A DNA stretch of 57,338 nt, taken from positions 1 through 57,338 of the IMG/VR virus record IMGVR_UViG_3300050343_000082. The stretch is one strand, 5' to 3'. Source of the stretch: a virus. The notes below the pieces were generated by a model. That model did not search any database. It saw nothing but the letters and a program-made list of their open reading frames with translations, and was not told the DNA's origin. Position 1 is the first letter of the stretch. Every line of letters begins with the position of its first letter. The translations under genes and the position numbers were made by a program. Below, in pieces: positions 1 to 57,338 of this stretch.

Positions 1-3000
1 AGCAATTACTTGCTCTTCGGGTGATAATAAAGCTTCTTGTGTACGTGTCAAGTTGGTATTTGGATTTACTACACTTGCTGTTTTAACTACTGGCTGTGGC
101 ATATTTGGCAATGGTGGTGCTTGTACTGTCAGTGGATTAACATATTTATCAAATAATTTTTTTCCTACTTCTGGTATAAATCTTAAACCTTTTTTAATTA
201 AACCCTCGTCTCTTATAGGATTACCTTCTTCATCTAAAATCATATTTCCTTTTTTATCTAATTTGTAATCAAATTTTTCAGGATCATATTCGTTACCTCT
301 TTCAAAAAATCTTTTATCAAAATAAGAATCTTTCAATGTATCTAATTCATCTATTGGAAATACATAATCTTCATTTAATCTAAATTTATATTTAATATCT
401 TCTTTGTTATCTTTTCTAAGTTGTTGATCTATAGTATCAACTTTTGTTTGAAATCTTGCTTTTGAATAATTGGTTGGTGTAAAAACACCATCTAATAAAT
501 TACTTCTTAGTTTTCTACTAACACCAGATTTTTTTAGAATATTATCTATATCATCTTCACTTAAATCTAAAAGTTTTAAATCTTGAATTCTAATAAACAT
601 ATCTTTTTGTATTCTAAAAGCTTCTTCTTGCATTTTTTCATAAGTTTTAACTTGAGTCATTGGTGTATTTTCTTTGTAATTATCTACATTATAAAAATTT
701 TCATTTTCATCAACAGCTCTTAGAAGTCTGTTCATGTCTGATGCAAAATATCTTAAATCTTTTTTAGTATCTATTCTAATAATTCTAGTACCAGCAAGTA
801 ATGCTAACAATTCATCTTTTAAATTTAAAGGTTTACCACCTCTTGTTAAATCTTTTCCTATTGCTCCTTCAATTTTTTCTGCACTAGTGAAGACACCTGG
901 TTTTACTCCATCTAATATATAAGCAAATGATTTTGCAAATTTATCTCCAATACTATCTGATGCAGAGTAGACCGTACCCCCTTGATCTTTTTTACCATTT
1001 CTTACAGTAACATCTAAAACCCTATCATAACCTAAAGGCTCAGTTATAAATGGAGATAAGAAAGTCATTACCGGTCCATCTTCTGCAAACATAATACTCA
1101 TTACATAATCGTCTGTTTCTTGAGGATTTAATTTTTGTTTATTAGCTTGGTTAATTGCAGATTCAAAAGGTGCCCACAAACTATCATAAGGTGAAAAGTA
1201 TGAAAAATTAATTGCTGCTGATTCACCATCTTTCCATCCTGTTACAGGAAGCAAATTAGAGTTTCTGTCCCATGGTGCAGCTGAAGAACGCTTGTAAGCA
1301 TCCCACTGTGCATCTGTTGAGTTAGTTAAAAACTGTGCAAGTTCTACTAAACCTGTTCCTGTTGCGTAACTTGTCATAAATGCACCAGTTAATCTTCTAA
1401 GACCTATCTGTCTTATAGCTGGATTACTACTTGATGTTTCTTTTAAACCTATAGACACAATATTTGCACCTGTTCTAAGTATTTCTGCAGGGAAAGATAT
1501 AAAAGCACCTAATGGTAATTTTCTTAATTCTTGTATTGCTGGCGGCACTTTAGAATATGTAGGGTATGTGTTTCTAATTAAGTATGCAGAAATATCATCT
1601 ACATGATCATCAAAAGTTTTAATCACTCCAGTTAAAGGATTTGTTTCTAGAAACTCTTCTCCCATTTCTCTGTACCATTTTTTAACATCATCAATATTTT
1701 TAAGAGCACTATTTATCTGTGATCTTGAATATTCATAACCAAAGTGTTTCCATAAGTTATCACCACCAGCATATAATCTTGCAACTTTATCAGTGGGTGC
1801 CATTTTAATTAACTTATCAAACAACTTATCCGACGTTCTTATTTCTTGATTTTTAATCTGATTCATGATTGCTTTTAATTCAGATGCCACAACGTTTTCA
1901 TCCCAAACACCTAAACGAACTAATTTTTCTACGTAATTGTTAAATGAAACTTCATCGATATTCTTTTGTCCTGCTTTAAATATATCATCTAATACTATCT
2001 TCATTGCGTTCGTAACACTTGCTTGACCACCAATGTGACCATTCATCAATGCAAAAAATGCAGCTGATGATACATTTCTAACTTGTGTTTGTGGTGAGTA
2101 TAAAGTTTTACCAACTTGAACCAATACTTTACCTTGCATAATTTCTCTGTAGATAGGAACATTAATTAAGTTATCTAACACTCCACCAACACCTTGAAAC
2201 ATTTGAACATAATCCGGATCTGCATAATATTTTAGTAAATCAGATTTCATGTGTGGTCCAAGTCTAGGCATTTTAGAAATAAGTTGTGGGGTTAAAACAC
2301 CTTTGTTGATTGCTTCTTCTGCAGATCTAAACAACCATCCATTTTTTAAACCCGACTCTCCGATAAAATCAGCTGCTTTTTTATTTGCCATAGCAGATAT
2401 CATTTCAGCTGTCGTACCACCTACAGACGCCTTTAAATTTTTTTCAGGACCTAGTAAATTTTTAATTGCGTTAGGTAACTCTTCTCCAGTTTTCAAAAAC
2501 TTATAATCTTTAAATCGAACTAACTTTCCAATTTCTTTTAAAGATTGCAACGGACTTCTGCCTTCTGCTTTTCCAGCTCTAAGAACAGCTTCAACCATCA
2601 TTTGCGCAGATTCTTTGTAAGCTTGATTTATATCAAGTTTTGGAAAGTCGGCCTTTGCTCTTAGTTTTAAATCTTTATTTCTTCCTACTACATTTTTAGC
2701 AACCCAATCTACTGCCGTATTATATATCTTTTCATCTGGTGCATAGTTTGGATTAGTAAATGTTGAAAAAGATCTTAACATGTAATCTTTTATTCTATTT
2801 ATCTCTATGCCCTCTAAATTTTTTGTAATAGCATCTCCATCTTTACCTCTCGGTAAAGCTTTTTTAAACTCTTTCATTGTGTTTTTTATTTCAAGTTTTA
2901 AATCATCCGCTAACTTTACTAATTCTTTTGGAAGATCCTCTCTTTTAAGTTGTCCTCTTAAAAATTCTTCTACTTGATCAAGATAATGTTTTTGTAATGC

Positions 3001-4353
3001 AGGAGAAGTAGTTGCACTGTTATAGTTGTTTTCAAATTTTTTGGCTAACTCGTAGGATCTTTTTTCAATACCTTCCATAGTTCTATCTAATTTTCTTGCT
3101 CTACCTTTTATAAAAAGCATTGCTTTTTCTGATATACCTTCAATATCTTTAGGTGCTTTACCAAAAGATCTAAAATAAGATAAGATATTATCTAAACGTT
3201 TAATAACTCTTTTTTCTTTTGCTGGGTTTGTTACAGAGTATAGTCTCCAATCTTCAAACTTTGGTAACTGTTTTACTATTTTTCCTGAAAATGTAGATAC
3301 AATTGTAGGAGCTATGGCTTTTGTTAATACAAAGTTAGTAGCGTTTCTAATTGTTTTAGCAGTACCTGCTACAACAGGTTTAACAGCTTCTCTTGATCCA
3401 AGATAACTAATAGGTCTAAACACTGCAGTGTTTATACCTTTAGCACCTAACCTTGCAGTTGTTTTTACAAATGGTGCAAGACCATATTTATAACCTAACT
3501 GTAAACTTTTACCAATTAAAGGAAAACCTGCACCAATAATGGCACCTTCTTGTCCGTATTTAATTCTATTTCTAAATTCAACTGCTGCTCTTTCTTTACC
3601 TTTTAATCCTTTTGTAGATTCTGGTTCAAAGTAAGGTGTGCTTCTTCCTTGTTCCGATGCTAAAAAATCTGTTGCAGCTACAACAGTCATACCTTCAGCA
3701 GCTCTTGCAACAATCTTACTAACTTTTCTTTTATTACCACCTTTAATACCATTAATTATTTTTTTAATTTGACCAACTGTTTTAGTTCTTCTTAATACTT
3801 TTTGTATAATACCACCTGGTATTGCAAACTGAGTCATTAAACCAACCAAGTCACCTCTCCATGTTTCAGGTCTATCTGGTTCTTTGTCTTTCATCATCTC
3901 GTCAAACTTTCCTAAAAAGTCTGAATCAAATGCATAGTCTAAACCGCTAAATAAAGTTGTTCCTACTCCAGACATTAAGTCATAACTACCGGAGTCTACT
4001 CCTTTTCTTATTTCATCTAGAATAGATATATAATCTTTTTCTTCACCGTCTTTTAATAACTGCATTGAATCCACAGGTTTGTCATATTTTTTAGACATCG
4101 TACTTAATCTAAAAGTAATTTTCAAATTAGGTGATCCAGAAAGAATAAATCTTGCTAAACTTTTATCTTCTTTTTGAAAAGGATTAAATGGTTTTAGATA
4201 CTTAACCGGTGGTGTAGGTTCTGTTATACTTTCTAATGCTTTTAAAAAAGAGTCTTGTGCTTCACTAAGTTCTCTTACTTGACCAGGAGGAGTTTTCTTT
4301 TCCTCTTGTTGTTCCTGATCTTTTTTATATCTCTCTAGAGCAGTTTCGGCCAT
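1..4353 (-). CDS. giant virion-associated protein, C-terminus off the window edge
   Basis: The frame is open for 1451 codons from ATG at 4353 to the edge, with no stop, so the gene is partial here. The start has a strong AGGAGG site that lies inside the last codons of the upstream gene. The N-terminus is charged and Gln/Glu-rich; the middle has hydrophobic, Gly/Ala-rich segments and a stretch reading QVRNVSSAAFFALMNGHIGG. Its place as last gene of the virion module and its size suggest an internal virion or ejection protein, or a large tail protein; no enzyme motif was recognised. If the window is circular it reads on in frame at 57338 and ends at 57258, giving about 1477 residues. Function is inferred from context only. 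Confidence 0.85.
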   Translation of the reverse strand, partial: MAETALERYKKDQEQQEEKKTPPGQVRELSEAQDSFLKALESITEPTPPVKYLKPFNPFQKEDKSLARFILSGSPNLKITFRLSTMSKKYDKPVDSMQLLKDGEEKDYISILDEIRKGVDSGSYDLMSGVGTTLFSGLDYAFDSDFLGKFDEMMKDKEPDRPETWRGDLVGLMTQFAIPGGIIQKVLRRTKTVGQIKKIINGIKGGNKRKVSKIVARAAEGMTVVAATDFLASEQGRSTPYFEPESTKGLKGKERAAVEFRNRIKYGQEGAIIGAGFPLIGKSLQLGYKYGLAPFVKTTARLGAKGINTAVFRPISYLGSREAVKPVVAGTAKTIRNATNFVLTKAIAPTIVSTFSGKIVKQLPKFEDWRLYSVTNPAKEKRVIKRLDNILSYFRSFGKAPKDIEGISEKAMLFIKGRARKLDRTMEGIEKRSYELAKKFENNYNSATTSPALQKHYLDQVEEFLRGQLKREDLPKELVKLADDLKLEIKNTMKEFKKALPRGKDGDAITKNLEGIEINRIKDYMLRSFSTFTNPNYAPDEKIYNTAVDWVAKNVVGRNKDLKLRAKADFPKLDINQAYKESAQMMVEAVLRAGKAEGRSPLQSLKEIGKLVRFKDYKFLKTGEELPNAIKNLLGPEKNLKASVGGTTAEMISAMANKKAADFIGESGLKNGWLFRSAEEAINKGVLTPQLISKMPRLGPHMKSDLLKYYADPDYVQMFQGVGGVLDNLINVPIYREIMQGKVLVQVGKTLYSPQTQVRNVSSAAFFALMNGHIGGQASVTNAMKIVLDDIFKAGQKNIDEVSFNNYVEKLVRLGVWDENVVASELKAIMNQIKNQEIRTSDKLFDKLIKMAPTDKVARLYAGGDNLWKHFGYEYSRSQINSALKNIDDVKKWYREMGEEFLETNPLTGVIKTFDDHVDDISAYLIRNTYPTYSKVPPAIQELRKLPLGAFISFPAEILRTGANIVSIGLKETSSSNPAIRQIGLRRLTGAFMTSYATGTGLVELAQFLTNSTDAQWDAYKRSSAAPWDRNSNLLPVTGWKDGESAAINFSYFSPYDSLWAPFESAINQANKQKLNPQETDDYVMSIMFAEDGPVMTFLSPFITEPLGYDRVLDVTVRNGKKDQGGTVYSASDSIGDKFAKSFAYILDGVKPGVFTSAEKIEGAIGKDLTRGGKPLNLKDELLALLAGTRIIRIDTKKDLRYFASDMNRLLRAVDENENFYNVDNYKENTPMTQVKTYEKMQEEAFRIQKDMFIRIQDLKLLDLSEDDIDNILKKSGVSRKLRSNLLDGVFTPTNYSKARFQTKVDTIDQQLRKDNKEDIKYKFRLNEDYVFPIDELDTLKDSYFDKRFFERGNEYDPEKFDYKLDKKGNMILDEEGNPIRDEGLIKKGLRFIPEVGKKLFDKYVNPLTVQAPPLPNMPQPVVKTASVVNPNTNLTRTQEALLSPEEQVIA

Positions 4354-4354
4354 T

Positions 4355-5465
4355 TTATGCCTCCTGCGGTAATACTAAATTCACACTATATTTTTGATTA
4401 AATAAATCAACGTCTTGTTGAGTAGCAATTGTTGCAAAATCTTCTAAAGCTTCAGGACTAGCAGCGATTAATCTTACAACATCGTCTCCTATTTCTTGTG
4501 GTAATCTAGCTCTTAGTGTATTAAAATCTATTTTAGGTTCTTGGTCCATGCTCATTGGTTCTTGAGGCATTGACATTGGCGCTTGAGCCATGTCTGCTCC
4601 ACCACCCATTTGATAACCAGCTCTACCACCTTCAGCATATTCTTCTGGAAATTTACCTGTTTGAAAAAACTCTAAATAGTAACGTTGCATGTCTTCTAAT
4701 AATCTAGTGTCATCATCTCCACCAGGATATACTAATGCTCCACCTGCATCTTTTTTATCAATAAGATTAGTTTTTATTTTTCTTAAAATTCTATTTCTGT
4801 AATCTTCATTTTGTAATAAAGATGCTCTTACTTCATCATTTTTAGTTAGTTGTGTTAATCTTAATTCTTTCTTGTTTAAAAGATTAGCATCATCCTCGGT
4901 AAATAGATCTGGTGTTTTACTTTTTTTATTTTTTAATTTTAAAACTAAATCCAAAGTTGTTTCAATGTCATCAGCTATTTGTAACTTAACACCTCTTTTA
5001 GCAGTCTGCCTCACCCGTTCCTTCTGCAGCAGATTCTGCAATACTAATATTACCTTCTAATAATGTTTTAAATAGATCAGCTTCTGCAGCTTTTTTACTT
5101 AATCTTTGTGTGTCTATATCTTCAAATAATTTTGCAGTCGGTTCTTTTGCTGCACCAGCTGCTGTAGATAGTAAACCACTAAATCCACTACCTCTCGGTG
5201 TAGCAGACATTAAATTTAAACCTGTATTCATTAAAAATCTATTAAAACCCTCACCTTTAGGTCTTTCAAAATATGGTTGATAAGCTTCACGTACAGCTGG
5301 GTCCATAGCTTGTTCTTGACTTTGTTTTACTAAGTCTGCCATGTTGTATGGTAAAACTCTACCATCTTCTTTGTACCCTTTTCTTGGTACATCTAATCCA
5401 GATGTAATACCAGTTCCAGTAGAACCACCCATTCTAAACATCGGTCTTTTTAATGTTCTATTCAT
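4355..5465 (-). CDS. MFRMGG/GGRAGY-type virion module protein (frameshifted)
   Basis: Two overlapping frames (4998-5465 and 4355-5041) look like one gene of about 370 residues split by a single indel near 5000-5040. The N-terminus carries RPMFRMGG followed by a TGITSGLD stretch, a signature I associate with uncultured marine phage proteins. The C-terminal half contains EGGRAGYQMGGG and a Met/Pro/Gln-rich linker. No catalytic motif is visible. It lies between two other virion-module genes and its last codons supply the ribosome site for the giant gene downstream. Role unknown; probably an internal or tail-associated virion protein. Confidence 0.7.
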
Positions 5466-5470
5466 ATTAA

Positions 5471-6481
5471 TTATGGTTTCAATGCGCCGTATATCCCTGC
5501 TCCAGTAGCCGCTGCACCTAATGCAGTTTGTAAGAACCCTGGATCTGGTACTTGTGATGTTTGTGTTCCTGATCCTGCCATTCCACCCATGATACCTGTA
5601 ACAAGGTTACCGTAGTTTTGTAATTGTTCTTGTGGTTGATATGCAGCCATTCTGTTTGCTTCTCTAGTGTGCATCATATCCCGCTTGTGTTTGCGCTTGA
5701 TTCAATGCGCCCAATGAACCTAAACGTGAAATATCTGTTCCTTGCATTCCTTGTAACCTTGTCCAGGTGACCAGCTAATCCTGATTGGAAGATCCTAAAC
5801 CTTGAGTTGCTTTTGATAAACCAAATCTATTTGCAATGTCTTGTTGTCTTGTTGTGCTTGACCAAAACCTTGTTGTAATAATCCTGCTTGTAATTGCTGC
5901 TCTGTTTCTATCTGAACCTGCTTGATACTCTGCTTGCATAACACCTTCACGTCCACCACCGAAAGCTCCTGATGCTACTGCTTGATCTGCTAATTTGTTG
6001 TTGTTGCATTTGTGCATTTCTATCAAACTCTGCAAGTGATGCATCCATAACTTGTGATTGATATGGTGACATAAACTGAGATACGTCTTGTTGAAAATTG
6101 TGCTCCTGTTCCAACTCCACCTAATTGTCCAAGAGACATAGCTCCTAAACCTGCTAGTGCTTGTGCTGTGCTCTATTTAAAAAAGGTTGATATGCTCCAA
6201 CACCTTGTTGTGCTAAGGTTTGTGCATCTCTTTGTAGTTGATCTTGACCTGCAACTTTTGGTGCAAGTCCTGCTAAATTTTGTTGTCTTACGTCAAATGC
6301 TCTTGCAGCATCTTGTCTTGATTTAAATCCTGCATGCTGTCTCACCTGTCATTGTTTGATAGACTTCCAACACCACCTGATACAACAGGTACACCTGTAA
6401 AGGCAACGGCCTGTTTGGCTAAATCTTTTCCTATATCTTCTACAAAGGGTGCTGGTCGCGATATTGTGGTTTCTGTCGCCA
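5471..6481 (-). CDS. Gln/Ala-rich internal virion-type protein (multiple frameshifts)
   Basis: Start at 6481 gives MATETTISRPAPFVEDIGKD; the frame breaks within 50 codons and fragments continue in other frames to a stop at 5471 (ending GIYGALKP). Pieces such as APKVAGQDQLQRDAQTLAQQ, FMSPYQ and GGREGVMQAEYQAGSDRNRA all belong to a Gln/Ala-rich alpha-helical protein family common in marine podovirus-like contigs. I count at least four indels. Restored length is about 335 residues. It is followed at once by the MFRMGG gene. Likely a tail or internal virion component; function unproven. Confidence 0.65.
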
Positions 6482-8023
6482 TTATAATACTTCCTCTAAT
6501 CGTTGTGATGTTTTAAACATTTCTCTAGCGCCATCTAATCCTTGCGATTCTTCAGATACTTCACCTCCGGATTCGAGGTTTTTCATCATGTTATACATGA
6601 CTTCTGCGCCCTTGTCTATATCTCCTTCACCTGCATTTCTAACAGCATCTGCAGTAAACACAAACTCATTCTTAGATAGTCTAGCAGGCACATCGTCAGC
6701 TCTTTCCATTCGACCAATAGGCACGAACCCACCGTCTTCTCTGTAATCTTTTTCCATGCCGTCCATATCTAATAATGGCATAGTCTTCTTGGCTACCGGT
6801 TCTGCATCTCCACCTTCTTGATAACCTATTCTACCACCATCAGCAGCAAACTGGCTCCCTGCCATTCTTGATGCCATAAATTTATAAGGGTTTAATCTTA
6901 TGTCAGCTATGTCAATACCTTGTGATTTATAATAATCATCTAAACCATTATCTTCTTCTTCTTTTTTACCAAATAAATCCATTAATGCTGGAACACCTAA
7001 ACCTAAAGTTATACCGCCTTTTAATGTTGGCATTAGTCCTCCATAACCTTCAGTTAAACCAAGTTTACCAAACAATCCTTTTTTAGCAGCCATTTCACCC
7101 ATTCCTAATTTATTCATCATCAAACTATTTGCTCCAAACAAACCGGCTTTCATATTCATTGGATTAAGCATACCTTTACTAAAAGTTTTCCTGTTAATCC
7201 ATAAGATCCACCTATAGAACCTAAACCATACATCAATGCAGCTTTACCTAATGGAGACTTAGCAACTTTCTTAACAGCTCTTGTTGCTTTCTTAACTAAC
7301 TTACCTAAGAAATACATCTGTCTTCCTGATTCAAGGTCCATGATTCCTCCTTCAGGAGTATCTTCCATCATACCACCGTCCATCTTTCCTGCACGTCCAC
7401 CATCTGCAAGACCTGTGAAATCAAATATAGAGCCCGCGAATCTTGGAGCAAGGCCACCTAAGATTTCTTTTAGGTGTTGTGTCATCATCGCCATCATCAT
7501 TACCTACATTACAATAAGCTGGTGGGTTGGGTCCTTTACAAGGATCCATTACTTGACCATCTCCACCACCTGTATTTAAATTAGTTGGATTACCGTAAGC
7601 ATCTATTTCACCCGATAATCTTCTACCTGTATAGTCTTTGTATACATCATCCATTAACGCAGGATCTAACATTGCAAATTGTTCAGCAGAAATAGGCATC
7701 CCATCAATTGTATATTTACCAGCTTCTAATACAGATTTTCTATCTTTACCAAATATATTTTTTCCTAAACCATCCTCTGTTCCAGAAAAAAATTCTTTAG
7801 TTTTTTTAGATCCTTTTCTTAAAAAAGGTTCCGCAAAACCCAACGCTATATCTAAACTTGTTAAACCTGTTTTAGGTAAATTAAATTCATTTTGAAATGC
7901 TTCTAGATTAACACCTGAGAACCTGTCGTTTTTTTCTAAAAGATTGTATAATGGATCTGATGAATTTATTCCTTTTTTATCTAACTCCATTACTTTTTCT
8001 GGAGTTAAACCTTGAACTACCAA
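6482..8023 (-). CDS. GGR-x-GY virion module protein, restored from three frames
   Basis: Three frames (7421-8023, 7156-7500, 6482-7171) follow each other with short overlaps and read as one protein of more than 510 residues. It contains LADGGRAGKMDGG and ADGGRIGYQEGG, a Gly-rich hydrophobic stretch, and a C-terminal part (GGFVPIGRMERADDVPARLS onward, ending SQRLEEVL) that looks strongly conserved. The true start is upstream of 8023 but 8024-8202 is so disrupted that I cannot place it. No enzyme motif seen. Virion structural or assembly role is inferred from position. Confidence 0.65.
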
Positions 8024-8202
8024 ATCCTGATATTCTTTGTCATTAATACCAAATTTATTATTTTATCCTTCATCAGATGCTGCACCTAATGGTGGCATTG
8101 CTGCTACTTTTATTTTTAAGATCTTGTTATCTTCTCTTTTGAGTAGCAGTCTCTGGATTTGCAATATCATCTTCTGCTTCTTTATCAGAATTATATTCTT
8201 AA
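8024..8202 (-). other. disrupted coding stretch, N-terminus of the next gene
   Basis: No frame stays open here, but acidic coding-like fragments (for example EYNSDKEAEDDIANPET) read towards the gene that begins near 8023. I take this as the indel-damaged N-terminal part of that gene. Start codon unresolved. Confidence 0.4.
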
Positions 8203-8421
8203 TTAGTTTCTAGTATTTCTTAATACTACTTCAGTTTCACACTTTACAACAGGTACTTTTTTACCATTTATCATTGTGTATGCTACTTGATCCTTCTTCT
8301 TTAAACGCCATATTTTCAATAAAGATTTTACAATAGCTCTAGAGTTAGAAGGTACTGTATATAAAAGTTGTAACTCTGTAGTAGTTAAATCTACTTTTGC
8401 ATTTTTATATATATTTGCCAC
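8203..8421 (-). CDS. small virion-module protein, possibly chimeric
   Basis: GTG start (MANIYKNAKVDLTTTELQLL) overlapping the previous stop. The first 45 residues look like a small phage structural protein (IYKNAKVDLTTT...SNSRAIVKSLL). The second half (MINGKKVPVVKCETEVVL) resembles the start of a different small protein. The joined 72-residue frame may therefore be two genes fused by a deletion or indel. Role unknown. Confidence 0.45.
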   Translation of the reverse strand: MANIYKNAKVDLTTTELQLLYTVPSNSRAIVKSLLKIWRLKKKDQVAYTMINGKKVPVVKCETEVVLRNTRN

Positions 8422-8585
8422 TTATCCTAATAAACCAAGTAAATCTTTCTTGATCTTCTTTTGTTGTGTTAAAAATGTAGAATTTAATTGTTCTACAATA
8501 AAGAAAAAGCTCTGTTAATTTGTCTTTGGTTATCTTCACTATATTCTTTTTTAGGTTCTGGTAATCTTACTACTATTTTAGTCAT
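8422..8585 (-). CDS. small hypothetical protein (frameshifted)
   Basis: Starts MTKIVVRLPEPKKEYSEDNQ at 8585, with TAATG overlap to the upstream gene. One indel in a T/A run near 8500 breaks the frame; the restored end reads QLNSTFLTQQKKIKKDLLGLLG and stops at 8422. About 54 residues, helical and polar. Not recognised. Confidence 0.5.
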
Positions 8586-10436
8586 TATCTTCTTCCATCT
8601 GGTTGTACATCATTCTTGAAATGTACCAAATCTCCAAGATTCACCTAACATCTGTATTTTCTATTTTAATATTTGCATATCTTCCTCTGGCTCTAGTATC
8701 TTTTTATTGTAGTTGAGTAATTGTAAAAGGACTTAAAGAAGTTGTTGTATCTGATTGTTGCAGGATAATCTTTTACAGCAAGTGTTACTTTTGCATTACC
8801 TTTAAATCTTTAAAGTCAGGTAAAAATCTTCTCATAGCTAAAAATACTTCTCCTATACCAGGACCCTTGATCTGTGCATCTTTTTGTTTTTTGTAAATCA
8901 AAATCAAATGATTTTATAAAAGAAGTTAAAGTTGTAGTACTACCATCTGGATTAACTTGATCTGTTCCTACTTCATGTTCAAATAATACAGTTTGACCTA
9001 ATCCTCTTCACCAATAACATTGCAGGAAAAGTTCCTGTGTTAGAACTATTAAATTTAGTTGCATATGGTTTAGGATAACATTGCATCAATCCAAGTTGTT
9101 CTAATAGCTTCTGTTCCTGTATACCAATTACCCACCTTGTTCATTAGTTTGACCATAATTATAAACTACATATCTATTATTAAAATCAGATCCAGCTGTT
9201 GGATACCACCAAACAACTTCTGTAAATAGGTTATTAATACCTGCACAAACTTGTTGACCTTTTGTTGTATCAACATCATCATAAACATAATCTTCAACAC
9301 TACAAGGTAGTGTATTTAACTGTACCATCAAACATAAAGAAACCATTATTACCCATCCAAAATGCAACACCATCAATTTCAAACAGCTGCATTCTTACCA
9401 ATCAATCCACAGTTAGTACCAACTTGTTCAAAGCCAAATGTAAAAGGTGCACCAACAAATTTCATTGTGTACAATGCATTATCTGTCCATACTAGAATAT
9501 TTTCTTTTGCTTTTAAAGCTCCTATAATTTTTGTACCATCTTGTAGTCTTTGTGTACCTGCTGTTTAGTTGCTTGTTGGTGTATATCATTTATATTTTCT
9601 TCTTCAGAAAATCTTATAAACATATCATCTTGTGTTGTAGGTGTATCCAATAGTTGTTTCTGTTCCAAAATGAATTAAGTGACGTGTTGTTGGTGAAATA
9701 AAGTTGTTCTTGTTGCTGTTGGATTATTTGTATGTTTGAAAACCTGATGTAGTTGTAGATGCTCTTGTTAATCTTGCTGCTCCTGCATTCCAAGTAAATG
9801 TTTTACCATTAGCAATTGTTGCAACTAATACTTGACCAAAATTACTTAACGACCAAAGACCTGGTTCAAGAGCCAACTTGTTCATAAGGTTTAACTACAT
9901 AACTACCACCTGTAGATACAGTTCCTGTTGCATTAGAACTTTGTGTAATTGTAAATGCAACTTGAACTTGTAACTCTTGTTACTTGAAATAATTTATCTT
10001 CAAAATCAGAATCACTATAACCAGTACCACTTGGTAAAGTTACACTATCTAATAAAACAATATCACCTGCACTAAATTATGACTTGCTTTTGTAATGTAC
10101 AAACTGCTGAACTTATTGTTGTTGCATACAGTGCAAGAACACTTAATTGTAGTTTTTATAGGTGTAATATCATAATAGTTGTCCTTCAAAATAAATAAGT
10201 AAAAATTTATCTGTTCCAATTGCAACATACCTATTTCCATCTAAATCAACAAATGCAAACTCACGTCTTGCAACACCAACAATAGTATCTGATATTAATG
10301 AAGACCAACCACCAACTTTTTCAGGTAGGTTATATCTAAATCTAACATTATCACAATCAACCCATCTGTTTTCTGCACCAGATGTTGTATCTTGTTTGTC
10401 TATTCCTGGTAAGACTTTAAAATCAATAAGAGCCAT
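8585..10436 (-). CDS. tail protein, DFKVLPGIDKQDT family (heavily frameshifted)
   Basis: Start at 10436 (MALIDFKVLPGIDKQDTTSG) behind a GGAG site. The first 88 residues are intact: ENRWVDCDNVRFRYNLPEKVGGWSSL and VGVARREFAFVDLDGNRYVAIGTDKFL. The rest, to a stop at 8585, is spread over all three minus frames by many indels. Restored length is about 617 residues. The N-terminus is typical of a beta-rich tail-stabilising or tail-needle/receptor protein found next to tail fibres in marine podoviruses. The exact tail role is inference. Confidence 0.65.
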
Positions 10437-10450
10437 GGTCTTTATGCTCC

Positions 10451-11175
10451 TTATGCCGTGTTCTTTATATGCCCAACCTCTTGTTGAATCTACATACACT
10501 AATGTAAAAGCTTGGCCGTTAGTGGTTAGTGTTAGATTAGATGTGCCTGTATTAATAGGCTGACCGTTTCTATTTAGTATTAAATTGTTAGAGTTAAATG
10601 TTCCTCTTGCATCGATAAATGTAATTTCATCTCCTGTAGCAGGTGATGTAGGAAGTGTAATTGTAATTGGGTTAGCTGTTGTATTTGCAAAAATTTGTTC
10701 ACCAGCAGATGCTGTGTAAGCAGTTAGTGTATGAAGAGTTTACTGTTATGTAACCTTTAGTTTTCATACCAAGATTAACATTAGTTCCATCTGAATAAAC
10801 TAATACAGTTGCACCTGAAGGAAAATACTCCTGATCCAGATACAGTTTTAACTGTAAAGTTGTTTATACTTCCAGAACTTTCTCTAGTAGTTGCATCTTG
10901 AAATACCAAAACTCTTTCAGCAGAGTCTGGAATAGTAACTGTTCTGTTTGCTGTTAAGTTCCTGTTAATTTAATATATATGTTTTTACCATTTGATGTTG
11001 CACCATTATCTAGTGCTAATGCTACGTCTCCACCACCTACAGCTAATGATAAATAACCTGTAGATAATTGTTCTAAAATTTGTAAGTTTGTATTAGTAAT
11101 TGTACCCCAAAGACCTGCTTTTTCACCGGTAGTAATTAATTCTAATTTTGAGTTTGTTGAATAACTTGATGCCAT
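10451..11175 (-). CDS. tail-fibre-like or baseplate-type structural protein (frameshifted)
   Basis: Begins MASSYSTNSKLELITTGEKA, then GLWGTITNTNLQILEQ; an in-frame upstream ATG exists but this one is the better start. The frame breaks near 10960 and again near 10740-10830; fragments such as TVTIPDSAERVLVFQDATT and ITLPTSPATGDEITFIDARG lead to a stop near 10451. About 240 residues, Thr/Ser/Gly-rich beta sequence of the kind common in phage tail appendages. The end is uncertain because one frame runs on into the next gene. Confidence 0.65.
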
Positions 11176-11182
11176 AATTCTC

Positions 11183-11434
11183 CTATGGGTTATTCGGGTC
11201 AATAGGTATCCAGGTACCAGTTGCTCCCGGAACTATCGGGTTCCATGATATCACATTTATAGTACCAGTTGCAAGGTTAATTTGTTGCCCTGTTACATCT
11301 ACTCTAACTGTTACATCAGCTATTGCATTACCAATAGCAATGTTTAATCTATTACCATTAACTAATACAGTAGCGCCTCCTAGTCCAGGACTTGAAAAAG
11401 ATGCTGCTGAAAATGAAGTTCCTCCAAATAACAT
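11183..11434 (-). CDS. short repeat protein, paralogue of the next gene
   Basis: 83 residues. The N-terminus MLFGGTSFSAASFSSPG and the C-terminus WNPIVPGATGTWIPIDP match those of the neighbour at 11436-12269, but only about two copies of the beta repeat (V-x-G-x-x-x-N-L-x-x-G) lie between. Clean frame. It is probably a beta-solenoid-like tail appendage or decoration protein; that role is inferred from sequence style and location. Confidence 0.75.
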   Translation of the reverse strand: MLFGGTSFSAASFSSPGLGGATVLVNGNRLNIAIGNAIADVTVRVDVTGQQINLATGTINVISWNPIVPGATGTWIPIDPNNP

Positions 11435-11435
11435 A

Positions 11436-12269
11436 TTAACTACCTAAAGATGTTTGTACTTCTTCCCACGTCATAGTGGCTCCTGGTACAACACCGTCCC
11501 ATTTCTTAATTAATACAGAACCATCTGCAACATTTATTCTACTACCATCTGGAATAATAGTAGCTTTTGCTACAATAGTTACGGTTCCTGTTGATAAATT
11601 TTGTCTATTAGTTGTTACTATTGCAGTAGCGTTTGCTTTTGTAGTAACATCTCCTACAGATATTTCAACTGCACTTCCTGTAACAGATACATTTGCTTTT
11701 GCAACAACAGATACATCGCCTGTGTCTACATCAACTCTTGATCCTGTAGGTAATATATTTGCTGCTGCGGTTGTTGAAACAGTTCCTGTAGATAATTCAA
11801 CACCTGATCCAGTAACATTATATTTAAATGCAAATGTAACAGAACCTGTGCTTAAATTAACTCTATCTCCCGTAACAGCAGTAACTGCTTTTCCAATTGC
11901 TGTAACATCACCGGTATCTAAATTAACCCTGTTTCCTGATACACCAACTACGTCTGCAACATTAACTGTTCCTGTAGTTAAGTTAACTCTTTGTCCTGTA
12001 ACATCAAAATTAGCTGCCGCTGAAACTGTAACAGATCCTGTTGCTAATTCTGTTGCAATTCCTGATACACCTATAACATCTGCTACTTGAACGTTACCAA
12101 TTGATAAATTTAATCTGTTTCCAGTAGGTAAAACTAAAGCGTCTCCTACAATACCAACGGTACCTGTTGATTCATTAAGTCTAATTCCTGATACAATTGC
12201 TAATGCATTAGGATTAAACCCTGGATCTGAAAAGGCTGCTTGGGAAAAGGTAGTTGCACCGAAGAACAT
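11436..12269 (-). CDS. repeat-expanded beta protein, 11 copies of a ~21-residue unit
   Basis: 277 residues, clean frame. After MFFGATTFSQAAFSDPG come about eleven repeats of roughly 21 residues with the pattern V-T-G-x-R-V-N-L-x-T-G-x-V-x-x-x-x-A (for example VTGQRVNLTTGTVNVADVVG). It closes with a cap WDGVVPGATMTWEEV. The even spacing suggests a beta-helix or solenoid. It sits between tail fibre 3 and its own short paralogue, so a tail decoration or fibre role is likely but not proven. No catalytic motif. Confidence 0.8.
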   Translation of the reverse strand: MFFGATTFSQAAFSDPGFNPNALAIVSGIRLNESTGTVGIVGDALVLPTGNRLNLSIGNVQVADVIGVSGIATELATGSVTVSAAANFDVTGQRVNLTTGTVNVADVVGVSGNRVNLDTGDVTAIGKAVTAVTGDRVNLSTGSVTFAFKYNVTGSGVELSTGTVSTTAAANILPTGSRVDVDTGDVSVVAKANVSVTGSAVEISVGDVTTKANATAIVTTNRQNLSTGTVTIVAKATIIPDGSRINVADGSVLIKKWDGVVPGATMTWEEVQTSLGS

Positions 12270-12275
12270 GGTAGC

Positions 12276-14194
12276 TTACCCTTTTTTCAATTCTTCTATT
12301 TCTGCTTTTAATTCTTGTATTGCTTTAATTAAAATTGGATAAGTTTTCATAGGATCAGCTTCCCATTTTTCAGGATTATCTTTGTGTACTAATCTTGTAT
12401 ATTCTGCACTATCCAAAATCTTCTTCTACTTGATCTAATTCTTGTGCAATAAACCCATAATCTTTTAAACCTTTTGCAGTTCCATCTCTTGCTGTTCCAA
12501 TCAAATTTAACTGGTCTCATAGCTAAAATATAATCTAGTCCATGAGGTATATCTTCAATATTTGTTTTATCTCTTAAATCAGATAGTGATGAAATAGATG
12601 TATCATTACATCTTAAATTATCATTATTTGAATTACCTAAAGTAATTTGATTTGAAACTGAACTATTTGTTGGTTGAGCATCATAACCTAGAAAAGTATT
12701 ATTATTTCCTGTAGCCATAATTGAACCAGAAGTTTTACCAATTGCTGTGTTATTTACACCTGTTGAAGTTGCTAATAAAGTATCTCTTCCAACAGCTGTA
12801 TTACAAGCACCAGTAGTATTAGAACATAAAGAATGATAACCAATGGCTGTATTACAACCAGCTGTTGTATTAGACAATAATGCTTTTCGACCAACTGCTG
12901 TATTAGTTTCACCTGTAGTATTATTAAATAAAGATTGAAGACCAACTGCTGTATTACAACCAGCTGTAGTGCTTTTGCATAAGGCTTCATTACCAACTGC
13001 TGTGTTTTCATCACCATTTGAGTTAGATGTTAAAGAATCCATTCCAACTGCTACATTATAATTACCAGTAGTGTTTGTTTTTAAAGCAAGTCTTCCAACT
13101 GCTGTGAGATTTGCTCCTGTGGTGTTACAAGCTAGAGCTAAACTTCCAACTGCTGTGTTTGGTGTTCCTGTGGTATTTTTTGTTAAAGCTCCTCTACCTA
13201 TTGCTGTGTTGTCTGAACCTGTTGTGTTAGCACAAAGTGTTTCTAAACCTACTGCTGTATTGTTAATAGCTGTAGTAGTAGAAAACATAGACAATCTACC
13301 TACGGCTACGTTTTGTCCACCAGTAGTATTAGTAAATAAAGCACTTCTACCTATCGCTGTGTTTTCATCTCCTGTCGTATTACAAGAGAGTGCAATATGA
13401 CCAACTGCTGTGTTTTTAGCACCTGTTGTGTTAGCTAATAATGTTCTAAGACCAACTGCTGTATTATCAGAAGCTGTGGTGTTTGCTTGTAAAGCGCAAC
13501 TACCAATAGCTGTATTATTACCACCTGATGTATTTGCACCTAAAGTATTTGTACCAAATGCAACATTGTCAGAACCAGAAGTATTTGCATCTAAAGAAGC
13601 ATGACCCATTGCTGTATCATTTGTTCCTGTTGTATTTGCACAAAGCGCTCCATAACCAACCGCTGTTAAATTTCCACAAGTTGTATTACAAGCTAAAGCA
13701 AAATGACCAACTGCTGTATTTTGTGCACCTGTAGTGGTTTCTGTTAATGCACTTCTACCCAATGCAGTATTTTCTGATCCTGTTGTATTTTCTTTTAATG
13801 AAAGTCTACCAATTGCAGTATTGTTAGCACCTGTCGTGTTTGTACACATTGAAAGAGTACCTACTGCTGTCCTGTCGTATTAGCTTCTAAAGCATTTAAG
13901 CCCACAGCAATGTTATTATCTCCTTCATGTAAGTGCAGCCAAATACTCCTACACCAACTCCAGTATTACCATCAGCAGAACTCTAAAGTACCTGTTGAAT
14001 CTGTACCTACTAATAAACTGTTTGTAAAATTTGTTCCACCTTCTTTAAAAGTTACACTATCAACCTTCTACAGAAATATCTCCAGAACCATTATTTTGTA
14101 ATGTTCCAACTATATTAATAGTATCACCACTATCACCTATTGTAACAGTGGTACCACTTCTTGGACTGAGTTTATTTACTTTTACTTCACTCAT
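12276..14194 (-). CDS. tail fibre 3: YadA-head repeats and S74 chaperone (frameshifted)
   Basis: Start at 14194 (MSEVKVNKLSPRSGTTVTIG) overlaps the DUF6447 stop by ATGA. Frameshifts near 13870-14080 break the N-terminus, which shares VTFKEGGTNFTNSLLVGTDS with fibre 2. Then come about 28 copies of a 14-residue YadA head-type repeat (NTAVGxxALxxNTTG). The C-terminus starts an S74 intramolecular chaperone (SDLRDKTNIEDIPHGLDYIL), broken by indels near 12505 and 12410; restored text reads DYGFIAQELDQ and ends with a coiled coil. S74 domains direct trimer folding and usually cleave themselves off. Host recognition is the likely role. Confidence 0.85.
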
Positions 14195-14391
14195 TTAGTT
14201 TCTTCTTTTAACTCTTCGGGTAAGTTAGATTTTAAAATATCTAAGTAATGTTTCATCAAAATTTCGTTATTAGTAAATCTTACTTTTAACTTACTTTGTT
14301 CTTGATTTAATACTTGGATATTTTGTAACGCAGCTTTCCCGTCTTCGGAAAGCTTAGTTTCATCGTACTTTTTATCGTCGATTGTGATCAT
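14191..14391 (-). CDS. DUF6447 family small protein
   Basis: 66 residues, MITIDDKKYDETKLSEDGKA, then a helical heptad stretch (ALQNIQVLNQEQSKLKVRF) and an acidic tail. The start motif and length fit DUF6447, a small coiled-coil family found beside phage tail fibre genes. Overlaps the fibre 3 start. Function unknown; an assembly or chaperone role for fibres is a guess from position. Confidence 0.7.
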   Translation of the reverse strand: MITIDDKKYDETKLSEDGKAALQNIQVLNQEQSKLKVRFTNNEILMKHYLDILKSNLPEELKEETK

Positions 14392-14399
14392 TTAGACTC

Positions 14400-14651
14400 C
14401 TAGCTTGCTGTGTGAGCTTTACCAGCAACGATAGCCGCATTAGCTGCAGTCATATCCTCTGAAGTCCAGTAATCTTTAGCAACCATAAGTTCTAAGTGTT
14501 CAACATTTCTGTCAACTGCACTTTGTCTATCTTCAGCTTCTTCACCAGCCATCTGCGTTCCATCAATGATACCATTGATTAGATCTACAGAATGACCCAT
14601 AGCTGTGTAATCTTGTGCAATTTCTTCTGCTGTTTTTACTTCGTCTGACAT
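14400..14651 (-). CDS. small acidic hypothetical protein
   Basis: 83 residues, MSDEVKTAEEIAQDYTAMGH, mostly helical and acidic, no Cys or membrane segment. Clean frame with a GGAGGATAA-type ribosome site. It sits between the glycosyltransferase and DUF6447 genes in the fibre cluster. Family not recognised; a tail-fibre assembly helper is possible. Confidence 0.7.
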   Translation of the reverse strand: MSDEVKTAEEIAQDYTAMGHSVDLINGIIDGTQMAGEEAEDRQSAVDRNVEHLELMVAKDYWTSEDMTAANAAIVAGKAHTAS

Positions 14652-14667
14652 AGTTTATCCTCCGTGA

Positions 14668-15549
14668 TTATATTGTTGCGCATGCAACGGGTTTAAGTTT
14701 ATCAATTTTCTTAAAATTATCAATAACTAACTTGGGTTCTACCATATTATTTCTTGGGTCACTATCATTAAATTTAGCCTCATCCCACTTATCTTTCATA
14801 TGAAAATGTAAGTTTTTATTGTGTGAATAACCAAATTGAGTCCATCTAGTTGAACCCCAAATAACAACTCCATAAGCTTTAGCTGATGGTGAAAAGTGTT
14901 GTAGACAACTATCAATACTAACAAACCCTTCAGCACCTTTTAACATTTCATGGATCTGGGCCCAGTGTAAATCACATCTGATTGTGCCTTGATAATGTGG
15001 CTCATTAGGTAAAACACAGTTAATAATAGTTGTATCTTTATACTCTTCAAGTAACATATTAACTACTTGTTGAGCAAGATATGGTTGATAGTTTCTATTA
15101 GGATTGATGTTTTGATATTGAACGTTTTCTCCATAGTTCCATTTAGCCTGACCACCACTAAATTGAATCATAATGTATTTACCAATATTATTATCACCTA
15201 ACCATTTAGTAACAGCCGCTTTATGCTTGTCTGTATAAAGTTTACCTGTCATAGATCTATTAAAATCTACACCGTGATGTTCACAGTAACTTTCAATAAT
15301 ATGTTGTTTACCAAATTGAAAATTTGATTTGTATGGCTCACAATAAAATATATTATCAGATGCCATGATTCTTGGATCTTGTAACGGTAATGTAGATTCT
15401 AAAGCTAGTTTAACATCTGGGTTACCAGCGAAACAATCTATGTAAGGGGTGTATATTTGCACCTCTGATTTTTTTCTTAGTTTAGGTAGTAAAGCAGTGA
15501 ATGCGGTACATTTACCAACACCACCTTCTACGACGTACGTATTAAGCAT
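14668..15549 (-). CDS. putative glycosyltransferase, GT9/heptosyltransferase-like
   Basis: 293 residues. The N-terminus MLNTYVVEGGVGKCTAFTAL followed by LLPKL resembles the Gly-rich start of GT-B enzymes. The C-terminal part GFVSIDSCLQHFSPSAKAYG and then VVIWGST matches the D-S-x-x-x-H...A-x-x-x-x-V-x-x-x-G-S-T pattern of the nucleotide-sugar site in GT9 heptosyltransferases. The central region is poorly conserved by eye. It lies inside the tail fibre cluster. It could glycosylate the fibres or alter host surface sugars; the Walker-like GGVGK stretch lacks other ATPase motifs, so I prefer glycosyltransferase. Confidence 0.6.
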   Translation of the reverse strand: MLNTYVVEGGVGKCTAFTALLPKLRKKSEVQIYTPYIDCFAGNPDVKLALESTLPLQDPRIMASDNIFYCEPYKSNFQFGKQHIIESYCEHHGVDFNRSMTGKLYTDKHKAAVTKWLGDNNIGKYIMIQFSGGQAKWNYGENVQYQNINPNRNYQPYLAQQVVNMLLEEYKDTTIINCVLPNEPHYQGTIRCDLHWAQIHEMLKGAEGFVSIDSCLQHFSPSAKAYGVVIWGSTRWTQFGYSHNKNLHFHMKDKWDEAKFNDSDPRNNMVEPKLVIDNFKKIDKLKPVACATI

Positions 15550-15567
15550 TATATTCCTTTCGATTTA

Positions 15568-17886
15568 TTAGTTACTTTCTAACGCTTCTATTCTAGATTT
15601 CAAGTCTTTATTTTCTTCTGATAATTCTTGTATTGCTTTTATTAATGGAATTACATACATACTTTCAGAAATACTTTGTTTTTCATTTTTGTGAAATGTA
15701 TCTTTACTCCAACCTGCAAAATCTTCAGTAATACCTAATTTATCCATACTTGCTTTTACTTCTTGAGCAATTAAACCATGTTGTGTTTTAGAAGAATCTG
15801 CTTTAGTTTTATCTTTGTCATACTCATCTAATGATGGATCTAATTCTGATTGTGCTTTCCATTGATAAGTGACTGTTCTTAAATCATTTATAAAATCTAA
15901 ACCTATTGTATTGTCTTGTACATTTTTTTTATATCTAGCATCTGATGAGTGAGACCAGTTTGCATTTGAACTAAAATCATTATTAATGTTAGCAGTTCTT
16001 TTACCCATTTTAATAGTATTATTTCCACCACTAACAAATTTATTAATACCATCTCCATGACCTATAAGAATAATATTTTCTGTCGCTGTTCCAGTAGTAT
16101 TTGTTTTGTAACCCAACATGATGTTATCACAACCAGTTGTTACACAAGAACCAGAATCATGACCTATTGCAATATTATTTGTTCCTGTGGTTAAACTTGG
16201 AAAATTAGAATTTCCCATACCATTATTGTAATAACCACTAGTTATAGATCCTCCACTATCTCCACCAACTATATTGTTAGAACCGCCAGTAGTTCCTGTT
16301 TTTGCTGCTTTACCAATACCAACACTACCACCACCTGTTGTAGTAGTACTACCAGCTGCATGACCTATAAATACATTTGAGCTTGCCGTTGTAACAGTAG
16401 AACCTGCACTAACTCCCATTATTACATTACAAGTTGCTGTTGTACTTAATGCAGATGCATTTATACCTACCGCTGTATTATTATGAGCTGTATTGCAAAA
16501 TAATGCACATGTACCTAAAGCAGTGTTAGAAACATGTGTTACGTTACAAAATAAAGCTTGTCTTCCAATTGCTACGTTATTATCTGCTGTCGTAGCAAAA
16601 GCTAAAGCGGCTTGACCAACTGCTACATTATTATCACCTGTAGTGTTAGCTTGTAACGCACCATTTCCTACTGCTGTATTACAACAACCAGTTGTTGTTA
16701 CTTCTAAAGCACTTTCTCCAACACCTGTATTTCCTGATGCTGTCGTATTTTCTTTTAATGAATCTTTTCCAACTGCGGTATTATTAGCACCTGTTGTGTT
16801 TAATCTTAAAGATTCGAATCCTACTGCTGTGTTATCAGAAGCTGTTGTGTTACAAATCAAAGCACTTCTACCGACTGCTGTATTTTGATTTCCTGTTGTG
16901 TTTTTAAAAAGTGATGATTGACCTAGTGCAGAATTACCTGCACCTGTAGTATTTGCACAAAGAGATTCTCTACCAACAGCTGTATTGTTGTCTGCTGTTG
17001 TATTACTTAATAATGCTTGTACTCCTACTGCTGTATTTGATGCACCTGTTGTGTTAGCTCTTAAAGAACATAATCCCATTGCAGTATTGTTTGCACCTGT
17101 TGTATTTAAGAACATACTTTCCATACCCACAGAAGAATTATTACTAGATGTTGTGCTATTTTGAAGTGAAGAATAACCTACTGATACATTATTATCTCCT
17201 GTAGTATTAGTAGCTAATGCACTTCTACCAACTGCAGTGTTAAAATTACCATCAGTATTTGCACCCATAGCATTATAACCAATAGCTACACCTCTACATC
17301 CAGTTGTATTTGCATCCAAAGCTGTTGCACCTATTGCTGTATTTTGTGCACCTGTTGTGTTACAAGCTAAAGCATAGTAACCAAATGCTGAATTATTATC
17401 TGCTGTAGTATTTTTTCTTAAAGCATTATAACCAAAAGCTGCATTGTATTCTCCTTCAGTATTATCTCCTAAAGCTGTTCCACCTACTGCTGTGTTCTGG
17501 TCACCTATTGTATTATCTGTTAAAGCACCACAACCCATTGCTACACTATTAGAAGCAGTAGTATTAGCTGTTAAAGCATTTAAACCTACCGCAACATTAT
17601 TATCTCCAGATGTTAGAGCAGCTAAAACTCCTGTACCAACTCCAGTATTCCCATCAGCAGAAGATAAAGTGCCTGTTGAATCTGTACCGACTAATAAACT
17701 GTTTGTAAAATTTGTTCCACCTTCTTTAAAGGTTACGCCTGCTAATGATCCACCATTATTCTGTAATGTTCCAACTACATTAACCGTATCACCAGATGCA
17801 CCGATAGTGATCGTGTCACCTGATTCATTGATAATATTATTACCTGCTTGGTCCTGGATCGTATCTACTTTTATAATACTACTCAT
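15568..17886 (-). CDS. tail fibre 2: intact YadA-head repeat fibre with S74 chaperone
   Basis: 772 residues, clean frame. N-terminus MSSIIKVDTIQDQAGNNIIN is a virion-anchor sequence common to such fibres. From about residue 80 to 620 there are tandem 14-residue YadA-type repeats (N-T-A-V-G-x-x-A-L-x-x-N-T-T), which form a trimeric beta-roll. From about 640 lies the S74 chaperone: SSDARYKKNVQDNTIGLDFI, with the Ser-Asp pair at its start, then HGLIAQEV. It ends in a coiled coil (EENKDLKSRIEALE). The start overlaps the end of fibre 1. The role is receptor binding; trimerisation and self-cleavage are known for this domain family, not shown here. Confidence 0.93.
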   Translation of the reverse strand: MSSIIKVDTIQDQAGNNIINESGDTITIGASGDTVNVVGTLQNNGGSLAGVTFKEGGTNFTNSLLVGTDSTGTLSSADGNTGVGTGVLAALTSGDNNVAVGLNALTANTTASNSVAMGCGALTDNTIGDQNTAVGGTALGDNTEGEYNAAFGYNALRKNTTADNNSAFGYYALACNTTGAQNTAIGATALDANTTGCRGVAIGYNAMGANTDGNFNTAVGRSALATNTTGDNNVSVGYSSLQNSTTSSNNSSVGMESMFLNTTGANNTAMGLCSLRANTTGASNTAVGVQALLSNTTADNNTAVGRESLCANTTGAGNSALGQSSLFKNTTGNQNTAVGRSALICNTTASDNTAVGFESLRLNTTGANNTAVGKDSLKENTTASGNTGVGESALEVTTTGCCNTAVGNGALQANTTGDNNVAVGQAALAFATTADNNVAIGRQALFCNVTHVSNTALGTCALFCNTAHNNTAVGINASALSTTATCNVIMGVSAGSTVTTASSNVFIGHAAGSTTTTGGGSVGIGKAAKTGTTGGSNNIVGGDSGGSITSGYYNNGMGNSNFPSLTTGTNNIAIGHDSGSCVTTGCDNIMLGYKTNTTGTATENIILIGHGDGINKFVSGGNNTIKMGKRTANINNDFSSNANWSHSSDARYKKNVQDNTIGLDFINDLRTVTYQWKAQSELDPSLDEYDKDKTKADSSKTQHGLIAQEVKASMDKLGITEDFAGWSKDTFHKNEKQSISESMYVIPLIKAIQELSEENKDLKSRIEALESN

Positions 17887-19897
17887 TTTCTAATTCCTTT
17901 ACTCTTGCTGTTAGTTCTTTGTATTGCATTTTACTAACATAGGTATCAAAGCACCCTCTGCAATTCTTTGTCTACCATCTAAAGTATCTTCTTCTGCCCA
18001 CATATCAAAACCGTCTTTTAATTCTGGGTGGTTGTCTATTGCTTGTTTTACTTCTTGTGCAATAAATCCATGATTAACTTTATCATTATTATATCGTTTT
18101 TCAGAACCAGCAACATGTGTTCTCATTTCTTCTGGAATATCTTTTTCTTTTCTCCATCTATAAGTTACAGGTCTTAAATCATTAATAAAACTTAAACCCG
18201 CTGTATCATCTTGTATATCTTCTTTTAATCTTTGATCCGATGGTGCAGTAATTGAAGTTGCACCAAAAGCTATTCTTGAATCTAAGCTACCAGAACCAAA
18301 AGTTACGGCATCATTAATACTAACAACAGCATAACCCATTGAAATAGAAGTATGTGTTCCTCCAGCATCAGTACAAGCAGATGGGCCTATTAATATATTA
18401 CAACTACCTGTTGTTACATTATGACCAGCTCTGTATCCTAAAAACACGTTTTCATCTCCAGTTGTAACAGTACAACCAGATGAATAACCTATAGCTGTGT
18501 TTTCATTACCAGCACCAGCTACTGAAACTAAAGAGCAAAAACCTACTGCTGTATTTCTTATTCCTGTTGTGTTTGCATATAATGCAAACTTTCCTACAGC
18601 AACACTTTGACATCCTGTTGTGTTAAAAACAAAAGAATCAGTACCAACAGAAGTATTACATCCACCTGTAGTAGTTAGTTTAGCTGCACATCTTCCTATA
18701 GCAGTATTATCACAACCTGTTGTGTTACATAAAGCAGATGCAAGACCTACCGCAGTATTTCTAAGACCTGATGTATTATTTCCTAAAGAATCATTTCCAA
18801 CAGCAGTATTACATCCACCAGATGTATTATCAAACATTGCTTTTCTACCGACTGCAACGTTATTATCTCCTGTGTTAGTAGCGTTAAGAGTACAAGCACC
18901 TAATGCTGTATTATAAGAACCTGTTGTACTACCAATAAATGAAGATGAACCTATTGCTGTATTTTGTTGTCCTGTTGTGTTCTGTGAAGCAGAATTATAA
19001 CCTATAAAAGTATTTTCTCCACCTGTTGTTACACGATAAGCTGAATATGTTCCTAATGCTGTATTTTTAGTTGCTGTTGTTTGAGTAAATGCAGAACCAA
19101 AACCTACAGCAGTATTATTATCACCTGTTGTATTTGCTTGTAAAGAATCAAAACCAACAGAAGTATTATTATCTGCTGTTGTTGCTACACCTAATGCTTC
19201 TCTACCTATTGCAACATTAGCATCTCCTGTAGTATTTGTTTTTAAAGCACCAGCACCAACCGCAACATTTCTACATCCTGTTGTAGTTGCAGCCATTGCA
19301 TTTTTACCTACAGCAGTATTACAAGAAGCTGTTGTGTTAACATTTAAAGAACAAAATCCTATTGCAGTGTTATTAGAAGCTGTTGTGTTACACATTAAAG
19401 AACAACTACCTAGAGCTGTATTTTGAGAACCTGTTGTGCTTCTTCTTAAACTACATGACCCAACTGAAACATTTTCATCACCTTCTGTATTAAGATTTAA
19501 AGCTAATCTACCAAAAGCAACATTATTACATCCTGTTGTGTTAGACAGTAATGATTGTTGACCAACTGCTGAATTATTTATTCCTGTAGTATTTAAACAT
19601 AAAGATTGAAAACCTACTGATGTATTATTAGAACCTGTTGTGTTACAAGCTAAAGCCTCATTACCAACAGCTGTATTGTTAGAAGCTGTTGTATTTTTCA
19701 TCAAGGCATAATATCCAATACCTACATTACAATCACCTGTACTGTTTGTGAACATAGAAGCATAACCCATAGAGGTATTTCTATTTCCTGTTGAAGTATC
19801 TGGTTGTGAGTTTCTTCCAAATAGTATCACCACTATCACCTATCGTTAGTGTTGTTCCAGATTGAGGTATTACTTTATCTACTTCAATTTTACTCAT
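17879..19897 (-). CDS. tail fibre 1: YadA-head repeat fibre with S74 chaperone (two indels)
   Basis: The real start is ATG at 19897 (MSKIEVDKVIPQSGTTLTIG), overlapping the upstream stop as TAATG; an indel near 19820 shifts into the long frame 17911-19839. About 30 YadA-type 14-residue repeats follow. The S74 domain begins PSDQRLKEDIQDDTAGLSFI and includes HGFIAQEV. A second indel near 17935 truncates the end; the restored tail reads YKELTARVKELENE and stops at 17879. Paralogue of fibres 2 and 3. Likely role is adsorption. Confidence 0.9.
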
Positions 19898-20352
19898 TAT
19901 ACTACTACTACCGTTCCTGTTATAGTTTGTGTTCCTGTTACTGTCACGGGTCCTGCTAAAACTCCAGAGTCTACTGTTTGATCCTGTGAAAGAGTTGAAG
20001 CATGTGTTACTAAATAGTCTGTGGCTGTCATAGATGGAGACATAGCTCTCTTCGCTGGTAGTGTACAAAATACATTTTTAGTACCTGCAGAAAAATCTAC
20101 TTTGCTATCACTATTTGATGATGAGATAACTGTGTCTCTTGATAAAGTATCAGGTGAAGCATCGGTAACTGTACCAATACCTACCTCAAACTCACTAGCA
20201 GAATTTAATTCAATTGCATAGTAAGTTGTGTTGGTTGTACCAATTCCTGAAACAAAAGTTTCAAAACCAGCTTCTGCACCGGCTAATGAAAACGTTCCTG
20301 TTCCAGTAGTTGTACTTGTTTCTTTAACTCTATCGTTAACTATTAAAGCCAT
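19897..20352 (-). CDS. tail fibre cluster structural protein
   Basis: 151 residues, MALIVNDRVKETSTTTGTGT, Thr/Ser/Val-rich beta sequence with no membrane segment. Such proteins (N-terminal ...NDRVKETSTTTGTG) often precede fibre genes and resemble tail-fibre attachment or baseplate modules. Ends with Val repeats and shares TAATG with fibre 1. The fibre connector role is inference. Confidence 0.75.
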   Translation of the reverse strand: MALIVNDRVKETSTTTGTGTFSLAGAEAGFETFVSGIGTTNTTYYAIELNSASEFEVGIGTVTDASPDTLSRDTVISSSNSDSKVDFSAGTKNVFCTLPAKRAMSPSMTATDYLVTHASTLSQDQTVDSGVLAGPVTVTGTQTITGTVVVV

Positions 20353-20369
20353 TACTACTCCAAATTTTA

Positions 20370-20802
20370 TTACGCGTCGCCAAGTCTAATGATAGCACTA
20401 GAAGAGTTAGCAGTTGGAAACTGAATAACGAAATCACCGTTAGTTGCAGTTTTTGTTCCGCCAAAATCTAACACTAATACAGCTTCATTAGAAGCCACCT
20501 TTATAAATCAGAGCACCCACTGCTGATAACGTTACAGATGAAAAAGTTAAATCTGCAAAGTCAACGTATGCAATGTTACTTGATACTGCTACACCATTAT
20601 TAGTTAAAGTATTTCCACCAGCTGTATAACTTGTACCAGATGAAGAAACTTCATTAGTAGTTGTGTAAGCTGTAGAAGAAGTACTGAAACCACCTATAGA
20701 TGTGTAAAGCGCTAATTTAAAAGTTGATCCACCAGATGAATCAAAATCAAACACGCCACCAAGTAGGTCTGTTTTAAAAGAGTCAGGTACTATATTTGCC
20801 AT
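20370..20802 (-). CDS. virion structural protein, tail/decoration type (one indel)
   Basis: Starts MANIVPDSFKTDLLGGVFDF. The frame 20488-20802 breaks in the GGF codons near 20488-20500; the restored end reads EAVLVLDFGGTKTATNGDFV and stops at 20370, about 143 residues. The opening (DSFK..LL.G..DF......FKLALYTS) is typical of small phage tail or decoration proteins. Exact role unknown. Confidence 0.7.
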
Positions 20803-20822
20803 TTTTTATCTCCTTAATTTAT

Positions 20823-21495
20823 TTATGGTGATGGTGATTTTAAAGGAGTTCGAATAACACCATCTTGATATTCGTCTCGGCGTCTACGACCTTGTTGTTC
20901 GATCGCATACGATTGTAAAGCTTTTTGATAAGCCTGCGTGTAGTATTGTAACATATCTGCAGGACCTTTCAAGTATCCATATGCTTCTACCAGACATCCA
21001 TACAAAAGTAAATCCTGATATTTATTGGATACATAAGTTCCACTAGAGCTTACAGAAGAATCTGTAAGACTTGTTGGTTGTTTTACATAAGCTAAGTTAT
21101 TTCAAATGTGCTATTTGGAGTAGGTGCAACTACCCAAAAATTAGCATCCCAATTAGCATAATATTTAGGTAAACCTGATTGAGTGCCTGGTGTATCATAA
21201 AAAGTTGCCATATAACGAAGTATCTTTTTTTTCTAAAAATACTTGATTACCAGAACCATCTTTTAATTGTACATATCTTATAAATCTTAAATCTGATGGA
21301 ATAGTTACATATCTATTTCCAGCTTGTAGGTTTGATGTAGCATAAAATCTATTATCATCAGAATCAGCTTCTCTATAAATTTTATTTTCTGTATTTTTAA
21401 TTATTGTATTTAAAATAGTATTAGATAAAACTCCATCTATCTACTTCTGTATAGTTTCTAATATCATCTTGTAAGTTTGTTAAAGTATAAGCCAT
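20823..21495 (-). CDS. head-tail adaptor-type protein (frameshifted)
   Basis: Start at 21495 (MAYTLTNLQDDIRNYTEVD), TAATG-coupled to the small gene upstream. Indels near 21430, 21220 and 21110 split it; the fragments (NRFYATSNLQAGNRYVTIPS, DLRFIRYVQLKDGSGNQVFL, LLYGCLVEAYGYLKGPADML) make one protein of about 224 residues ending IRTPLKSPSP. The order (N-terminal helix, beta middle, C-terminal helices with YG.L.EA..YLK) fits the SU10/gp6-type phage adaptor family that docks below the portal. Confidence in the family is moderate. Confidence 0.7.
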
Positions 21496-21632
21496 TACTT
21501 AGAATCTCCTCCATATTTTCTACGTATTTTTTCTACTTTATCAGTTCTAACTTCTTCATACATTTCAAGATGAGGATCTTGTTTTTCAGGTTTAAATATA
21601 TTTTTAATCCAATTCCAAATTTTATTTATCAT
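21495..21632 (-). CDS. 45-residue conserved-looking small protein
   Basis: Too short for most gene callers: MINKIWNWIKNIFKPEKQDP then a polar helix ending RRKYGGDSK. The amphipathic, Trp-containing N-terminus could touch membranes. ATGA overlap upstream and TAATG overlap downstream show translational coupling. Function unknown. Confidence 0.65.
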   Translation of the reverse strand: MINKIWNWIKNIFKPEKQDPHLEMYEEVRTDKVEKIRRKYGGDSK

Positions 21633-22231
21633 GCGCTTATTGTTATAGGTCCAACGGAACAACCGTAGCCTCCTCCTTTAATATTTCCTGTTGTAGCAGT
21701 ATCTGAATTAACTGTAAAGAAGAAGAAATTAGATAAAGCATAGTCTGTTGTAACTCTTGCACCATTATCATAAAGACCTGTTGTGATAGCATATCCTGAT
21801 CCTTGTCCTATTTGTGCTCCTGTTATTCCATCAAAGTTTGGAATTGATGCATAAGCAAAAACAGGATTAGTTGAAGTACCTGTTCCAGGTGAAATTGTTG
21901 GTGCACCTCTAAATAAATATGTTGTACCATTTGTTAAACCATGTCCAGGTGAATTTACATTTATAATTCCTGATCCTGCTTGATATGTTTTAAAACCATT
22001 TTCTGGTATCATTACAGTTGTAATTGGTTCTGTTCTATCTGGTCTTACTTGTAATAATGCAACACCATCACCACCAATTGCTTTTGGTTCAAGTTGTGGT
22101 TGCTTAGGTTCAAACTCTGTGTAATGAACAAACGAACCATTCCATTCTCTAACCATTTCTCTATATGGAAATTCCATACCTGATCTATCAGAAATTGCTT
22201 TTGAATGTTTTCCTGTTGCGTATTTAGACAT
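21629..22231 (-). CDS. virion structural protein, tail/connector region
   Basis: 200 residues, clean. N-terminus MSKYATGKHSKAISDRSGME, then FPYREMVREWNG; the C-terminal two thirds are Gly/Thr-rich beta sequence. Its place between a gp4-like adaptor and an SU10-type adaptor marks it as a head-completion or tail-tube component. Family not named with confidence. Confidence 0.7.
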   Translation of the reverse strand: MSKYATGKHSKAISDRSGMEFPYREMVREWNGSFVHYTEFEPKQPQLEPKAIGGDGVALLQVRPDRTEPITTVMIPENGFKTYQAGSGIINVNSPGHGLTNGTTYLFRGAPTISPGTGTSTNPVFAYASIPNFDGITGAQIGQGSGYAITTGLYDNGARVTTDYALSNFFFFTVNSDTATTGNIKGGGYGCSVGPITISA

Positions 22232-22979
22232 TAAGTTCCTGGGTAATAAGCTTTAGGTGTAATGTATGTACTTGAAGCTGAACCATCTTCTTGTAATGCT
22301 CTTTGTAATTCATCTTCATAAAATAATTTCATTGGTTGAGTCATTTGTGGAGCATACTTCATGGATAAATAATAAGCTAAACCTGAAACCATACAAGGTA
22401 TAAATCTAAAAGGCATATCAGTAGCATTTGTATAAGCTCCGACATCTTGAATTCTTTTTATATAATAAAAATGCATATCTTTAGATGCATTAGTTGAATC
22501 TGGTGTTGGATAAACACTAATACTAACATGATCAATAAATCTTTGTACCCAATATTGATTAGGTGTCCTTTAGAAAGTTTATTTGAAAAACCTGCATAAG
22601 TTGATCTATCAACTTTTGTCATTGGACTATCTGATTGAGTTGTTTGAGTTCTATTAGATCTTAATTGTGCTTCAAGGACATCGGATATTCCATATATACC
22701 ATTTGGATTTGATGTAGCACTTGTACCATCTGAACTAGCTCTAAAAAATTTATACTCTGCTTGACCTTCAATTAAATCAAGATCAAGTTCTCCTATTTCC
22801 CAATAGTGAATACCTCTATTGCCCCACTCTTGAAGCATTATATTTAGTGATCTTCTAGAAGTTTTTAATTGATATCCTGAAACTTGTTGAATACCTAATC
22901 GTTCAAAAGCTTCTTCTACTATTTCATCAATAGAAAAAGTTTTATCAAATGTAGTTGTTCCAGAGGTAGTATTAGCCAT
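22231..22979 (-). CDS. head-tail connector, P22 gp4-like accessory factor (one or two indels)
   Basis: Two frames (22458-22979 and 22231-22476) join to about 250 residues. The N-terminus has FSIDEIVEEAFERLGIQQVS and SRRSLNIMLQEWGNRGIHYW, a helix-rich pattern typical of gp4-like tail accessory factors. The C-terminus has MPFRFIPCMVSGLAYYLSMK and the Y-Y-P-G-T end. Indels near 22565 break it. Known relatives sit under the portal and close the head. Confidence 0.75.
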
Positions 22980-22987
22980 TTAGCCTC

Positions 22988-23282
22988 CTAGCCAGTATAG
23001 TTAATAGTAACAGATCCTGATCCAGTTATTGTCTGCATAGATAGTATTTTCAAATCTAATTCCTTCACCAGGAACATATACATATCTAATCCTTCTGTTC
23101 CAAAAGTAGCTATTCAAATACAATATTGTCCAGATGCAGTTGCTGCATCATAAAGTTTTAAGTTGTAACTAGCTGTCCTTTAGCTTGAATATAAGTAACT
23201 CTAGCAGGACCAATATTAGTAGATCCTCCAGAAAAAGTTTTCACCTGTCCGTGTCTCTAGGCCGTCGACTATACGCGTCCAT
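22988..23282 (-). CDS. small virion protein (heavily frameshifted)
   Basis: No long frame survives, but all three minus frames carry coherent pieces: FSGGSTNIGPARVTYIQAK, KLYDAATASGQYCI, VPGEGIRFENTIYA and a final GSGSVTINYTG before the stop at 22988. Together they form a beta-rich protein of about 95 residues. Start set at ATG 23282, uncertain. Probably a decoration or tail protein. Confidence 0.5.
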
Positions 23283-23386
23283 GCAGAATATTAATTTATG
23301 TATAGTGACAAATTTATATACTAGTTTTTAGTAGAGTGCAAGAGAGCCTGTAATGAAAGTGGATTTTTCAACGATGTAGCTTTTTA
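23283..23386 (-). other. short intergenic gap
   Basis: About 100 bases between two minus-strand genes, AT-rich, with no clear -35/-10 pair and no stable hairpin that I can see. It may hold a leader for the small virion gene. Confidence 0.3.
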
Positions 23387-23595
23387 TTAAGTAGCTACAG
23401 AAACTTGTGGAGCTGCACCTTCGACAGTATTCTGTCTGTGAGCAATAGCTGCTTCTTCCAGCTTGATCTCAGTAATGACTTTTTAACTTTGTCATCAATT
23501 CTGACCATTTCAAGAGTGTATCTATTATTATCTAGATGCTCCTGTTCCCACTTCAACTCCAAGGACCTTTTTTGTTTGTATAGGTCTTGTATCAT
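23387..23595 (-). CDS. small coiled-coil protein (one indel)
   Basis: Starts MIQDLYKQKRSLELKWEQEH. An indel at the K run near 23480 diverts the frame; the restored end is VITEIKLEEAAIAHRQNTVE then GAAPQVSVAT, stopping at 23387, for about 69 residues. Highly helical and charged. It overlaps the gene upstream. Function unknown. Confidence 0.65.
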
Positions 23596-23785
23596 CTATA
23601 ACCTCCTCATAGGTTATTCTATTTAACTCGTTGTCATAACTAACTCCGAGATATTCCCATTTTATACTATTTTCTCCAAGTTTGTCAAGGATTGATTGTT
23701 CAAGAGAAATTGCATTATCTTCTGATTCAACTGTAAATTTTGCGTGATGATCGTACGCCCAAATGTTGACTGTGAATTTTTTCAT
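23528..23785 (-). CDS. small hypothetical protein after the major capsid gene
   Basis: 85 residues, MKKFTVNIWAYDHHAKFTVE, a mixed alpha/beta small domain. The last 20 codons overlap the next gene in another frame, and a T-run nearby suggests an indel; the native stop may be the TAG just before the next ATG at 23595. Not recognised. Confidence 0.65.
   Translation of the reverse strand: MKKFTVNIWAYDHHAKFTVESEDNAISLEQSILDKLGENSIKWEYLGVSYDNELNRITYEEVIDDTRPIQTKKVLGVEVGTGASR
23661..23688 (-). promoter_or_regulatory. possible internal promoter
   Basis: On the minus strand, TTGACA, a 16-base spacer, then TATAAA, within the coding sequence of the 85-residue gene. It would feed the head-tail connector genes downstream. 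Seen only as a consensus match. Confidence 0.35.
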
Positions 23786-23808
23786 GGTTTTGTCTTTCTA
23801 TTTGTTAA

Positions 23809-23835
23809 TTGTGGCGAGACTATGTCCCGCCACAA
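23809..23835 (-). terminator. hairpin after the major capsid gene
   Basis: Inverted repeat TTGTGGCG / CGCCACAA with an 11-base loop, 12 bases past the capsid stop. An A/T run lies on one side only (a T-run on the minus strand before the stem, not after), so it may be an attenuator or 3'-end stabiliser that keeps capsid mRNA high. Confidence 0.6.
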
Positions 23836-23846
23836 AAAATTATTGA

Positions 23847-24991
23847 TTACGCTCCTGGCGAACCAAAGATACCTCTAGGGTCAGAAACGCCAAATACGTA
23901 TCTTTCTCTAGCTTTGTATCTTACGTTACCAGTATCAAAGTCGCCTTCCATTTAGTAGTCAATGGAGTTCTTTGAACATTTTCATACCATTTGGCACGTC
24001 TGTTAATGATATAGAACGCATCAGTGTCTGTTAAGAAATTGTTCACTCTGTAACCTTGAGGAATCATACCCATAGATGTTGATTGCATTGATATCATTAT
24101 CAGCAGTTCCAACTCTACCTTGAGACTTCATAAGTCTTTCAGCTGTGAATTGTAGCTGCAGAAGGAATGATCATTTTAATCCTTTTGCTGCAACTCTTAA
24201 ACCTCTTTCATCAGTCATTTTGCAGCAATGTCAATCATTGATTGCTCTAATGAAGTTTCGTTTAAGTCAGAAGAAGTTGCTAATTCGTATTAGCTGGAAC
24301 GTTCCTGCAACAGTTGGGTGGTTAGTTGCCATCAAAGAAAAGCCGTCACCAGATTGGAAATGTGAAACCATTATTTAATGGGTCAACAGCTTTAACTTGT
24401 TTAGCATTACTCATAGATCTTGCTAAAGCTTTTGTGTATCTAGAAGCAAGTCTGTCATACAAGTTGTCCTCAATTGCTTCTTCAGTGATAGCGAACGCTA
24501 AAGCACAGTTTCGTGAGTGTATCTAGCAGTGAAAGTTTCTTGAGCGTCATCGTATGTAACACCTGCACCTTCACCTTTTACTTGTGCGTTAGCGAAACCA
24601 GATAACATTACTTCTTCTTCAAAAGCTCTGTCAGATGATTCTCAGTCAGCATGTATAAATATTCAGCAGTGTTCAAACCTGGCTCTGATTTTCATAGCCT
24701 GTTTGTATTCCAGGCCGAATAGCTGCATTCAATCCTGGCTCTAGTTCTTTATACTAAGTTGATTTACCAGTGTACTCGTGATATAGCCATAGGGTTATCG
24801 AATACAAATGCGTCGATATCTTCTGAGTTTGCTGGTGTTACTCCAGCAGCAGAAGCTACCGCACCACCATTATAAATAGTAGTCGCATAGCCCGCGTCGA
24901 TTTTGTATTTGCCTTGCCCAGAAGTCGCTGGAGTTGATCCAAGCGTTCCTGCAGCAACTAAACCAAAACCTTGTTCGTTTCTATTTGCCAT
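23847..24991 (-). CDS. major capsid protein (many frameshifts)
   Basis: Start at 24991 gives MANRNEQGFGLVAAGTLGST; the frame breaks near 24770 and then several more times. Reading the three frames in turn recovers TFTARYTHETVALAFAITEE, AIEDNLYD, ASRYTKALARSM, NETSLEQSMIDIAA, DERGLRVAAKG, GRVGTADNDINA, FLTDTDAFYI and the end ERYVFGVSDPRGIFGSPGA at 23847. This is the HK97-fold, gpT-like coat family, about 381 residues. Position after scaffold and an RNA hairpin leader fits. At least six indels in an essential gene point to sequencing error. Confidence 0.85.
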
Positions 24992-25007
24992 AGTTGTTTC
25001 TCCTTAT

Positions 25008-25034
25008 GTACCTGCCCCGAAGGGCCTCCAGTAC
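25008..25034 (-). promoter_or_regulatory. UUCG-loop hairpin in the capsid mRNA leader
   Basis: On the minus strand the RNA would form GCCC-UUCG-GGGC, a tetraloop class known for high stability, framed by GTAC/GTAC ends. It lies 17 bases upstream of the capsid start. No T-run follows, so stabilising the mRNA 5' end or partial termination are both possible. Confidence 0.55.
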
Positions 25035-25062
25035 GGTTTAATTTAATTCAGTGATTTAAAAA

Positions 25063-25521
25063 TTACTTTTTAGTACCACCGAAGGTTACACGAGATTGTC
25101 TATCAACATTGATAGGCATTCTACTATCCTGCTCCCTCATAAGGTCGTTGTTTACGGCTTCGTTACGTTCTTTATGTCTATCAGACATATATTGTTGACG
25201 TTGCTCTGCGATCTCATTAGGTACCTTCGCAAGAAGAAGGCCACCAACCCCAATCACTCCCTTGTACTTACCATCTTCAATGGTAGGGTAATCGCTTGCA
25301 TTTTCGACTTCTTCAGATCTAACTAATTCATAACCTTCTCTTAAACGTCCGGTTATATTTTTTGTATCTTGAAAGCCTACAACTTCAGCTCTTATCCATC
25401 TATACCTGAATCCATCAGGTGCAGGGGGTGCATCTAGAGATGACGGTGGAACCCACACTTTTGGTCTTTCAGACTTTGACCGTGTTTGGCTCGCACGAGA
25501 AGTATTTTCTTTTTTTTCCAT
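25063..25521 (-). CDS. virion-assembly protein between scaffold and capsid
   Basis: 152 residues, clean. MEKKENTSRASQTRSKSERP is a basic N-terminus, followed by WVPPSSLDAPPAPDGFRYRW and IRAEVVGFQDTKNI, then RLREGYELV. The C-terminal third is helical and charged. Its conserved-looking core and fixed place between scaffold and coat genes suggest a head assembly or minor capsid role. Family unnamed. Confidence 0.75.
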   Translation of the reverse strand: MEKKENTSRASQTRSKSERPKVWVPPSSLDAPPAPDGFRYRWIRAEVVGFQDTKNITGRLREGYELVRSEEVENASDYPTIEDGKYKGVIGVGGLLLAKVPNEIAEQRQQYMSDRHKERNEAVNNDLMREQDSRMPINVDRQSRVTFGGTKK

Positions 25522-25522
25522 T

Positions 25523-26476
25523 TTACGCTCCTTCCTTCGTGTGTTTTAATTGTTTTGCGTACTCTTCGAGTGGCACACCTAATTTTTTAGCTATTGCTAC
25601 CTGTGAAGATGTGAGTCTCACAGTTTTGCGACCCGGCTTTACGCTTCTTGTAGCAGAAGCAACTGTCTGAACAGGAGCGGTCGATTGCTTATTATCAGTA
25701 GTACCAAATTTATGCGGAAAGTCAATCTTAATTCTTCTATCAACTTCAGCATAATACTCATTTGAGTTAGGATCGTATCCTTCTTTTTCCGTTAAATCCT
25801 TATGTATTTCAAAAGCAGTATAAGTCATTGCTCTATCAGTACCAAACCATGAGTTTTGAGAAGCCCATGCTTCAGCTTTAGGATCTGGATTAATTGGATC
25901 GTCCATTTGTTGGGTCTGAACCGGTGGTTCAGACAATACAGGTTTCTCAGCCTGTTTCTCTTCTCTACCCGCTTTGGCTTGCTCTAGTTTCGCATTCTCA
26001 AAAGCAAGAGTTGCAATTCTTTTGTTCGCCTCAACTTGAGCTGTTGCATCACCAGATTCAATAGCAGCAGCTAATTCTTTTTGTGCAGCTTCTAAACCTG
26101 TTGAGATACTTGTCTCAAATTTTTTAACGTAATCAGCATCAGTTTTTTCAAACCTTGCTTCCAACGCTTTTCTTTTTTCCTCTACACCTTTAGCATAATC
26201 AATAGCGGCTTGTTCTCTTCTTTCCGCTTCTCTCATCTTACGAGTTAGTTTCGCAATACGAGATTGTACACCTTTACTGTAGTCCTCTAAAGTTTCGTCG
26301 GATTTTTTTTCTTCTAATTTTGTTTCTCTTTCATTTTCATATGATTTATCTGTTCCTTGTTCTTGTTCCGTGTTTTCCGTTTCTACAACGGCTTCGTCTT
26401 TTGTTTCTTCAATAGCTATTTCTGCATCAGGTCCTGATGTATCAATAGGTACTAGTTTTTTTTCTTCGTCTGGCAT
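25523..26476 (-). CDS. scaffolding protein
   Basis: 317 residues, clean. An acidic, disordered N-terminus (about 1-70) is followed by a long coiled coil (about 70-175, rich in E/K/A/Q: SRIAKLTRKMREAERREQAA). A polar linker and a basic C-terminal helix (SSQVAIAKKLGVPLEEYAKQ) close it. That architecture, together with its place just before the coat protein, is the usual one for internal scaffolds, whose C-terminal basic helix binds coat. Assignment rests on architecture and order. Confidence 0.8.
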   Translation of the reverse strand: MPDEEKKLVPIDTSGPDAEIAIEETKDEAVVETENTEQEQGTDKSYENERETKLEEKKSDETLEDYSKGVQSRIAKLTRKMREAERREQAAIDYAKGVEEKRKALEARFEKTDADYVKKFETSISTGLEAAQKELAAAIESGDATAQVEANKRIATLAFENAKLEQAKAGREEKQAEKPVLSEPPVQTQQMDDPINPDPKAEAWASQNSWFGTDRAMTYTAFEIHKDLTEKEGYDPNSNEYYAEVDRRIKIDFPHKFGTTDNKQSTAPVQTVASATRSVKPGRKTVRLTSSQVAIAKKLGVPLEEYAKQLKHTKEGA

Positions 26477-26494
26477 AGTTACTCCTTCCTATGA

Positions 26495-26902
26495 TTAAAA
26501 CTCATGCAAGATGTCCTCTGGACTATCAATTGTTGCTAACACTTCATCGTCGTTTAGCAGACGAATTTCCCCACCATCTATCTTGATCCTTGATCCGGCG
26601 TAACGTGCAAACATTACCCAATCATTGACCTTGCACCACGGGCCTTCAGGATATCTCTCCTTATCCTTATAACATTGTGGGCCCATAGCTAAAACCAAAC
26701 CACATTGAGAAGCAACTTGTTGCTTTTCTAAAGTAGTTTCGGCTAATACTAATCCACCTTTAGTTTTCTCTTTCATCTTGAAAGGTAAAACCATTATTCT
26801 CCAACCCGTAGGTTTCGGAATTTTTCCTTCTTCTTTTTTCTCTGATTTTTTTACACCAATAAGATCATTGTTTGGTGTTAATATCGATGACTGTTCCTTC
26901 AT
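26495..26902 (-). CDS. GroES-like co-chaperonin (Cpn10)
   Basis: 135 residues. Core from about residue 30: KPTGWRIMVLPFKMKEKTKG then GLVLAETTLEKQQ (the mobile loop region) and VLAMGPQCYKD, WVMFARYAGSRIKIDGGEIR, LLNDDEVLATID. This follows the Cpn10 beta-barrel order (P..DR.LV.......GG..LP, V.A.G.G, V.F..Y.G.....GE.......DI.A). The N-terminal extension is unusual. No GroEL gene is seen, so it would work with the host GroEL to fold coat protein, as T4 gp31 does. Confidence 0.85.
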   Translation of the reverse strand: MKEQSSILTPNNDLIGVKKSEKKEEGKIPKPTGWRIMVLPFKMKEKTKGGLVLAETTLEKQQVASQCGLVLAMGPQCYKDKERYPEGPWCKVNDWVMFARYAGSRIKIDGGEIRLLNDDEVLATIDSPEDILHEF

Positions 26903-27088
26903 TGTGCTCCTTATCGTTTAGCAGGTTAGAGATTTCCTGACGCACTGATTCCAGTGCATTGATTTGTCCTATTATATACTTGTAATTTCCATACTGTCAA
27001 CCCCTCCGGACGTAACCGAAACTGACAATTGATCTATTCTTGAATCTAGGAATCTTAAAGTTTTATTGATTACTGTTTCTAATTGCAT
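26865..27088 (-). CDS. small conserved-looking protein before groES (one indel)
   Basis: MQLETVINKTLRFLDSRIDQ, then LSVSVTSGGVDSME; an indel near 26985 shifts it, and YKYIIGQINALESVRQEISN onward ends at 26865 inside the groES start. About 74 residues, helical. The overlap with groES suggests coupled translation. Role unknown. Confidence 0.6.
26971..27000 (-). promoter_or_regulatory. sigma70-like promoter upstream of groES
   Basis: Minus strand: TTGACA, 18-base spacer, TATAAT (both boxes perfect), 60-70 bases before the groES start and inside the small gene. It would give extra transcription of groES, scaffold and capsid. Confidence 0.7.
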
Positions 27089-27427
27089 TTAACATTTCCA
27101 TCTTCTCCGTGCTTGTCTGATTCGAGAATTAGGATCGTTACGAGTTTTTGCTGATGACCGTTTTAATTGTCCAAGTGATCTTGCGCAGTATGACTTCCTA
27201 CGATTAGCAGCTTTTGATCCTGGCTTCACTTTACCAGTCACGGCTGTTTTTAATTTACTTCCAGGGTTTGCTGCCCTGTAAGCTCTTACACCTTTAGCTG
27301 TCATTCCAGCTCCAGATTTTGTGGTCTATAGTTAGCACTTTTACCTGTAGTAGTTTTTCTAATACCACCAGGCTTTAAACTTAGTTCTTGGTGTTTTCTT
27401 AAATTTCTATTTTCTTTTTTTTCTCAT
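27089..27427 (-). CDS. DUF6321 basic protein (frameshifted N-terminus)
   Basis: The C-terminal 71 residues (27089-27304) are intact: MTAKGVRAYRAANPGSKLKT, KVKPGSKAANRRKSYCARS and a final RQARRRWKC. This matches my memory of DUF6321, a small very basic marine-phage family. The upstream part (LRKHQELSLKPGGIRKTT) is in other frames after indels near 27310 and 27415; the gene probably starts at 27427. Likely binds nucleic acid in the virion; inference from charge. Confidence 0.65.
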
Positions 27428-27600
27428 TAATTTTTTGCATTTTCATCGTAAGCTGGAGTTGTTAGATGCAATTGTTAGATATTTTTTTCTGCTCTAGGTC
27501 TAGCAACAGAGTCTTTACTTCTTTTTCTAAGTTGAGCAATAGCAGATTCTTTTAATGCTTTTTCTTTTTTTAATCTTTGTAAATCTTTTTCTAAATTCAT
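27427..27600 (-). CDS. small basic coiled-coil protein (one indel)
   Basis: MNLEKDLQRLKKEKALKESA and IAQLRKRSKDSVARPRAEKN, then an indel at 27475; the restored end PAYDENAKN stops at 27427 with TAATG to the next gene. About 57 residues. Its start also shares TAATG with DUF5872 upstream. Function unknown. Confidence 0.6.
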
Positions 27601-27854
27601 TATGCAAATGTTTTTACGTTAGTTGGTTTACCGCCAGGATTACCTGCTGCTCGTTTTCGTTTGACAGCACTCGCCTTTTGCCCTTTTGACATCCGTGTGG
27701 CTTTTGCAAGTGGGACGCATTTTGGATATTTCCTCTTTGAGCCTTTGCTTCTCCCGCATGGTTGATACTTGCCGTCTTTCTTCGGTGCTCCAATGTCTAC
27801 CCATTTCTCCGCTACCCATTGTCTTAAACCACCTTTTGAAAAGTGTGTACGCAT
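27600..27854 (-). CDS. DUF5872 family basic protein
   Basis: 84 residues, clean. WVDIGAPKKDGKYQPCGRSK and KRKYPKCVPLAKATRM are the conserved Cys/Lys-rich motifs of DUF5872, and the C-terminus is Lys/Arg/Gly-rich. Found often in marine phage virion modules. Possible DNA-condensing or head-internal protein, not proven. Confidence 0.8.
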   Translation of the reverse strand: MRTHFSKGGLRQWVAEKWVDIGAPKKDGKYQPCGRSKGSKRKYPKCVPLAKATRMSKGQKASAVKRKRAAGNPGGKPTNVKTFA

Positions 27855-28139
27855 TACGAATTCTTTCCGTAAGCTTTTCCTTTGCCTTTAGTGGCTAACT
27901 TACAACCTTTAGAACCATCTTTATATCCAGGCTCTTCCACCTTTTTTCTGCATAGGATTTATGCCTGATTGATTCAATTTTTTTATCCATTTCAGCTGCA
28001 GTTTTTACGTTTAATTTTTTTTAAGAAACCTTTTTTTTTTTCTCAGTTTTATTTCCAAATCTTAACTTTTCAGCTGCTTTTTTAGATCTTTTTTTAAAGA
28101 TCAGGAAAATTTTTCTTTTCCTGGTGCTACTTTTGCCAT
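27854..28139 (-). CDS. small basic GGRAGY protein (frameshifted)
   Basis: Starts MAKVAPGKEKF; several indels at A-runs. Restored pieces include KRSKKAAEKLRFGNKTEKKK and GGRAGYKDGSKGCKLATKGK, then GKAYGKNS and stop at 27854. The GGRAGY motif links it to other virion-module proteins of this genome. About 95 residues, strongly basic. Confidence 0.6.
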
Positions 28140-28339
28140 TATACTTGTCCTCCTTTCAGGTATTTCATTCTAGTCATATCCATCATTCCACCACCCATAG
28201 CTTTTTTTCTTTTCTTCTTGCCACCTGGTGTAACTTTACCTGAACATACGGCTGAACCATACATGTTAGCGTACGCCGAAGGGTATACTTTGAATTTTCT
28301 TTTAGCGGCTGCTTTGCCTTTTGCACAGAGTTTAGCCAT
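28139..28339 (-). CDS. small basic Lys/Gly-rich protein
   Basis: 66 residues, clean: MAKLCAKGKAAAKRKFKVYP then SAYANMYGSAVCSGKVTPGG and a GGGMMDMTRMKYLKGG tail. Very basic; the two Cys could bind metal. One of a run of four or five basic proteins upstream of groES, perhaps packaged with DNA. TAATG at its start. Confidence 0.75.
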   Translation of the reverse strand: MAKLCAKGKAAAKRKFKVYPSAYANMYGSAVCSGKVTPGGKKKRKKAMGGGMMDMTRMKYLKGGQV

Positions 28340-28769
28340 TATATTTTCTTTTTAGATTTTTTATTTTTAGTTTTTGCTATTAACCTTTAGCCTTTAAAAT
28401 ATCTTTTTTATGTAATTTTACCATCTATACCGTGTTTAACACTTTGCATTCCTAAATCAGATCCACCACCTTTTTTAAGACCCATTCTTCCACCGTCTTT
28501 TTTACCTTTTTTATTTTTTTTAAAATCTTTTCTGTTTTTTGTAATGATTTAGAATTTTTCTCTAAGTGCTTTTTTTAAACCCGGATCAACTTTACCTGCT
28601 TTTGTAACATACAGCATCTGTAGTTTTTGTAATTTTTTCTTAGTATCTTGATTTTTTTTAAATTACCAACATTAGGTTTAGTACCAATTAATAGTTGTTG
28701 ACCAGTTTTTTTACCTTGCCCTTTACCTTAAAGCTTTTACATTGGAACTGTATTATAAATACTTGCCAT
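28339..28769 (-). CDS. basic GGRMG protein (many frameshifts)
   Basis: MASIYNTVPM at 28769 then indels about every 60 bases, mostly at A/T runs. Coherent pieces: KALGKGQGKKTGQQLLIGTK, KKDGGRMGLKKGGGSDLGMQ, SVKHGIDGK, and a Lys-rich end before TAATG at 28339. About 140 residues. Same GGR motif class as its neighbours. Function unknown. Confidence 0.5.
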
Positions 28770-29155
28770 TATTTTTTTCCTCCGTTACGAAAAATTTGTG
28801 TACCCTTTATACCATAAATACTCGCCACGACAAGTATCCATAAATTTGTGAACCATGACGGGAGCTGCGAGAACATGTCGAAGAACAATTTTACCTTGTC
28901 CATCGCTGTTGGATCGTCCGATACGACTGCCCAAGCGAGCACCAACACGGGCAAACTTAAAATTATCAAAACCGCCTCGTCCTTCCAGTCCGATTGTCTA
29001 GCTTCTAAAAGTTTTCCCTGGTAAGCTTCTTCACCTTCGGCCATCTTAGTAGCATGCATCAGTTGTGCATCTGACATTGCCATTTTCGTTCTCTGCTTGT
29101 TAGCATAAATCTTACTTCCAGCAGAAACGGCTAGTTTAATTGCCGATAACCACAT
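28769..29155 (-). CDS. two-helix membrane protein, holin-like
   Basis: 128 residues. The N-terminus MWLSAIKLAVSAGSKIYANK is amphipathic; a polar helix follows, then two hydrophobic segments at about 61-79 (AVLIILSLPVLVLAWAVV) and 103-120 (WFTNLWILVVASIYGIKG), with an acidic loop between and a charged tail. Size and topology suit a holin; the portal-side location is not the usual lysis place, so a virion membrane protein is an alternative. Confidence 0.65.
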   Translation of the reverse strand: MWLSAIKLAVSAGSKIYANKQRTKMAMSDAQLMHATKMAEGEEAYQGKLLEARQSDWKDEAVLIILSLPVLVLAWAVVSDDPTAMDKVKLFFDMFSQLPSWFTNLWILVVASIYGIKGTQIFRNGGKK

Positions 29156-29158
29156 GAT

Positions 29159-29338
29159 TTAGTACCAAGTAGCCGGTTTTTTCTTTTCAGCTAGCATTCT
29201 TTTTTGTCCACCAACTTTTTCCTTGTCTCCAGTAGGAATATAGTTGAAAGAACCATCAGCAGTAGTTTTAGATCTTGGATCTACCTCTACATTTTGTTCT
29301 GGAACTGCTACCTGTTTTGCTTTTTTATAGTTCATCAT
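29159..29338 (-). CDS. 59-residue hypothetical protein downstream of portal
   Basis: MMNYKKAKQVAVPEQNVEVD, ending KKKPATWY at 29159, just before the holin-like gene. Polar, mostly disordered by eye. Clean frame with a good RBS (GAGGTAAAA). Not recognised. Confidence 0.65.
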   Translation of the reverse strand: MMNYKKAKQVAVPEQNVEVDPRSKTTADGSFNYIPTGDKEKVGGQKRMLAEKKKPATWY

Positions 29339-29352
29339 AGTTTTTACCTCTA

Positions 29353-31791
29353 TTAGTTTATATTAGCATTATTTTTTTTTGCAAGACTTACTCCTGCTCT
29401 TAATTCTGCTAATTCTTCGTTCTGATCCATCTTATCTTCAGCTAATTCTCTTGCTTGCATCAATTTTGCTCTATCAAAATCAGCTTTTGTCTGGTCAGCT
29501 TCTTTTTTTCGTTCATTTTCCATCGCTCTTAGGTCAACTTCACGTGATTTTAGCTTCAATAGTGGGTCTGAATCAAATTGTGAAGTGATTTTGTTCTCTT
29601 CTTTCATAAATTCTTCAGTCATTTCAGCAATCAAGACAGCTTTTCTTGCTTCAACTTGATTATTTAACATTTGTAACTGTTGTTGGATCTGTGGATCCAT
29701 TGCAGCCATCTGTTGCATTTGTTGCATCTGTGCCATTTGCTCTCTAAACTCTAATTGAACTTGTTCTTGAGCCATAATTGAGATGTGTTCTAATATATTT
29801 TTTTGTATTGCAGCCATAATAGCAGGATTATTTCTAACCATGTTAGTTGACATAAAATTTAAGTGAGCTGTAATGTGTGCTTGGTGATCTTGACCAGGAA
29901 AAGCTTGAAAAGGTTTTCCACCCAAAGCATTTATGTGTTCTAAACTTGGGTCCATCGGTGCATTTGGTGCAGGTGGTGGTAGAACTGTATCTACATCTTT
30001 AACACCAATCGCATTATACATGTTTCTATAGATTTGATACATGTTATGTAATTGTGGATTCGATGTTGCGATCTGTAATTGTGTTTGAGCCAATGTTATT
30101 CTTTGAGACATTGAGAATATATTAGGATCCGCTACTGGTACTACATCTATTCTATCATCAAAGTCAGCTTGTTTAATATTTCTTGCACCACCTACAACAT
30201 CGTAAGGATATTCTGGTGGTAAGTATTGTGAAACTATTTTACCTAATAATTTAAATTCTTGTTTCATCGCTGCGTAACATCTTTTATGAATAGCAGACAT
30301 CACACGTGATCCACGTTCAAGAAGTGCAACAGTAGTTCCTACTGCAGCGCCTTGGTTACCATCACCCACTTGCATGTCAGCAATAGCCGCGAACCTTTGA
30401 CCAGCTTGTACAACAACTCCTAATAATTGTAACAATGTAGGACTTGGTTCTTTGTATGGTAATGGAAAGAATGCATCTCTTAAATTTCCACCTGGTGCAT
30501 CAACATCTTTGAATTCACCTGGTTGTATTGGTGATGCTTCATCTCTAACTCTAACACCACGCTGTTTAAATCCAGCAGGTAAGTTAGCTAAAGTTCCAGC
30601 ATCTAACAATTGACGGAGAGCCGTCGTTGCCGTACGACTCAATCCGCCAATCATATGAATGAGTCCAAAGCCATAAAATCCTAGTCCTGGCAGAAATTTG
30701 AAGTGGACAAAATATTGGATTTTACTTTTCTTCAGATCATCGGGCGCATAGTTTCGTCTAATAGACAAAACTTCTCTACTACCTTCTTCGACTGTAACGA
30801 GGTAAGGTAATTTTATTCCTGTTGGTTCACCATCTGCTCCAACATCTTCGAAACCTTCTAAGTCTAAATTAACATGACACTCTAACAAAGTATATACAGG
30901 TTCGTTCTTACCTGTCTTCTTAGTTCCTTCTAGCTCACGTTCTTTTTTAGATAATTCTCCATTAGTCTCTGTACCGGGAGGACTTAGTTCTACATCTCTG
31001 TAGAATCCAGATACTTGTTGTTTTCTTAATTCGTTCTCTGAAATTTTCACGGTATGAATAACTGCTTCCGCATCGTCTAATGAGGTAGCTGTGTACGGAA
31101 CAATTAATTCATCCGCTGGTACAAACTTCGATACCACTCTTCCAAGTGGTACGTCGTAGTAAACTTTTTTAAATGTAGATCCAGCTAGTGGTAAATGAAA
31201 TAACATAGAATCAAATTCAGATTCATATTCTTTCATCGTGTCCATGATTAAATAATTCATGTAATCTTTAACACGACTTGCTTGCTGTTCTGTTTGTGGA
31301 TTTTTAACTCCTATAACTTGTGTTCTAACTGGTCCATCACTTGGTAATAATTCTTTGTAAGCTTGAGCTTGAAACTGTGTTACCGCTTCTGCAAGAACTG
31401 GGTGTGTTGCACCTGAAGCTCCTTGGAAAGGTTCAGTTCTGTTTTCATATTTGAAACCTAGAAGATCTAGTCCAGTTGTGTATGCACTCTCCCATTCTTT
31501 TCTAGAAGATTTGTAGTCCATGTAATTTTGAACCATTTCATTTCCAATTGGATCTAAAATATCTTCTGGTAAAATATCAGCTAAGTTATCAAAGTGTGAT
31601 TCTGTTCCAGGTACATTTATTGATCCTGGTTCAAAGTCTAATGTAACTCCACCGTCTTCTTCTGGGATGACCTCTACAGGTCCTTTATCAATGTCTTCTT
31701 CCTGAACATTAACTTCTTCTGCCATCTCTTCTTCTGAAGGGATGTCAATTTTAGTTCTAGTGTTCGGGAGTCCTTTATCTATATCTGCCAT
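29353..31791 (-). CDS. portal protein (large podovirus/P22-like type)
   Basis: 812 residues, clean. Acidic N-terminus, then YMDYKSSRKEWESAYTTGLD, GFKYENRTEPFQGASGATHP, FDSMLFHLPLAGSTFKKVYY, FVPADELIVPYTATSLDDAE (portal-fold wing) and GFGLIHMIGGLSRTATTALR (long helix). The C-terminus is a Gln/Met-rich coiled coil (EQMAQMQQMQQMAAMDPQIQ and onward). This matches the large portals of marine podo- and siphoviruses. Dodecameric portal at the head vertex is the known role. It follows two GGR proteins and precedes small basic proteins. Confidence 0.93.
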   Translation of the reverse strand: MADIDKGLPNTRTKIDIPSEEEMAEEVNVQEEDIDKGPVEVIPEEDGGVTLDFEPGSINVPGTESHFDNLADILPEDILDPIGNEMVQNYMDYKSSRKEWESAYTTGLDLLGFKYENRTEPFQGASGATHPVLAEAVTQFQAQAYKELLPSDGPVRTQVIGVKNPQTEQQASRVKDYMNYLIMDTMKEYESEFDSMLFHLPLAGSTFKKVYYDVPLGRVVSKFVPADELIVPYTATSLDDAEAVIHTVKISENELRKQQVSGFYRDVELSPPGTETNGELSKKERELEGTKKTGKNEPVYTLLECHVNLDLEGFEDVGADGEPTGIKLPYLVTVEEGSREVLSIRRNYAPDDLKKSKIQYFVHFKFLPGLGFYGFGLIHMIGGLSRTATTALRQLLDAGTLANLPAGFKQRGVRVRDEASPIQPGEFKDVDAPGGNLRDAFFPLPYKEPSPTLLQLLGVVVQAGQRFAAIADMQVGDGNQGAAVGTTVALLERGSRVMSAIHKRCYAAMKQEFKLLGKIVSQYLPPEYPYDVVGGARNIKQADFDDRIDVVPVADPNIFSMSQRITLAQTQLQIATSNPQLHNMYQIYRNMYNAIGVKDVDTVLPPPAPNAPMDPSLEHINALGGKPFQAFPGQDHQAHITAHLNFMSTNMVRNNPAIMAAIQKNILEHISIMAQEQVQLEFREQMAQMQQMQQMAAMDPQIQQQLQMLNNQVEARKAVLIAEMTEEFMKEENKITSQFDSDPLLKLKSREVDLRAMENERKKEADQTKADFDRAKLMQARELAEDKMDQNEELAELRAGVSLAKKNNANIN

Positions 31792-31800
31792 TTATTACTC

Positions 31801-34054
31801 CTATACCTTCTTAACACGATTAAATAGACCTTGCAACCCTTGTGAGTTTGGTCCTGATTCTGGTGGTGGGCCTTTATCAACACCTGCTAAATTTGCAATA
31901 CCACCCCCTGCTATAATTTAATATATCAGGATTTTGTAACATCAATTCTCTTTTTCTTGCTGTTCTATAATCATCACCTTTTTTACTTTGAAAAATATTA
32001 TCTACAGATTGTAGTTGTGCAAGTTCATTTCTTCTTAACCCTTCTGCTAATGCCTCTTGTCCTCCTTCTATATCTGCTCCAAAATTTGTATCACCTCTAT
32101 AAAACTCTCTCAAATTTGTTCTAGCATCATCCTCTTGTTTTTTAAACTCGTCAGTTCTGTTTGGAAGATATGAAAAATCAGAAGATTCTGACATTTCATC
32201 TAATTGTCCTTGTTTAGCATCTTCAATTTTATTTAACAAACTATTTCCATAGTTTATTCTATCAAAAGTAGATTCCATTGCTCCTATTTTACCCATCTGT
32301 TCTGGAGTCATACCTTCTTCAATCATTCTTTTGTTTCGTTCTTTTATAGGATCAACTTTAGTTTTATCTCCTGCTAAATAATTAAAAGCACTATCACCAA
32401 TTGCTTCTTTAAATGATTTACCTTTTGATAACATATCATAACCAACATATGCTGCTTGTTCTGCTGCAATAAAACTTAGAGCTGCTGGACCTAACAATCC
32501 TCTTATTGAAGCTACATCTTTTAAACCTTTACCAGCTTTTAATATAGCTGTTGCTAGAGTAGCTTGTGTTCCTTTTTTAAAACCTTTCTCTAAACCCTCT
32601 GCTAAAACTCTTTGACCTTTTTGTGCGCATTTAGTTAATCCAAAAGCTCCTTCGTTGTAATAAACTCTACCTCCAGCTGCTTTTCCACAACCTAGTCTTT
32701 CTAAATAAGAAGCAACACTCTTAACATTAAAATCTTTGCTTTGAGCATATTTCAATGCACCTTTTTCAATTGCTGCAAATTGTTTTTCTGGATCTATGTA
32801 ACCACCACCAATATTTTACCATCAAATCTGTAATTTTAGCACCTAAATTTTTTAATATTTAATTTATCAGCTTTTAATTTTCCATCTTTTATTAATTTAG
32901 CCTCTTACAAACTTGTTCAAGAGCATTAACGTTTGAATTTACTGCTCCCGTTAATAATTGAATATCTTTGTAGCTGCTGCTCTTGCTACATCACCAGCTC
33001 CTACACTCCTTTTGATGTTGTAAAACAATTTGTCTTTTAAGTAATTCTTGTTGGTTTTATTTCACTAATTTTACTATAATATCTTTGATGACTTAAAATA
33101 TCATTTAATGTAAGCACGCTTCTGTCTCCCATTAATTTAGTAATACCTTTGTCGTCTAATATTTTTTGAAGTATCTTACTAGGTTCTTCTTTAACTCCAT
33201 TAGCTATATCTATAAATTTATCAACTTTACCAAAATCTCCGTGCGCTCTCCACTCTGTACCATCTTCACGCATATTTTTCTTTAAACCATAAAAAGTTCT
33301 ACCTTGTCCTGTTTCTGTATTATCTATAAAACCTACTATTATACCTCTGTTATTAAATTTTGGTTGATATGTTCTATCTTTAGGTTTAACTTTATTTTTT
33401 AATTCATTTTTGTACACCCTATACATAGAAGACATCATCCAACCTTGAGGATCAGAAAAATTTGCTGCAATTTTATAACTTTTAGGATCAGCTACTCTGC
33501 TTCTTATTTGGTTAACAAGGTTAGGATATTTTTCACCATTTAATCCATTTTTGTATTTTTTAAAATCCCATTTCTCTCCTTCAGGTAAATCAAAATTATC
33601 TTTTACTTTTATTATTTCTTCTTTAGTTAAAGGTTTATATTCAGAACCTGTTTTGATATCTTTTTCTATTACTAGATTAGGAAATTTCTTTTTAATTTTA
33701 TCAGCAGAATATTTTTCATAACCAAGGTCATCTAAAATAAAATTTCGTAAAACAGATGCTTTAATCTTTTTCTTTTTACCTATAAAATTTTTTAATTTTA
33801 AATTTCTTTCACCTGCTAATTTACCTGACTCTGTTAAGTCTCTAGTAGCTTCGTTATAAATTTTCATGTATTCTTTTTGACTTAATCCAGAACCATATTT
33901 TGGTTCCAGCATACCCGGGCCGTGATCCGTCGGCATTGGGTTTGACTAACATACCACCGTCATTGAACATGGGCCGTGATTCAGGGACCATGGCGCTTGG
34001 ACCATCGTCATCGTATACTGCGCTTAGGTTTTGTATTCTTTTAAAGAGATCCAT
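31801..34054 (-). CDS. large GGR/SAMVPE virion-module protein (frameshifted)
   Basis: Three frames (33854-34054, 33037-33936, 31877-32755) plus a short C-terminal piece join into about 750 residues. N-terminus MDLFKRIQNLSAVYDDDGPS then AMVPESRPMFNDGG and GSRPGY. The middle is Lys-rich and may be nucleic-acid binding. The C-terminal third begins with a Cys pair and GGRVYYNEG, followed by KCAQKGQRVLAEGLEKGFKK and hydrophobic GPAALSFIAAEQAAYVG. Indels near 33900, 33030-32770 and 31920. The final piece reads GGIANLAGVDKGPPPESGPN. Unknown function; lying just before the portal, it may be an ejection or head protein. Confidence 0.65.
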
Positions 34055-35424
34055 TTACTCTCCTAACATTCGAGCGATACCGCCTTTTTATAGGAACCTG
34101 CTTTTTTGATTGATGGAGCTTGCTCACCAACTTCTTTCATGATCTCATCAATTTGAATTCCATCTGTATAATAAGGATCATTAAATACATCTCCTTCAAT
34201 TCTAGCATTAGCTTCTGTAACTTCTTCATACTTATCAGGAGTTTTAAGTGCTTTACCATTTTTACCTTGAACAACTTCACCTTTTTTAAGTTCCATAATT
34301 TCTACATCAGTGATCATCTCATCACCTTCTTTATTAACCTTTTTAATAATTGTATCTCCTGTGGCGACATCTTCTTCTAATACATATGTTGATTTACCAT
34401 CTTTAGACTTTAATGTTTTTGCAATAGTTCTATCTGTTGTAGCTGTTGCATCATCCCCTAACATTTTAATTTTTTCTGCAAGCTTAAAGAAATATGGAGG
34501 AGGTGTAGTTGTTGATTTCTGTACAACTTCTTTTGCAACTTCTTTACCTGCACCTTTACCAAAACTAAATATACCAGATTTTAGCTGCACCAACACCTGC
34601 CGTGCCAGCTCCGATAGCTTTTAAAATAATCTTCTCATCTTATCAACGCTACCTGCTTTTAAACCTATTCTAGTTATTCCGCCGTCAGCTTGTTTAGTTC
34701 TAGTTACATTTTTCATAGTGTCTAAAATCTCATCTGCGCTTTACCTTTTTCCATCATCTTAAATGCTTCATCAATTGTTGCTAGCACTTCTGCTTTTCTC
34801 TGCACGTTATCATCAATTAATATTTTATCTAACAGATCATCAGTGATGCCTGGGTATTTTTGTCTTTAACTGTAATCGCTCTACCATTTTAGGAGCAAGA
34901 GTTTTTACTACATCCATTTGACTATCTGAATCAAGAGAAGATAGTTCTTCAATCTCATCTGGTGTCATTAATCTTTGATCACCGCTTGCTTCCATCTCTT
35001 CTAATTTTTTTTCTAAGAATTTTTTTCTAGCTGGAGATTTGTCACCTGGTTCTGGATCTAGATTACCTTTTTTATATTCTAGTTCCATATCATCCATATA
35101 TCGTTTTTGTTCTTTTATAATTCTTTTAGCATCTCCAACTGTACCATCAAAGTCGTATGCTTCTAATTGATCCGCACCACCTACTTCATCTAAGAAATCT
35201 TGATACTCATCATCAGTCTAACATTCTTTTGTTTTTAAAATTTTCATCTGCTTTTTTAAACATATCACGCTCTAGCGTCTTTGGAGGGATAGGTGCTTTG
35301 TCTGCAGTTGTAATTGATTTCTTACCAAATTTATTTCTTATTAAATCTATTAAACCTTCAACACCTTTTTTACCTGTTTTGTAGCCAATACGTCCGCCGT
35401 CTGCACCAATTGTTTTTTAAACAT
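34055..35424 (-). CDS. GGRIGY/GGIARMLGE virion-module protein (frameshifted)
   Basis: Start at 35424 (MFKK then IGADGGRIGYKTGKKG), TAATG-coupled. Indels near 35410, 35215, 34860, 34740 and 34580 split it into pieces: DFLDEVGGADQLEAYDFDG, MTPDEIEELSSLDSD, QADGGITRIGLKAGS, and the long 34063-34596 frame. Restoring an A at 34085 yields the end KKGGIARMLGE at 34055. About 455 residues, acidic/helical. No enzyme motif. It is in the same family style as its downstream neighbour. Confidence 0.65.
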
Positions 35425-35570
35425 TATATTTGCATCTCCTTGTATTTGAGTTTAACCAATCTGTATTTAAGTTCAGGTTCTATTTTTTTTGTTTTTATTA
35501 AATTTTCACCATAATACATCTGTTTTGATACCATTGCTTTTTTCTCTGGGTCATCTAGTTTACTTTTCAT
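35424..35570 (-). CDS. 48-residue small helical protein
   Basis: MKSKLDDPEKKAMVSKQMYY then a basic amphipathic helix ending KYKEMQI, with TAATG to the next gene. The start lies in the second copy of a 23-bp direct repeat. Not recognised. Confidence 0.6.
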   Translation of the reverse strand: MKSKLDDPEKKAMVSKQMYYGENLIKTKKIEPELKYRLVKLKYKEMQI

Positions 35571-35615
35571 AGACGCAAGACCTCTTCTTCATTACTTTTC
35601 ATAGACGCAAGACCT
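35561..35615. repeat. 23-bp direct repeat, two copies 32 bp apart
   Basis: TACTTTTCATAGACGCAAGACCT occurs at 35561-35583 and again at 35593-35615 in the same orientation. It spans the end of one small gene and the start of the next, so both carry the residues around ATGAAAAGT. A local duplication that created or split a gene boundary is likely; assembly error is an alternative. Confidence 0.8.
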
Positions 35616-35845
35616 TTTTCATTATTTTTTAAAAGTCTTTGTCTGATCTCTTCTTCTGTCTCTGGAATATTTTTACCACCTAGGATAGGTTTATTAGGAT
35701 TAACAGCACTACGATCAAACATACTGACAACTTTTCTTTCATCAATAGATTGTTTGGCTGCTTTCTGTTTTAACAGAATCATTTCCATATTGTTAGGCAT
35801 TCTGCCTTTACTTGCTTTGAATGCTTCTATTAAAAATTTTAACAT
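35567..35845 (-). CDS. hypothetical protein after large terminase
   Basis: 92 residues: MLKFLIEAFKASKGRMPNNM, a helix, then VVSMFDRSAVNPNKPILGGK and an acidic helical tail ending NEEEVLRL, which lies in the direct repeat. TAATG-type coupling to the terminase stop. Not recognised; conserved position suggests a packaging or connector accessory. Confidence 0.65.
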   Translation of the reverse strand: MLKFLIEAFKASKGRMPNNMEMILLKQKAAKQSIDERKVVSMFDRSAVNPNKPILGGKNIPETEEEIRQRLLKNNEKGLASMKSNEEEVLRL

Positions 35846-37325
35846 TAATAGTAATTCCTTTTACGTTGCTCTTGTGGTTCATCCACATAGTCTTCAGGGT
35901 GTTGTAATAATCCTGCCTGCCTGAATCGCATAATCGCTTGTGTTGTACTATCTACAAGGTCGTCATGATCGCCATACGGAAACGCAGCGCATTCTTCAAT
36001 GACTTCATCTGCAAATTTCTGTTCTGGTGCCCATATCATACCAGATTCGAACAAAGGTGCAACCGCATTTACACGTGAATGTTTATCGTTTCCACGTGAT
36101 GGGGTAAAGTTTACAACCGGTATATCCATTTGTCTAACTCATATGTTAGTGGTAAACCTGATGCTTTTGCTTCAACTATAACAGATTCTGGTTGCCAATA
36201 CTTATATTGCTCTAATGCAAGTCTACGTAATTCAGGAAACTCATATCTACCTTTTATAGAATCAAGGAGCATAAGATTGGCCCCTGAGTCTTGGTCCGGG
36301 TAAAATACACCCCAAGTAGTAATCGCAGAATAGTCTGCAGTTTCTTTTTTTAAAAATGCTGTATCATAAGATTGTATGACGTGATGTAATTCTGGTATCC
36401 AATCGTGTTCCCAAGTTCTCCACCACTCACGTTTTATAATTGCACCTTCATCTGAAGTTGGGTTTTGCATCCACTGTGCATTCCATTTGCCCGTGGGCAG
36501 TGTTGCTTGGACTTTTTCTAGCTCATCTAGTTTCCAATACTCAGGCCAAACTGGTTTAGCTTTTTTAGATCCGTGGTCCATGATTGCCGGAAACTCGACC
36601 ACGTGCCACTGATCAGCTTTAGCTTCTTTTTGGTTACCAACTAATTTTCCTGTCAAATCTTTATTAGACCATCGCGTCATAACTAAAACAATTTTACCAC
36701 CAGGTTGTAAACGTTGCCTAGGTCCTGATGTGTACCATTCATAAGCAGACTCCATGGCCGTTGGACTCATTGCATCTTGCTCAGAATGTGGGTCATCAAT
36801 TATTAAAAGATCAGCACCCCGTCCGGTTATTGCACCGCCGACACCAGCTGCAAAATACTCACCACCTTGTGCTGTTTCCCACCTACCAGCGGCTTGCGAA
36901 TCTTCTCTTAGTCTTGTTTCAAATATTTTTCCATACTCGTCACTATCAATCAAGGTCTTAGCCTTACGACCAAATCGTACGGCTAGTTCTCCTGTGTGAG
37001 TTGCTTGGATTATTTTTAACTTAGGGTTACGGCCCACCATCCACGCTGGTAACAAGTAACTTGCAAATTCTGATTTCGTATGACGTGGAGGCATATTTAC
37101 TATCAGTCGATTTATTTCTCCCGATGCAAGTTGATTAAATTTTTTTGCTATGTGTCTGTGGTGAGAGCCTTCTACAAAATCGGGCCACACACATTTGACA
37201 AAGGACATAAAGTCATCTCTGGCTTTACCTTGTATTTGTTTCTCTGCATGCATGACTTGCAGTTTTTTAAATGTCTTTCTGACGTCTGCAGGTAGCTTAC
37301 TAATATCTACGTTATTCAAATTCAT
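35845..37325 (-). CDS. terL: terminase large subunit (one indel near 36120)
   Basis: About 493 residues once the two frames (36111-37325 and 35845-36129) are joined. Walker A-like PPRHTKSE at residues 79-86; Walker B and catalytic acid in LLIIDDPHSEQD near 175-186; coupling motif VLVMTRW near 222. The nuclease domain has SYDTAFLKK (first Asp), ESVIVEAKASG and DHDDLVDSTTQA (last acidic group). This is the Terminase_6 type motor-nuclease that packages DNA through the portal. The gap at 36120 falls between nuclease motifs; as the enzyme is essential, a read error is the likely cause. Confidence 0.93.
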
Positions 37326-37496
37326 AAAATTTTTTAAAAAATTTTTTTATAATTTTTTTGCACCATAAAGTGTTAAAAATGTTTTTACCACCATAAACTG
37401 TCTAAATCAAGCAATACAACCTAGAGTAGTGGGACCCCTTTTTATATAAAGGGTGCATGGGGTCGACGTTAGTTGCAATGTTGGTATTGGATAGGG
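37326..37496 (-). promoter_or_regulatory. leader region of the virion operon
   Basis: 170 bases without a gene. It holds two copies of TTTATGGTG (minus strand), a nested inverted repeat around ACCCTTTATATAAAAAGGGGT, flanked by GACCCC and GGGGTC arms, and a long A/T stretch just before terL. A weak TTGATT-N17-TAAAAA can be drawn. As the first gap before the late genes it is the best candidate for a late promoter; I cannot define the boxes. Confidence 0.4.
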
Positions 37497-37543
37497 ATCC
37501 GCGAAGCGGATACGTGTGCGCCCTGGCGCGTTAGCGCCAGGGC
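37497..37543 (-). terminator. GC-rich double hairpin
   Basis: Two adjacent hairpins: ATCCGC-GAA-GCGGAT (37497-37511) and GCCCTGGCGC-GTTA-GCGCCAGGGC (37520-37543, perfect 10 bp, 4-base loop). They stand out in AT-rich DNA and fall 14 bases past the stop of the last early-type gene. No T-run follows on either strand. Most likely a transcription barrier or RNA-processing element; other roles are open. Confidence 0.65.
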
Positions 37544-37556
37544 AGAAAGGTTGGTG

Positions 37557-37800
37557 TTAGTCTAGTAACACCATGTATGCTTCAGCATTATGTTGTCTGA
37601 AGTAGTTAAGTCTTTACGTACTTTGTCCCAAAGCTTTGACGTACCGTCAACACCTGCTGTCTTTGTCCTCTAGTGTTGCTGCTACTCATTGATAAAGATC
37701 TATCATGAATGATAGCTTCTTCCTTTAGTTAACATAATAGACTCGCCATTGAATCTATTCTTACGTTCTTCTGTTTTGTTTCTGTGTTTGTTTGTGTCAT
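37557..37800 (-). CDS. small early-type protein (frameshifted)
   Basis: MTQTNTETKQKN at 37800 behind AAGAAAGG; indels near 37760, 37710 and 37660. Restored pieces FNGESIMLTKEEA, GTSKLWDKVRKDL and a final HNAEAYMVLLD stop at 37557. About 80 residues, helical, polar. Last gene before the GC hairpins. Unknown function. Confidence 0.55.
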
Positions 37801-37825
37801 ATATACCTTTCTTGTTAATAGGATT

Positions 37826-37853
37826 ATCCTACTCTATTTCTGTCCATTGTCAA
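37826..37853 (-). promoter_or_regulatory. TTGACA-N16-TAGGAT promoter
   Basis: Minus strand, perfect -35 and an imperfect -10, inside the 3' end of the upstream gene. It would start a transcript with a leader of about 20 bases carrying AAGAAAGG before the gene at 37800. Confidence 0.5.
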
Positions 37854-38179
37854 CCCTTTGAATAGAATATTCTGGACCCCACCTAGACTCATCATTCTTG
37901 ACCTTGGCATAACCTTGGCTCTCTCGTCTGTGTCTGATAAACTCTATCGGTCGACCATGTTCAATGTTTTCCATGTTATCACTAACCAATCAAACTTACA
38001 TGATTGACTACAGAAATAAATTTATCAGAACCATTTGGAGTCCAACCCCAATTATTAGGTGTTCTATCTCTATCTGCATATGCATATCTTCCACGAATTA
38101 CACCTCTAGATTTTAAAAATCTATCTTGTGTAACTTGTTCATGACATCTTGGTCCTTGGCAAAAATGTTTATTTGGCAT
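37834..38179 (-). CDS. Cys-rich small protein (two indels)
   Basis: Preferred start MPNKHFCQGPRCHEQVTQDR at 38179 (AAAGGAG site upstream). CxxxxC and, after an indel near 38012, FCSQSCKFDWLV give a likely zinc site. A second indel near 37980 leads to NIEHGRPIEFIRHRRESQGY and the stop at 37834. About 114 residues. Function unknown; zinc binding is inferred from the Cys pairs. Confidence 0.6.
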
Positions 38180-38205
38180 TAGTAACTTAACTCCTTTCAA
38201 TACTT

Positions 38206-38360
38206 TTAAACCAACATTAAAATCTCTCTTAAGAAACTAAACTTAACTCCAAATGTAGTTGCTATTAATAAACCAATAGTCATGTCAAAATGCATGGCTA
38301 TTACTATCACCTAAAAAATACCATTGCAAAATGCAATGCAAAGTAAATTGCTTATAACAT
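38206..38360 (-). CDS. small membrane protein (frameshifted)
   Basis: TAATG from the upstream gene sets the start at 38360. The frame breaks within a few codons, but the end reads HFDMTIGLLIATTFGVKFSF then LREILMLV, a single hydrophobic segment with a basic tail. About 50 residues. Role unknown. Confidence 0.4.
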
Positions 38361-38547
38361 TAGTGCCTCACTTTCCATGATGTAGTTGCAGTTCTGTAAC
38401 CATGACTATCTAAGTCATAATAAACATAGTAAGGAACACCTTGTTTGATGTGCCATATCTTGACTTGTCGTCATGTTTGCCTTTTCTTGTAATGTGCTTC
38501 TTATGTTTAGAAGCCCAATAAGTTATGTAAAATGTTTTGTTTGTCAT
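38360..38547 (-). CDS. small basic protein (one indel)
   Basis: MTNKTFYITYWASKHKKHIT, then RKGKHDDKS; an indel near 38460 and the restored WHIKQGVPYYVYYDLDSHGY and RTATTSWKVRH follow to 38360. About 62 residues, rich in Tyr/His/Lys. Leader AGAAAGGTATAATATG is shared in style with two other genes here. Unknown function. Confidence 0.6.
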
Positions 38548-38579
38548 ATTATACCTTTCTAGTTATAGGACTATCCTAT

Positions 38580-38606
38580 ATTATAGGATATCCCTTACAT
38601 TGTCAA
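38580..38606 (-). promoter_or_regulatory. promoter TTGACA / TATAAT region
   Basis: Minus strand, TTGACA then TATAAT at 15 bases or TAATAT at 17. The core TATAGGATA...CCCTTA...ATTGTCAA resembles the divergent promoter at 42433-42466. Drives the small genes leftward. Confidence 0.6.
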
Positions 38607-38609
38607 ACT

Positions 38610-38918
38610 TTAATTTAGACTTTCTTCATATTTTTTTCTAGCCAATATCTTCGCCTCTCTTGATTGATGTTTGTTCTTCATACCTTTAATCATACTAGCC
38701 AAGTTGCTAGGATTATAGATTGTCAAACCTGTTGAGTTAGTTCTAATTAACTCTGCCTCATCAACTTGTATTCCAAGTTCAGTTGCAAGTTCAATACCCT
38801 CTGAAAGATATCTGTATGCTTTCAATCCAATCTTTAACTGATCGCATTGTTTTTGAATTGTATCAATCCATGTTTGGTGTTTAGATACTAGATTACCTTT
38901 TGCAATTCGCCATTTCAA
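38610..38918 (-). CDS. helical hypothetical protein
   Basis: 102 residues, clean. MKWRIAKGNLVSKHQTWIDT, then helices and a basic end REAKILARKKYEESLN. ATGA overlap with the gene upstream. No family recognised. Confidence 0.7.
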   Translation of the reverse strand: MKWRIAKGNLVSKHQTWIDTIQKQCDQLKIGLKAYRYLSEGIELATELGIQVDEAELIRTNSTGLTIYNPSNLASMIKGMKNKHQSREAKILARKKYEESLN

Positions 38919-39578
38919 ATTGTGTCATACTCATCTTTAGTACATGCGATTGCTCTTGATCTGCAATAAGATGTTCCAATGACATCAAGATAGTATTGGT
39001 CATTAAAAGTTTTTGCCATACCTGTATTATTATCACTACCATTATAACTATGACCACTATATCCAAGTGCTTTCATACACGCGTCAACATGTTTTGTTTT
39101 GTGTGGGTTGTCTTTGTTCTCGGATTGTTGTGCATAGATATCTGGGTTGCAATCCATAGCTTTTAAATCTTCTCTAAAATATGCAACTGCAAACTTTTTA
39201 CCCTCCTCATCACTATACTCACTACCATTTAGATTACCAAACAAACCAAAATCAAAATGTGATTTAGTTTCTTTTGTTTCGCCCTCATCATCTAAATCTT
39301 CGAGTGTGCAAAGTAAAAACATTTATCTTTTGCAACAACATCACAAGGTTGCCATATTTCTTTTTAAAAGTTCTTAAAGTTGAAACATCTTCTGGTGGAT
39401 ATGCTCTCTCAACAACATCAACTTTGCAAGTCTATGTGCTTGCATTCATATTGATATCAACATCTTCTCTTGCTTGAAGAAATGCCTCTCGTTCTTGCGT
39501 GTCCTCATTCTCAAAGACATTTTTTATTTTATTAAAGAGTTTGTTTCGCAACTCTGTATTCATTCTTATTTTTGTCAT
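38915..39578 (-). CDS. conserved-looking early protein (frameshifted)
   Basis: Start at 39578 (MTKIRMNTELRNKLFNKIKN) with leader AGAAAGGTC. Indels near 39430, 39345 and 39315 break it; the restored frame reads YPPEDVSTLRTFKKKYG, KDKCFYFAHS, then the intact 38915-39322 part with FDFGLFGNLNG and YFREDLKAMDCNPDIYAQQ. About 220 residues. Mixed alpha/beta. A Cys-rich C-terminus is visible. No function assigned. Confidence 0.65.
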
Positions 39579-39740
39579 TTTGACCTTTCTATATTTAATT
39601 TATTTTAATTTGTTTTACTACTTGACAATAGGATAGTCAAGGATTATATATTAATTATGTTTTTTATTTGTTTATGTTCAGATAAAAAATTAGAATCATA
39701 ACCATCACCCCAAGTTGACACTCTAAACAAGTGGGATGAT

Positions 39741-39838
39741 TAGCACTCTGGAAGAGAGCCATTGAGTGCTACTGATCCCTGATCCAATTGGATACCAAAG
39801 TAACGAGCTTCGTTGCCGAGATTGGATCTGGGATCAGT
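39741..39838. ncRNA. structured RNA candidate or cruciform
   Basis: An 8-bp stem TAGCACTC/GAGTGCTA (39741-39771) shares one base with an 18-bp stem: 39771-39788 (ACTGATCCCTGATCCAAT) pairs with 39821-39838 (ATTGGATCTGGGATCAGT) with one mismatch. Its loop holds a further 5-bp hairpin AACGA-GCT-TCGTT (39802-39814). Stems of this length are unlikely by chance in noncoding AT-rich DNA. Strand and function unknown. Confidence 0.5.
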
Positions 39839-39987
39839 CATTATTGACTGTGGAGATAAACACTATAACACGGTGGGCGCGTAAAGGGATCCTCGAATGT
39901 GACTGAAACGCGTCTCTACCCCCCGCGTAGCATAGTGACTGATCATTATTTGCTGGTCCTGTTATTTGCTGGACACAGCAACCTCAG

Positions 39988-40167
39988 ATGCAGTCGTATG
40001 AGCACGCTCTCGACAAGGTTGTTTATAGCTTAATGCTGGTCCTGCTAATAATAGTATCAGTAAGAGTACACCAGCGACCAAATCTTGCCTCTGGCATTTC
40101 CCTGTACGTTAGCGATGATGGGCAACCTAGCAATGTGTGTAACACCATGGTGCGCCGAGTTCCCTGA
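39988..40167 (+). CDS. doubtful small membrane ORF
   Basis: 59 codons, MQSYEHALDKVVYSLMLVLL then IIVSVRVHQRP, one hydrophobic segment. No good ribosome site and no overlap with neighbours. Could be chance in a noncoding region. Confidence 0.2.
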   Translation: MQSYEHALDKVVYSLMLVLLIIVSVRVHQRPNLASGISLYVSDDGQPSNVCNTMVRRVP

Positions 40168-40198
40168 TCAGGAGGCGCAACGGGTAATATGAATTGCC

Positions 40199-40231
40199 AC
40201 TTTAGAATGATTCTAAAAATCATTCTAAAGT
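40199..40231. terminator. perfect 14-bp inverted repeat
   Basis: ACTTTAGAATGATT, a 5-base loop CTAAA, AATCATTCTAAAGT. No T-run follows on the plus strand (purine-rich AGAAGAGAAAAAA); on the minus strand the stem is followed by GGCAATTC. An operator or RNA structural element fits as well as a terminator. Confidence 0.5.
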
Positions 40232-40249
40232 AGAAGAGAAAAAAGCGCC

Positions 40250-40270
40250 AAGCCTCAAGCCGCAAGCAGC
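40250..40270. repeat. AAGCNNC array, three copies
   Basis: Units AAGCCTC, AAGCCGC, AAGCAGC in perfect 7-base register, ending two bases before the -35 box TTGACA at 40273. Same unit as the arrays at 40684 and 41568. Confidence 0.8.
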
Positions 40271-40272
40271 GC

Positions 40273-40301
40273 TTGACAATGGCTCAAGGATAATGTAGGA
40301 T
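40273..40301 (+). promoter_or_regulatory. plus-strand promoter beside the heptamer array
   Basis: TTGACA, 17-base spacer, TAGGAT. An AAAGGA ribosome site and ATG follow at 40323. The heptamer array touches its upstream edge, so it may be controlled by a protein that binds the array. Confidence 0.6.
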
Positions 40302-40322
40302 GTATTTAGAAAGGAAAAACAT

Positions 40323-40454
40323 ATGAGTAAAATAAAAATATATGAAGCTGGTGAGCAGCTGAACAGAATAGCAAACGCCCTGGAAGAGATCCTCCGGCTG
40401 GTGAAGGAAGATCAGGAGAGATCTAAAAAAACGGATACATGGAAGAGAGGATGA
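40323..40454 (+). CDS. 43-residue helical protein
   Basis: MSKIKIYEAGEQLNRIANAL, EEILRLVKEDQER, with an AAAGGA site 8 bases upstream. Amphipathic heptads suggest a coiled coil. ATGA overlap to the next gene. Higher G+C and CTG leucine codons than the rest of the window. Unknown. Confidence 0.6.
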   Translation: MSKIKIYEAGEQLNRIANALEEILRLVKEDQERSKKTDTWKRG

Positions 40455-40606
40455 TGACTGATAAAGAAAAAAAACTTGCAGCTCACCTGGCAGCTATGTG
40501 CTGCCAGGCTGACGAAGACTGTCCAGCTGAATACAGGACTGAGCATTTTAGATCCACGATGGATGATGCCTATGACTACCTGAAAGAGATTGGATACTTG
40601 AAATGA
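40451..40606 (+). CDS. 51-residue acidic Cys-containing protein
   Basis: MMTDKEKKLAAHLAAMCCQA then DEDCPAEYRTEHFRSTMDDA. Three Cys near the N-terminus, acidic helix after. Overlaps both neighbours by ATGA. Unknown function. Confidence 0.6.
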   Translation: MMTDKEKKLAAHLAAMCCQADEDCPAEYRTEHFRSTMDDAYDYLKEIGYLK

Positions 40607-40782
40607 GTAGACGACCAGGGCCAGCAATGGCCCGAGTCTTCCTGCAGCATGCGCGCTGGCTCGAGGACCAGGGACCGAGCTACAAGCGACAAGCCTCAAG
40701 CTGCAAGCGACAAGCCGCAAGCTTGACAAGATTAAATTATAATGTTATTGTATCCTATAAACTAAAGGAGAAAGAATTATGA
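40603..40782 (+). CDS. possible small basic protein across a heptamer array
   Basis: MSRRPGPAMARVFLQHARWL then EDQGPSYKRQASSCKRQAA, whose second half is encoded by the 7-bp array and the promoter of the next gene. ATGA overlaps on both sides argue for a gene; the unusual C-terminus argues against. Low certainty. Confidence 0.35.
   Translation: MSRRPGPAMARVFLQHARWLEDQGPSYKRQASSCKRQAASLTRLNYNVIVSYKLKEKEL
40684..40722. repeat. AAGCNNC array, five copies
   Basis: AAGCGAC, AAGCCTC, AAGCTGC, AAGCGAC, AAGCCGC, then AAGC running straight into TTGACA at 40723. Second case of the array fused to a -35 box. Confidence 0.8.
40723..40751 (+). promoter_or_regulatory. plus-strand promoter of the GP88 gene
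   Basis: TTGACA, 17 bases, TATTGT; then an AAAGGAG site and the start at 40779. Sits inside the possible ORF 40603-40782 and next to the heptamer array. Confidence 0.55.
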
Positions 40783-41377
40783 ATACTAAAGAAGCATGGA
40801 CCCTGGTTGGAGGGCTAAGTAAACCGTCAAAGATGCCCGGCTGGGCAATTGGTATACCCGCGCTGAATGCAAGACTGGCAACAAATTAAAATTAATACCT
40901 AACTCAGTTTGTTCAGGCTGTTACGCTGAGAAAGGTTGTTATGTTTTCGCTGTTGTACAAGCCGCTCAATACAAGCGCCTGAAGGCAATAGCTCACCCGC
41001 AATGGGTTGAAGCAATGGCAACACTAATCAACAGCAAAAAGCCTGATGTGTTTAGATGGCACGACAGCGGCGACGTCCAGGACGTGGACCATCTCGAGAA
41101 GATCTTCAAAGTGTGTGAGCTAACACCCAGCAAAAGACACTGGATGCCAACCCGTGAAGCGTGGATCAAGGACCATATGCACAAGGCGCCAGCAAACTTA
41201 GTTGTAAGATTCTCATCACCAATGATTGACCAGGGACCAGTCAAGAGCTGGGCCAATACGTCGACAGTCTCGACGAAGAGTCGAAGCTGTCCAGCCCCTG
41301 ACAACAATAATGAATGCGGCGACTGTCGCGCTTGTTGGGATCCGCTGGTAAAAAATATTGAATATGGTAAACACTAG
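40779..41377 (+). CDS. GP88-family protein (one indel)
   Basis: MNTKEAWTLVGGLSKPSKMP, GWAIGIPA, then an indel near 40865; the restored frame gives CKTGNKLKLIPNSVCSGCYA then EKGCYVF, and the intact 41015-41377 part with FRWHDSGDVQDVDHLEKIFK and a C-terminal Cys cluster CPAPDNNNECGDCRACWD. About 200 residues. The C-x-x-C-Y-A and C-terminal zinc-ribbon-like Cys match Pfam Gene product 88. Biochemical role unknown. G+C is visibly above the window average, a sign of separate origin or strong constraint. Confidence 0.75.
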
Positions 41378-41672
41378 AATGTTTGTATTTAAACATCCAA
41401 AATATTATAAAGAATTACGAGACGCGGGAAACGAGTTAGCGCCGGCCAGCGCTGTTAAAGAAGACCTGACAAGTTCAGGCAGCTCACCCGCACGTAATAA
41501 ATCTGATCAGGTCATTAGCAATGCTGAAGCGACGGCTGCAAGCGAGCGTGCACCTGGTCAGGGCCAAAAGCCTCAAGCAAGCAGCAAGCCACAAGCATCA
41601 AGCTCCAAGCCGCAAGCTTCAAGCACCAAGCTTAGTAAGCCACAAGCCACAAGCTTCAAGCCCCAAGCATAA
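41364..41672 (+). CDS. protein with array-encoded Lys-Pro-Gln-Ala-Ser tail
   Basis: MVNTRMFVFKHPKYYKELRD, AGNELAPASAVKED, then a Ser/Pro-rich linker and KPQASS-type repeats that are simply the 7-bp array in translation. Start 41364 overlaps the GP88 end; 41379 is an alternative. The N-terminal 40 residues look like a real gene, the tail probably disordered. Unknown role. Confidence 0.55.
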   Translation: MVNTRMFVFKHPKYYKELRDAGNELAPASAVKEDLTSSGSSPARNKSDQVISNAEATAASERAPGQGQKPQASSKPQASSSKPQASSTKLSKPQATSFKPQA

Positions 41673-41707
41673 AGGATCAAGCTTCAAGCCACAGGCTTCA
41701 AGCTCCA
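41568..41707. repeat. AAGCNNC array, about 19 copies
   Basis: From 41568, units AAGCCTC, AAGC, AAGCAGC, AAGCCAC, AAGCATC, AAGCTCC, AAGCCGC, AAGCTTC and so on, with few phase breaks, to 41707. It forms the 3' ends of two convergent genes. Not CRISPR: no spacers, and 7-bp period. Confidence 0.85.
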
Positions 41708-41996
41708 TGATACGTGAACCACTGTACATATGAATAAGTTTCTCGGACCTTGGACCAAGGGCCTCTGCTATGATAAATGTATTGTGTGGATGCCTCACAT
41801 GGAAGGCTATTTGGTGTGGAGAGAACCTTATTTTATTCCCCTTACAGACCTTTAATTCTACAGTGAAAAAGTGCCCAGAATTATTATACCCCAATAGATC
41901 GGGAGTACCAAGTAAGCTATTATTTTCCAGTCTAATCCACGAAATATCTTTAATAATTTTTTTAACTTTTGCATATAATTTGGCCTCTGGTTTCAA
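41619..41996 (-). CDS. VRR-NUC family nuclease
   Basis: 125 residues. MKPEAKLYAKVKKIIKDISW, then LLGTPDLLGY (catalytic Asp), FFTVELKVCKGNKIRF (E-x-K) and SPHQIAFHVRH (Q). This is the PD-(D/E)XK order of VRR-NUC enzymes, often Holliday-junction or flap nucleases. The last 30 residues (LEACGLKL... repeats) are the translated heptamer array read on the other strand, so the domain proper ends near 41700. Convergent with the GP88 group. Confidence 0.8.
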   Translation of the reverse strand: MKPEAKLYAKVKKIIKDISWIRLENNSLLGTPDLLGYNNSGHFFTVELKVCKGNKIRFSPHQIAFHVRHPHNTFIIAEALGPRSEKLIHMYSGSRIMELEACGLKLDPLCLGLEACGLWLTKLGA

Positions 41997-42002
41997 GGGA
42001 AT

Positions 42003-42242
42003 TTAGTAGTCCCGTTGAAGCTTCTCAGGTAAGATAAGACTCGATGGTTTCTCGGTTTTCATAACCAATCTGTGTGCACTATGACCAGGCTGACCAATGA
42101 TAGGAGTAGCATTTTCATGTACTTCCATTCTTCGAATAGCATGTAGTTTTCCATTTATCTCTACATAGATGACGGCGTTCTTTACTGCGTCGCTACCTTT
42201 CGTAAAGTTGCTTAGATACAACTGCAAGTCTTGTACTCTCAT
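42003..42242 (-). CDS. small hypothetical protein
   Basis: 79 residues, MRVQDLQLYLSNFTKGSDAV, then IYVEINGKLHAIRRMEV. The pattern (LxxxLxxLPPxxxV... V.I....) resembles small alpha/beta phage proteins seen beside VRR-NUC genes. Overlaps the upstream stop by ATGA. Function unknown. Confidence 0.65.
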   Translation of the reverse strand: MRVQDLQLYLSNFTKGSDAVKNAVIYVEINGKLHAIRRMEVHENATPIIGQPGHSAHRLVMKTEKPSSLILPEKLQRDY

Positions 42243-42430
42243 GAATTTTTTCTTAACTTGATAGATAGATCCTCTATCACTTTTTTATAACCTTGCAAGA
42301 GATTTTTATTTTTTTCATTTTCAGATACAACTTTTTTTAATTCAAAGATTTCTTTCTTCTGTTCTTCAACTAAAGTCTTATATCCTTCAATAGTGTCTTG
42401 TAATTCTTCTTGATTTCTATGTACTTTCAT
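42239..42430 (-). CDS. coiled-coil protein, leaderless start likely
   Basis: Preferred start MKVHRNQEELQDTIEGYKTL at 42430, because the next ATG upstream (42439) overlaps the -10 box. The whole protein (63 residues) is a heptad-rich coiled coil, QKKEIFELKKVVSENEKNKN, ending LRKNS. The A of the ATG falls 8 bases after TATAAT, so the mRNA probably has no leader. Role unknown. Confidence 0.65.
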   Translation of the reverse strand: MKVHRNQEELQDTIEGYKTLVEEQKKEIFELKKVVSENEKNKNLLQGYKKVIEDLSIKLRKNS

Positions 42431-42432
42431 TC

Positions 42433-42466
42433 TTGACATTATAGGATAGTTCCCTTAAATTGTCAA
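42433..42466. promoter_or_regulatory. symmetric divergent promoter pair
   Basis: Plus: TTGACA (42433-42438), 17 bases, TAAATT (42456-42461), then ATG at 42468. Minus: TTGACA (42466-42461), 17 bases, TATAAT (42443-42438), then ATG at 42430. Each -35 touches the other's -10, and both starts sit at the predicted transcription start. Confidence 0.8.
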
Positions 42467-42467
42467 C

Positions 42468-42992
42468 ATGGGTGTACCAAAAAGATTAACAGAAATGCAA
42501 CAACGATTCGCTGAGTTCTTAGTATTCGGTGGACCGGAAGGACCAATGACTAAACGTGAAGCTGCTATCGCTGCTGGGTACAGTAAGGATAGAGCAATGC
42601 GAGAAGGATCAGAACTAACTAATCCAAAATACTCACCACTTGTTGTAAAATATATTGGTGAACTAAAAGAAGAAAGATTAAGAAAACATGAAGTGACTTA
42701 TGAAGGACACCTGGCTGAACTTGCAAGACTCAGAGAGGCTGCTTTGAAGAAAGGTTCTTTCTCATCTGCGGTAAATGCTGAAGCAAACCGAGGAAAGGCA
42801 GCAGGACTATACATAGACAGAAAAATAATAAAAACTGGGAAACTAGAAGACATGTCAGAACAAGAGTTAGAAGCAAAAATGAAACAAATCTTAGACGACT
42901 ACGGGTCTCTGATAGATGTAACACCTAATGAATCCGAGTTATCTTCTTCACACAAGAAGTTGGAAATACCGACCTCTCCGAAAACGAAATAG
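42468..42992 (+). CDS. terS: terminase small subunit
   Basis: 174 residues. MGVPKRLTEMQQRFAEFLVF, GPMTKREAAIAAGYSKDRAM (helix-turn-helix of Terminase_2 type), then a helical oligomerisation region (ELKEERLRKHEVTYEGHLAE, KKGSFSSAVNAEANRGKAAG) and an acidic tail. TerS recognises phage DNA and loads TerL. It is on the opposite strand and 5 kb away from terL, with its own promoter and probably a leaderless start. Its end overlaps an opposing gene by 68 bases. Confidence 0.8.
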   Translation: MGVPKRLTEMQQRFAEFLVFGGPEGPMTKREAAIAAGYSKDRAMREGSELTNPKYSPLVVKYIGELKEERLRKHEVTYEGHLAELARLREAALKKGSFSSAVNAEANRGKAAGLYIDRKIIKTGKLEDMSEQELEAKMKQILDDYGSLIDVTPNESELSSSHKKLEIPTSPKTK

Positions 42993-43240
42993 AACCATCA
43001 TCATCTACATCATAGCCTGCAAATATTCTTACAGTATCTTTATCTTTGCTAAACAACCAACCCTTCACTTACCGGTGTTGCTAGTTTCATATCTTTAAAC
43101 TCTTTAACACTACCCCAGCCGCCTTCAGTGATGATGTCAATCCAATCGATACGCACACGCTTATATGGAAACTTGACTGCTTGCTTGACCAGCTTGGGTT
43201 TGTTGTAGCTATTTATTCTTCTAGATTTCTTTTTTGGCAT
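42925..43240 (-). CDS. small conserved-looking protein (one indel)
   Basis: MPKKKSRRINSYNKPKLVKQ, VKFPYKRVRIDWIDIITEGG, then an indel at 43057 (G run). Restored: WLFSKDKDTVRIFAGYDVDD and a basic end before the stop at 42925. About 105 residues, small beta domain by eye. Its tail is antisense to terS. Function unknown. Confidence 0.65.
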
Positions 43241-43459
43241 AGGTTTAATTCCTTCTATAGTATTCTACCACAGATTTTTTATTTTAAAAAACACATTCGC
43301 GCGCGTGGACCGAAATTTGATAGTACACTTTATCTCTAAATAAAATAAAAAGTGTACCAAAAAGTGTCCACCCTAAAGTCATATATACCAACACTTCTAG
43401 ACCAAAAGTACACTTGGTACACATTATCCAGAGAAAAAATAAAAAAAAAATAAAATCTG

Positions 43460-43678
43460 TCACAGAATACTATAGTACGGTTTTTGTGTACTTCTTGCCA
43501 CATTGTCGCCATATTTACGCTCATATTCCGCCTCAATCTGCAACATCAGGTCCGTGATCCCTGATTCGTCCATCTTGACCACATGGGCCATGGCGCTTGA
43601 AACTAGGTCCTTTTGGTATTTTATAGCCTTATTCTTTACTTGAACTTGGTCTATTCCCCATCTCGTTTGATCCGTCAT
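43460..43678 (-). CDS. small hypothetical protein after exonuclease
   Basis: 72 residues, MTDQTRWGIDQVQVKNKAIK, helical, with SSAMAHVVKMDESGITDLM. It overlaps the exonuclease 3' end in another frame by 50 bases. Contains one copy of the CCATGGCGCTTG sequence also found at 33.99 kb. Unknown function. Confidence 0.55.
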   Translation of the reverse strand: MTDQTRWGIDQVQVKNKAIKYQKDLVSSAMAHVVKMDESGITDLMLQIEAEYERKYGDNVARSTQKPYYSIL

Positions 43679-44393
43679 TAAAATCCTCCGCTTTCATTGG
43701 TGTTGTTCTCTCTTTCTCGTCGTGTTGTAGTTCATGAAACATATCTAAACGTTTCAAGAATTCATGCTTCCAGCGTCTAAGTTCTGGTCCTTCTACCTTA
43801 AATTCTTGGTAATATAGGTCAGGCGTGCATACCATGATAACTCCTTGTTTAATCTCTGAGCCGTATACATAGTCGTGTGCCATGGCGTATGCTGCAATTT
43901 GCAAATAATAATCTTCGATCCATTCTTTCTTTTTCGGACGGTTAGCTTGCTTGAAGTCAACGACAGTTTCCATACCATTATGATTACAGACAAGGTCTGT
44001 TTGGCCTGCGTATAGGCCCGGATAGTGTAACGTAACTTCGGAACCATAATACTCTTCCACCGGCGCAAGACCGATCTCCATAATTTTTTTGGCCATGGGC
44101 AACGCCGCCTGTCCGAGTTCTGTAAGATCATCGTAACCAACATCGGTAATAAATGACTCGAGGAATTTATGCATACTGGTCCCCCGTGCACTAGAAACAT
44201 TCTTGATTCGCTCTGCGTTTTCTTCACCGACTTTGGCCTTCCATTTGGTTAAAAATTCTGTATTTTTGGTAGCCCCTAATATAGTAGTAACACTTGGAAG
44301 TCTATAAGAACTTATCTCATAGACACGTTTTCCTGTATCAGGATCCGTGATTTGTTTTCCTTCTAAATAATTGTATTTATTACTCTTCTTCAT
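43629..44393 (-). CDS. PD-(D/E)XK exonuclease, Cas4/RecB-like
   Basis: 254 residues. SVTTILGATKNTEFLTKWKA near the N-terminus, SSARGTSMHKFLESF (His of motif I), YAGQTDLV (catalytic Asp), VVDFKQANRPK (D/E-x-K) and YYLQIAAYAMAH (Q-x-x-x-Y). This is the order of RecB/Cas4-type phage exonucleases used for recombination and replication end processing. Start overlaps the gene upstream by ATGA. A typical replication-module gene of marine podoviruses. Confidence 0.88.
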   Translation of the reverse strand: MKKSNKYNYLEGKQITDPDTGKRVYEISSYRLPSVTTILGATKNTEFLTKWKAKVGEENAERIKNVSSARGTSMHKFLESFITDVGYDDLTELGQAALPMAKKIMEIGLAPVEEYYGSEVTLHYPGLYAGQTDLVCNHNGMETVVDFKQANRPKKKEWIEDYYLQIAAYAMAHDYVYGSEIKQGVIMVCTPDLYYQEFKVEGPELRRWKHEFLKRLDMFHELQHDEKERTTPMKAEDFNDGSNEMGNRPSSSKE

Positions 44394-44550
44394 TCTCTAA
44401 CATCCTCTTCTCTTCCTCATAACCTTCTCTAAGTAATTCTGAAGTAGTTTTTTCTTTTTTACCAAATATTTTATTAAAATTTTCTCTGTATAAATCATTC
44501 GATGGTCTTGTAATACCATCAAACGTTCTACCTTTTTCTTTTGTAGCCAT
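44380..44550 (-). CDS. small acidic protein, start moved to 44550
   Basis: MATKEKGRTFDGITRPSNDL then an acidic C-terminal helix, 56 residues. GGAGAAAAGG just upstream supports this start over a longer N-terminus to 44655, whose Phe/Tyr-rich text looks noncoding. ATGA overlap with the exonuclease. Unknown role. Confidence 0.65.
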   Translation of the reverse strand: MATKEKGRTFDGITRPSNDLYRENFNKIFGKKEKTTSELLREGYEEEKRMLENEEE

Positions 44551-44644
44551 AGCCTTTTCTCCTATCTGAATATAACTTACACCATGACCAACTAACAATT
44601 TAGTTGATACATGGTTTACAAAGTATAAAAAATTATAAATATAT

Positions 44645-45082
44645 TTATCGAACATCGTTTCTTATTTGTTTATATTCATCTAAAGATATTACATTATCCT
44701 TAAATGCTTTAGTTGTATAGTGATCTATCACCTCTTGTATCTTAGGTAATTTAGTATGCGCAAACGGCCATAGAAGACAGCACACATGGTATGCATCTCT
44801 AAATGTACATCTCCACCTATATTGTTTTAAATACGGCGTGCCATCGCTTCTATTACCTTTTACTTTCTTAGGAGTTAGTGTCCCAACACCTAAAACCTCA
44901 TGAACCCAAATCAAAACTGATCTATCGGTCATCGTGATTTCCATACTGATACGCATAGAATTAGATAACCGATATCCAGGTTTACCCTTGTGTTTCTTTT
45001 TCTTCTCTACCCCACGTTTAATATGAATTGATCCTTCACCATCAAACAAACCTGCGATATAAGCTTTGTCAACATCTTCCAT
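44645..45082 (-). CDS. LAGLIDADG-like protein
   Basis: 145 residues. Opens VDKAYIAGLFDGEGSIHIKR, the LAGLIDADG motif with its acidic residue, followed by beta-strands and MEITMTDRSVLIWVHEVLGV. One motif only, so it would act as a homodimer. Stand-alone homing endonuclease is the direct reading; a recruited DNA-binding regulator is an alternative since it is embedded in an operon, with TAATG to its neighbour. Confidence 0.75.
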   Translation of the reverse strand: MEDVDKAYIAGLFDGEGSIHIKRGVEKKKKHKGKPGYRLSNSMRISMEITMTDRSVLIWVHEVLGVGTLTPKKVKGNRSDGTPYLKQYRWRCTFRDAYHVCCLLWPFAHTKLPKIQEVIDHYTTKAFKDNVISLDEYKQIRNDVR

Positions 45083-45279
45083 TAATGTATTGACATCCCT
45101 TCTCCCTCAAGATCTGAAAAGTCCTCATCACCGTAGTCATAAAGTTCTCCTTGAGAGTCACAGTCCCAGCATTGATGAATCATGTCTTCTTTCTCCATAA
45201 TGCATGCGACCTTTACATAGCCATTACCTTTACAGGTAGGACATATGTAGACTTTCTTAACTTTTTTTGAACTTGCCAT
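45082..45279 (-). CDS. DnaJ-type zinc finger protein
   Basis: 65 residues. CPTCKGNGYVKV and later CWDCDSQGE form a CxxCxGxG-type pair, as in the DnaJ Cys-rich domain; acidic tail. Probable single zinc. Overlaps both neighbours. Role in RNA or protein binding not known. Confidence 0.7.
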   Translation of the reverse strand: MASSKKVKKVYICPTCKGNGYVKVACIMEKEDMIHQCWDCDSQGELYDYGDEDFSDLEGEGMSIH

Positions 45280-45430
45280 TTAATTTCTTCGCTTTCTCGT
45301 TTGCTATTGCTTCAATTGTCTTTGCTACGCTTAGTTTCGCATCGGGCAATATTATCTTTGATAACTTATCTAAAGTAGCGTATGTTTCTTTAGTTAAAGA
45401 AACGTTCTTGTATTTAGTCATGTCTGTCAT
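45257..45430 (-). CDS. small RHH-like DNA-binding candidate
   Basis: 57 residues: MTDMTKYKNVSLTKETYATL, DKLSKIILPDAKLSVAKTIE. The pattern V-S-L-T-K-E-T-Y-x-x-L-D-K-L...S...A-I resembles ribbon-helix-helix repressors. SD AAAGGAAG upstream. First gene after the promoter at 45457; a regulator of the small-gene operon is possible. Confidence 0.6.
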   Translation of the reverse strand: MTDMTKYKNVSLTKETYATLDKLSKIILPDAKLSVAKTIEAIANEKAKKLNGKFKKS

Positions 45431-45456
45431 GTTTACTTCCTTTCATGTTAAGACCT

Positions 45457-45486
45457 AATATATAAGTGATATTATAGGATTGTCAA
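45457..45486 (-). promoter_or_regulatory. minus promoter TTGACA-N18-TATATT
   Basis: Perfect -35, five of six -10 bases. Starts the leftward run of small genes from the RHH-like gene. The TGTCAA of the -35 also precedes the plus-strand ATG at 45486. Confidence 0.65.
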
Positions 45487-45704
45487 TGACAAAATTTATT
45501 TTATTAATGGTTTTGTGTTCAGGGGTAGCACAAAATGAATGTAAAGTTATACCCACCAAAGAAAAATTATTTGATAATTATTATGACTGTATAGTTTATG
45601 GTTATAGTTATTCACACAGAATAATTACAGAATTTGATCCAGAATGGGTCAACAGTATAGAAATTTATACAAAATTTTCGTGTAAAGTTGACAAGGTAAT
45701 TTAA
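45486..45704 (+). CDS. small secreted or periplasmic protein
   Basis: MTKFILLMVLCSGVAQNECK: a short signal-like hydrophobic N-terminus, then a mature part of about 55 residues with several Cys and Tyr. ATG at 45486 is preferred over the TTG six bases upstream. Isolated plus-strand gene between leftward genes, ending at a convergent terminator. Could act at the host envelope; not proven. Confidence 0.65.
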   Translation: MTKFILLMVLCSGVAQNECKVIPTKEKLFDNYYDCIVYGYSYSHRIITEFDPEWVNSIEIYTKFSCKVDKVI

Positions 45705-45736
45705 TTATGTTAGTGGGTTAAGAATCTTCTCACCAT

Positions 45737-45775
45737 AACCTATCCCACATTATTTCCCCTCTTTAGGGATAGGTT
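45737..45775. terminator. convergent terminator
   Basis: AACCTATCCC / GGGATAGGTT, 10-bp perfect stem, 19-base loop, followed on the plus strand by TATTT. It lies between the stop of the secreted protein gene (plus) and the stop at 45775 (minus), so it can serve both. Confidence 0.7.
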
Positions 45776-45981
45776 TATTTACAGATGCAGCCGTAAAAAT
45801 TACCGCTGCCATCATTCATTACATGTAGATTTAAACTATCTACGTAGCTTGTTAGTTTTAGTCTTAGTATCTCGCACAGATCCATGCAGTCTACTTCTGC
45901 CAATAATGAGATATGTTCCGTCATCTCTTTTGTGACAACTACTAACTGATACAATCCGTCGTTTTGTATTATTAGTTCCAT
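45775..45981 (-). CDS. small hypothetical protein
   Basis: 68 residues, MELIIQNDGLYQLVVVTKEM, mixed alpha/beta, with two Cys at the end (YGCICK). TAATG with its upstream neighbour. Last gene before the terminator. Not recognised. Confidence 0.65.
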   Translation of the reverse strand: MELIIQNDGLYQLVVVTKEMTEHISLLAEVDCMDLCEILRLKLTSYVDSLNLHVMNDGSGNFYGCICK

Positions 45982-46184
45982 TATTTTTTTTTTCGATTAG
46001 GTCTGACATACTCTCCTGTCTTGTTGCCCCACTCTATTATATTTTTGATACCTGGTGCTTTCAAATTTATGTTGACCCCAAAAGGTCTCCATGCTTTTTT
46101 CATTATATTTAGTTCCAGTAAAAGGTTAGACCATTGACCAGGATTAGTACCATCTACTGTAATTGTTATTGTTTTTTCTTTCAT
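45981..46184 (-). CDS. small hypothetical protein, leaderless start likely
   Basis: 67 residues, MKEKTITITVDGTNPGQWSN, then basic KAPGIKNIIEWGNKTGEYVR. The A of ATG is 7 bases past the TACATT -10 box at 46191. Conserved-looking but unassigned. Confidence 0.7.
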   Translation of the reverse strand: MKEKTITITVDGTNPGQWSNLLLELNIMKKAWRPFGVNINLKAPGIKNIIEWGNKTGEYVRPNRKKK

Positions 46185-46190
46185 ACCTAC

Positions 46191-46218
46191 AATGTAGGAT
46201 ATTTTAGGATAATGTCAA
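46191..46218 (-). promoter_or_regulatory. minus promoter TTGACA-N16-TACATT
   Basis: Perfect -35 and a near -10, with the downstream ATG at the predicted transcription start. Lies over the 3' end of the basic gene at 46215. Confidence 0.6.
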
Positions 46219-46349
46219 CCCTGTCCTTTGTAACGAGTCTGTTTTTTTTGACGTTTTTCTGACTTATTTTTATTTTTTTTATGTTGCCGTGGTCCACGTT
46301 TCTTAGGTTTATCACGGGGTGTAAAGAACTTAAAACTTTGTCTAGCCAT
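46215..46349 (-). CDS. 44-residue very basic protein
   Basis: MARQSFKFFTPRDKPKKRGP, then a Lys/Arg/Gln run to KGQG. Overlaps the zinc-ribbon stop (ATGGCTAG). Probably binds nucleic acid. The gene is hidden because an indel extends the frame of its neighbour over it. Confidence 0.65.
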   Translation of the reverse strand: MARQSFKFFTPRDKPKKRGPRQHKKNKNKSEKRQKKQTRYKGQG

Positions 46350-46549
46350 CTTTCCATTCTTTTACAAAAGGAGTCTGCATCTTTTGGTCTAGTAATATGT
46401 GGTAGATAAACTATTTTACCATTAACATGTTGTTCTAAATCAGAACCACAATTCATACATCTATATAATTGATTTGTAATTCCAACTAACATAGTAAACT
46501 CATCACATGTTGGACATTGTCCATTAACAACTTCTGTCTGTATTTTCAT
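46343..46549 (-). CDS. zinc-ribbon protein (one T insertion)
   Basis: MKIQTEVVNGQCPTCDEFTM, then YRCMNCGSDLEQHVNG: two CxxC pairs form a zinc ribbon. Start at 46549 is set by TAATG. An extra T near 46370 diverts the frame; removal gives SFVKEWKDG and a stop at 46343 overlapping the next ATG. About 68 residues. DNA or RNA contact is likely. Confidence 0.7.
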
Positions 46550-46686
46550 TATTGACAACTTAAACACTCATCGCTGTCATTGTCAAGGTCTGCGAGAGCG
46601 TCTTGTTTGCAGTCATCGCTGCAAAACATATCTAATTCATCTTTAGCTTCAAATTCTTTTTTACACTGTTTACAATTTTTCTTCAT
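46549..46686 (-). CDS. 45-residue Cys-rich zinc finger
   Basis: MKKNCKQCKKEFEAKDELDM, FCSDDCKQDALADL, ending DECLSCQ. CxxC...CxxxC plus a C-terminal CxxC, fitting an MYM/FLYWCH-like or DUF2256-type single zinc site. TAATG overlaps on both sides. Unknown role. Confidence 0.7.
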   Translation of the reverse strand: MKKNCKQCKKEFEAKDELDMFCSDDCKQDALADLDNDSDECLSCQ

Positions 46687-46919
46687 TATTCTAATATTAA
46701 TTTTTTAATTGACTTTGATCCGTCTACGTTCGACTCGAGCTCGGCCATCGACTTGATACATTGATAAATAACATTATTATTTTTATTCGATCTCATTGCA
46801 ACTCTCTTGCCTTTCAAGCACATTGACATTGAATGTTTACCTGTCTCAGGATCAATTTGAATTCTGTGTTCTTTGATCTCTCCGTTTACAATCATAAGTA
46901 GGGCTACAACTAACTCCAT
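46686..46919 (-). CDS. small hypothetical protein
   Basis: 77 residues: MELVVALLMIVNGEIKEHRI, a hydrophobic N-terminus without a cleavage site, then a Cys-containing alpha/beta part (MCLKGKRVAMRSN). TAATG coupled on both sides. Possibly membrane-associated. Not recognised. Confidence 0.65.
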   Translation of the reverse strand: MELVVALLMIVNGEIKEHRIQIDPETGKHSMSMCLKGKRVAMRSNKNNNVIYQCIKSMAELESNVDGSKSIKKLILE

Positions 46920-47023
46920 TAATGACCTCCGTTTTGTCTTACCTTATCTTTTAACACTTCGATATCTGCTAGTGCTTTATCTAATTGTTCTCTTAAAAAT
47001 TCTATATTAACTTTGTTTGTCAT
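46919..47023 (-). CDS. 34-residue coiled-coil peptide
   Basis: MTNKVNIEFLREQLDKALAD then IEVLKDKVRQNGGH. Heptad helix. TAATG with the next gene. Could instead be the C-terminus of the gene upstream if that one has another indel. Confidence 0.5.
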   Translation of the reverse strand: MTNKVNIEFLREQLDKALADIEVLKDKVRQNGGH

Positions 47024-47025
47024 GT

Positions 47026-47294
47026 TCATCTCTTGAGTCTCTTCCATTTTCTCGACGGACTTATAAAATCCTCGATTAAAAAATGTTGTTCCTGGTCCGT
47101 GGGCACTTGTTCTGACTTTTCTTTAACAAATCATTTTCAAACAACTCACGTGATGTCTCTAACGATACCAACCTCGCAGTCAGCTCCGTATAAGCGAACA
47201 CGCCCATTGCGACGAGCACGATCAGGCTAGCTACCGTCTTCATCGGCATCTGCACTCGTGCCTCTTCTCCGATATTGAGTGGTTTATTGGACAT
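47026..47294 (-). CDS. single-pass membrane protein (indel at C-terminus)
   Basis: MSNKPLNIGEEARVQMPMKT, TM segment at about 20-38 (VASLIVLVAMGVFAYTEL), then a coiled coil LVSLETSRELFENDLLKK. An indel near 47118 shifts the end; restored text is SEQVPTDQEQHFLIEDF. The layout (TM plus periplasmic coiled coil) resembles small spanin or holin partners; role unproven. Confidence 0.65.
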
Positions 47295-47376
47295 TGGGAC
47301 CTCCGAAGAATGCTAGGAGACAAAGAGCAATAATTAACATTGCTGTGAATCTATAATCCATCCTAGCATACTCCAT
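47284..47376 (-). CDS. 30-residue membrane peptide
   Basis: MEYARMDYRFTAMLIIALCL then LAFFGGPNVQ. One TM segment. Its end overlaps the start of the next membrane protein, which supports a real gene. Confidence 0.5.
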   Translation of the reverse strand: MEYARMDYRFTAMLIIALCLLAFFGGPNVQ

Positions 47377-47381
47377 AATCA

Positions 47382-47483
47382 TTACTTTAATACGTAAGCT
47401 ACAATAAGTACAACGAATACAAGACATTCAATCTTGTGGTCTGACCAGTAATGCATAGCTTTACTTTTCATTTTATCAATCAT
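47382..47483 (-). CDS. 33-residue membrane peptide
   Basis: MIDKMKSKAMHYWSDHKIEC then LVFVVLIVAYVLK: basic N-terminus and one TM. Start overlaps the upstream stop. Third small membrane gene in a row. Confidence 0.55.
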   Translation of the reverse strand: MIDKMKSKAMHYWSDHKIECLVFVVLIVAYVLK

Positions 47484-48126
47484 TTTTTTTCTCCTCGATT
47501 TCATAGAAGAACTTGTCGGTATCTTCTGTCCGCCATGCTCTACTATCTTCTACATTCCACTCAGAAGTCTGCACTTTCCAATCGGGAATATCATCTTTTA
47601 CTGTAAAAGAAGGTATGTCCCATATACATCTATTGTTAGGTTGTGCTGCATAATTACCATCATCTAGTGCAATTATGTGAGCGCACTTGTGTTCGTGCGG
47701 AATCTCTGAATGATCAGTGTCAAGTATATTAGACTCTGGATGTGCAAAGTCAACTGTAAATAAATATTTTCCAGGGTGCCATTTCTTATCTTTTCCTATA
47801 TACTTACCGGCTTGTCCGTCTAGTATATCCCAACGATGAACAGCAGGATAATAAGAAAAACAATTCCAGAGCTGTAGTTCATCAAGTCGTCTTGAGGGCA
47901 CTCCGGATGCATCAAATCCCTGTTGAATAAACGCGCTAATTGGTAGGCGATAAAATATTGCACCGTTTTCCATAATAGCATGAAATAATATAGCACGACC
48001 TGTAAGAGCGCTAAGACCAAAGATAATGCAGTCAGCAACTTCTCCCTTATGTTTTTTAAGATCATACAGATACTCCTTTCTTATTTGTGCATAGGTTGGT
48101 GGTATGTTTGCGTTTAAATATGCCAT
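47476..48126 (-). CDS. conserved-looking protein next to DNA polymerase
   Basis: 216 residues, clean. LFHAIMENGAIFYRLPISAF, LQLWNCFSYYPAVHRWD, FTVDFAHPESNILDTDHSEI, CAHIIALDDGNYAAQPNNRC, IWDIPSFT. Beta-rich with many aromatic residues and no enzyme motif known to me. It follows the polymerase by 9 bases, so it is co-expressed with replication genes. Function unknown. Confidence 0.75.
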   Translation of the reverse strand: MAYLNANIPPTYAQIRKEYLYDLKKHKGEVADCIIFGLSALTGRAILFHAIMENGAIFYRLPISAFIQQGFDASGVPSRRLDELQLWNCFSYYPAVHRWDILDGQAGKYIGKDKKWHPGKYLFTVDFAHPESNILDTDHSEIPHEHKCAHIIALDDGNYAAQPNNRCIWDIPSFTVKDDIPDWKVQTSEWNVEDSRAWRTEDTDKFFYEIEEKKND

Positions 48127-48135
48127 AGTTTATCC

Positions 48136-49989
48136 TCATTTAATTGTACCCCAATTTGGTCCAGATTCATAGTCCACTTTGTTTGGTACTTCTAGTTCAA
48201 CTGCAGATTCCATAATCTCTTTTATTTTATCTGCATTACCATCGACCGATATATCAAGTTCATCATGTACTTGTATATGCGGTACGATACCTTCTTTGTA
48301 CAGATCAACCATAGCTTTTTTAGTCATGTCTGCGGCTGATCCTTGTATAAGTTTATTGAGTGCTTTGTATGTATAAGCTCTCTTGATCCCTGGTCCGTGT
48401 TCCGTGAGCGCTTCTTCGTGAGGCAATGCTTTATGTATCCCGAACTGGTTGGGCTCCCATAAATTAAATCTACATCTTCGACCTAGTAAAGTTCTAACTC
48501 GACCTCTGTCCTGTGCTCTACGCATTACACTTTCCATTAACATTTTAACAAAAGGGACTTTGTCATGGTACGTTCTAAATAGATCTTCAGCGTTCTCTTT
48601 AGATACACCTAGCTCTGCTTGTAATTTGTTTTTACCCATACCATAAAACAAACCAAGGTTAATTGTCTTGGCCTGTGATCTAGGTATGTTTGCCATGTCA
48701 GCAACAATTCTATGAAAGTCTGTATCCGGTTCATCGTTGTATGCATCAAGAACTTCTTCTACACCATAGAGTCCATCTAATGCTGCATAGTGTGTAACAA
48801 GTCGTGGCTCTTGTTGTGAGTAGTCAAAGCAACCCCAGCTACATCCTTCTTCAGGTATAAACAAACTTCTGATCAGTGGTCCAAGTTCCTTGTTCCGTGC
48901 TGGTATCTGCTGTAAGTTTGGATTGTTGTAACTGAAACGTCCTGTCACTGTACCACCTTGATCGGATCTAATCTGATTGATCTCAGCATGTATTCTACCT
49001 TTATGTGAATGCTTTAATATGGTATCAATAAAAGTTGTGTGTGATTTATTAATCTCTCTTGCACGTGCAATTTGTTGAACGATCGGATTTGGATGGTTCT
49101 GTAAAAAATTTTTAGTAAAGGATGGTGCTTGTGTTTTCGCAGTTACGTCATAAGGTAAGTTTAGTTTTTCAAAAACTTTGGCAATTGATCTTGCAGCCCA
49201 TATCTGAATGTCTATTCCTGTTTCTTTTTTTACTTTTAGTAATGCTAACTCTTCTTCTCCAACTAATTTTTTCTTCAATTGGTGAGCTGCTTCTGTATCT
49301 ACACGCACACCTAAGAATCTCATATCAACGAGGCAAGGAAATAGTTCTGTCTCAAGGTCGAAGATAGATTGTACATCTTCATGTTCGATTTGTTTCTTCA
49401 TCTCTTGCCATAATTTTAGAGTTAGAACCGCATCTTGCTCTGCATACTCGCCAACATACATCGCAGGTAGTTTATACATCTCTGCCTTGTGATCGATGCC
49501 CCAATGCGCTGCAGTTTCCTTCAATACAGCCTCATTTTTGCCGATTCCGACGTAATCACGACCCAAACTACCTAAATCGTATCGAAAGCGATTCTCGTCC
49601 ACGAGAGAGCCAGCAATCATGGTATCTACTATTCTACCCTCTATTTTAAGGCCCATAGACCTAATCCAACATACATCGTACATTGCATTGTGAAATATCT
49701 TAATTGCAGGTGTTTTTAGTACATCGGTAAACCATTTTATGACCATATTCTTATCCATGTTACCACCACCTTCATGTGCGATAGGATAATATCCAGACCA
49801 ACCTTCTACAGCTACAGCTATTCCAACTACTGCACCATTACCAATGACTGAACCTGAACCTGTAGATTTTAAATCTGGGTCCTTAGTCTCTAAGTCAATT
49901 GCAATCTCATCATACTTAGATAAGTCTGGAAAAGATTCTGGTGGTAGCCACTCTGTCTGTGGTTTAAATATTGGTTTGTTTTGGTTCAT
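48136..49989 (-). CDS. polA: DNA polymerase, family A with 3'-5' exonuclease
   Basis: 617 residues, clean. Exo I DLET (32-35), Exo II HNAMYD (100-105), Exo III YAEQDA (182-187): proofreading residues all present. TGRFSYNNPNLQQIP (349-363), motif A FDYSQQEPR (388-396), motif B RSQAKTINLGLFYG (437-450) and motif C VHDE (574-577). The O-helix residue matching E. coli Phe762 is Leu445. No 5'-nuclease domain, as usual for phage PolA. It replicates the genome with the primase and helicases upstream. Confidence 0.96.
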   Translation of the reverse strand: MNQNKPIFKPQTEWLPPESFPDLSKYDEIAIDLETKDPDLKSTGSGSVIGNGAVVGIAVAVEGWSGYYPIAHEGGGNMDKNMVIKWFTDVLKTPAIKIFHNAMYDVCWIRSMGLKIEGRIVDTMIAGSLVDENRFRYDLGSLGRDYVGIGKNEAVLKETAAHWGIDHKAEMYKLPAMYVGEYAEQDAVLTLKLWQEMKKQIEHEDVQSIFDLETELFPCLVDMRFLGVRVDTEAAHQLKKKLVGEEELALLKVKKETGIDIQIWAARSIAKVFEKLNLPYDVTAKTQAPSFTKNFLQNHPNPIVQQIARAREINKSHTTFIDTILKHSHKGRIHAEINQIRSDQGGTVTGRFSYNNPNLQQIPARNKELGPLIRSLFIPEEGCSWGCFDYSQQEPRLVTHYAALDGLYGVEEVLDAYNDEPDTDFHRIVADMANIPRSQAKTINLGLFYGMGKNKLQAELGVSKENAEDLFRTYHDKVPFVKMLMESVMRRAQDRGRVRTLLGRRCRFNLWEPNQFGIHKALPHEEALTEHGPGIKRAYTYKALNKLIQGSAADMTKKAMVDLYKEGIVPHIQVHDELDISVDGNADKIKEIMESAVELEVPNKVDYESGPNWGTIK

Positions 49990-50176
49990 AGATATGTTTA
50001 CTCTCTATAGTCTTATTAAGTTTATCCTTATTGCTAAATGCATATAAAGCCGCGTTATAGTCATGAGGAAATATCTCCCATGAGAATTTGTCTTCTAGTC
50101 CTAGATAAATTTCTAGATTAAATTTATATTTTTTATTAATGCTAATAGTTTTTACAATCTTACTTGCTCTTGGCAT
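49964..50176 (-). CDS. small hypothetical protein
   Basis: 70 residues, MPRASKIVKTISINKKYKFN, a Lys-rich N-terminus then an alpha/beta piece WEIFPHDYNAALYAF. Overlaps DUF3310 and the polymerase on both sides. Not recognised. Confidence 0.6.
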   Translation of the reverse strand: MPRASKIVKTISINKKYKFNLEIYLGLEDKFSWEIFPHDYNAALYAFSNKDKLNKTIESKHIYEPKQTNI

Positions 50177-50414
50177 TTTTCATATCTTTCAATTTCTTAA
50201 TTTCTAAATCACAATAGTGTTTAATCTTCTCCAGATCTTCTACACCATTTTTGTGTAAATATCTACAAACATATTTCACAACGTTGCCCTGAAAGAATGA
50301 TAAATCATTCTTTGAAATAAATTCGTAGGGTTGAATGTGAAAGTCCTTGTAGTGGGATCCTCCAATTTGTTTATCTTGAGGAAATGCATCCTTAAATATA
50401 TCTTTGTTCGTCAT
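50160..50414 (-). CDS. DUF3310 protein (T7 gp1.7-like)
   Basis: 84 residues. QIGGSHYKDFHIQPYEFISK and FFQGNVVKYVCRYLHKNGVE then DLEKIKHY are the DUF3310 signature. T7 gp1.7, in this family, is a nucleotide kinase; whether this short form is active is unknown. Sits in the replication operon. Confidence 0.88.
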   Translation of the reverse strand: MTNKDIFKDAFPQDKQIGGSHYKDFHIQPYEFISKNDLSFFQGNVVKYVCRYLHKNGVEDLEKIKHYCDLEIKKLKDMKNAKSK

Positions 50415-51895
50415 AGATTGTATGCCTTTTTAGTTTGTGGTTCTATTATGTATAAGTTTTTTTCTGTTCTTGTGCAGGCAACATAAAATAATCTGTGTGT
50501 ATCATCTGGATCTTTTTCATAATCAATAAATGCTGCACCAGCCAAGTCTGTTATTACAACTACATTCTCTCGTTCATTACCTTTGACGCCATGTATTGTA
50601 GAAATACTAATTCTAGGATTCTTGTCTAAGTTCTCTCCTGACTTAATTAATTTTTTTATCTTCTTTATATCTTCATCACCTATTTCATTTAATGCTTCGT
50701 CCCATTCAGATTCTGTGTTAAGTCCATACTTCTCTTTCAAAGTATCTATGTCATAGAAACCATCTTTGATTATTGTTTTAAATAACTTTGGATCCCAATT
50801 ATCTTTGGTCATCTTTGCAGCGATCTTCTTAACATCATTGTAATGTAAAGGTATACCTTTTCGTAAGTCATTCCATTTCAATATAATTTCATAAATATTT
50901 TTTACTCTCGGTACAGCATTTCTTCTTTGCCAATACAATTCTTTTTCATCTAATATGTTTCCAATACCTGCTAACATATAGTTAGCTTGTGCTAACACTA
51001 ACCATTTACCACGTGAGAAATCTACTTCGTGAAGATTGCTACAGTAAGAAACAGATCCTTCTTCTTCTTTTGGTAGCCATTCTTTTTCTACTCTGTTGTG
51101 TACTTTTTTTATTATCTTGTTTGCTAATTCAAAAGGTATTTGTGGTACCCTTTGTGATTGGTCTAGTACAGTTCTATCACCTTCTAAATTTATAAATGTA
51201 CTTACATGTGCACCATTCCATCTGTATATAGCCTGGTCATCGTCACCTGATATGTATGAGTCTTGTGCTTTCTGTTCTATCTTTTTAACTAATCTCCATT
51301 GTATCAAACTTAAATCTTGTGCTTCATCTACAAACATAACTCTTAGACTTGGTGATTCACCACTCGCTATAAATTTATCTAGCATATCTGGAAAGTCAAT
51401 CAAACCATTCTGTTCTTTATAGTTCTCTAACTCTTCAACTATAATTTCTAATTTACTTAATTGTATCTTTGAGTTGTTATTCAAATGATAAAATTTTATT
51501 GGGTCCATCTCTTTTGATCGTGCTAAGTTTATTAATTGTATGTATGGATCTGGAGAATAAAATATACCTTCATAGTCTTCGTCTTGTCTTGCACCTTCTA
51601 ATTCTATTTGCATCTTCTCTGATAATTCTTTGTAATGCTTTGGTTGCATTACCTGGTTTCTATTTATACCAAGTTGATTAAAACAAAATGAATGTAGTGT
51701 TTGAAAGTATGGTACATCATTATAAGATAATTTAAATTTATCTACTGCTCTTTGTTTACCTTCTTGTGCAGCGTTCTTACTAAATGTAAAATAACCAATC
51801 TTATCTGGTGGTGTGTTAGCTAGAAACTTTTCTATGTGTCCTAGTAATGTATGTGTTTTACCTGTACCTGGTGGTCCATAAATTATGTGACGCAT
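50411..51895 (-). CDS. UvrD/PcrA-like SF1 helicase
   Basis: 494 residues, clean. Walker A GPPGTGKT (7-14) at the very N-terminus, Ia FSKNAAQEG, DEAQDLSLIQW (motif II), GDDDQAIYRWNGA (motif III), then STIHGVKGNERENVVVI (motif V) and HRLFYVACTRTEKNLYI (motif VI). The 2B domain is reduced, as in phage versions. TAATG with the primase gene. It most likely unwinds DNA during replication or recombination. This and the SNF2-like gene replace a DnaB-type helicase, which I do not see. Confidence 0.92.
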   Translation of the reverse strand: MRHIIYGPPGTGKTHTLLGHIEKFLANTPPDKIGYFTFSKNAAQEGKQRAVDKFKLSYNDVPYFQTLHSFCFNQLGINRNQVMQPKHYKELSEKMQIELEGARQDEDYEGIFYSPDPYIQLINLARSKEMDPIKFYHLNNNSKIQLSKLEIIVEELENYKEQNGLIDFPDMLDKFIASGESPSLRVMFVDEAQDLSLIQWRLVKKIEQKAQDSYISGDDDQAIYRWNGAHVSTFINLEGDRTVLDQSQRVPQIPFELANKIIKKVHNRVEKEWLPKEEEGSVSYCSNLHEVDFSRGKWLVLAQANYMLAGIGNILDEKELYWQRRNAVPRVKNIYEIILKWNDLRKGIPLHYNDVKKIAAKMTKDNWDPKLFKTIIKDGFYDIDTLKEKYGLNTESEWDEALNEIGDEDIKKIKKLIKSGENLDKNPRISISTIHGVKGNERENVVVITDLAGAAFIDYEKDPDDTHRLFYVACTRTEKNLYIIEPQTKKAYNL

Positions 51896-53388
51896 TAGTA
51901 GTTTTCTTTCTTAAATGTTTTTGGTTTGTATGTTTCTGTTTTCTTATCAAACCTAGCTACAACAAATACAGATAGTTTTGTTTTACCTACACGTTTAGTT
52001 GTACAGTTTAGATCATCTTTTAACATCTGTGATGTTCTTTGATATGGAACTCTCCAATGTTTTCTTGATAGATAATTGTTAAAGAAGTTATCAAATACAA
52101 AGTGATGAAAGCCATCTTTAGTATAAGTACCACCATTACGTAAGTCTTCGTAATCGTCTTTTTGTATTCTGTTTACACAATAATCTTCCAAGTAATTATT
52201 TAATATATCTTTTGTACTTGTACCTTCTGCAGGTTCTGTAATCTCTGCACCACTTAATAATACAGTAGTAATTTTTTTCCAATCACCTGTCTTTAGTGTT
52301 GGTGGATTTATTCTTAATTGTTTTATACATTCTTCTTGAAACAAAGTTTGATTAGCTAAATGTTTTGCTGAGTCTAGATACAATCTATCTCCATCTACAT
52401 TCATGTAGTAGTAAGGTTCTTCCAGGTTAACTACTTGTAAATCTGTTAGACTTGGAAATATTATCTCTTGACCTATACCAAACTTTCTAGATCTACATAA
52501 TTTTTTATCACACAAACTACACATAGGTTGGTCATTACATTTGTAACCCCACTCTTTTTTATCATGTTGTTTTATAATTATTTGTACTTCTGTATCTGAC
52601 AATGGTTGCTGCATTGCAGTCTCATTGAAGATCATTACTTTTGTTTTCCAATTGTCTGGCCATTTAGATTTTGCATACACACCATAATGAAATAGTGCAT
52701 TGTTTCTACCACCTTCACCAATTTTATTTTGTGCCATAAGTTCTATACATGGTGGTCCATCAGAGTATGGTGTCTCTGGTCTTTTAATTTCTATCTTGCT
52801 GATGTCTTGTTGTTTATGTCTTTCGTAGAGTTCAAAAAAAGCATCTATACTAGCAGCTTCACCATCTTCCATAAAGGCGTATCTTGTTGTCTGACCACAA
52901 TTAAAGTATGGTAAATTTAAAAAGTTTCCTGTATCATCTTTTGATTTTAATTCTCTTTGTTTTGGAAATACTTCTGATCCACCATAACCTAATACAGATC
53001 TAATCTCATTTAATTTATCTTGCATCAAACCTGCTGATACATAATCTTCTGTAAATAAAAATACATGAGCACCACCAGACTTTGATCTACATACGACCAA
53101 TGGTAATTGAAATTGTTTTATTTTATTTATTAATTGTTTGTGATCAAACTCTGCGTATGAGTCAATGTCTATACATCCCCACTTACATTTGTTGTCATCA
53201 TTGATTGGTATAATACCTAAACTGTCAGCACCATCTAAATGCTTTTGCCACAACTCATCTGTGACTGGTTCTCGTTTAACAAACGATTTACCTTTAATCT
53301 TGTTGCCGTCACCATTTGATTCACCAACTAAAGTGACACCATGTGCACGGTCTAATCCATAAAATATATTTTTAAATCTTTCTATCAT
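51895..53388 (-). CDS. AEP-type primase (TOTE/prim-pol-like)
   Basis: 497 residues, clean. GCIDIDSY (72-79) supplies the D-x-D metal motif; VVCRSKSGGAHVFLF (98-112) has the S-x-x-H motif; GGSEVFPKQRELKS follows as the third motif region. Further on, CNDQPMCSLCDKKLC is a Cys cluster for zinc or Fe-S. C-terminal 200 residues look like a PriCT or helicase-loading part. This is the archaeo-eukaryotic primase fold used by many phages, not DnaG. It probably makes primers for PolA. Confidence 0.85.
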   Translation of the reverse strand: MIERFKNIFYGLDRAHGVTLVGESNGDGNKIKGKSFVKREPVTDELWQKHLDGADSLGIIPINDDNKCKWGCIDIDSYAEFDHKQLINKIKQFQLPLVVCRSKSGGAHVFLFTEDYVSAGLMQDKLNEIRSVLGYGGSEVFPKQRELKSKDDTGNFLNLPYFNCGQTTRYAFMEDGEAASIDAFFELYERHKQQDISKIEIKRPETPYSDGPPCIELMAQNKIGEGGRNNALFHYGVYAKSKWPDNWKTKVMIFNETAMQQPLSDTEVQIIIKQHDKKEWGYKCNDQPMCSLCDKKLCRSRKFGIGQEIIFPSLTDLQVVNLEEPYYYMNVDGDRLYLDSAKHLANQTLFQEECIKQLRINPPTLKTGDWKKITTVLLSGAEITEPAEGTSTKDILNNYLEDYCVNRIQKDDYEDLRNGGTYTKDGFHHFVFDNFFNNYLSRKHWRVPYQRTSQMLKDDLNCTTKRVGKTKLSVFVVARFDKKTETYKPKTFKKENY

Positions 53389-53432
53389 ACAAAATAAAAG
53401 TGGGCGTTTCCACTCTCGCTTAGACGCCCACT
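53389..53432 (-). terminator. rho-independent terminator
   Basis: Minus strand: AGTGGGCGT, 16-base loop, ACGCCCACT, then TTTTATTTT. Follows the putative ssDNA-binding gene by 15 bases and precedes the primase ATG, so it can limit primase relative to ssDNA-binding protein. Confidence 0.85.
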
Positions 53433-53446
53433 ACCTAGGATACTGG

Positions 53447-54199
53447 TTAGTAGTTTGAAGAACCTTTTGTAGTTTCTTCTGATCCGTGCTTCGCTTGGAT
53501 TTCACCCTTACCAACTGATTCTGCAAATGACTTAGCCATATCATATATAGCTTTGTCTGTTACAGGACCAACTTTAGATACATCCCAACCAAACCATGTT
53601 CCTTTGTCATTAGACATCTGAACGGTAGATAGATTGTAAATGTGGCTATAAGTAGGCGGTGTGAATAAACCGTTTTTACCTTGCATCTTGATACCCATCA
53701 TCATTGAGTTCCACTTTCTACTAACTTTAAGTTGAGTAGACTTCATAGAAATCAAAGCTGTCTGTGGGTTGTCTCCAAGAGTCAATACAAAATGACTAGC
53801 AGTATTATCCAGATAATTACCATTTGGTAATCTGTCTTTATAATCCTTACCTCTAGTCGTCTGACTTACAATATCACTATCTGCATCGTGAATTGCAACA
53901 GGTGCACCTGTACTGGTACCTCTGTCTTGCCATTCGATGTACTGTCTTTTGTAATGAGCCGGTACAACTTGTATAGTGTCATACAGTTCATTAGTTACAG
54001 TATTTATTATTTTGCCAGGTTCTGCACCCTCGACATATTTACCATCACGCTTGTTTACTTCTGGTGATAGTTGGCCCAAAATTTTTAAGAATGGTAACGC
54101 AAGATCTTCTTGCGATATATTCTGAGCGCCTTGTGCTGCATCAGCTTCCATATCAAATGTTGCTAATGCGCTATTCTTTTTTTCTGCTACTTGGTTCAT
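53447..54199 (-). CDS. putative ssDNA-binding protein
   Basis: 250 residues, clean. QNISQEDLALPFLKILGQLS, PEVNKRDGKYVEGAEPGKII, IQVVPAHYKRQYIEWQDRG, then beta-strand text and a disordered acidic/Gly/Ser tail. The tail style and the strong terminator after it fit an abundant ssDNA-binding protein; sequence does not show an OB fold to me. It stands before primase, helicase and polymerase. Assignment by context. Confidence 0.55.
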   Translation of the reverse strand: MNQVAEKKNSALATFDMEADAAQGAQNISQEDLALPFLKILGQLSPEVNKRDGKYVEGAEPGKIINTVTNELYDTIQVVPAHYKRQYIEWQDRGTSTGAPVAIHDADSDIVSQTTRGKDYKDRLPNGNYLDNTASHFVLTLGDNPQTALISMKSTQLKVSRKWNSMMMGIKMQGKNGLFTPPTYSHIYNLSTVQMSNDKGTWFGWDVSKVGPVTDKAIYDMAKSFAESVGKGEIQAKHGSEETTKGSSNY

Positions 54200-54201
54200 G
54201 T

Positions 54202-54752
54202 TTATTTGTTCCTTTTTATTGTTGTCTTATTCTCTGAGAATACCCCAAAGATTTCCGTTGGCATTTCTTTACCTGCCTCAATACGCTCACGGACTAGCGC
54301 TTTCAGAGTCATGGGCTCAACCTTCATCTTTTGTGTCGGTTGAAACCCTTGACCCTTCGCAAGTTCAGCATATGATGCTGCCTTGTTATCCTCGTTACGA
54401 CCAAATGATACCAAGATCTCGTTCTTAATAATATCACCTAGTCCATTGTCCCGAAGCCAGTTAAACGCCGCTTCTTTATTTGCTTCTGTAATAGTAGCAC
54501 GATACGACGTTGAAACTTTAAGATGTGATCCATCTTGAAGTTTTAATTCTGCTAAACCCATCTCGCTCATCATGGTTGGTATAACCTCACCTGATATACG
54601 TTGGTATTCTTTTTTTAAATCTTTAATGTTGTTTCACTTGCTTCTATTCTTTTGTGTAAACCCTCTAACATTTCTACTTGATCTGCAAGAGACTGAATGT
54701 TTTCAGTTTTCTTCATTGCATCTTGTTGGTCTTGTTCAAAATTAATTGTCAT
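54202..54752 (-). CDS. hypothetical replication-module protein (one indel)
   Basis: True start is ATG 54752 (MTINFEQDQQDAMKKTENIQ), overlapping the upstream stop. A coiled coil follows; an indel near 54625 breaks it, and DLKKEYQRISGEVIPTMMSE joins the intact 54202-54573 part (LQDGSHLKVSTSYRATITEA, NEILVSFGRNEDNKAASYA). About 183 residues. Unknown function; paired with the ssDNA-binding candidate. Confidence 0.65.
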
Positions 54753-55113
54753 CTATCTTTCCTTTCTCGTATAAATTTATTTCTATAGGATAGTATTTTC
54801 TTTCTTGTCTATCCCATTTAATTAATTTGTATTTACCATTTGTAATATCAGAAACAATAGAGCATGCAACTCCAATGATTGCAGGATCACCAACTAATAA
54901 TAAATAATCATCTGGTGTGTAGTCTTTTAAAAGTTTTCTTAATTGAAATATTAAAGGACCAGGAGACCACATAAGCTGTGATAATTCTGGTAACAAAAAT
55001 TTAAAGTCACCATATTCTAATGCACCCGTAATATTTATTTTAGGACTATTAAATCTAGTTCCTGCTATTTCTTGTACTACATACACTGTAGTTTTTTTAT
55101 TGCTTTCTGACAT
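54742..55113 (-). CDS. hypothetical protein, first gene of the replication operon
   Basis: 123 residues, MSESNKKTTVYVVQEIAGTR. Start moved from the TTG at 55119 to the ATG at 55113, 9 bases past the TATATT -10 box. Text GALEYGDFKFLLPELSQLMW and LRKLLKDYTPDDYLLLVGDP suggests an alpha/beta fold. Common style in marine phages; role unknown. Confidence 0.7.
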   Translation of the reverse strand: MSESNKKTTVYVVQEIAGTRFNSPKINITGALEYGDFKFLLPELSQLMWSPGPLIFQLRKLLKDYTPDDYLLLVGDPAIIGVACSIVSDITNGKYKLIKWDRQERKYYPIEINLYEKGKIDDN

Positions 55114-55149
55114 TGACAAGCAATATAAACATGTTTATATATTTGTCAA
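55113..55149. promoter_or_regulatory. divergent promoter with 18-bp palindrome
   Basis: Plus: TTGACA (55113-55118), 17 bases, TATATA; minus: TTGACA (55149-55144), 16 bases, TATATT. In the middle, ATATAAACATGTTTATAT is a perfect palindrome that covers both -10 boxes, an ideal operator place. Confidence 0.8.
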
Positions 55150-55170
55150 CTAGAAAGAAGAAAATAAATT

Positions 55171-56601
55171 ATGAATTATAAATTTAAAACTAAACCATAC
55201 GCACATCAATTAACTGCGTTGGAAAAATCTTGGAACAAAGAAAACTTTGCATACTTTATGGAAATGGGTACAGGCAAAACAAAAGTGTTAATAGATAATG
55301 TTGCTATGTTATATGACAAAGGCAAGATTGATGGTGTGTTAATCGTTGCACCAAAAGGTGTTGTTAAAACTTGGTACGAACAAGAACTACCTACACACTT
55401 ACCTGATCATATAGAAAATGTGTCTATATTGTGGCAACCTAATATTACAAAAACACAACAAGAAAAATTAGAATCTTTGTTTGAAATAGAAAGTGCATTA
55501 CATATTTTAGTTATGAATGTTGAAGCATTGTCAACAGACAAAGGTGTTAAGTTTGCAAATAAATTTATTAACTCACACAAAGCTTTAATGGCTATTGATG
55601 AGTCTACTACAATCAAAACACCCACTGCTAAAAGAACTAAAAACATTATAGGTATTGGTCAGCATGCTAAGTATAAAAGAATCATGACCGGTTCTCCTAT
55701 TACAAAGAATCCTTTAGATTTGTATACGCAGTGTGAGTTCCTTGATCCGTGGTTATTGGACTTTAGTTCTTACTACGCGTTTCGTAATAGATATGCTGAA
55801 ATGAAAACGATGCATGTACACGGACGTTCTATCCAGGTAGTAGATAAGTTTCAAAACTTAGGTGAGTTATCGGATACAGTAAAACAATTTTCATACAGAG
55901 TATTGAAAGAAGATTGCTTAGACTTACCCCCTAAAGTATTTATCAAACGACACGTAGCACTGACGCCTGATCAAAAGAAAGTTTACGAACAGATGAAGAA
56001 AGCAGCAATGGCTGTACTTAATGGTAAAGTTACAACTACCATGACTGTGTTAACACAACTTATGAGACTACATCAAATTACATGTGGTTATGTAACTGCT
56101 GACGATGGAACTGTACAAGCAGTTGAAAGTAATAGACTTAATGAATTAATGTCTATTTTAGAAGACACAGATGGTAAAGTTATTATATGGGCCAACTATC
56201 AAACAAGTGTAAGTGATATAATGAAAGCGTTAACTAAAAAGTATGGTGCTAATTCATTTGTTCACTATTATGGTTTGACACCACAAGAAGATAGACAAGA
56301 TAATATTCGTAAGTTTCAAAACGATCCAGAGTGTAGATTTATTATTGGTACACCTCAAACAGGTGGTTATGGTATTACACTTACACAAGCTAATACTGTT
56401 ATATATTATTCTAATAGTTATGATCTAGAAAAGAGACTACAGTCAGAAGACAGAGCACACAGAATAGGACAAAAGAAAACAGTGACTTATATCGATTTGA
56501 TTTCCGAGGACACCGTTGACGAGAAGATTGTGAAGGCTTTAAGAGATAAAATAAATATTGCATCTGAAGTCATGGGTGAAGATTTAAAAGAATGGATCTA
56601 A
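55171..56601 (+). CDS. SNF2/DEAD-like SF2 helicase
   Basis: 476 residues, clean. Walker A MEMGTGKTK (30-38), Ia VLIVAPKGVVKTW, DEST box in AIDESTTIKTPTAK (141-154), motif III MTGSPI, IIWANYQTSVSDIM, then motif V GTPQTGGYGITLTQAN and motif VI SEDRAHRIGQ. This is the SNF2 branch with a DEST in place of DEAH. Phage members may remodel protein-DNA complexes or help recombination. Only replication gene on the plus strand; convergent with the M15 peptidase by a 4-base overlap. Confidence 0.93.
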   Translation: MNYKFKTKPYAHQLTALEKSWNKENFAYFMEMGTGKTKVLIDNVAMLYDKGKIDGVLIVAPKGVVKTWYEQELPTHLPDHIENVSILWQPNITKTQQEKLESLFEIESALHILVMNVEALSTDKGVKFANKFINSHKALMAIDESTTIKTPTAKRTKNIIGIGQHAKYKRIMTGSPITKNPLDLYTQCEFLDPWLLDFSSYYAFRNRYAEMKTMHVHGRSIQVVDKFQNLGELSDTVKQFSYRVLKEDCLDLPPKVFIKRHVALTPDQKKVYEQMKKAAMAVLNGKVTTTMTVLTQLMRLHQITCGYVTADDGTVQAVESNRLNELMSILEDTDGKVIIWANYQTSVSDIMKALTKKYGANSFVHYYGLTPQEDRQDNIRKFQNDPECRFIIGTPQTGGYGITLTQANTVIYYSNSYDLEKRLQSEDRAHRIGQKKTVTYIDLISEDTVDEKIVKALRDKINIASEVMGEDLKEWI

Positions 56602-57076
56602 ACTAAATCTCTAGCTTTTCCAATTACAGGTTTGTATTTAGTCTTACCTTCTGATTTGTAAGCCCACAAAAATTGTTTTCTAGGTTTGTCTGTAGTGTAA
56701 CTACAGTGTATCCATCCCGAGTTGGGTTCGCCTGGCGTGTAGAACTCGAGTATCAATTGATCAAATTCTAGGTTCATGCATAAATCCAATCAGCTAATTC
56801 AGCATTGTCAGTTCCCATACATTCGAAGTCTGCGGCCTCAGCTTTTGCATGTTGGCTGTTGATCGAGCTACCTATTTTTAGGCACAGCTGCTCGCTACGG
56901 AACCCTGACGTTACCTTTACTCTACCGAAGTGATCACGTACCGGCTGTAAAATATTTTCACAAAGTGCTTTTAGTTTTTCTATCTGACCTGAGTTAGGAT
57001 TGTTATTGATATCCAAACGGATAGCTGTGTCTGATTTAATTAATTCTTGAAGTGTAAAATTACGAGATAGTTCCAT
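56598..57076 (-). CDS. M15 peptidase endolysin (one indel)
   Basis: MELSRNFTLQELIKSDTAIR, LQPVRDHFGRVKVTSGFRSE, and SQHAKAEAADFECMG with zinc ligands H and D. The frame breaks at 56780; the second frame restores NLEFDQLILEFY and NSGWIHCSYT with the final His. About 157 residues: the D-Ala-D-Ala carboxypeptidase-like Peptidase_M15_3 family, which cleaves peptidoglycan cross-links. No signal peptide, so it needs a holin. Placed with a coiled-coil membrane gene in a lysis group. Confidence 0.88.
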
Positions 57077-57078
57077 TT

Positions 57079-57258
57079 TTATTTAAGCATGTTTAATAAG
57101 AGTGCAATACATATTCCAAATGCTCCTCCTATTATCATCTTCTCCATACGTGCTAAACGTTCTTTAACTTCTTTGATTTGTTCAAAAGTTTGTTTCTGCA
57201 TAATACGACACAGTTTTTCATGGTCATCTATTTTCTGTAATGCAGATCTTTTAGCCAT
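57079..57258 (-). CDS. XhlA-like coiled-coil membrane protein
   Basis: 59 residues: MAKRSALQKIDDHEKLCRIM, QKQTFEQIKEVKERLARMEK, then one TM MIIGGAFGICIALLLNML. A coiled coil followed by a C-terminal TM is the hemolysin XhlA/holin-partner layout. It is followed by the endolysin start 3 bases on. Start set by TAATG to the upstream frame. Confidence 0.7.
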   Translation of the reverse strand: MAKRSALQKIDDHEKLCRIMQKQTFEQIKEVKERLARMEKMIIGGAFGICIALLLNMLK

Positions 57259-57338
57259 TATTTTGTAACCCCCGCTACAAAAGAAACCCGATAGGATAAA
57301 CCTATCACACCGCCCAAACTTTTAATTTTGTTTACCAT
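57258..57338 (-). CDS. 26 codons at the edge, probably end of the giant gene
   Basis: Frame MVNKIKSLGGVIGLSYRVSF, ending VAGVTK, opens exactly at the last base of the window. No ribosome site can be seen. If the window is circular it is the in-frame end of the giant gene at 1-4353. As a separate gene it would be only 26 residues. Confidence 0.5.
   Translation of the reverse strand: MVNKIKSLGGVIGLSYRVSFVAGVTK

Follow-up and report, generated by a model that had tools for sequence, protein, structure and literature searches.

Phased arrays of a 7-bp repeat in one gene cassette of pelagiphages as probable operator DNA

The met boxes bound by MetJ are tandem operators of 8-bp palindromic units in a chromosomal regulon, to which a ribbon-helix-helix (RHH) repressor binds cooperatively. 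Replication iterons are direct repeats with helical phasing. Closest to the DNA described here are the operators and parS sites of omega from pSM19035 (ParB-pSM19035), contiguous non-palindromic 7-bp repeats which are found at several promoters with 7–10 of them per site; one RHH protein binds all the sites cooperatively, with one dimer per heptad and at least two heptads for high affinity (PMC9499535). Omega is paired with a ParA protein and serves in partition. The stoperators of mycobacteriophages are bound at promoters and elsewhere by one phage protein, which stops elongation (PMC9283540).

Here we analyse AAGCNNC arrays in a 57,338-base virus record (IMGVR_UViG_3300050343_000082; the whole stretch is called the window), whose nearest named relative is Pelagibacter phage HTVC027P. 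Like the omega operators, these arrays are contiguous 7-bp non-palindromic repeats that overlap or abut the promoters of several genes. Unlike them, they read AAGCNNC with the core CAAGC instead of the WATCACW consensus, and they keep one orientation throughout, whereas orientations are mixed within an omega site. No omega homologue was found. Since consensus and orientation differ and the binder is represented by candidates only, we do not file the arrays as omega-operator members; by analogy, the best reading is that they work like the heptad operators of pSM19035. The arrays share with met boxes the tandem short units at promoters, but their units are 7-bp and asymmetric, and in some relatives (L401, L367 and L420) the spacing of CAAGC is 8 bp. 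The fit to stoperators and to iterons is poorer. Stoperators, which may offer an analogue for the long array, are scattered through the genome, whereas the arrays described here are contiguous and lie in one cassette; unlike iterons, these arrays accompany promoters and the ends of converging genes, with neither an initiator nor a skew signal.

Three arrays in a plus-strand cassette

Most window genes are carried by the minus strand, and a plus-strand cassette occupies 40.2–41.7 kb with a G+C content of 46% against ~35% elsewhere. Direct reading, TRF and pattern search find three AAGCNNC arrays of ~4, 6 and 18–19 units, all on the plus strand (Table 1). The three-unit pattern AAGCNNCAAGCNNCAAGC has 19 matches with at most one mismatch, every one on the plus strand, and 0 in 100 dinucleotide shuffles; exact matches number 15, all forward, and the reversed control pattern gives 0. 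These results confirm the claim of the earlier note that three arrays share one unit and one orientation, and the first two indeed end 0–2 bases from TTGACA, as it had said. Its extents are corrected here: array 1, given as 3 copies at 40250–40270, is one unit longer, and array 2, given as 5 copies, holds six AAGC units plus a degenerate GAGCTAC unit at 40677 in front (40677..40722 with this unit). With its gap of 2, array 1 of the window departs from the usual 7-bp phase. The low-complexity tails KPQASS and LEACGLKL of the two convergent ORFs over array 3 are as described before. For the gene facing array 3, a Pfam search returned no match and thus did not confirm the name VRR-NUC.

Both array promoters score 10/12, with a perfect -35 box and a 17-bp spacer. 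TTGACA occurs 38 times in the window, and only at promoters 1 and 2 is it preceded by at least two heptads within 16 bp.

Table 1. Arrays, promoters and genes of the window, with the basis of each assignment
Feature	Position	Strand	Basis or remark
Array 1, AAGCNNC x4	40243..40270	+	followed by GC, then TTGACA at 40273 (gap 2)
Promoter 1, TTGACA-17-TAGGAT	40273..40301	+	same element in HTVC027P (L128) and many contigs
Two small ORFs (43, 55 aa) behind promoter 1	40323..40606	+	first is the HTVC027P gp34 counterpart
59-aa ORF	40603..40782	+	translation; 3' part encodes array 2 and the promoter 2 -35 box
Array 2, six AAGC units, 7-bp steps	40684-40722	+	abuts TTGACA at 40723 (gap 0)
Promoter 2, TTGACA-17-TATTGT	40723..40751	+	-35/-10 scoring
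GP88-family gene, HTVC027P gp33 counterpart	40779..41377	+	tblastn 48% over 171 aa
ORF starting MFVFKHPKYYKEL, HTVC027P gp32 counterpart	41379..41672	+	3' part is array 3
Array 3, ~18-19 units, short interruptions	~41569..41703	+	within 3' ends of two convergent ORFs
Convergent ORF (VRR-NUC in the earlier note)	41619..41996	-	translation; tail encoded by array 3
Terminase small subunit (TerS)	42468..42992	+	Terminase_2 E=2.2e-7
RHH-like protein, 57 aa	45257..45430	-	sequence resembles ribbon-helix-helix; candidate binder
gp36-like small protein fragment	38446..38547	-	candidate binder by co-occurrence

Gp33 of HTVC027P belongs to GP88 (Pfam GP88 E=2.5e-28). Proteins of this family have seven invariant cysteines, including CxxC and CxxCxxC, and the AF2 model of GP88 is alpha/beta (pLDDT 84) with no confident match in the PDB. 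The frames of GP88 and of the large terminase subunit (TerL, 36111-37346) are broken in the window and intact in relatives, perhaps by assembly indels.

Just 5' of array 1 the window carries a Flavobacterium-1 RNA (RF02976, 40066-40185). Despite the family name, this RNA also lies 5' of array 1 in the cultured SAR11 phage (L128 4347-4467), and one further contig has it (L043 2151-2276) among the ~34 loci scanned; the open-access literature yielded nothing on this RNA. The palindrome TTAGAA-N3-TTCTAA (window 40202-40216) occurs 95 times in 1.40 Mb of loci, in some of them directly upstream of array promoters. It resembles the Irr iron-control box. As a common promoter element it was rejected, being present in 12 of 144 promoters only.

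Conservation of place and phase, and constraint on the DNA

HTVC027P carries all three arrays at the same places as the window. Three units abut TTGACA before gp34, five abut TTGACA before gp33, and the long array, of 13 units in three blocks, lies in gp32. Three units followed by TTGACA are present in at least 119 viral stretches and, among 84,980 bacterial and archaeal genomes, in 3 stretches (two SAR11 genomes and one Cytophagales MAG); this near-absence from cellular genomes points to a phage factor. Two SAR11 records (L130 and L131) carry arrays, and L131 also encodes a phage large terminase, so its arrays are phage DNA within a SAR11 assembly.

In ~197 array loci the gene facing array 3 is found in 150, GP88 in 133 and TerS in 118, in a single order, which indicates that most arrays belong to one phage lineage. 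As these loci were picked by the repeat, a second sample was picked by GP88 protein alone. It was ranked by similarity to a heptad-type query, hence its counts are no estimate of frequency across all phages. At least three chained units lie within 170 bp 5' of GP88 in 56 of its 75 loci, and 4 more have degenerate ones; the remaining loci have other, mainly coding, sequence in this stretch. The distance from array end to TTGACA is 0 bp in 41 of the 56 and 7 or 14 bp in another 9, so that 50/56 keep a 7-bp register. Behind GP88, a long array of 5–18 units is present in 65 of 66 loci. The findings that by the account of the earlier note would refute its reading, namely relatives in which arrays are absent or randomly placed or their spacing to TTGACA varies, were looked for, and the outcome did not refute it.

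Within a contig every array lies on one strand (24 of 24 contigs). The arrays of a 60-kb contig are confined to ~1.3 kb, and those of HTVC027P are likewise limited to one cassette, except for one 2-unit match. Chains of at least three units number 1291 at spacing 7 and 5 at spacing 8 in 397 loci, which were mostly chosen for spacing 7; this spacing dominates also in protein-picked loci. At least 18 unrelated first genes stand behind array promoters across relatives. Hence, the array promoter and not the gene is the constant part. We found no description of the arrays in the open-access literature, subscription papers being outside the search.

The constraint acts on the DNA. Where array 2 overlaps coding sequence, 68 distinct sequences always use AGC for Ser at codon -8 and AAG for Lys at codon -6 (68/68 each), while all four Ala codons appear at the two Ala positions, where the third base falls on a free N. 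Between adjacent units the NN pairs agree less often than expected by chance (0.053 and 0.042, with 0.091 and 0.075 expected). Codons fixed at CAAGC and free at NN, together with neighbours that differ more than chance, indicate selection on DNA; the difference between neighbours also led us to reject fresh tandem copies made by slippage as the origin of the arrays. Resemblance between units three positions apart is somewhat above chance, suggesting that duplications of 21 bp occurred in some cases.

Some relatives have other repeats at these sites. In the relative 023Pt_psg01, GGGTGGGCCC stands at each of the three homologous places of the cassette, so the sites have changed jointly; such co-change would be expected from a trans factor common to the sites or from gene conversion between them. 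In 69 loci near the GP88 of 023Pt_psg01, 53 have heptads, 14 have GGG.GGGCCC and 0 have both. In another part of the survey L164 carries both heptads and GGGTGGGCCC; L129 (~2930, 3685 and 4500) and L164 are the loci in which the latter replaces or accompanies heptads at array sites. HTVC023P has three 33-bp repeats beside terS (L210 8565-8661) and a similar-looking TTGAGAATAACAACGAAA repeat in the interval between the corresponding genes (L210 ~10990-11180), and in the freshwater phage DSL-LC04 the terS–terL interval contains a degenerate array of CGTGNNC heptads (L211 13080-13310).

Probable operator arrays, their candidate binders and competing explanations

We suggest, with a probability of roughly 60%, that the arrays serve as operators, and that a regulator which binds them cooperatively, and is probably encoded by the phage, times the genes behind them. 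We infer the protein and its mode of action as follows. A sequence-specific protein would bind the 5-bp core CAAGC every 7 bp. Three units make 21 bp, or two helical turns, and the protein would coat the array cooperatively. At two places this coat would end directly at the -35 box, slightly ahead of it or within the part that sigma contacts, and would thereby control a strong host-type promoter, so that the small genes and GP88 behind the array promoters would be timed as a class apart. For the same protein, the long array in the converging 3' ends would be a site of high capacity and, possibly, a transcription roadblock.

Three proteins are candidates for the binder. The RHH-like protein, a candidate by its sequence, is found in 23 of the 25 array loci that are long enough to show it. 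Its presumed DNA-contacting strand residues vary among heptad phages, overlap those of a non-heptad relative and do not sort with motif type, and the promoter of its gene has no heptads. The RHH_1 profile matches 3 of 12 members, below the cut-off. A fold search with the AF2 monomer (pLDDT 75) gave no RHH match, and the PDB profile matches were discarded as unrelated HopQ/megabody chains. The gp36-like protein is a candidate that co-occurs with heptads in 95 of 97 loci, and TerS, whose sequence type tracks that of the array with few exceptions, is the third. A gp35-like protein was rejected, as it is missing in 18 of 97 heptad loci. GP88, which the earlier note had considered as a DNA binder, shows the same conservation whether relatives have heptads or lack them and was dropped as a specific binder; the small proteins at 40323-40606, also proposed there, are unlikely, given that many unrelated families fill this slot.

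TerS is also central to another explanation, in which the arrays are a packaging (pac) site. TerS would bind the direct repeats, above all those of the long array, and any effect on promoters would be secondary. The cassette is flanked by terS and terL, with the long array near terS, and of the TerS proteins that score at least 210 bits 189 of 192 come with at least 8 chained units, against 0 of 11 at scores below 150 bits; profile scores of TerL, GP88 and the exonuclease do not split by array type. Relatives lacking the arrays, moreover, have unusual repeats in this interval (the 33-bp repeat of HTVC023P and CGTGNNC of DSL-LC04). However, a pac site leaves the register with two -35 boxes unexplained, the TerS of L420 scores 228 bits and yet this locus has 8-bp spacing and no heptads, and the TerS profile was built from heptad loci, so that distant clades score low anyway. 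We regard packaging as an unlikely main role. The arrays might instead act in RNA, as repeats at transcript 3' ends that bind a protein or set mRNA ends. Each array does close a plus-strand unit on its 3' side (array 1 after the RNA gene and array 2 after the small ORFs, both followed by a promoter, and array 3 after the GP88 operon), and no intrinsic terminator was found at the convergent junction, but this explanation gives no reason for the -35 register and is in our estimate quite improbable.

It is even harder to credit that we are dealing with tandem repeats of no function, or with linkers for recombination that travelled along with promoters. The highly variable genes between arrays 1 and 2 and the likeness of units three apart would agree with it; the unlikeness of adjacent units, the core letters fixed at synonymous sites and the position and phase kept in nearly all relatives sampled would not. 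Least credible are replication-origin iterons, to which we assign a very small probability. The earlier note had compared the 21-bp phasing with iterons or operators and suggested checking for a replication origin. Direct repeats with three units per two helical turns are indeed present and the operator likeness is supported; the iteron part is not, since two of the three arrays are tied to promoters, the only inflection of GC skew is that of the local strand switch at the cassette, and no initiator gene lies beside the arrays.

The operator reading could be extended, rather doubtfully, to one array-coating protein with two jobs in a lytic virus. The short arrays would time two promoters and the long array would have a genome-level role, such as marking the DNA for packaging or blocking transcription from both sides, while the site would be replaced as a set in sister lineages (7-bp CAAGC, 8-bp CAAGC, GGGTGGGCCC and possibly CGTGNNC).

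Expression timing in HTVC027P

HTVC027P has no RNA polymerase gene and relies on that of its host. In RNA-seq of infected SAR11, gp33 and gp34 are the sole members of ‘extra cluster 2’, high at 6–9 h; the early genes of this phage are, according to the same authors, all of unknown function (PMC12753301). Gp34 and gp33 are the first genes behind the two HTVC027P array promoters, and the chance of any given pair among 87 genes is 1/3741. We note that distinct timing could also arise without a role of the arrays, from the cassette having its own promoters. If the arrays are operators, we favour repression, with RNA polymerase being blocked, over activation: neither -35 box departs from consensus, both spacers measure 17 bp and the expression peak is transient.

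In a cultured phage the arrays are a concrete cis-element, found at just those two genes that make up a temporal class of their own, and the related ocean virus contigs that carry it number well above a hundred. Pelagiphages infect the most abundant bacteria of the ocean, and for a major group of them gene timing can now be tested in cultures that already exist, with the array DNA at hand as bait in the search for the regulator.
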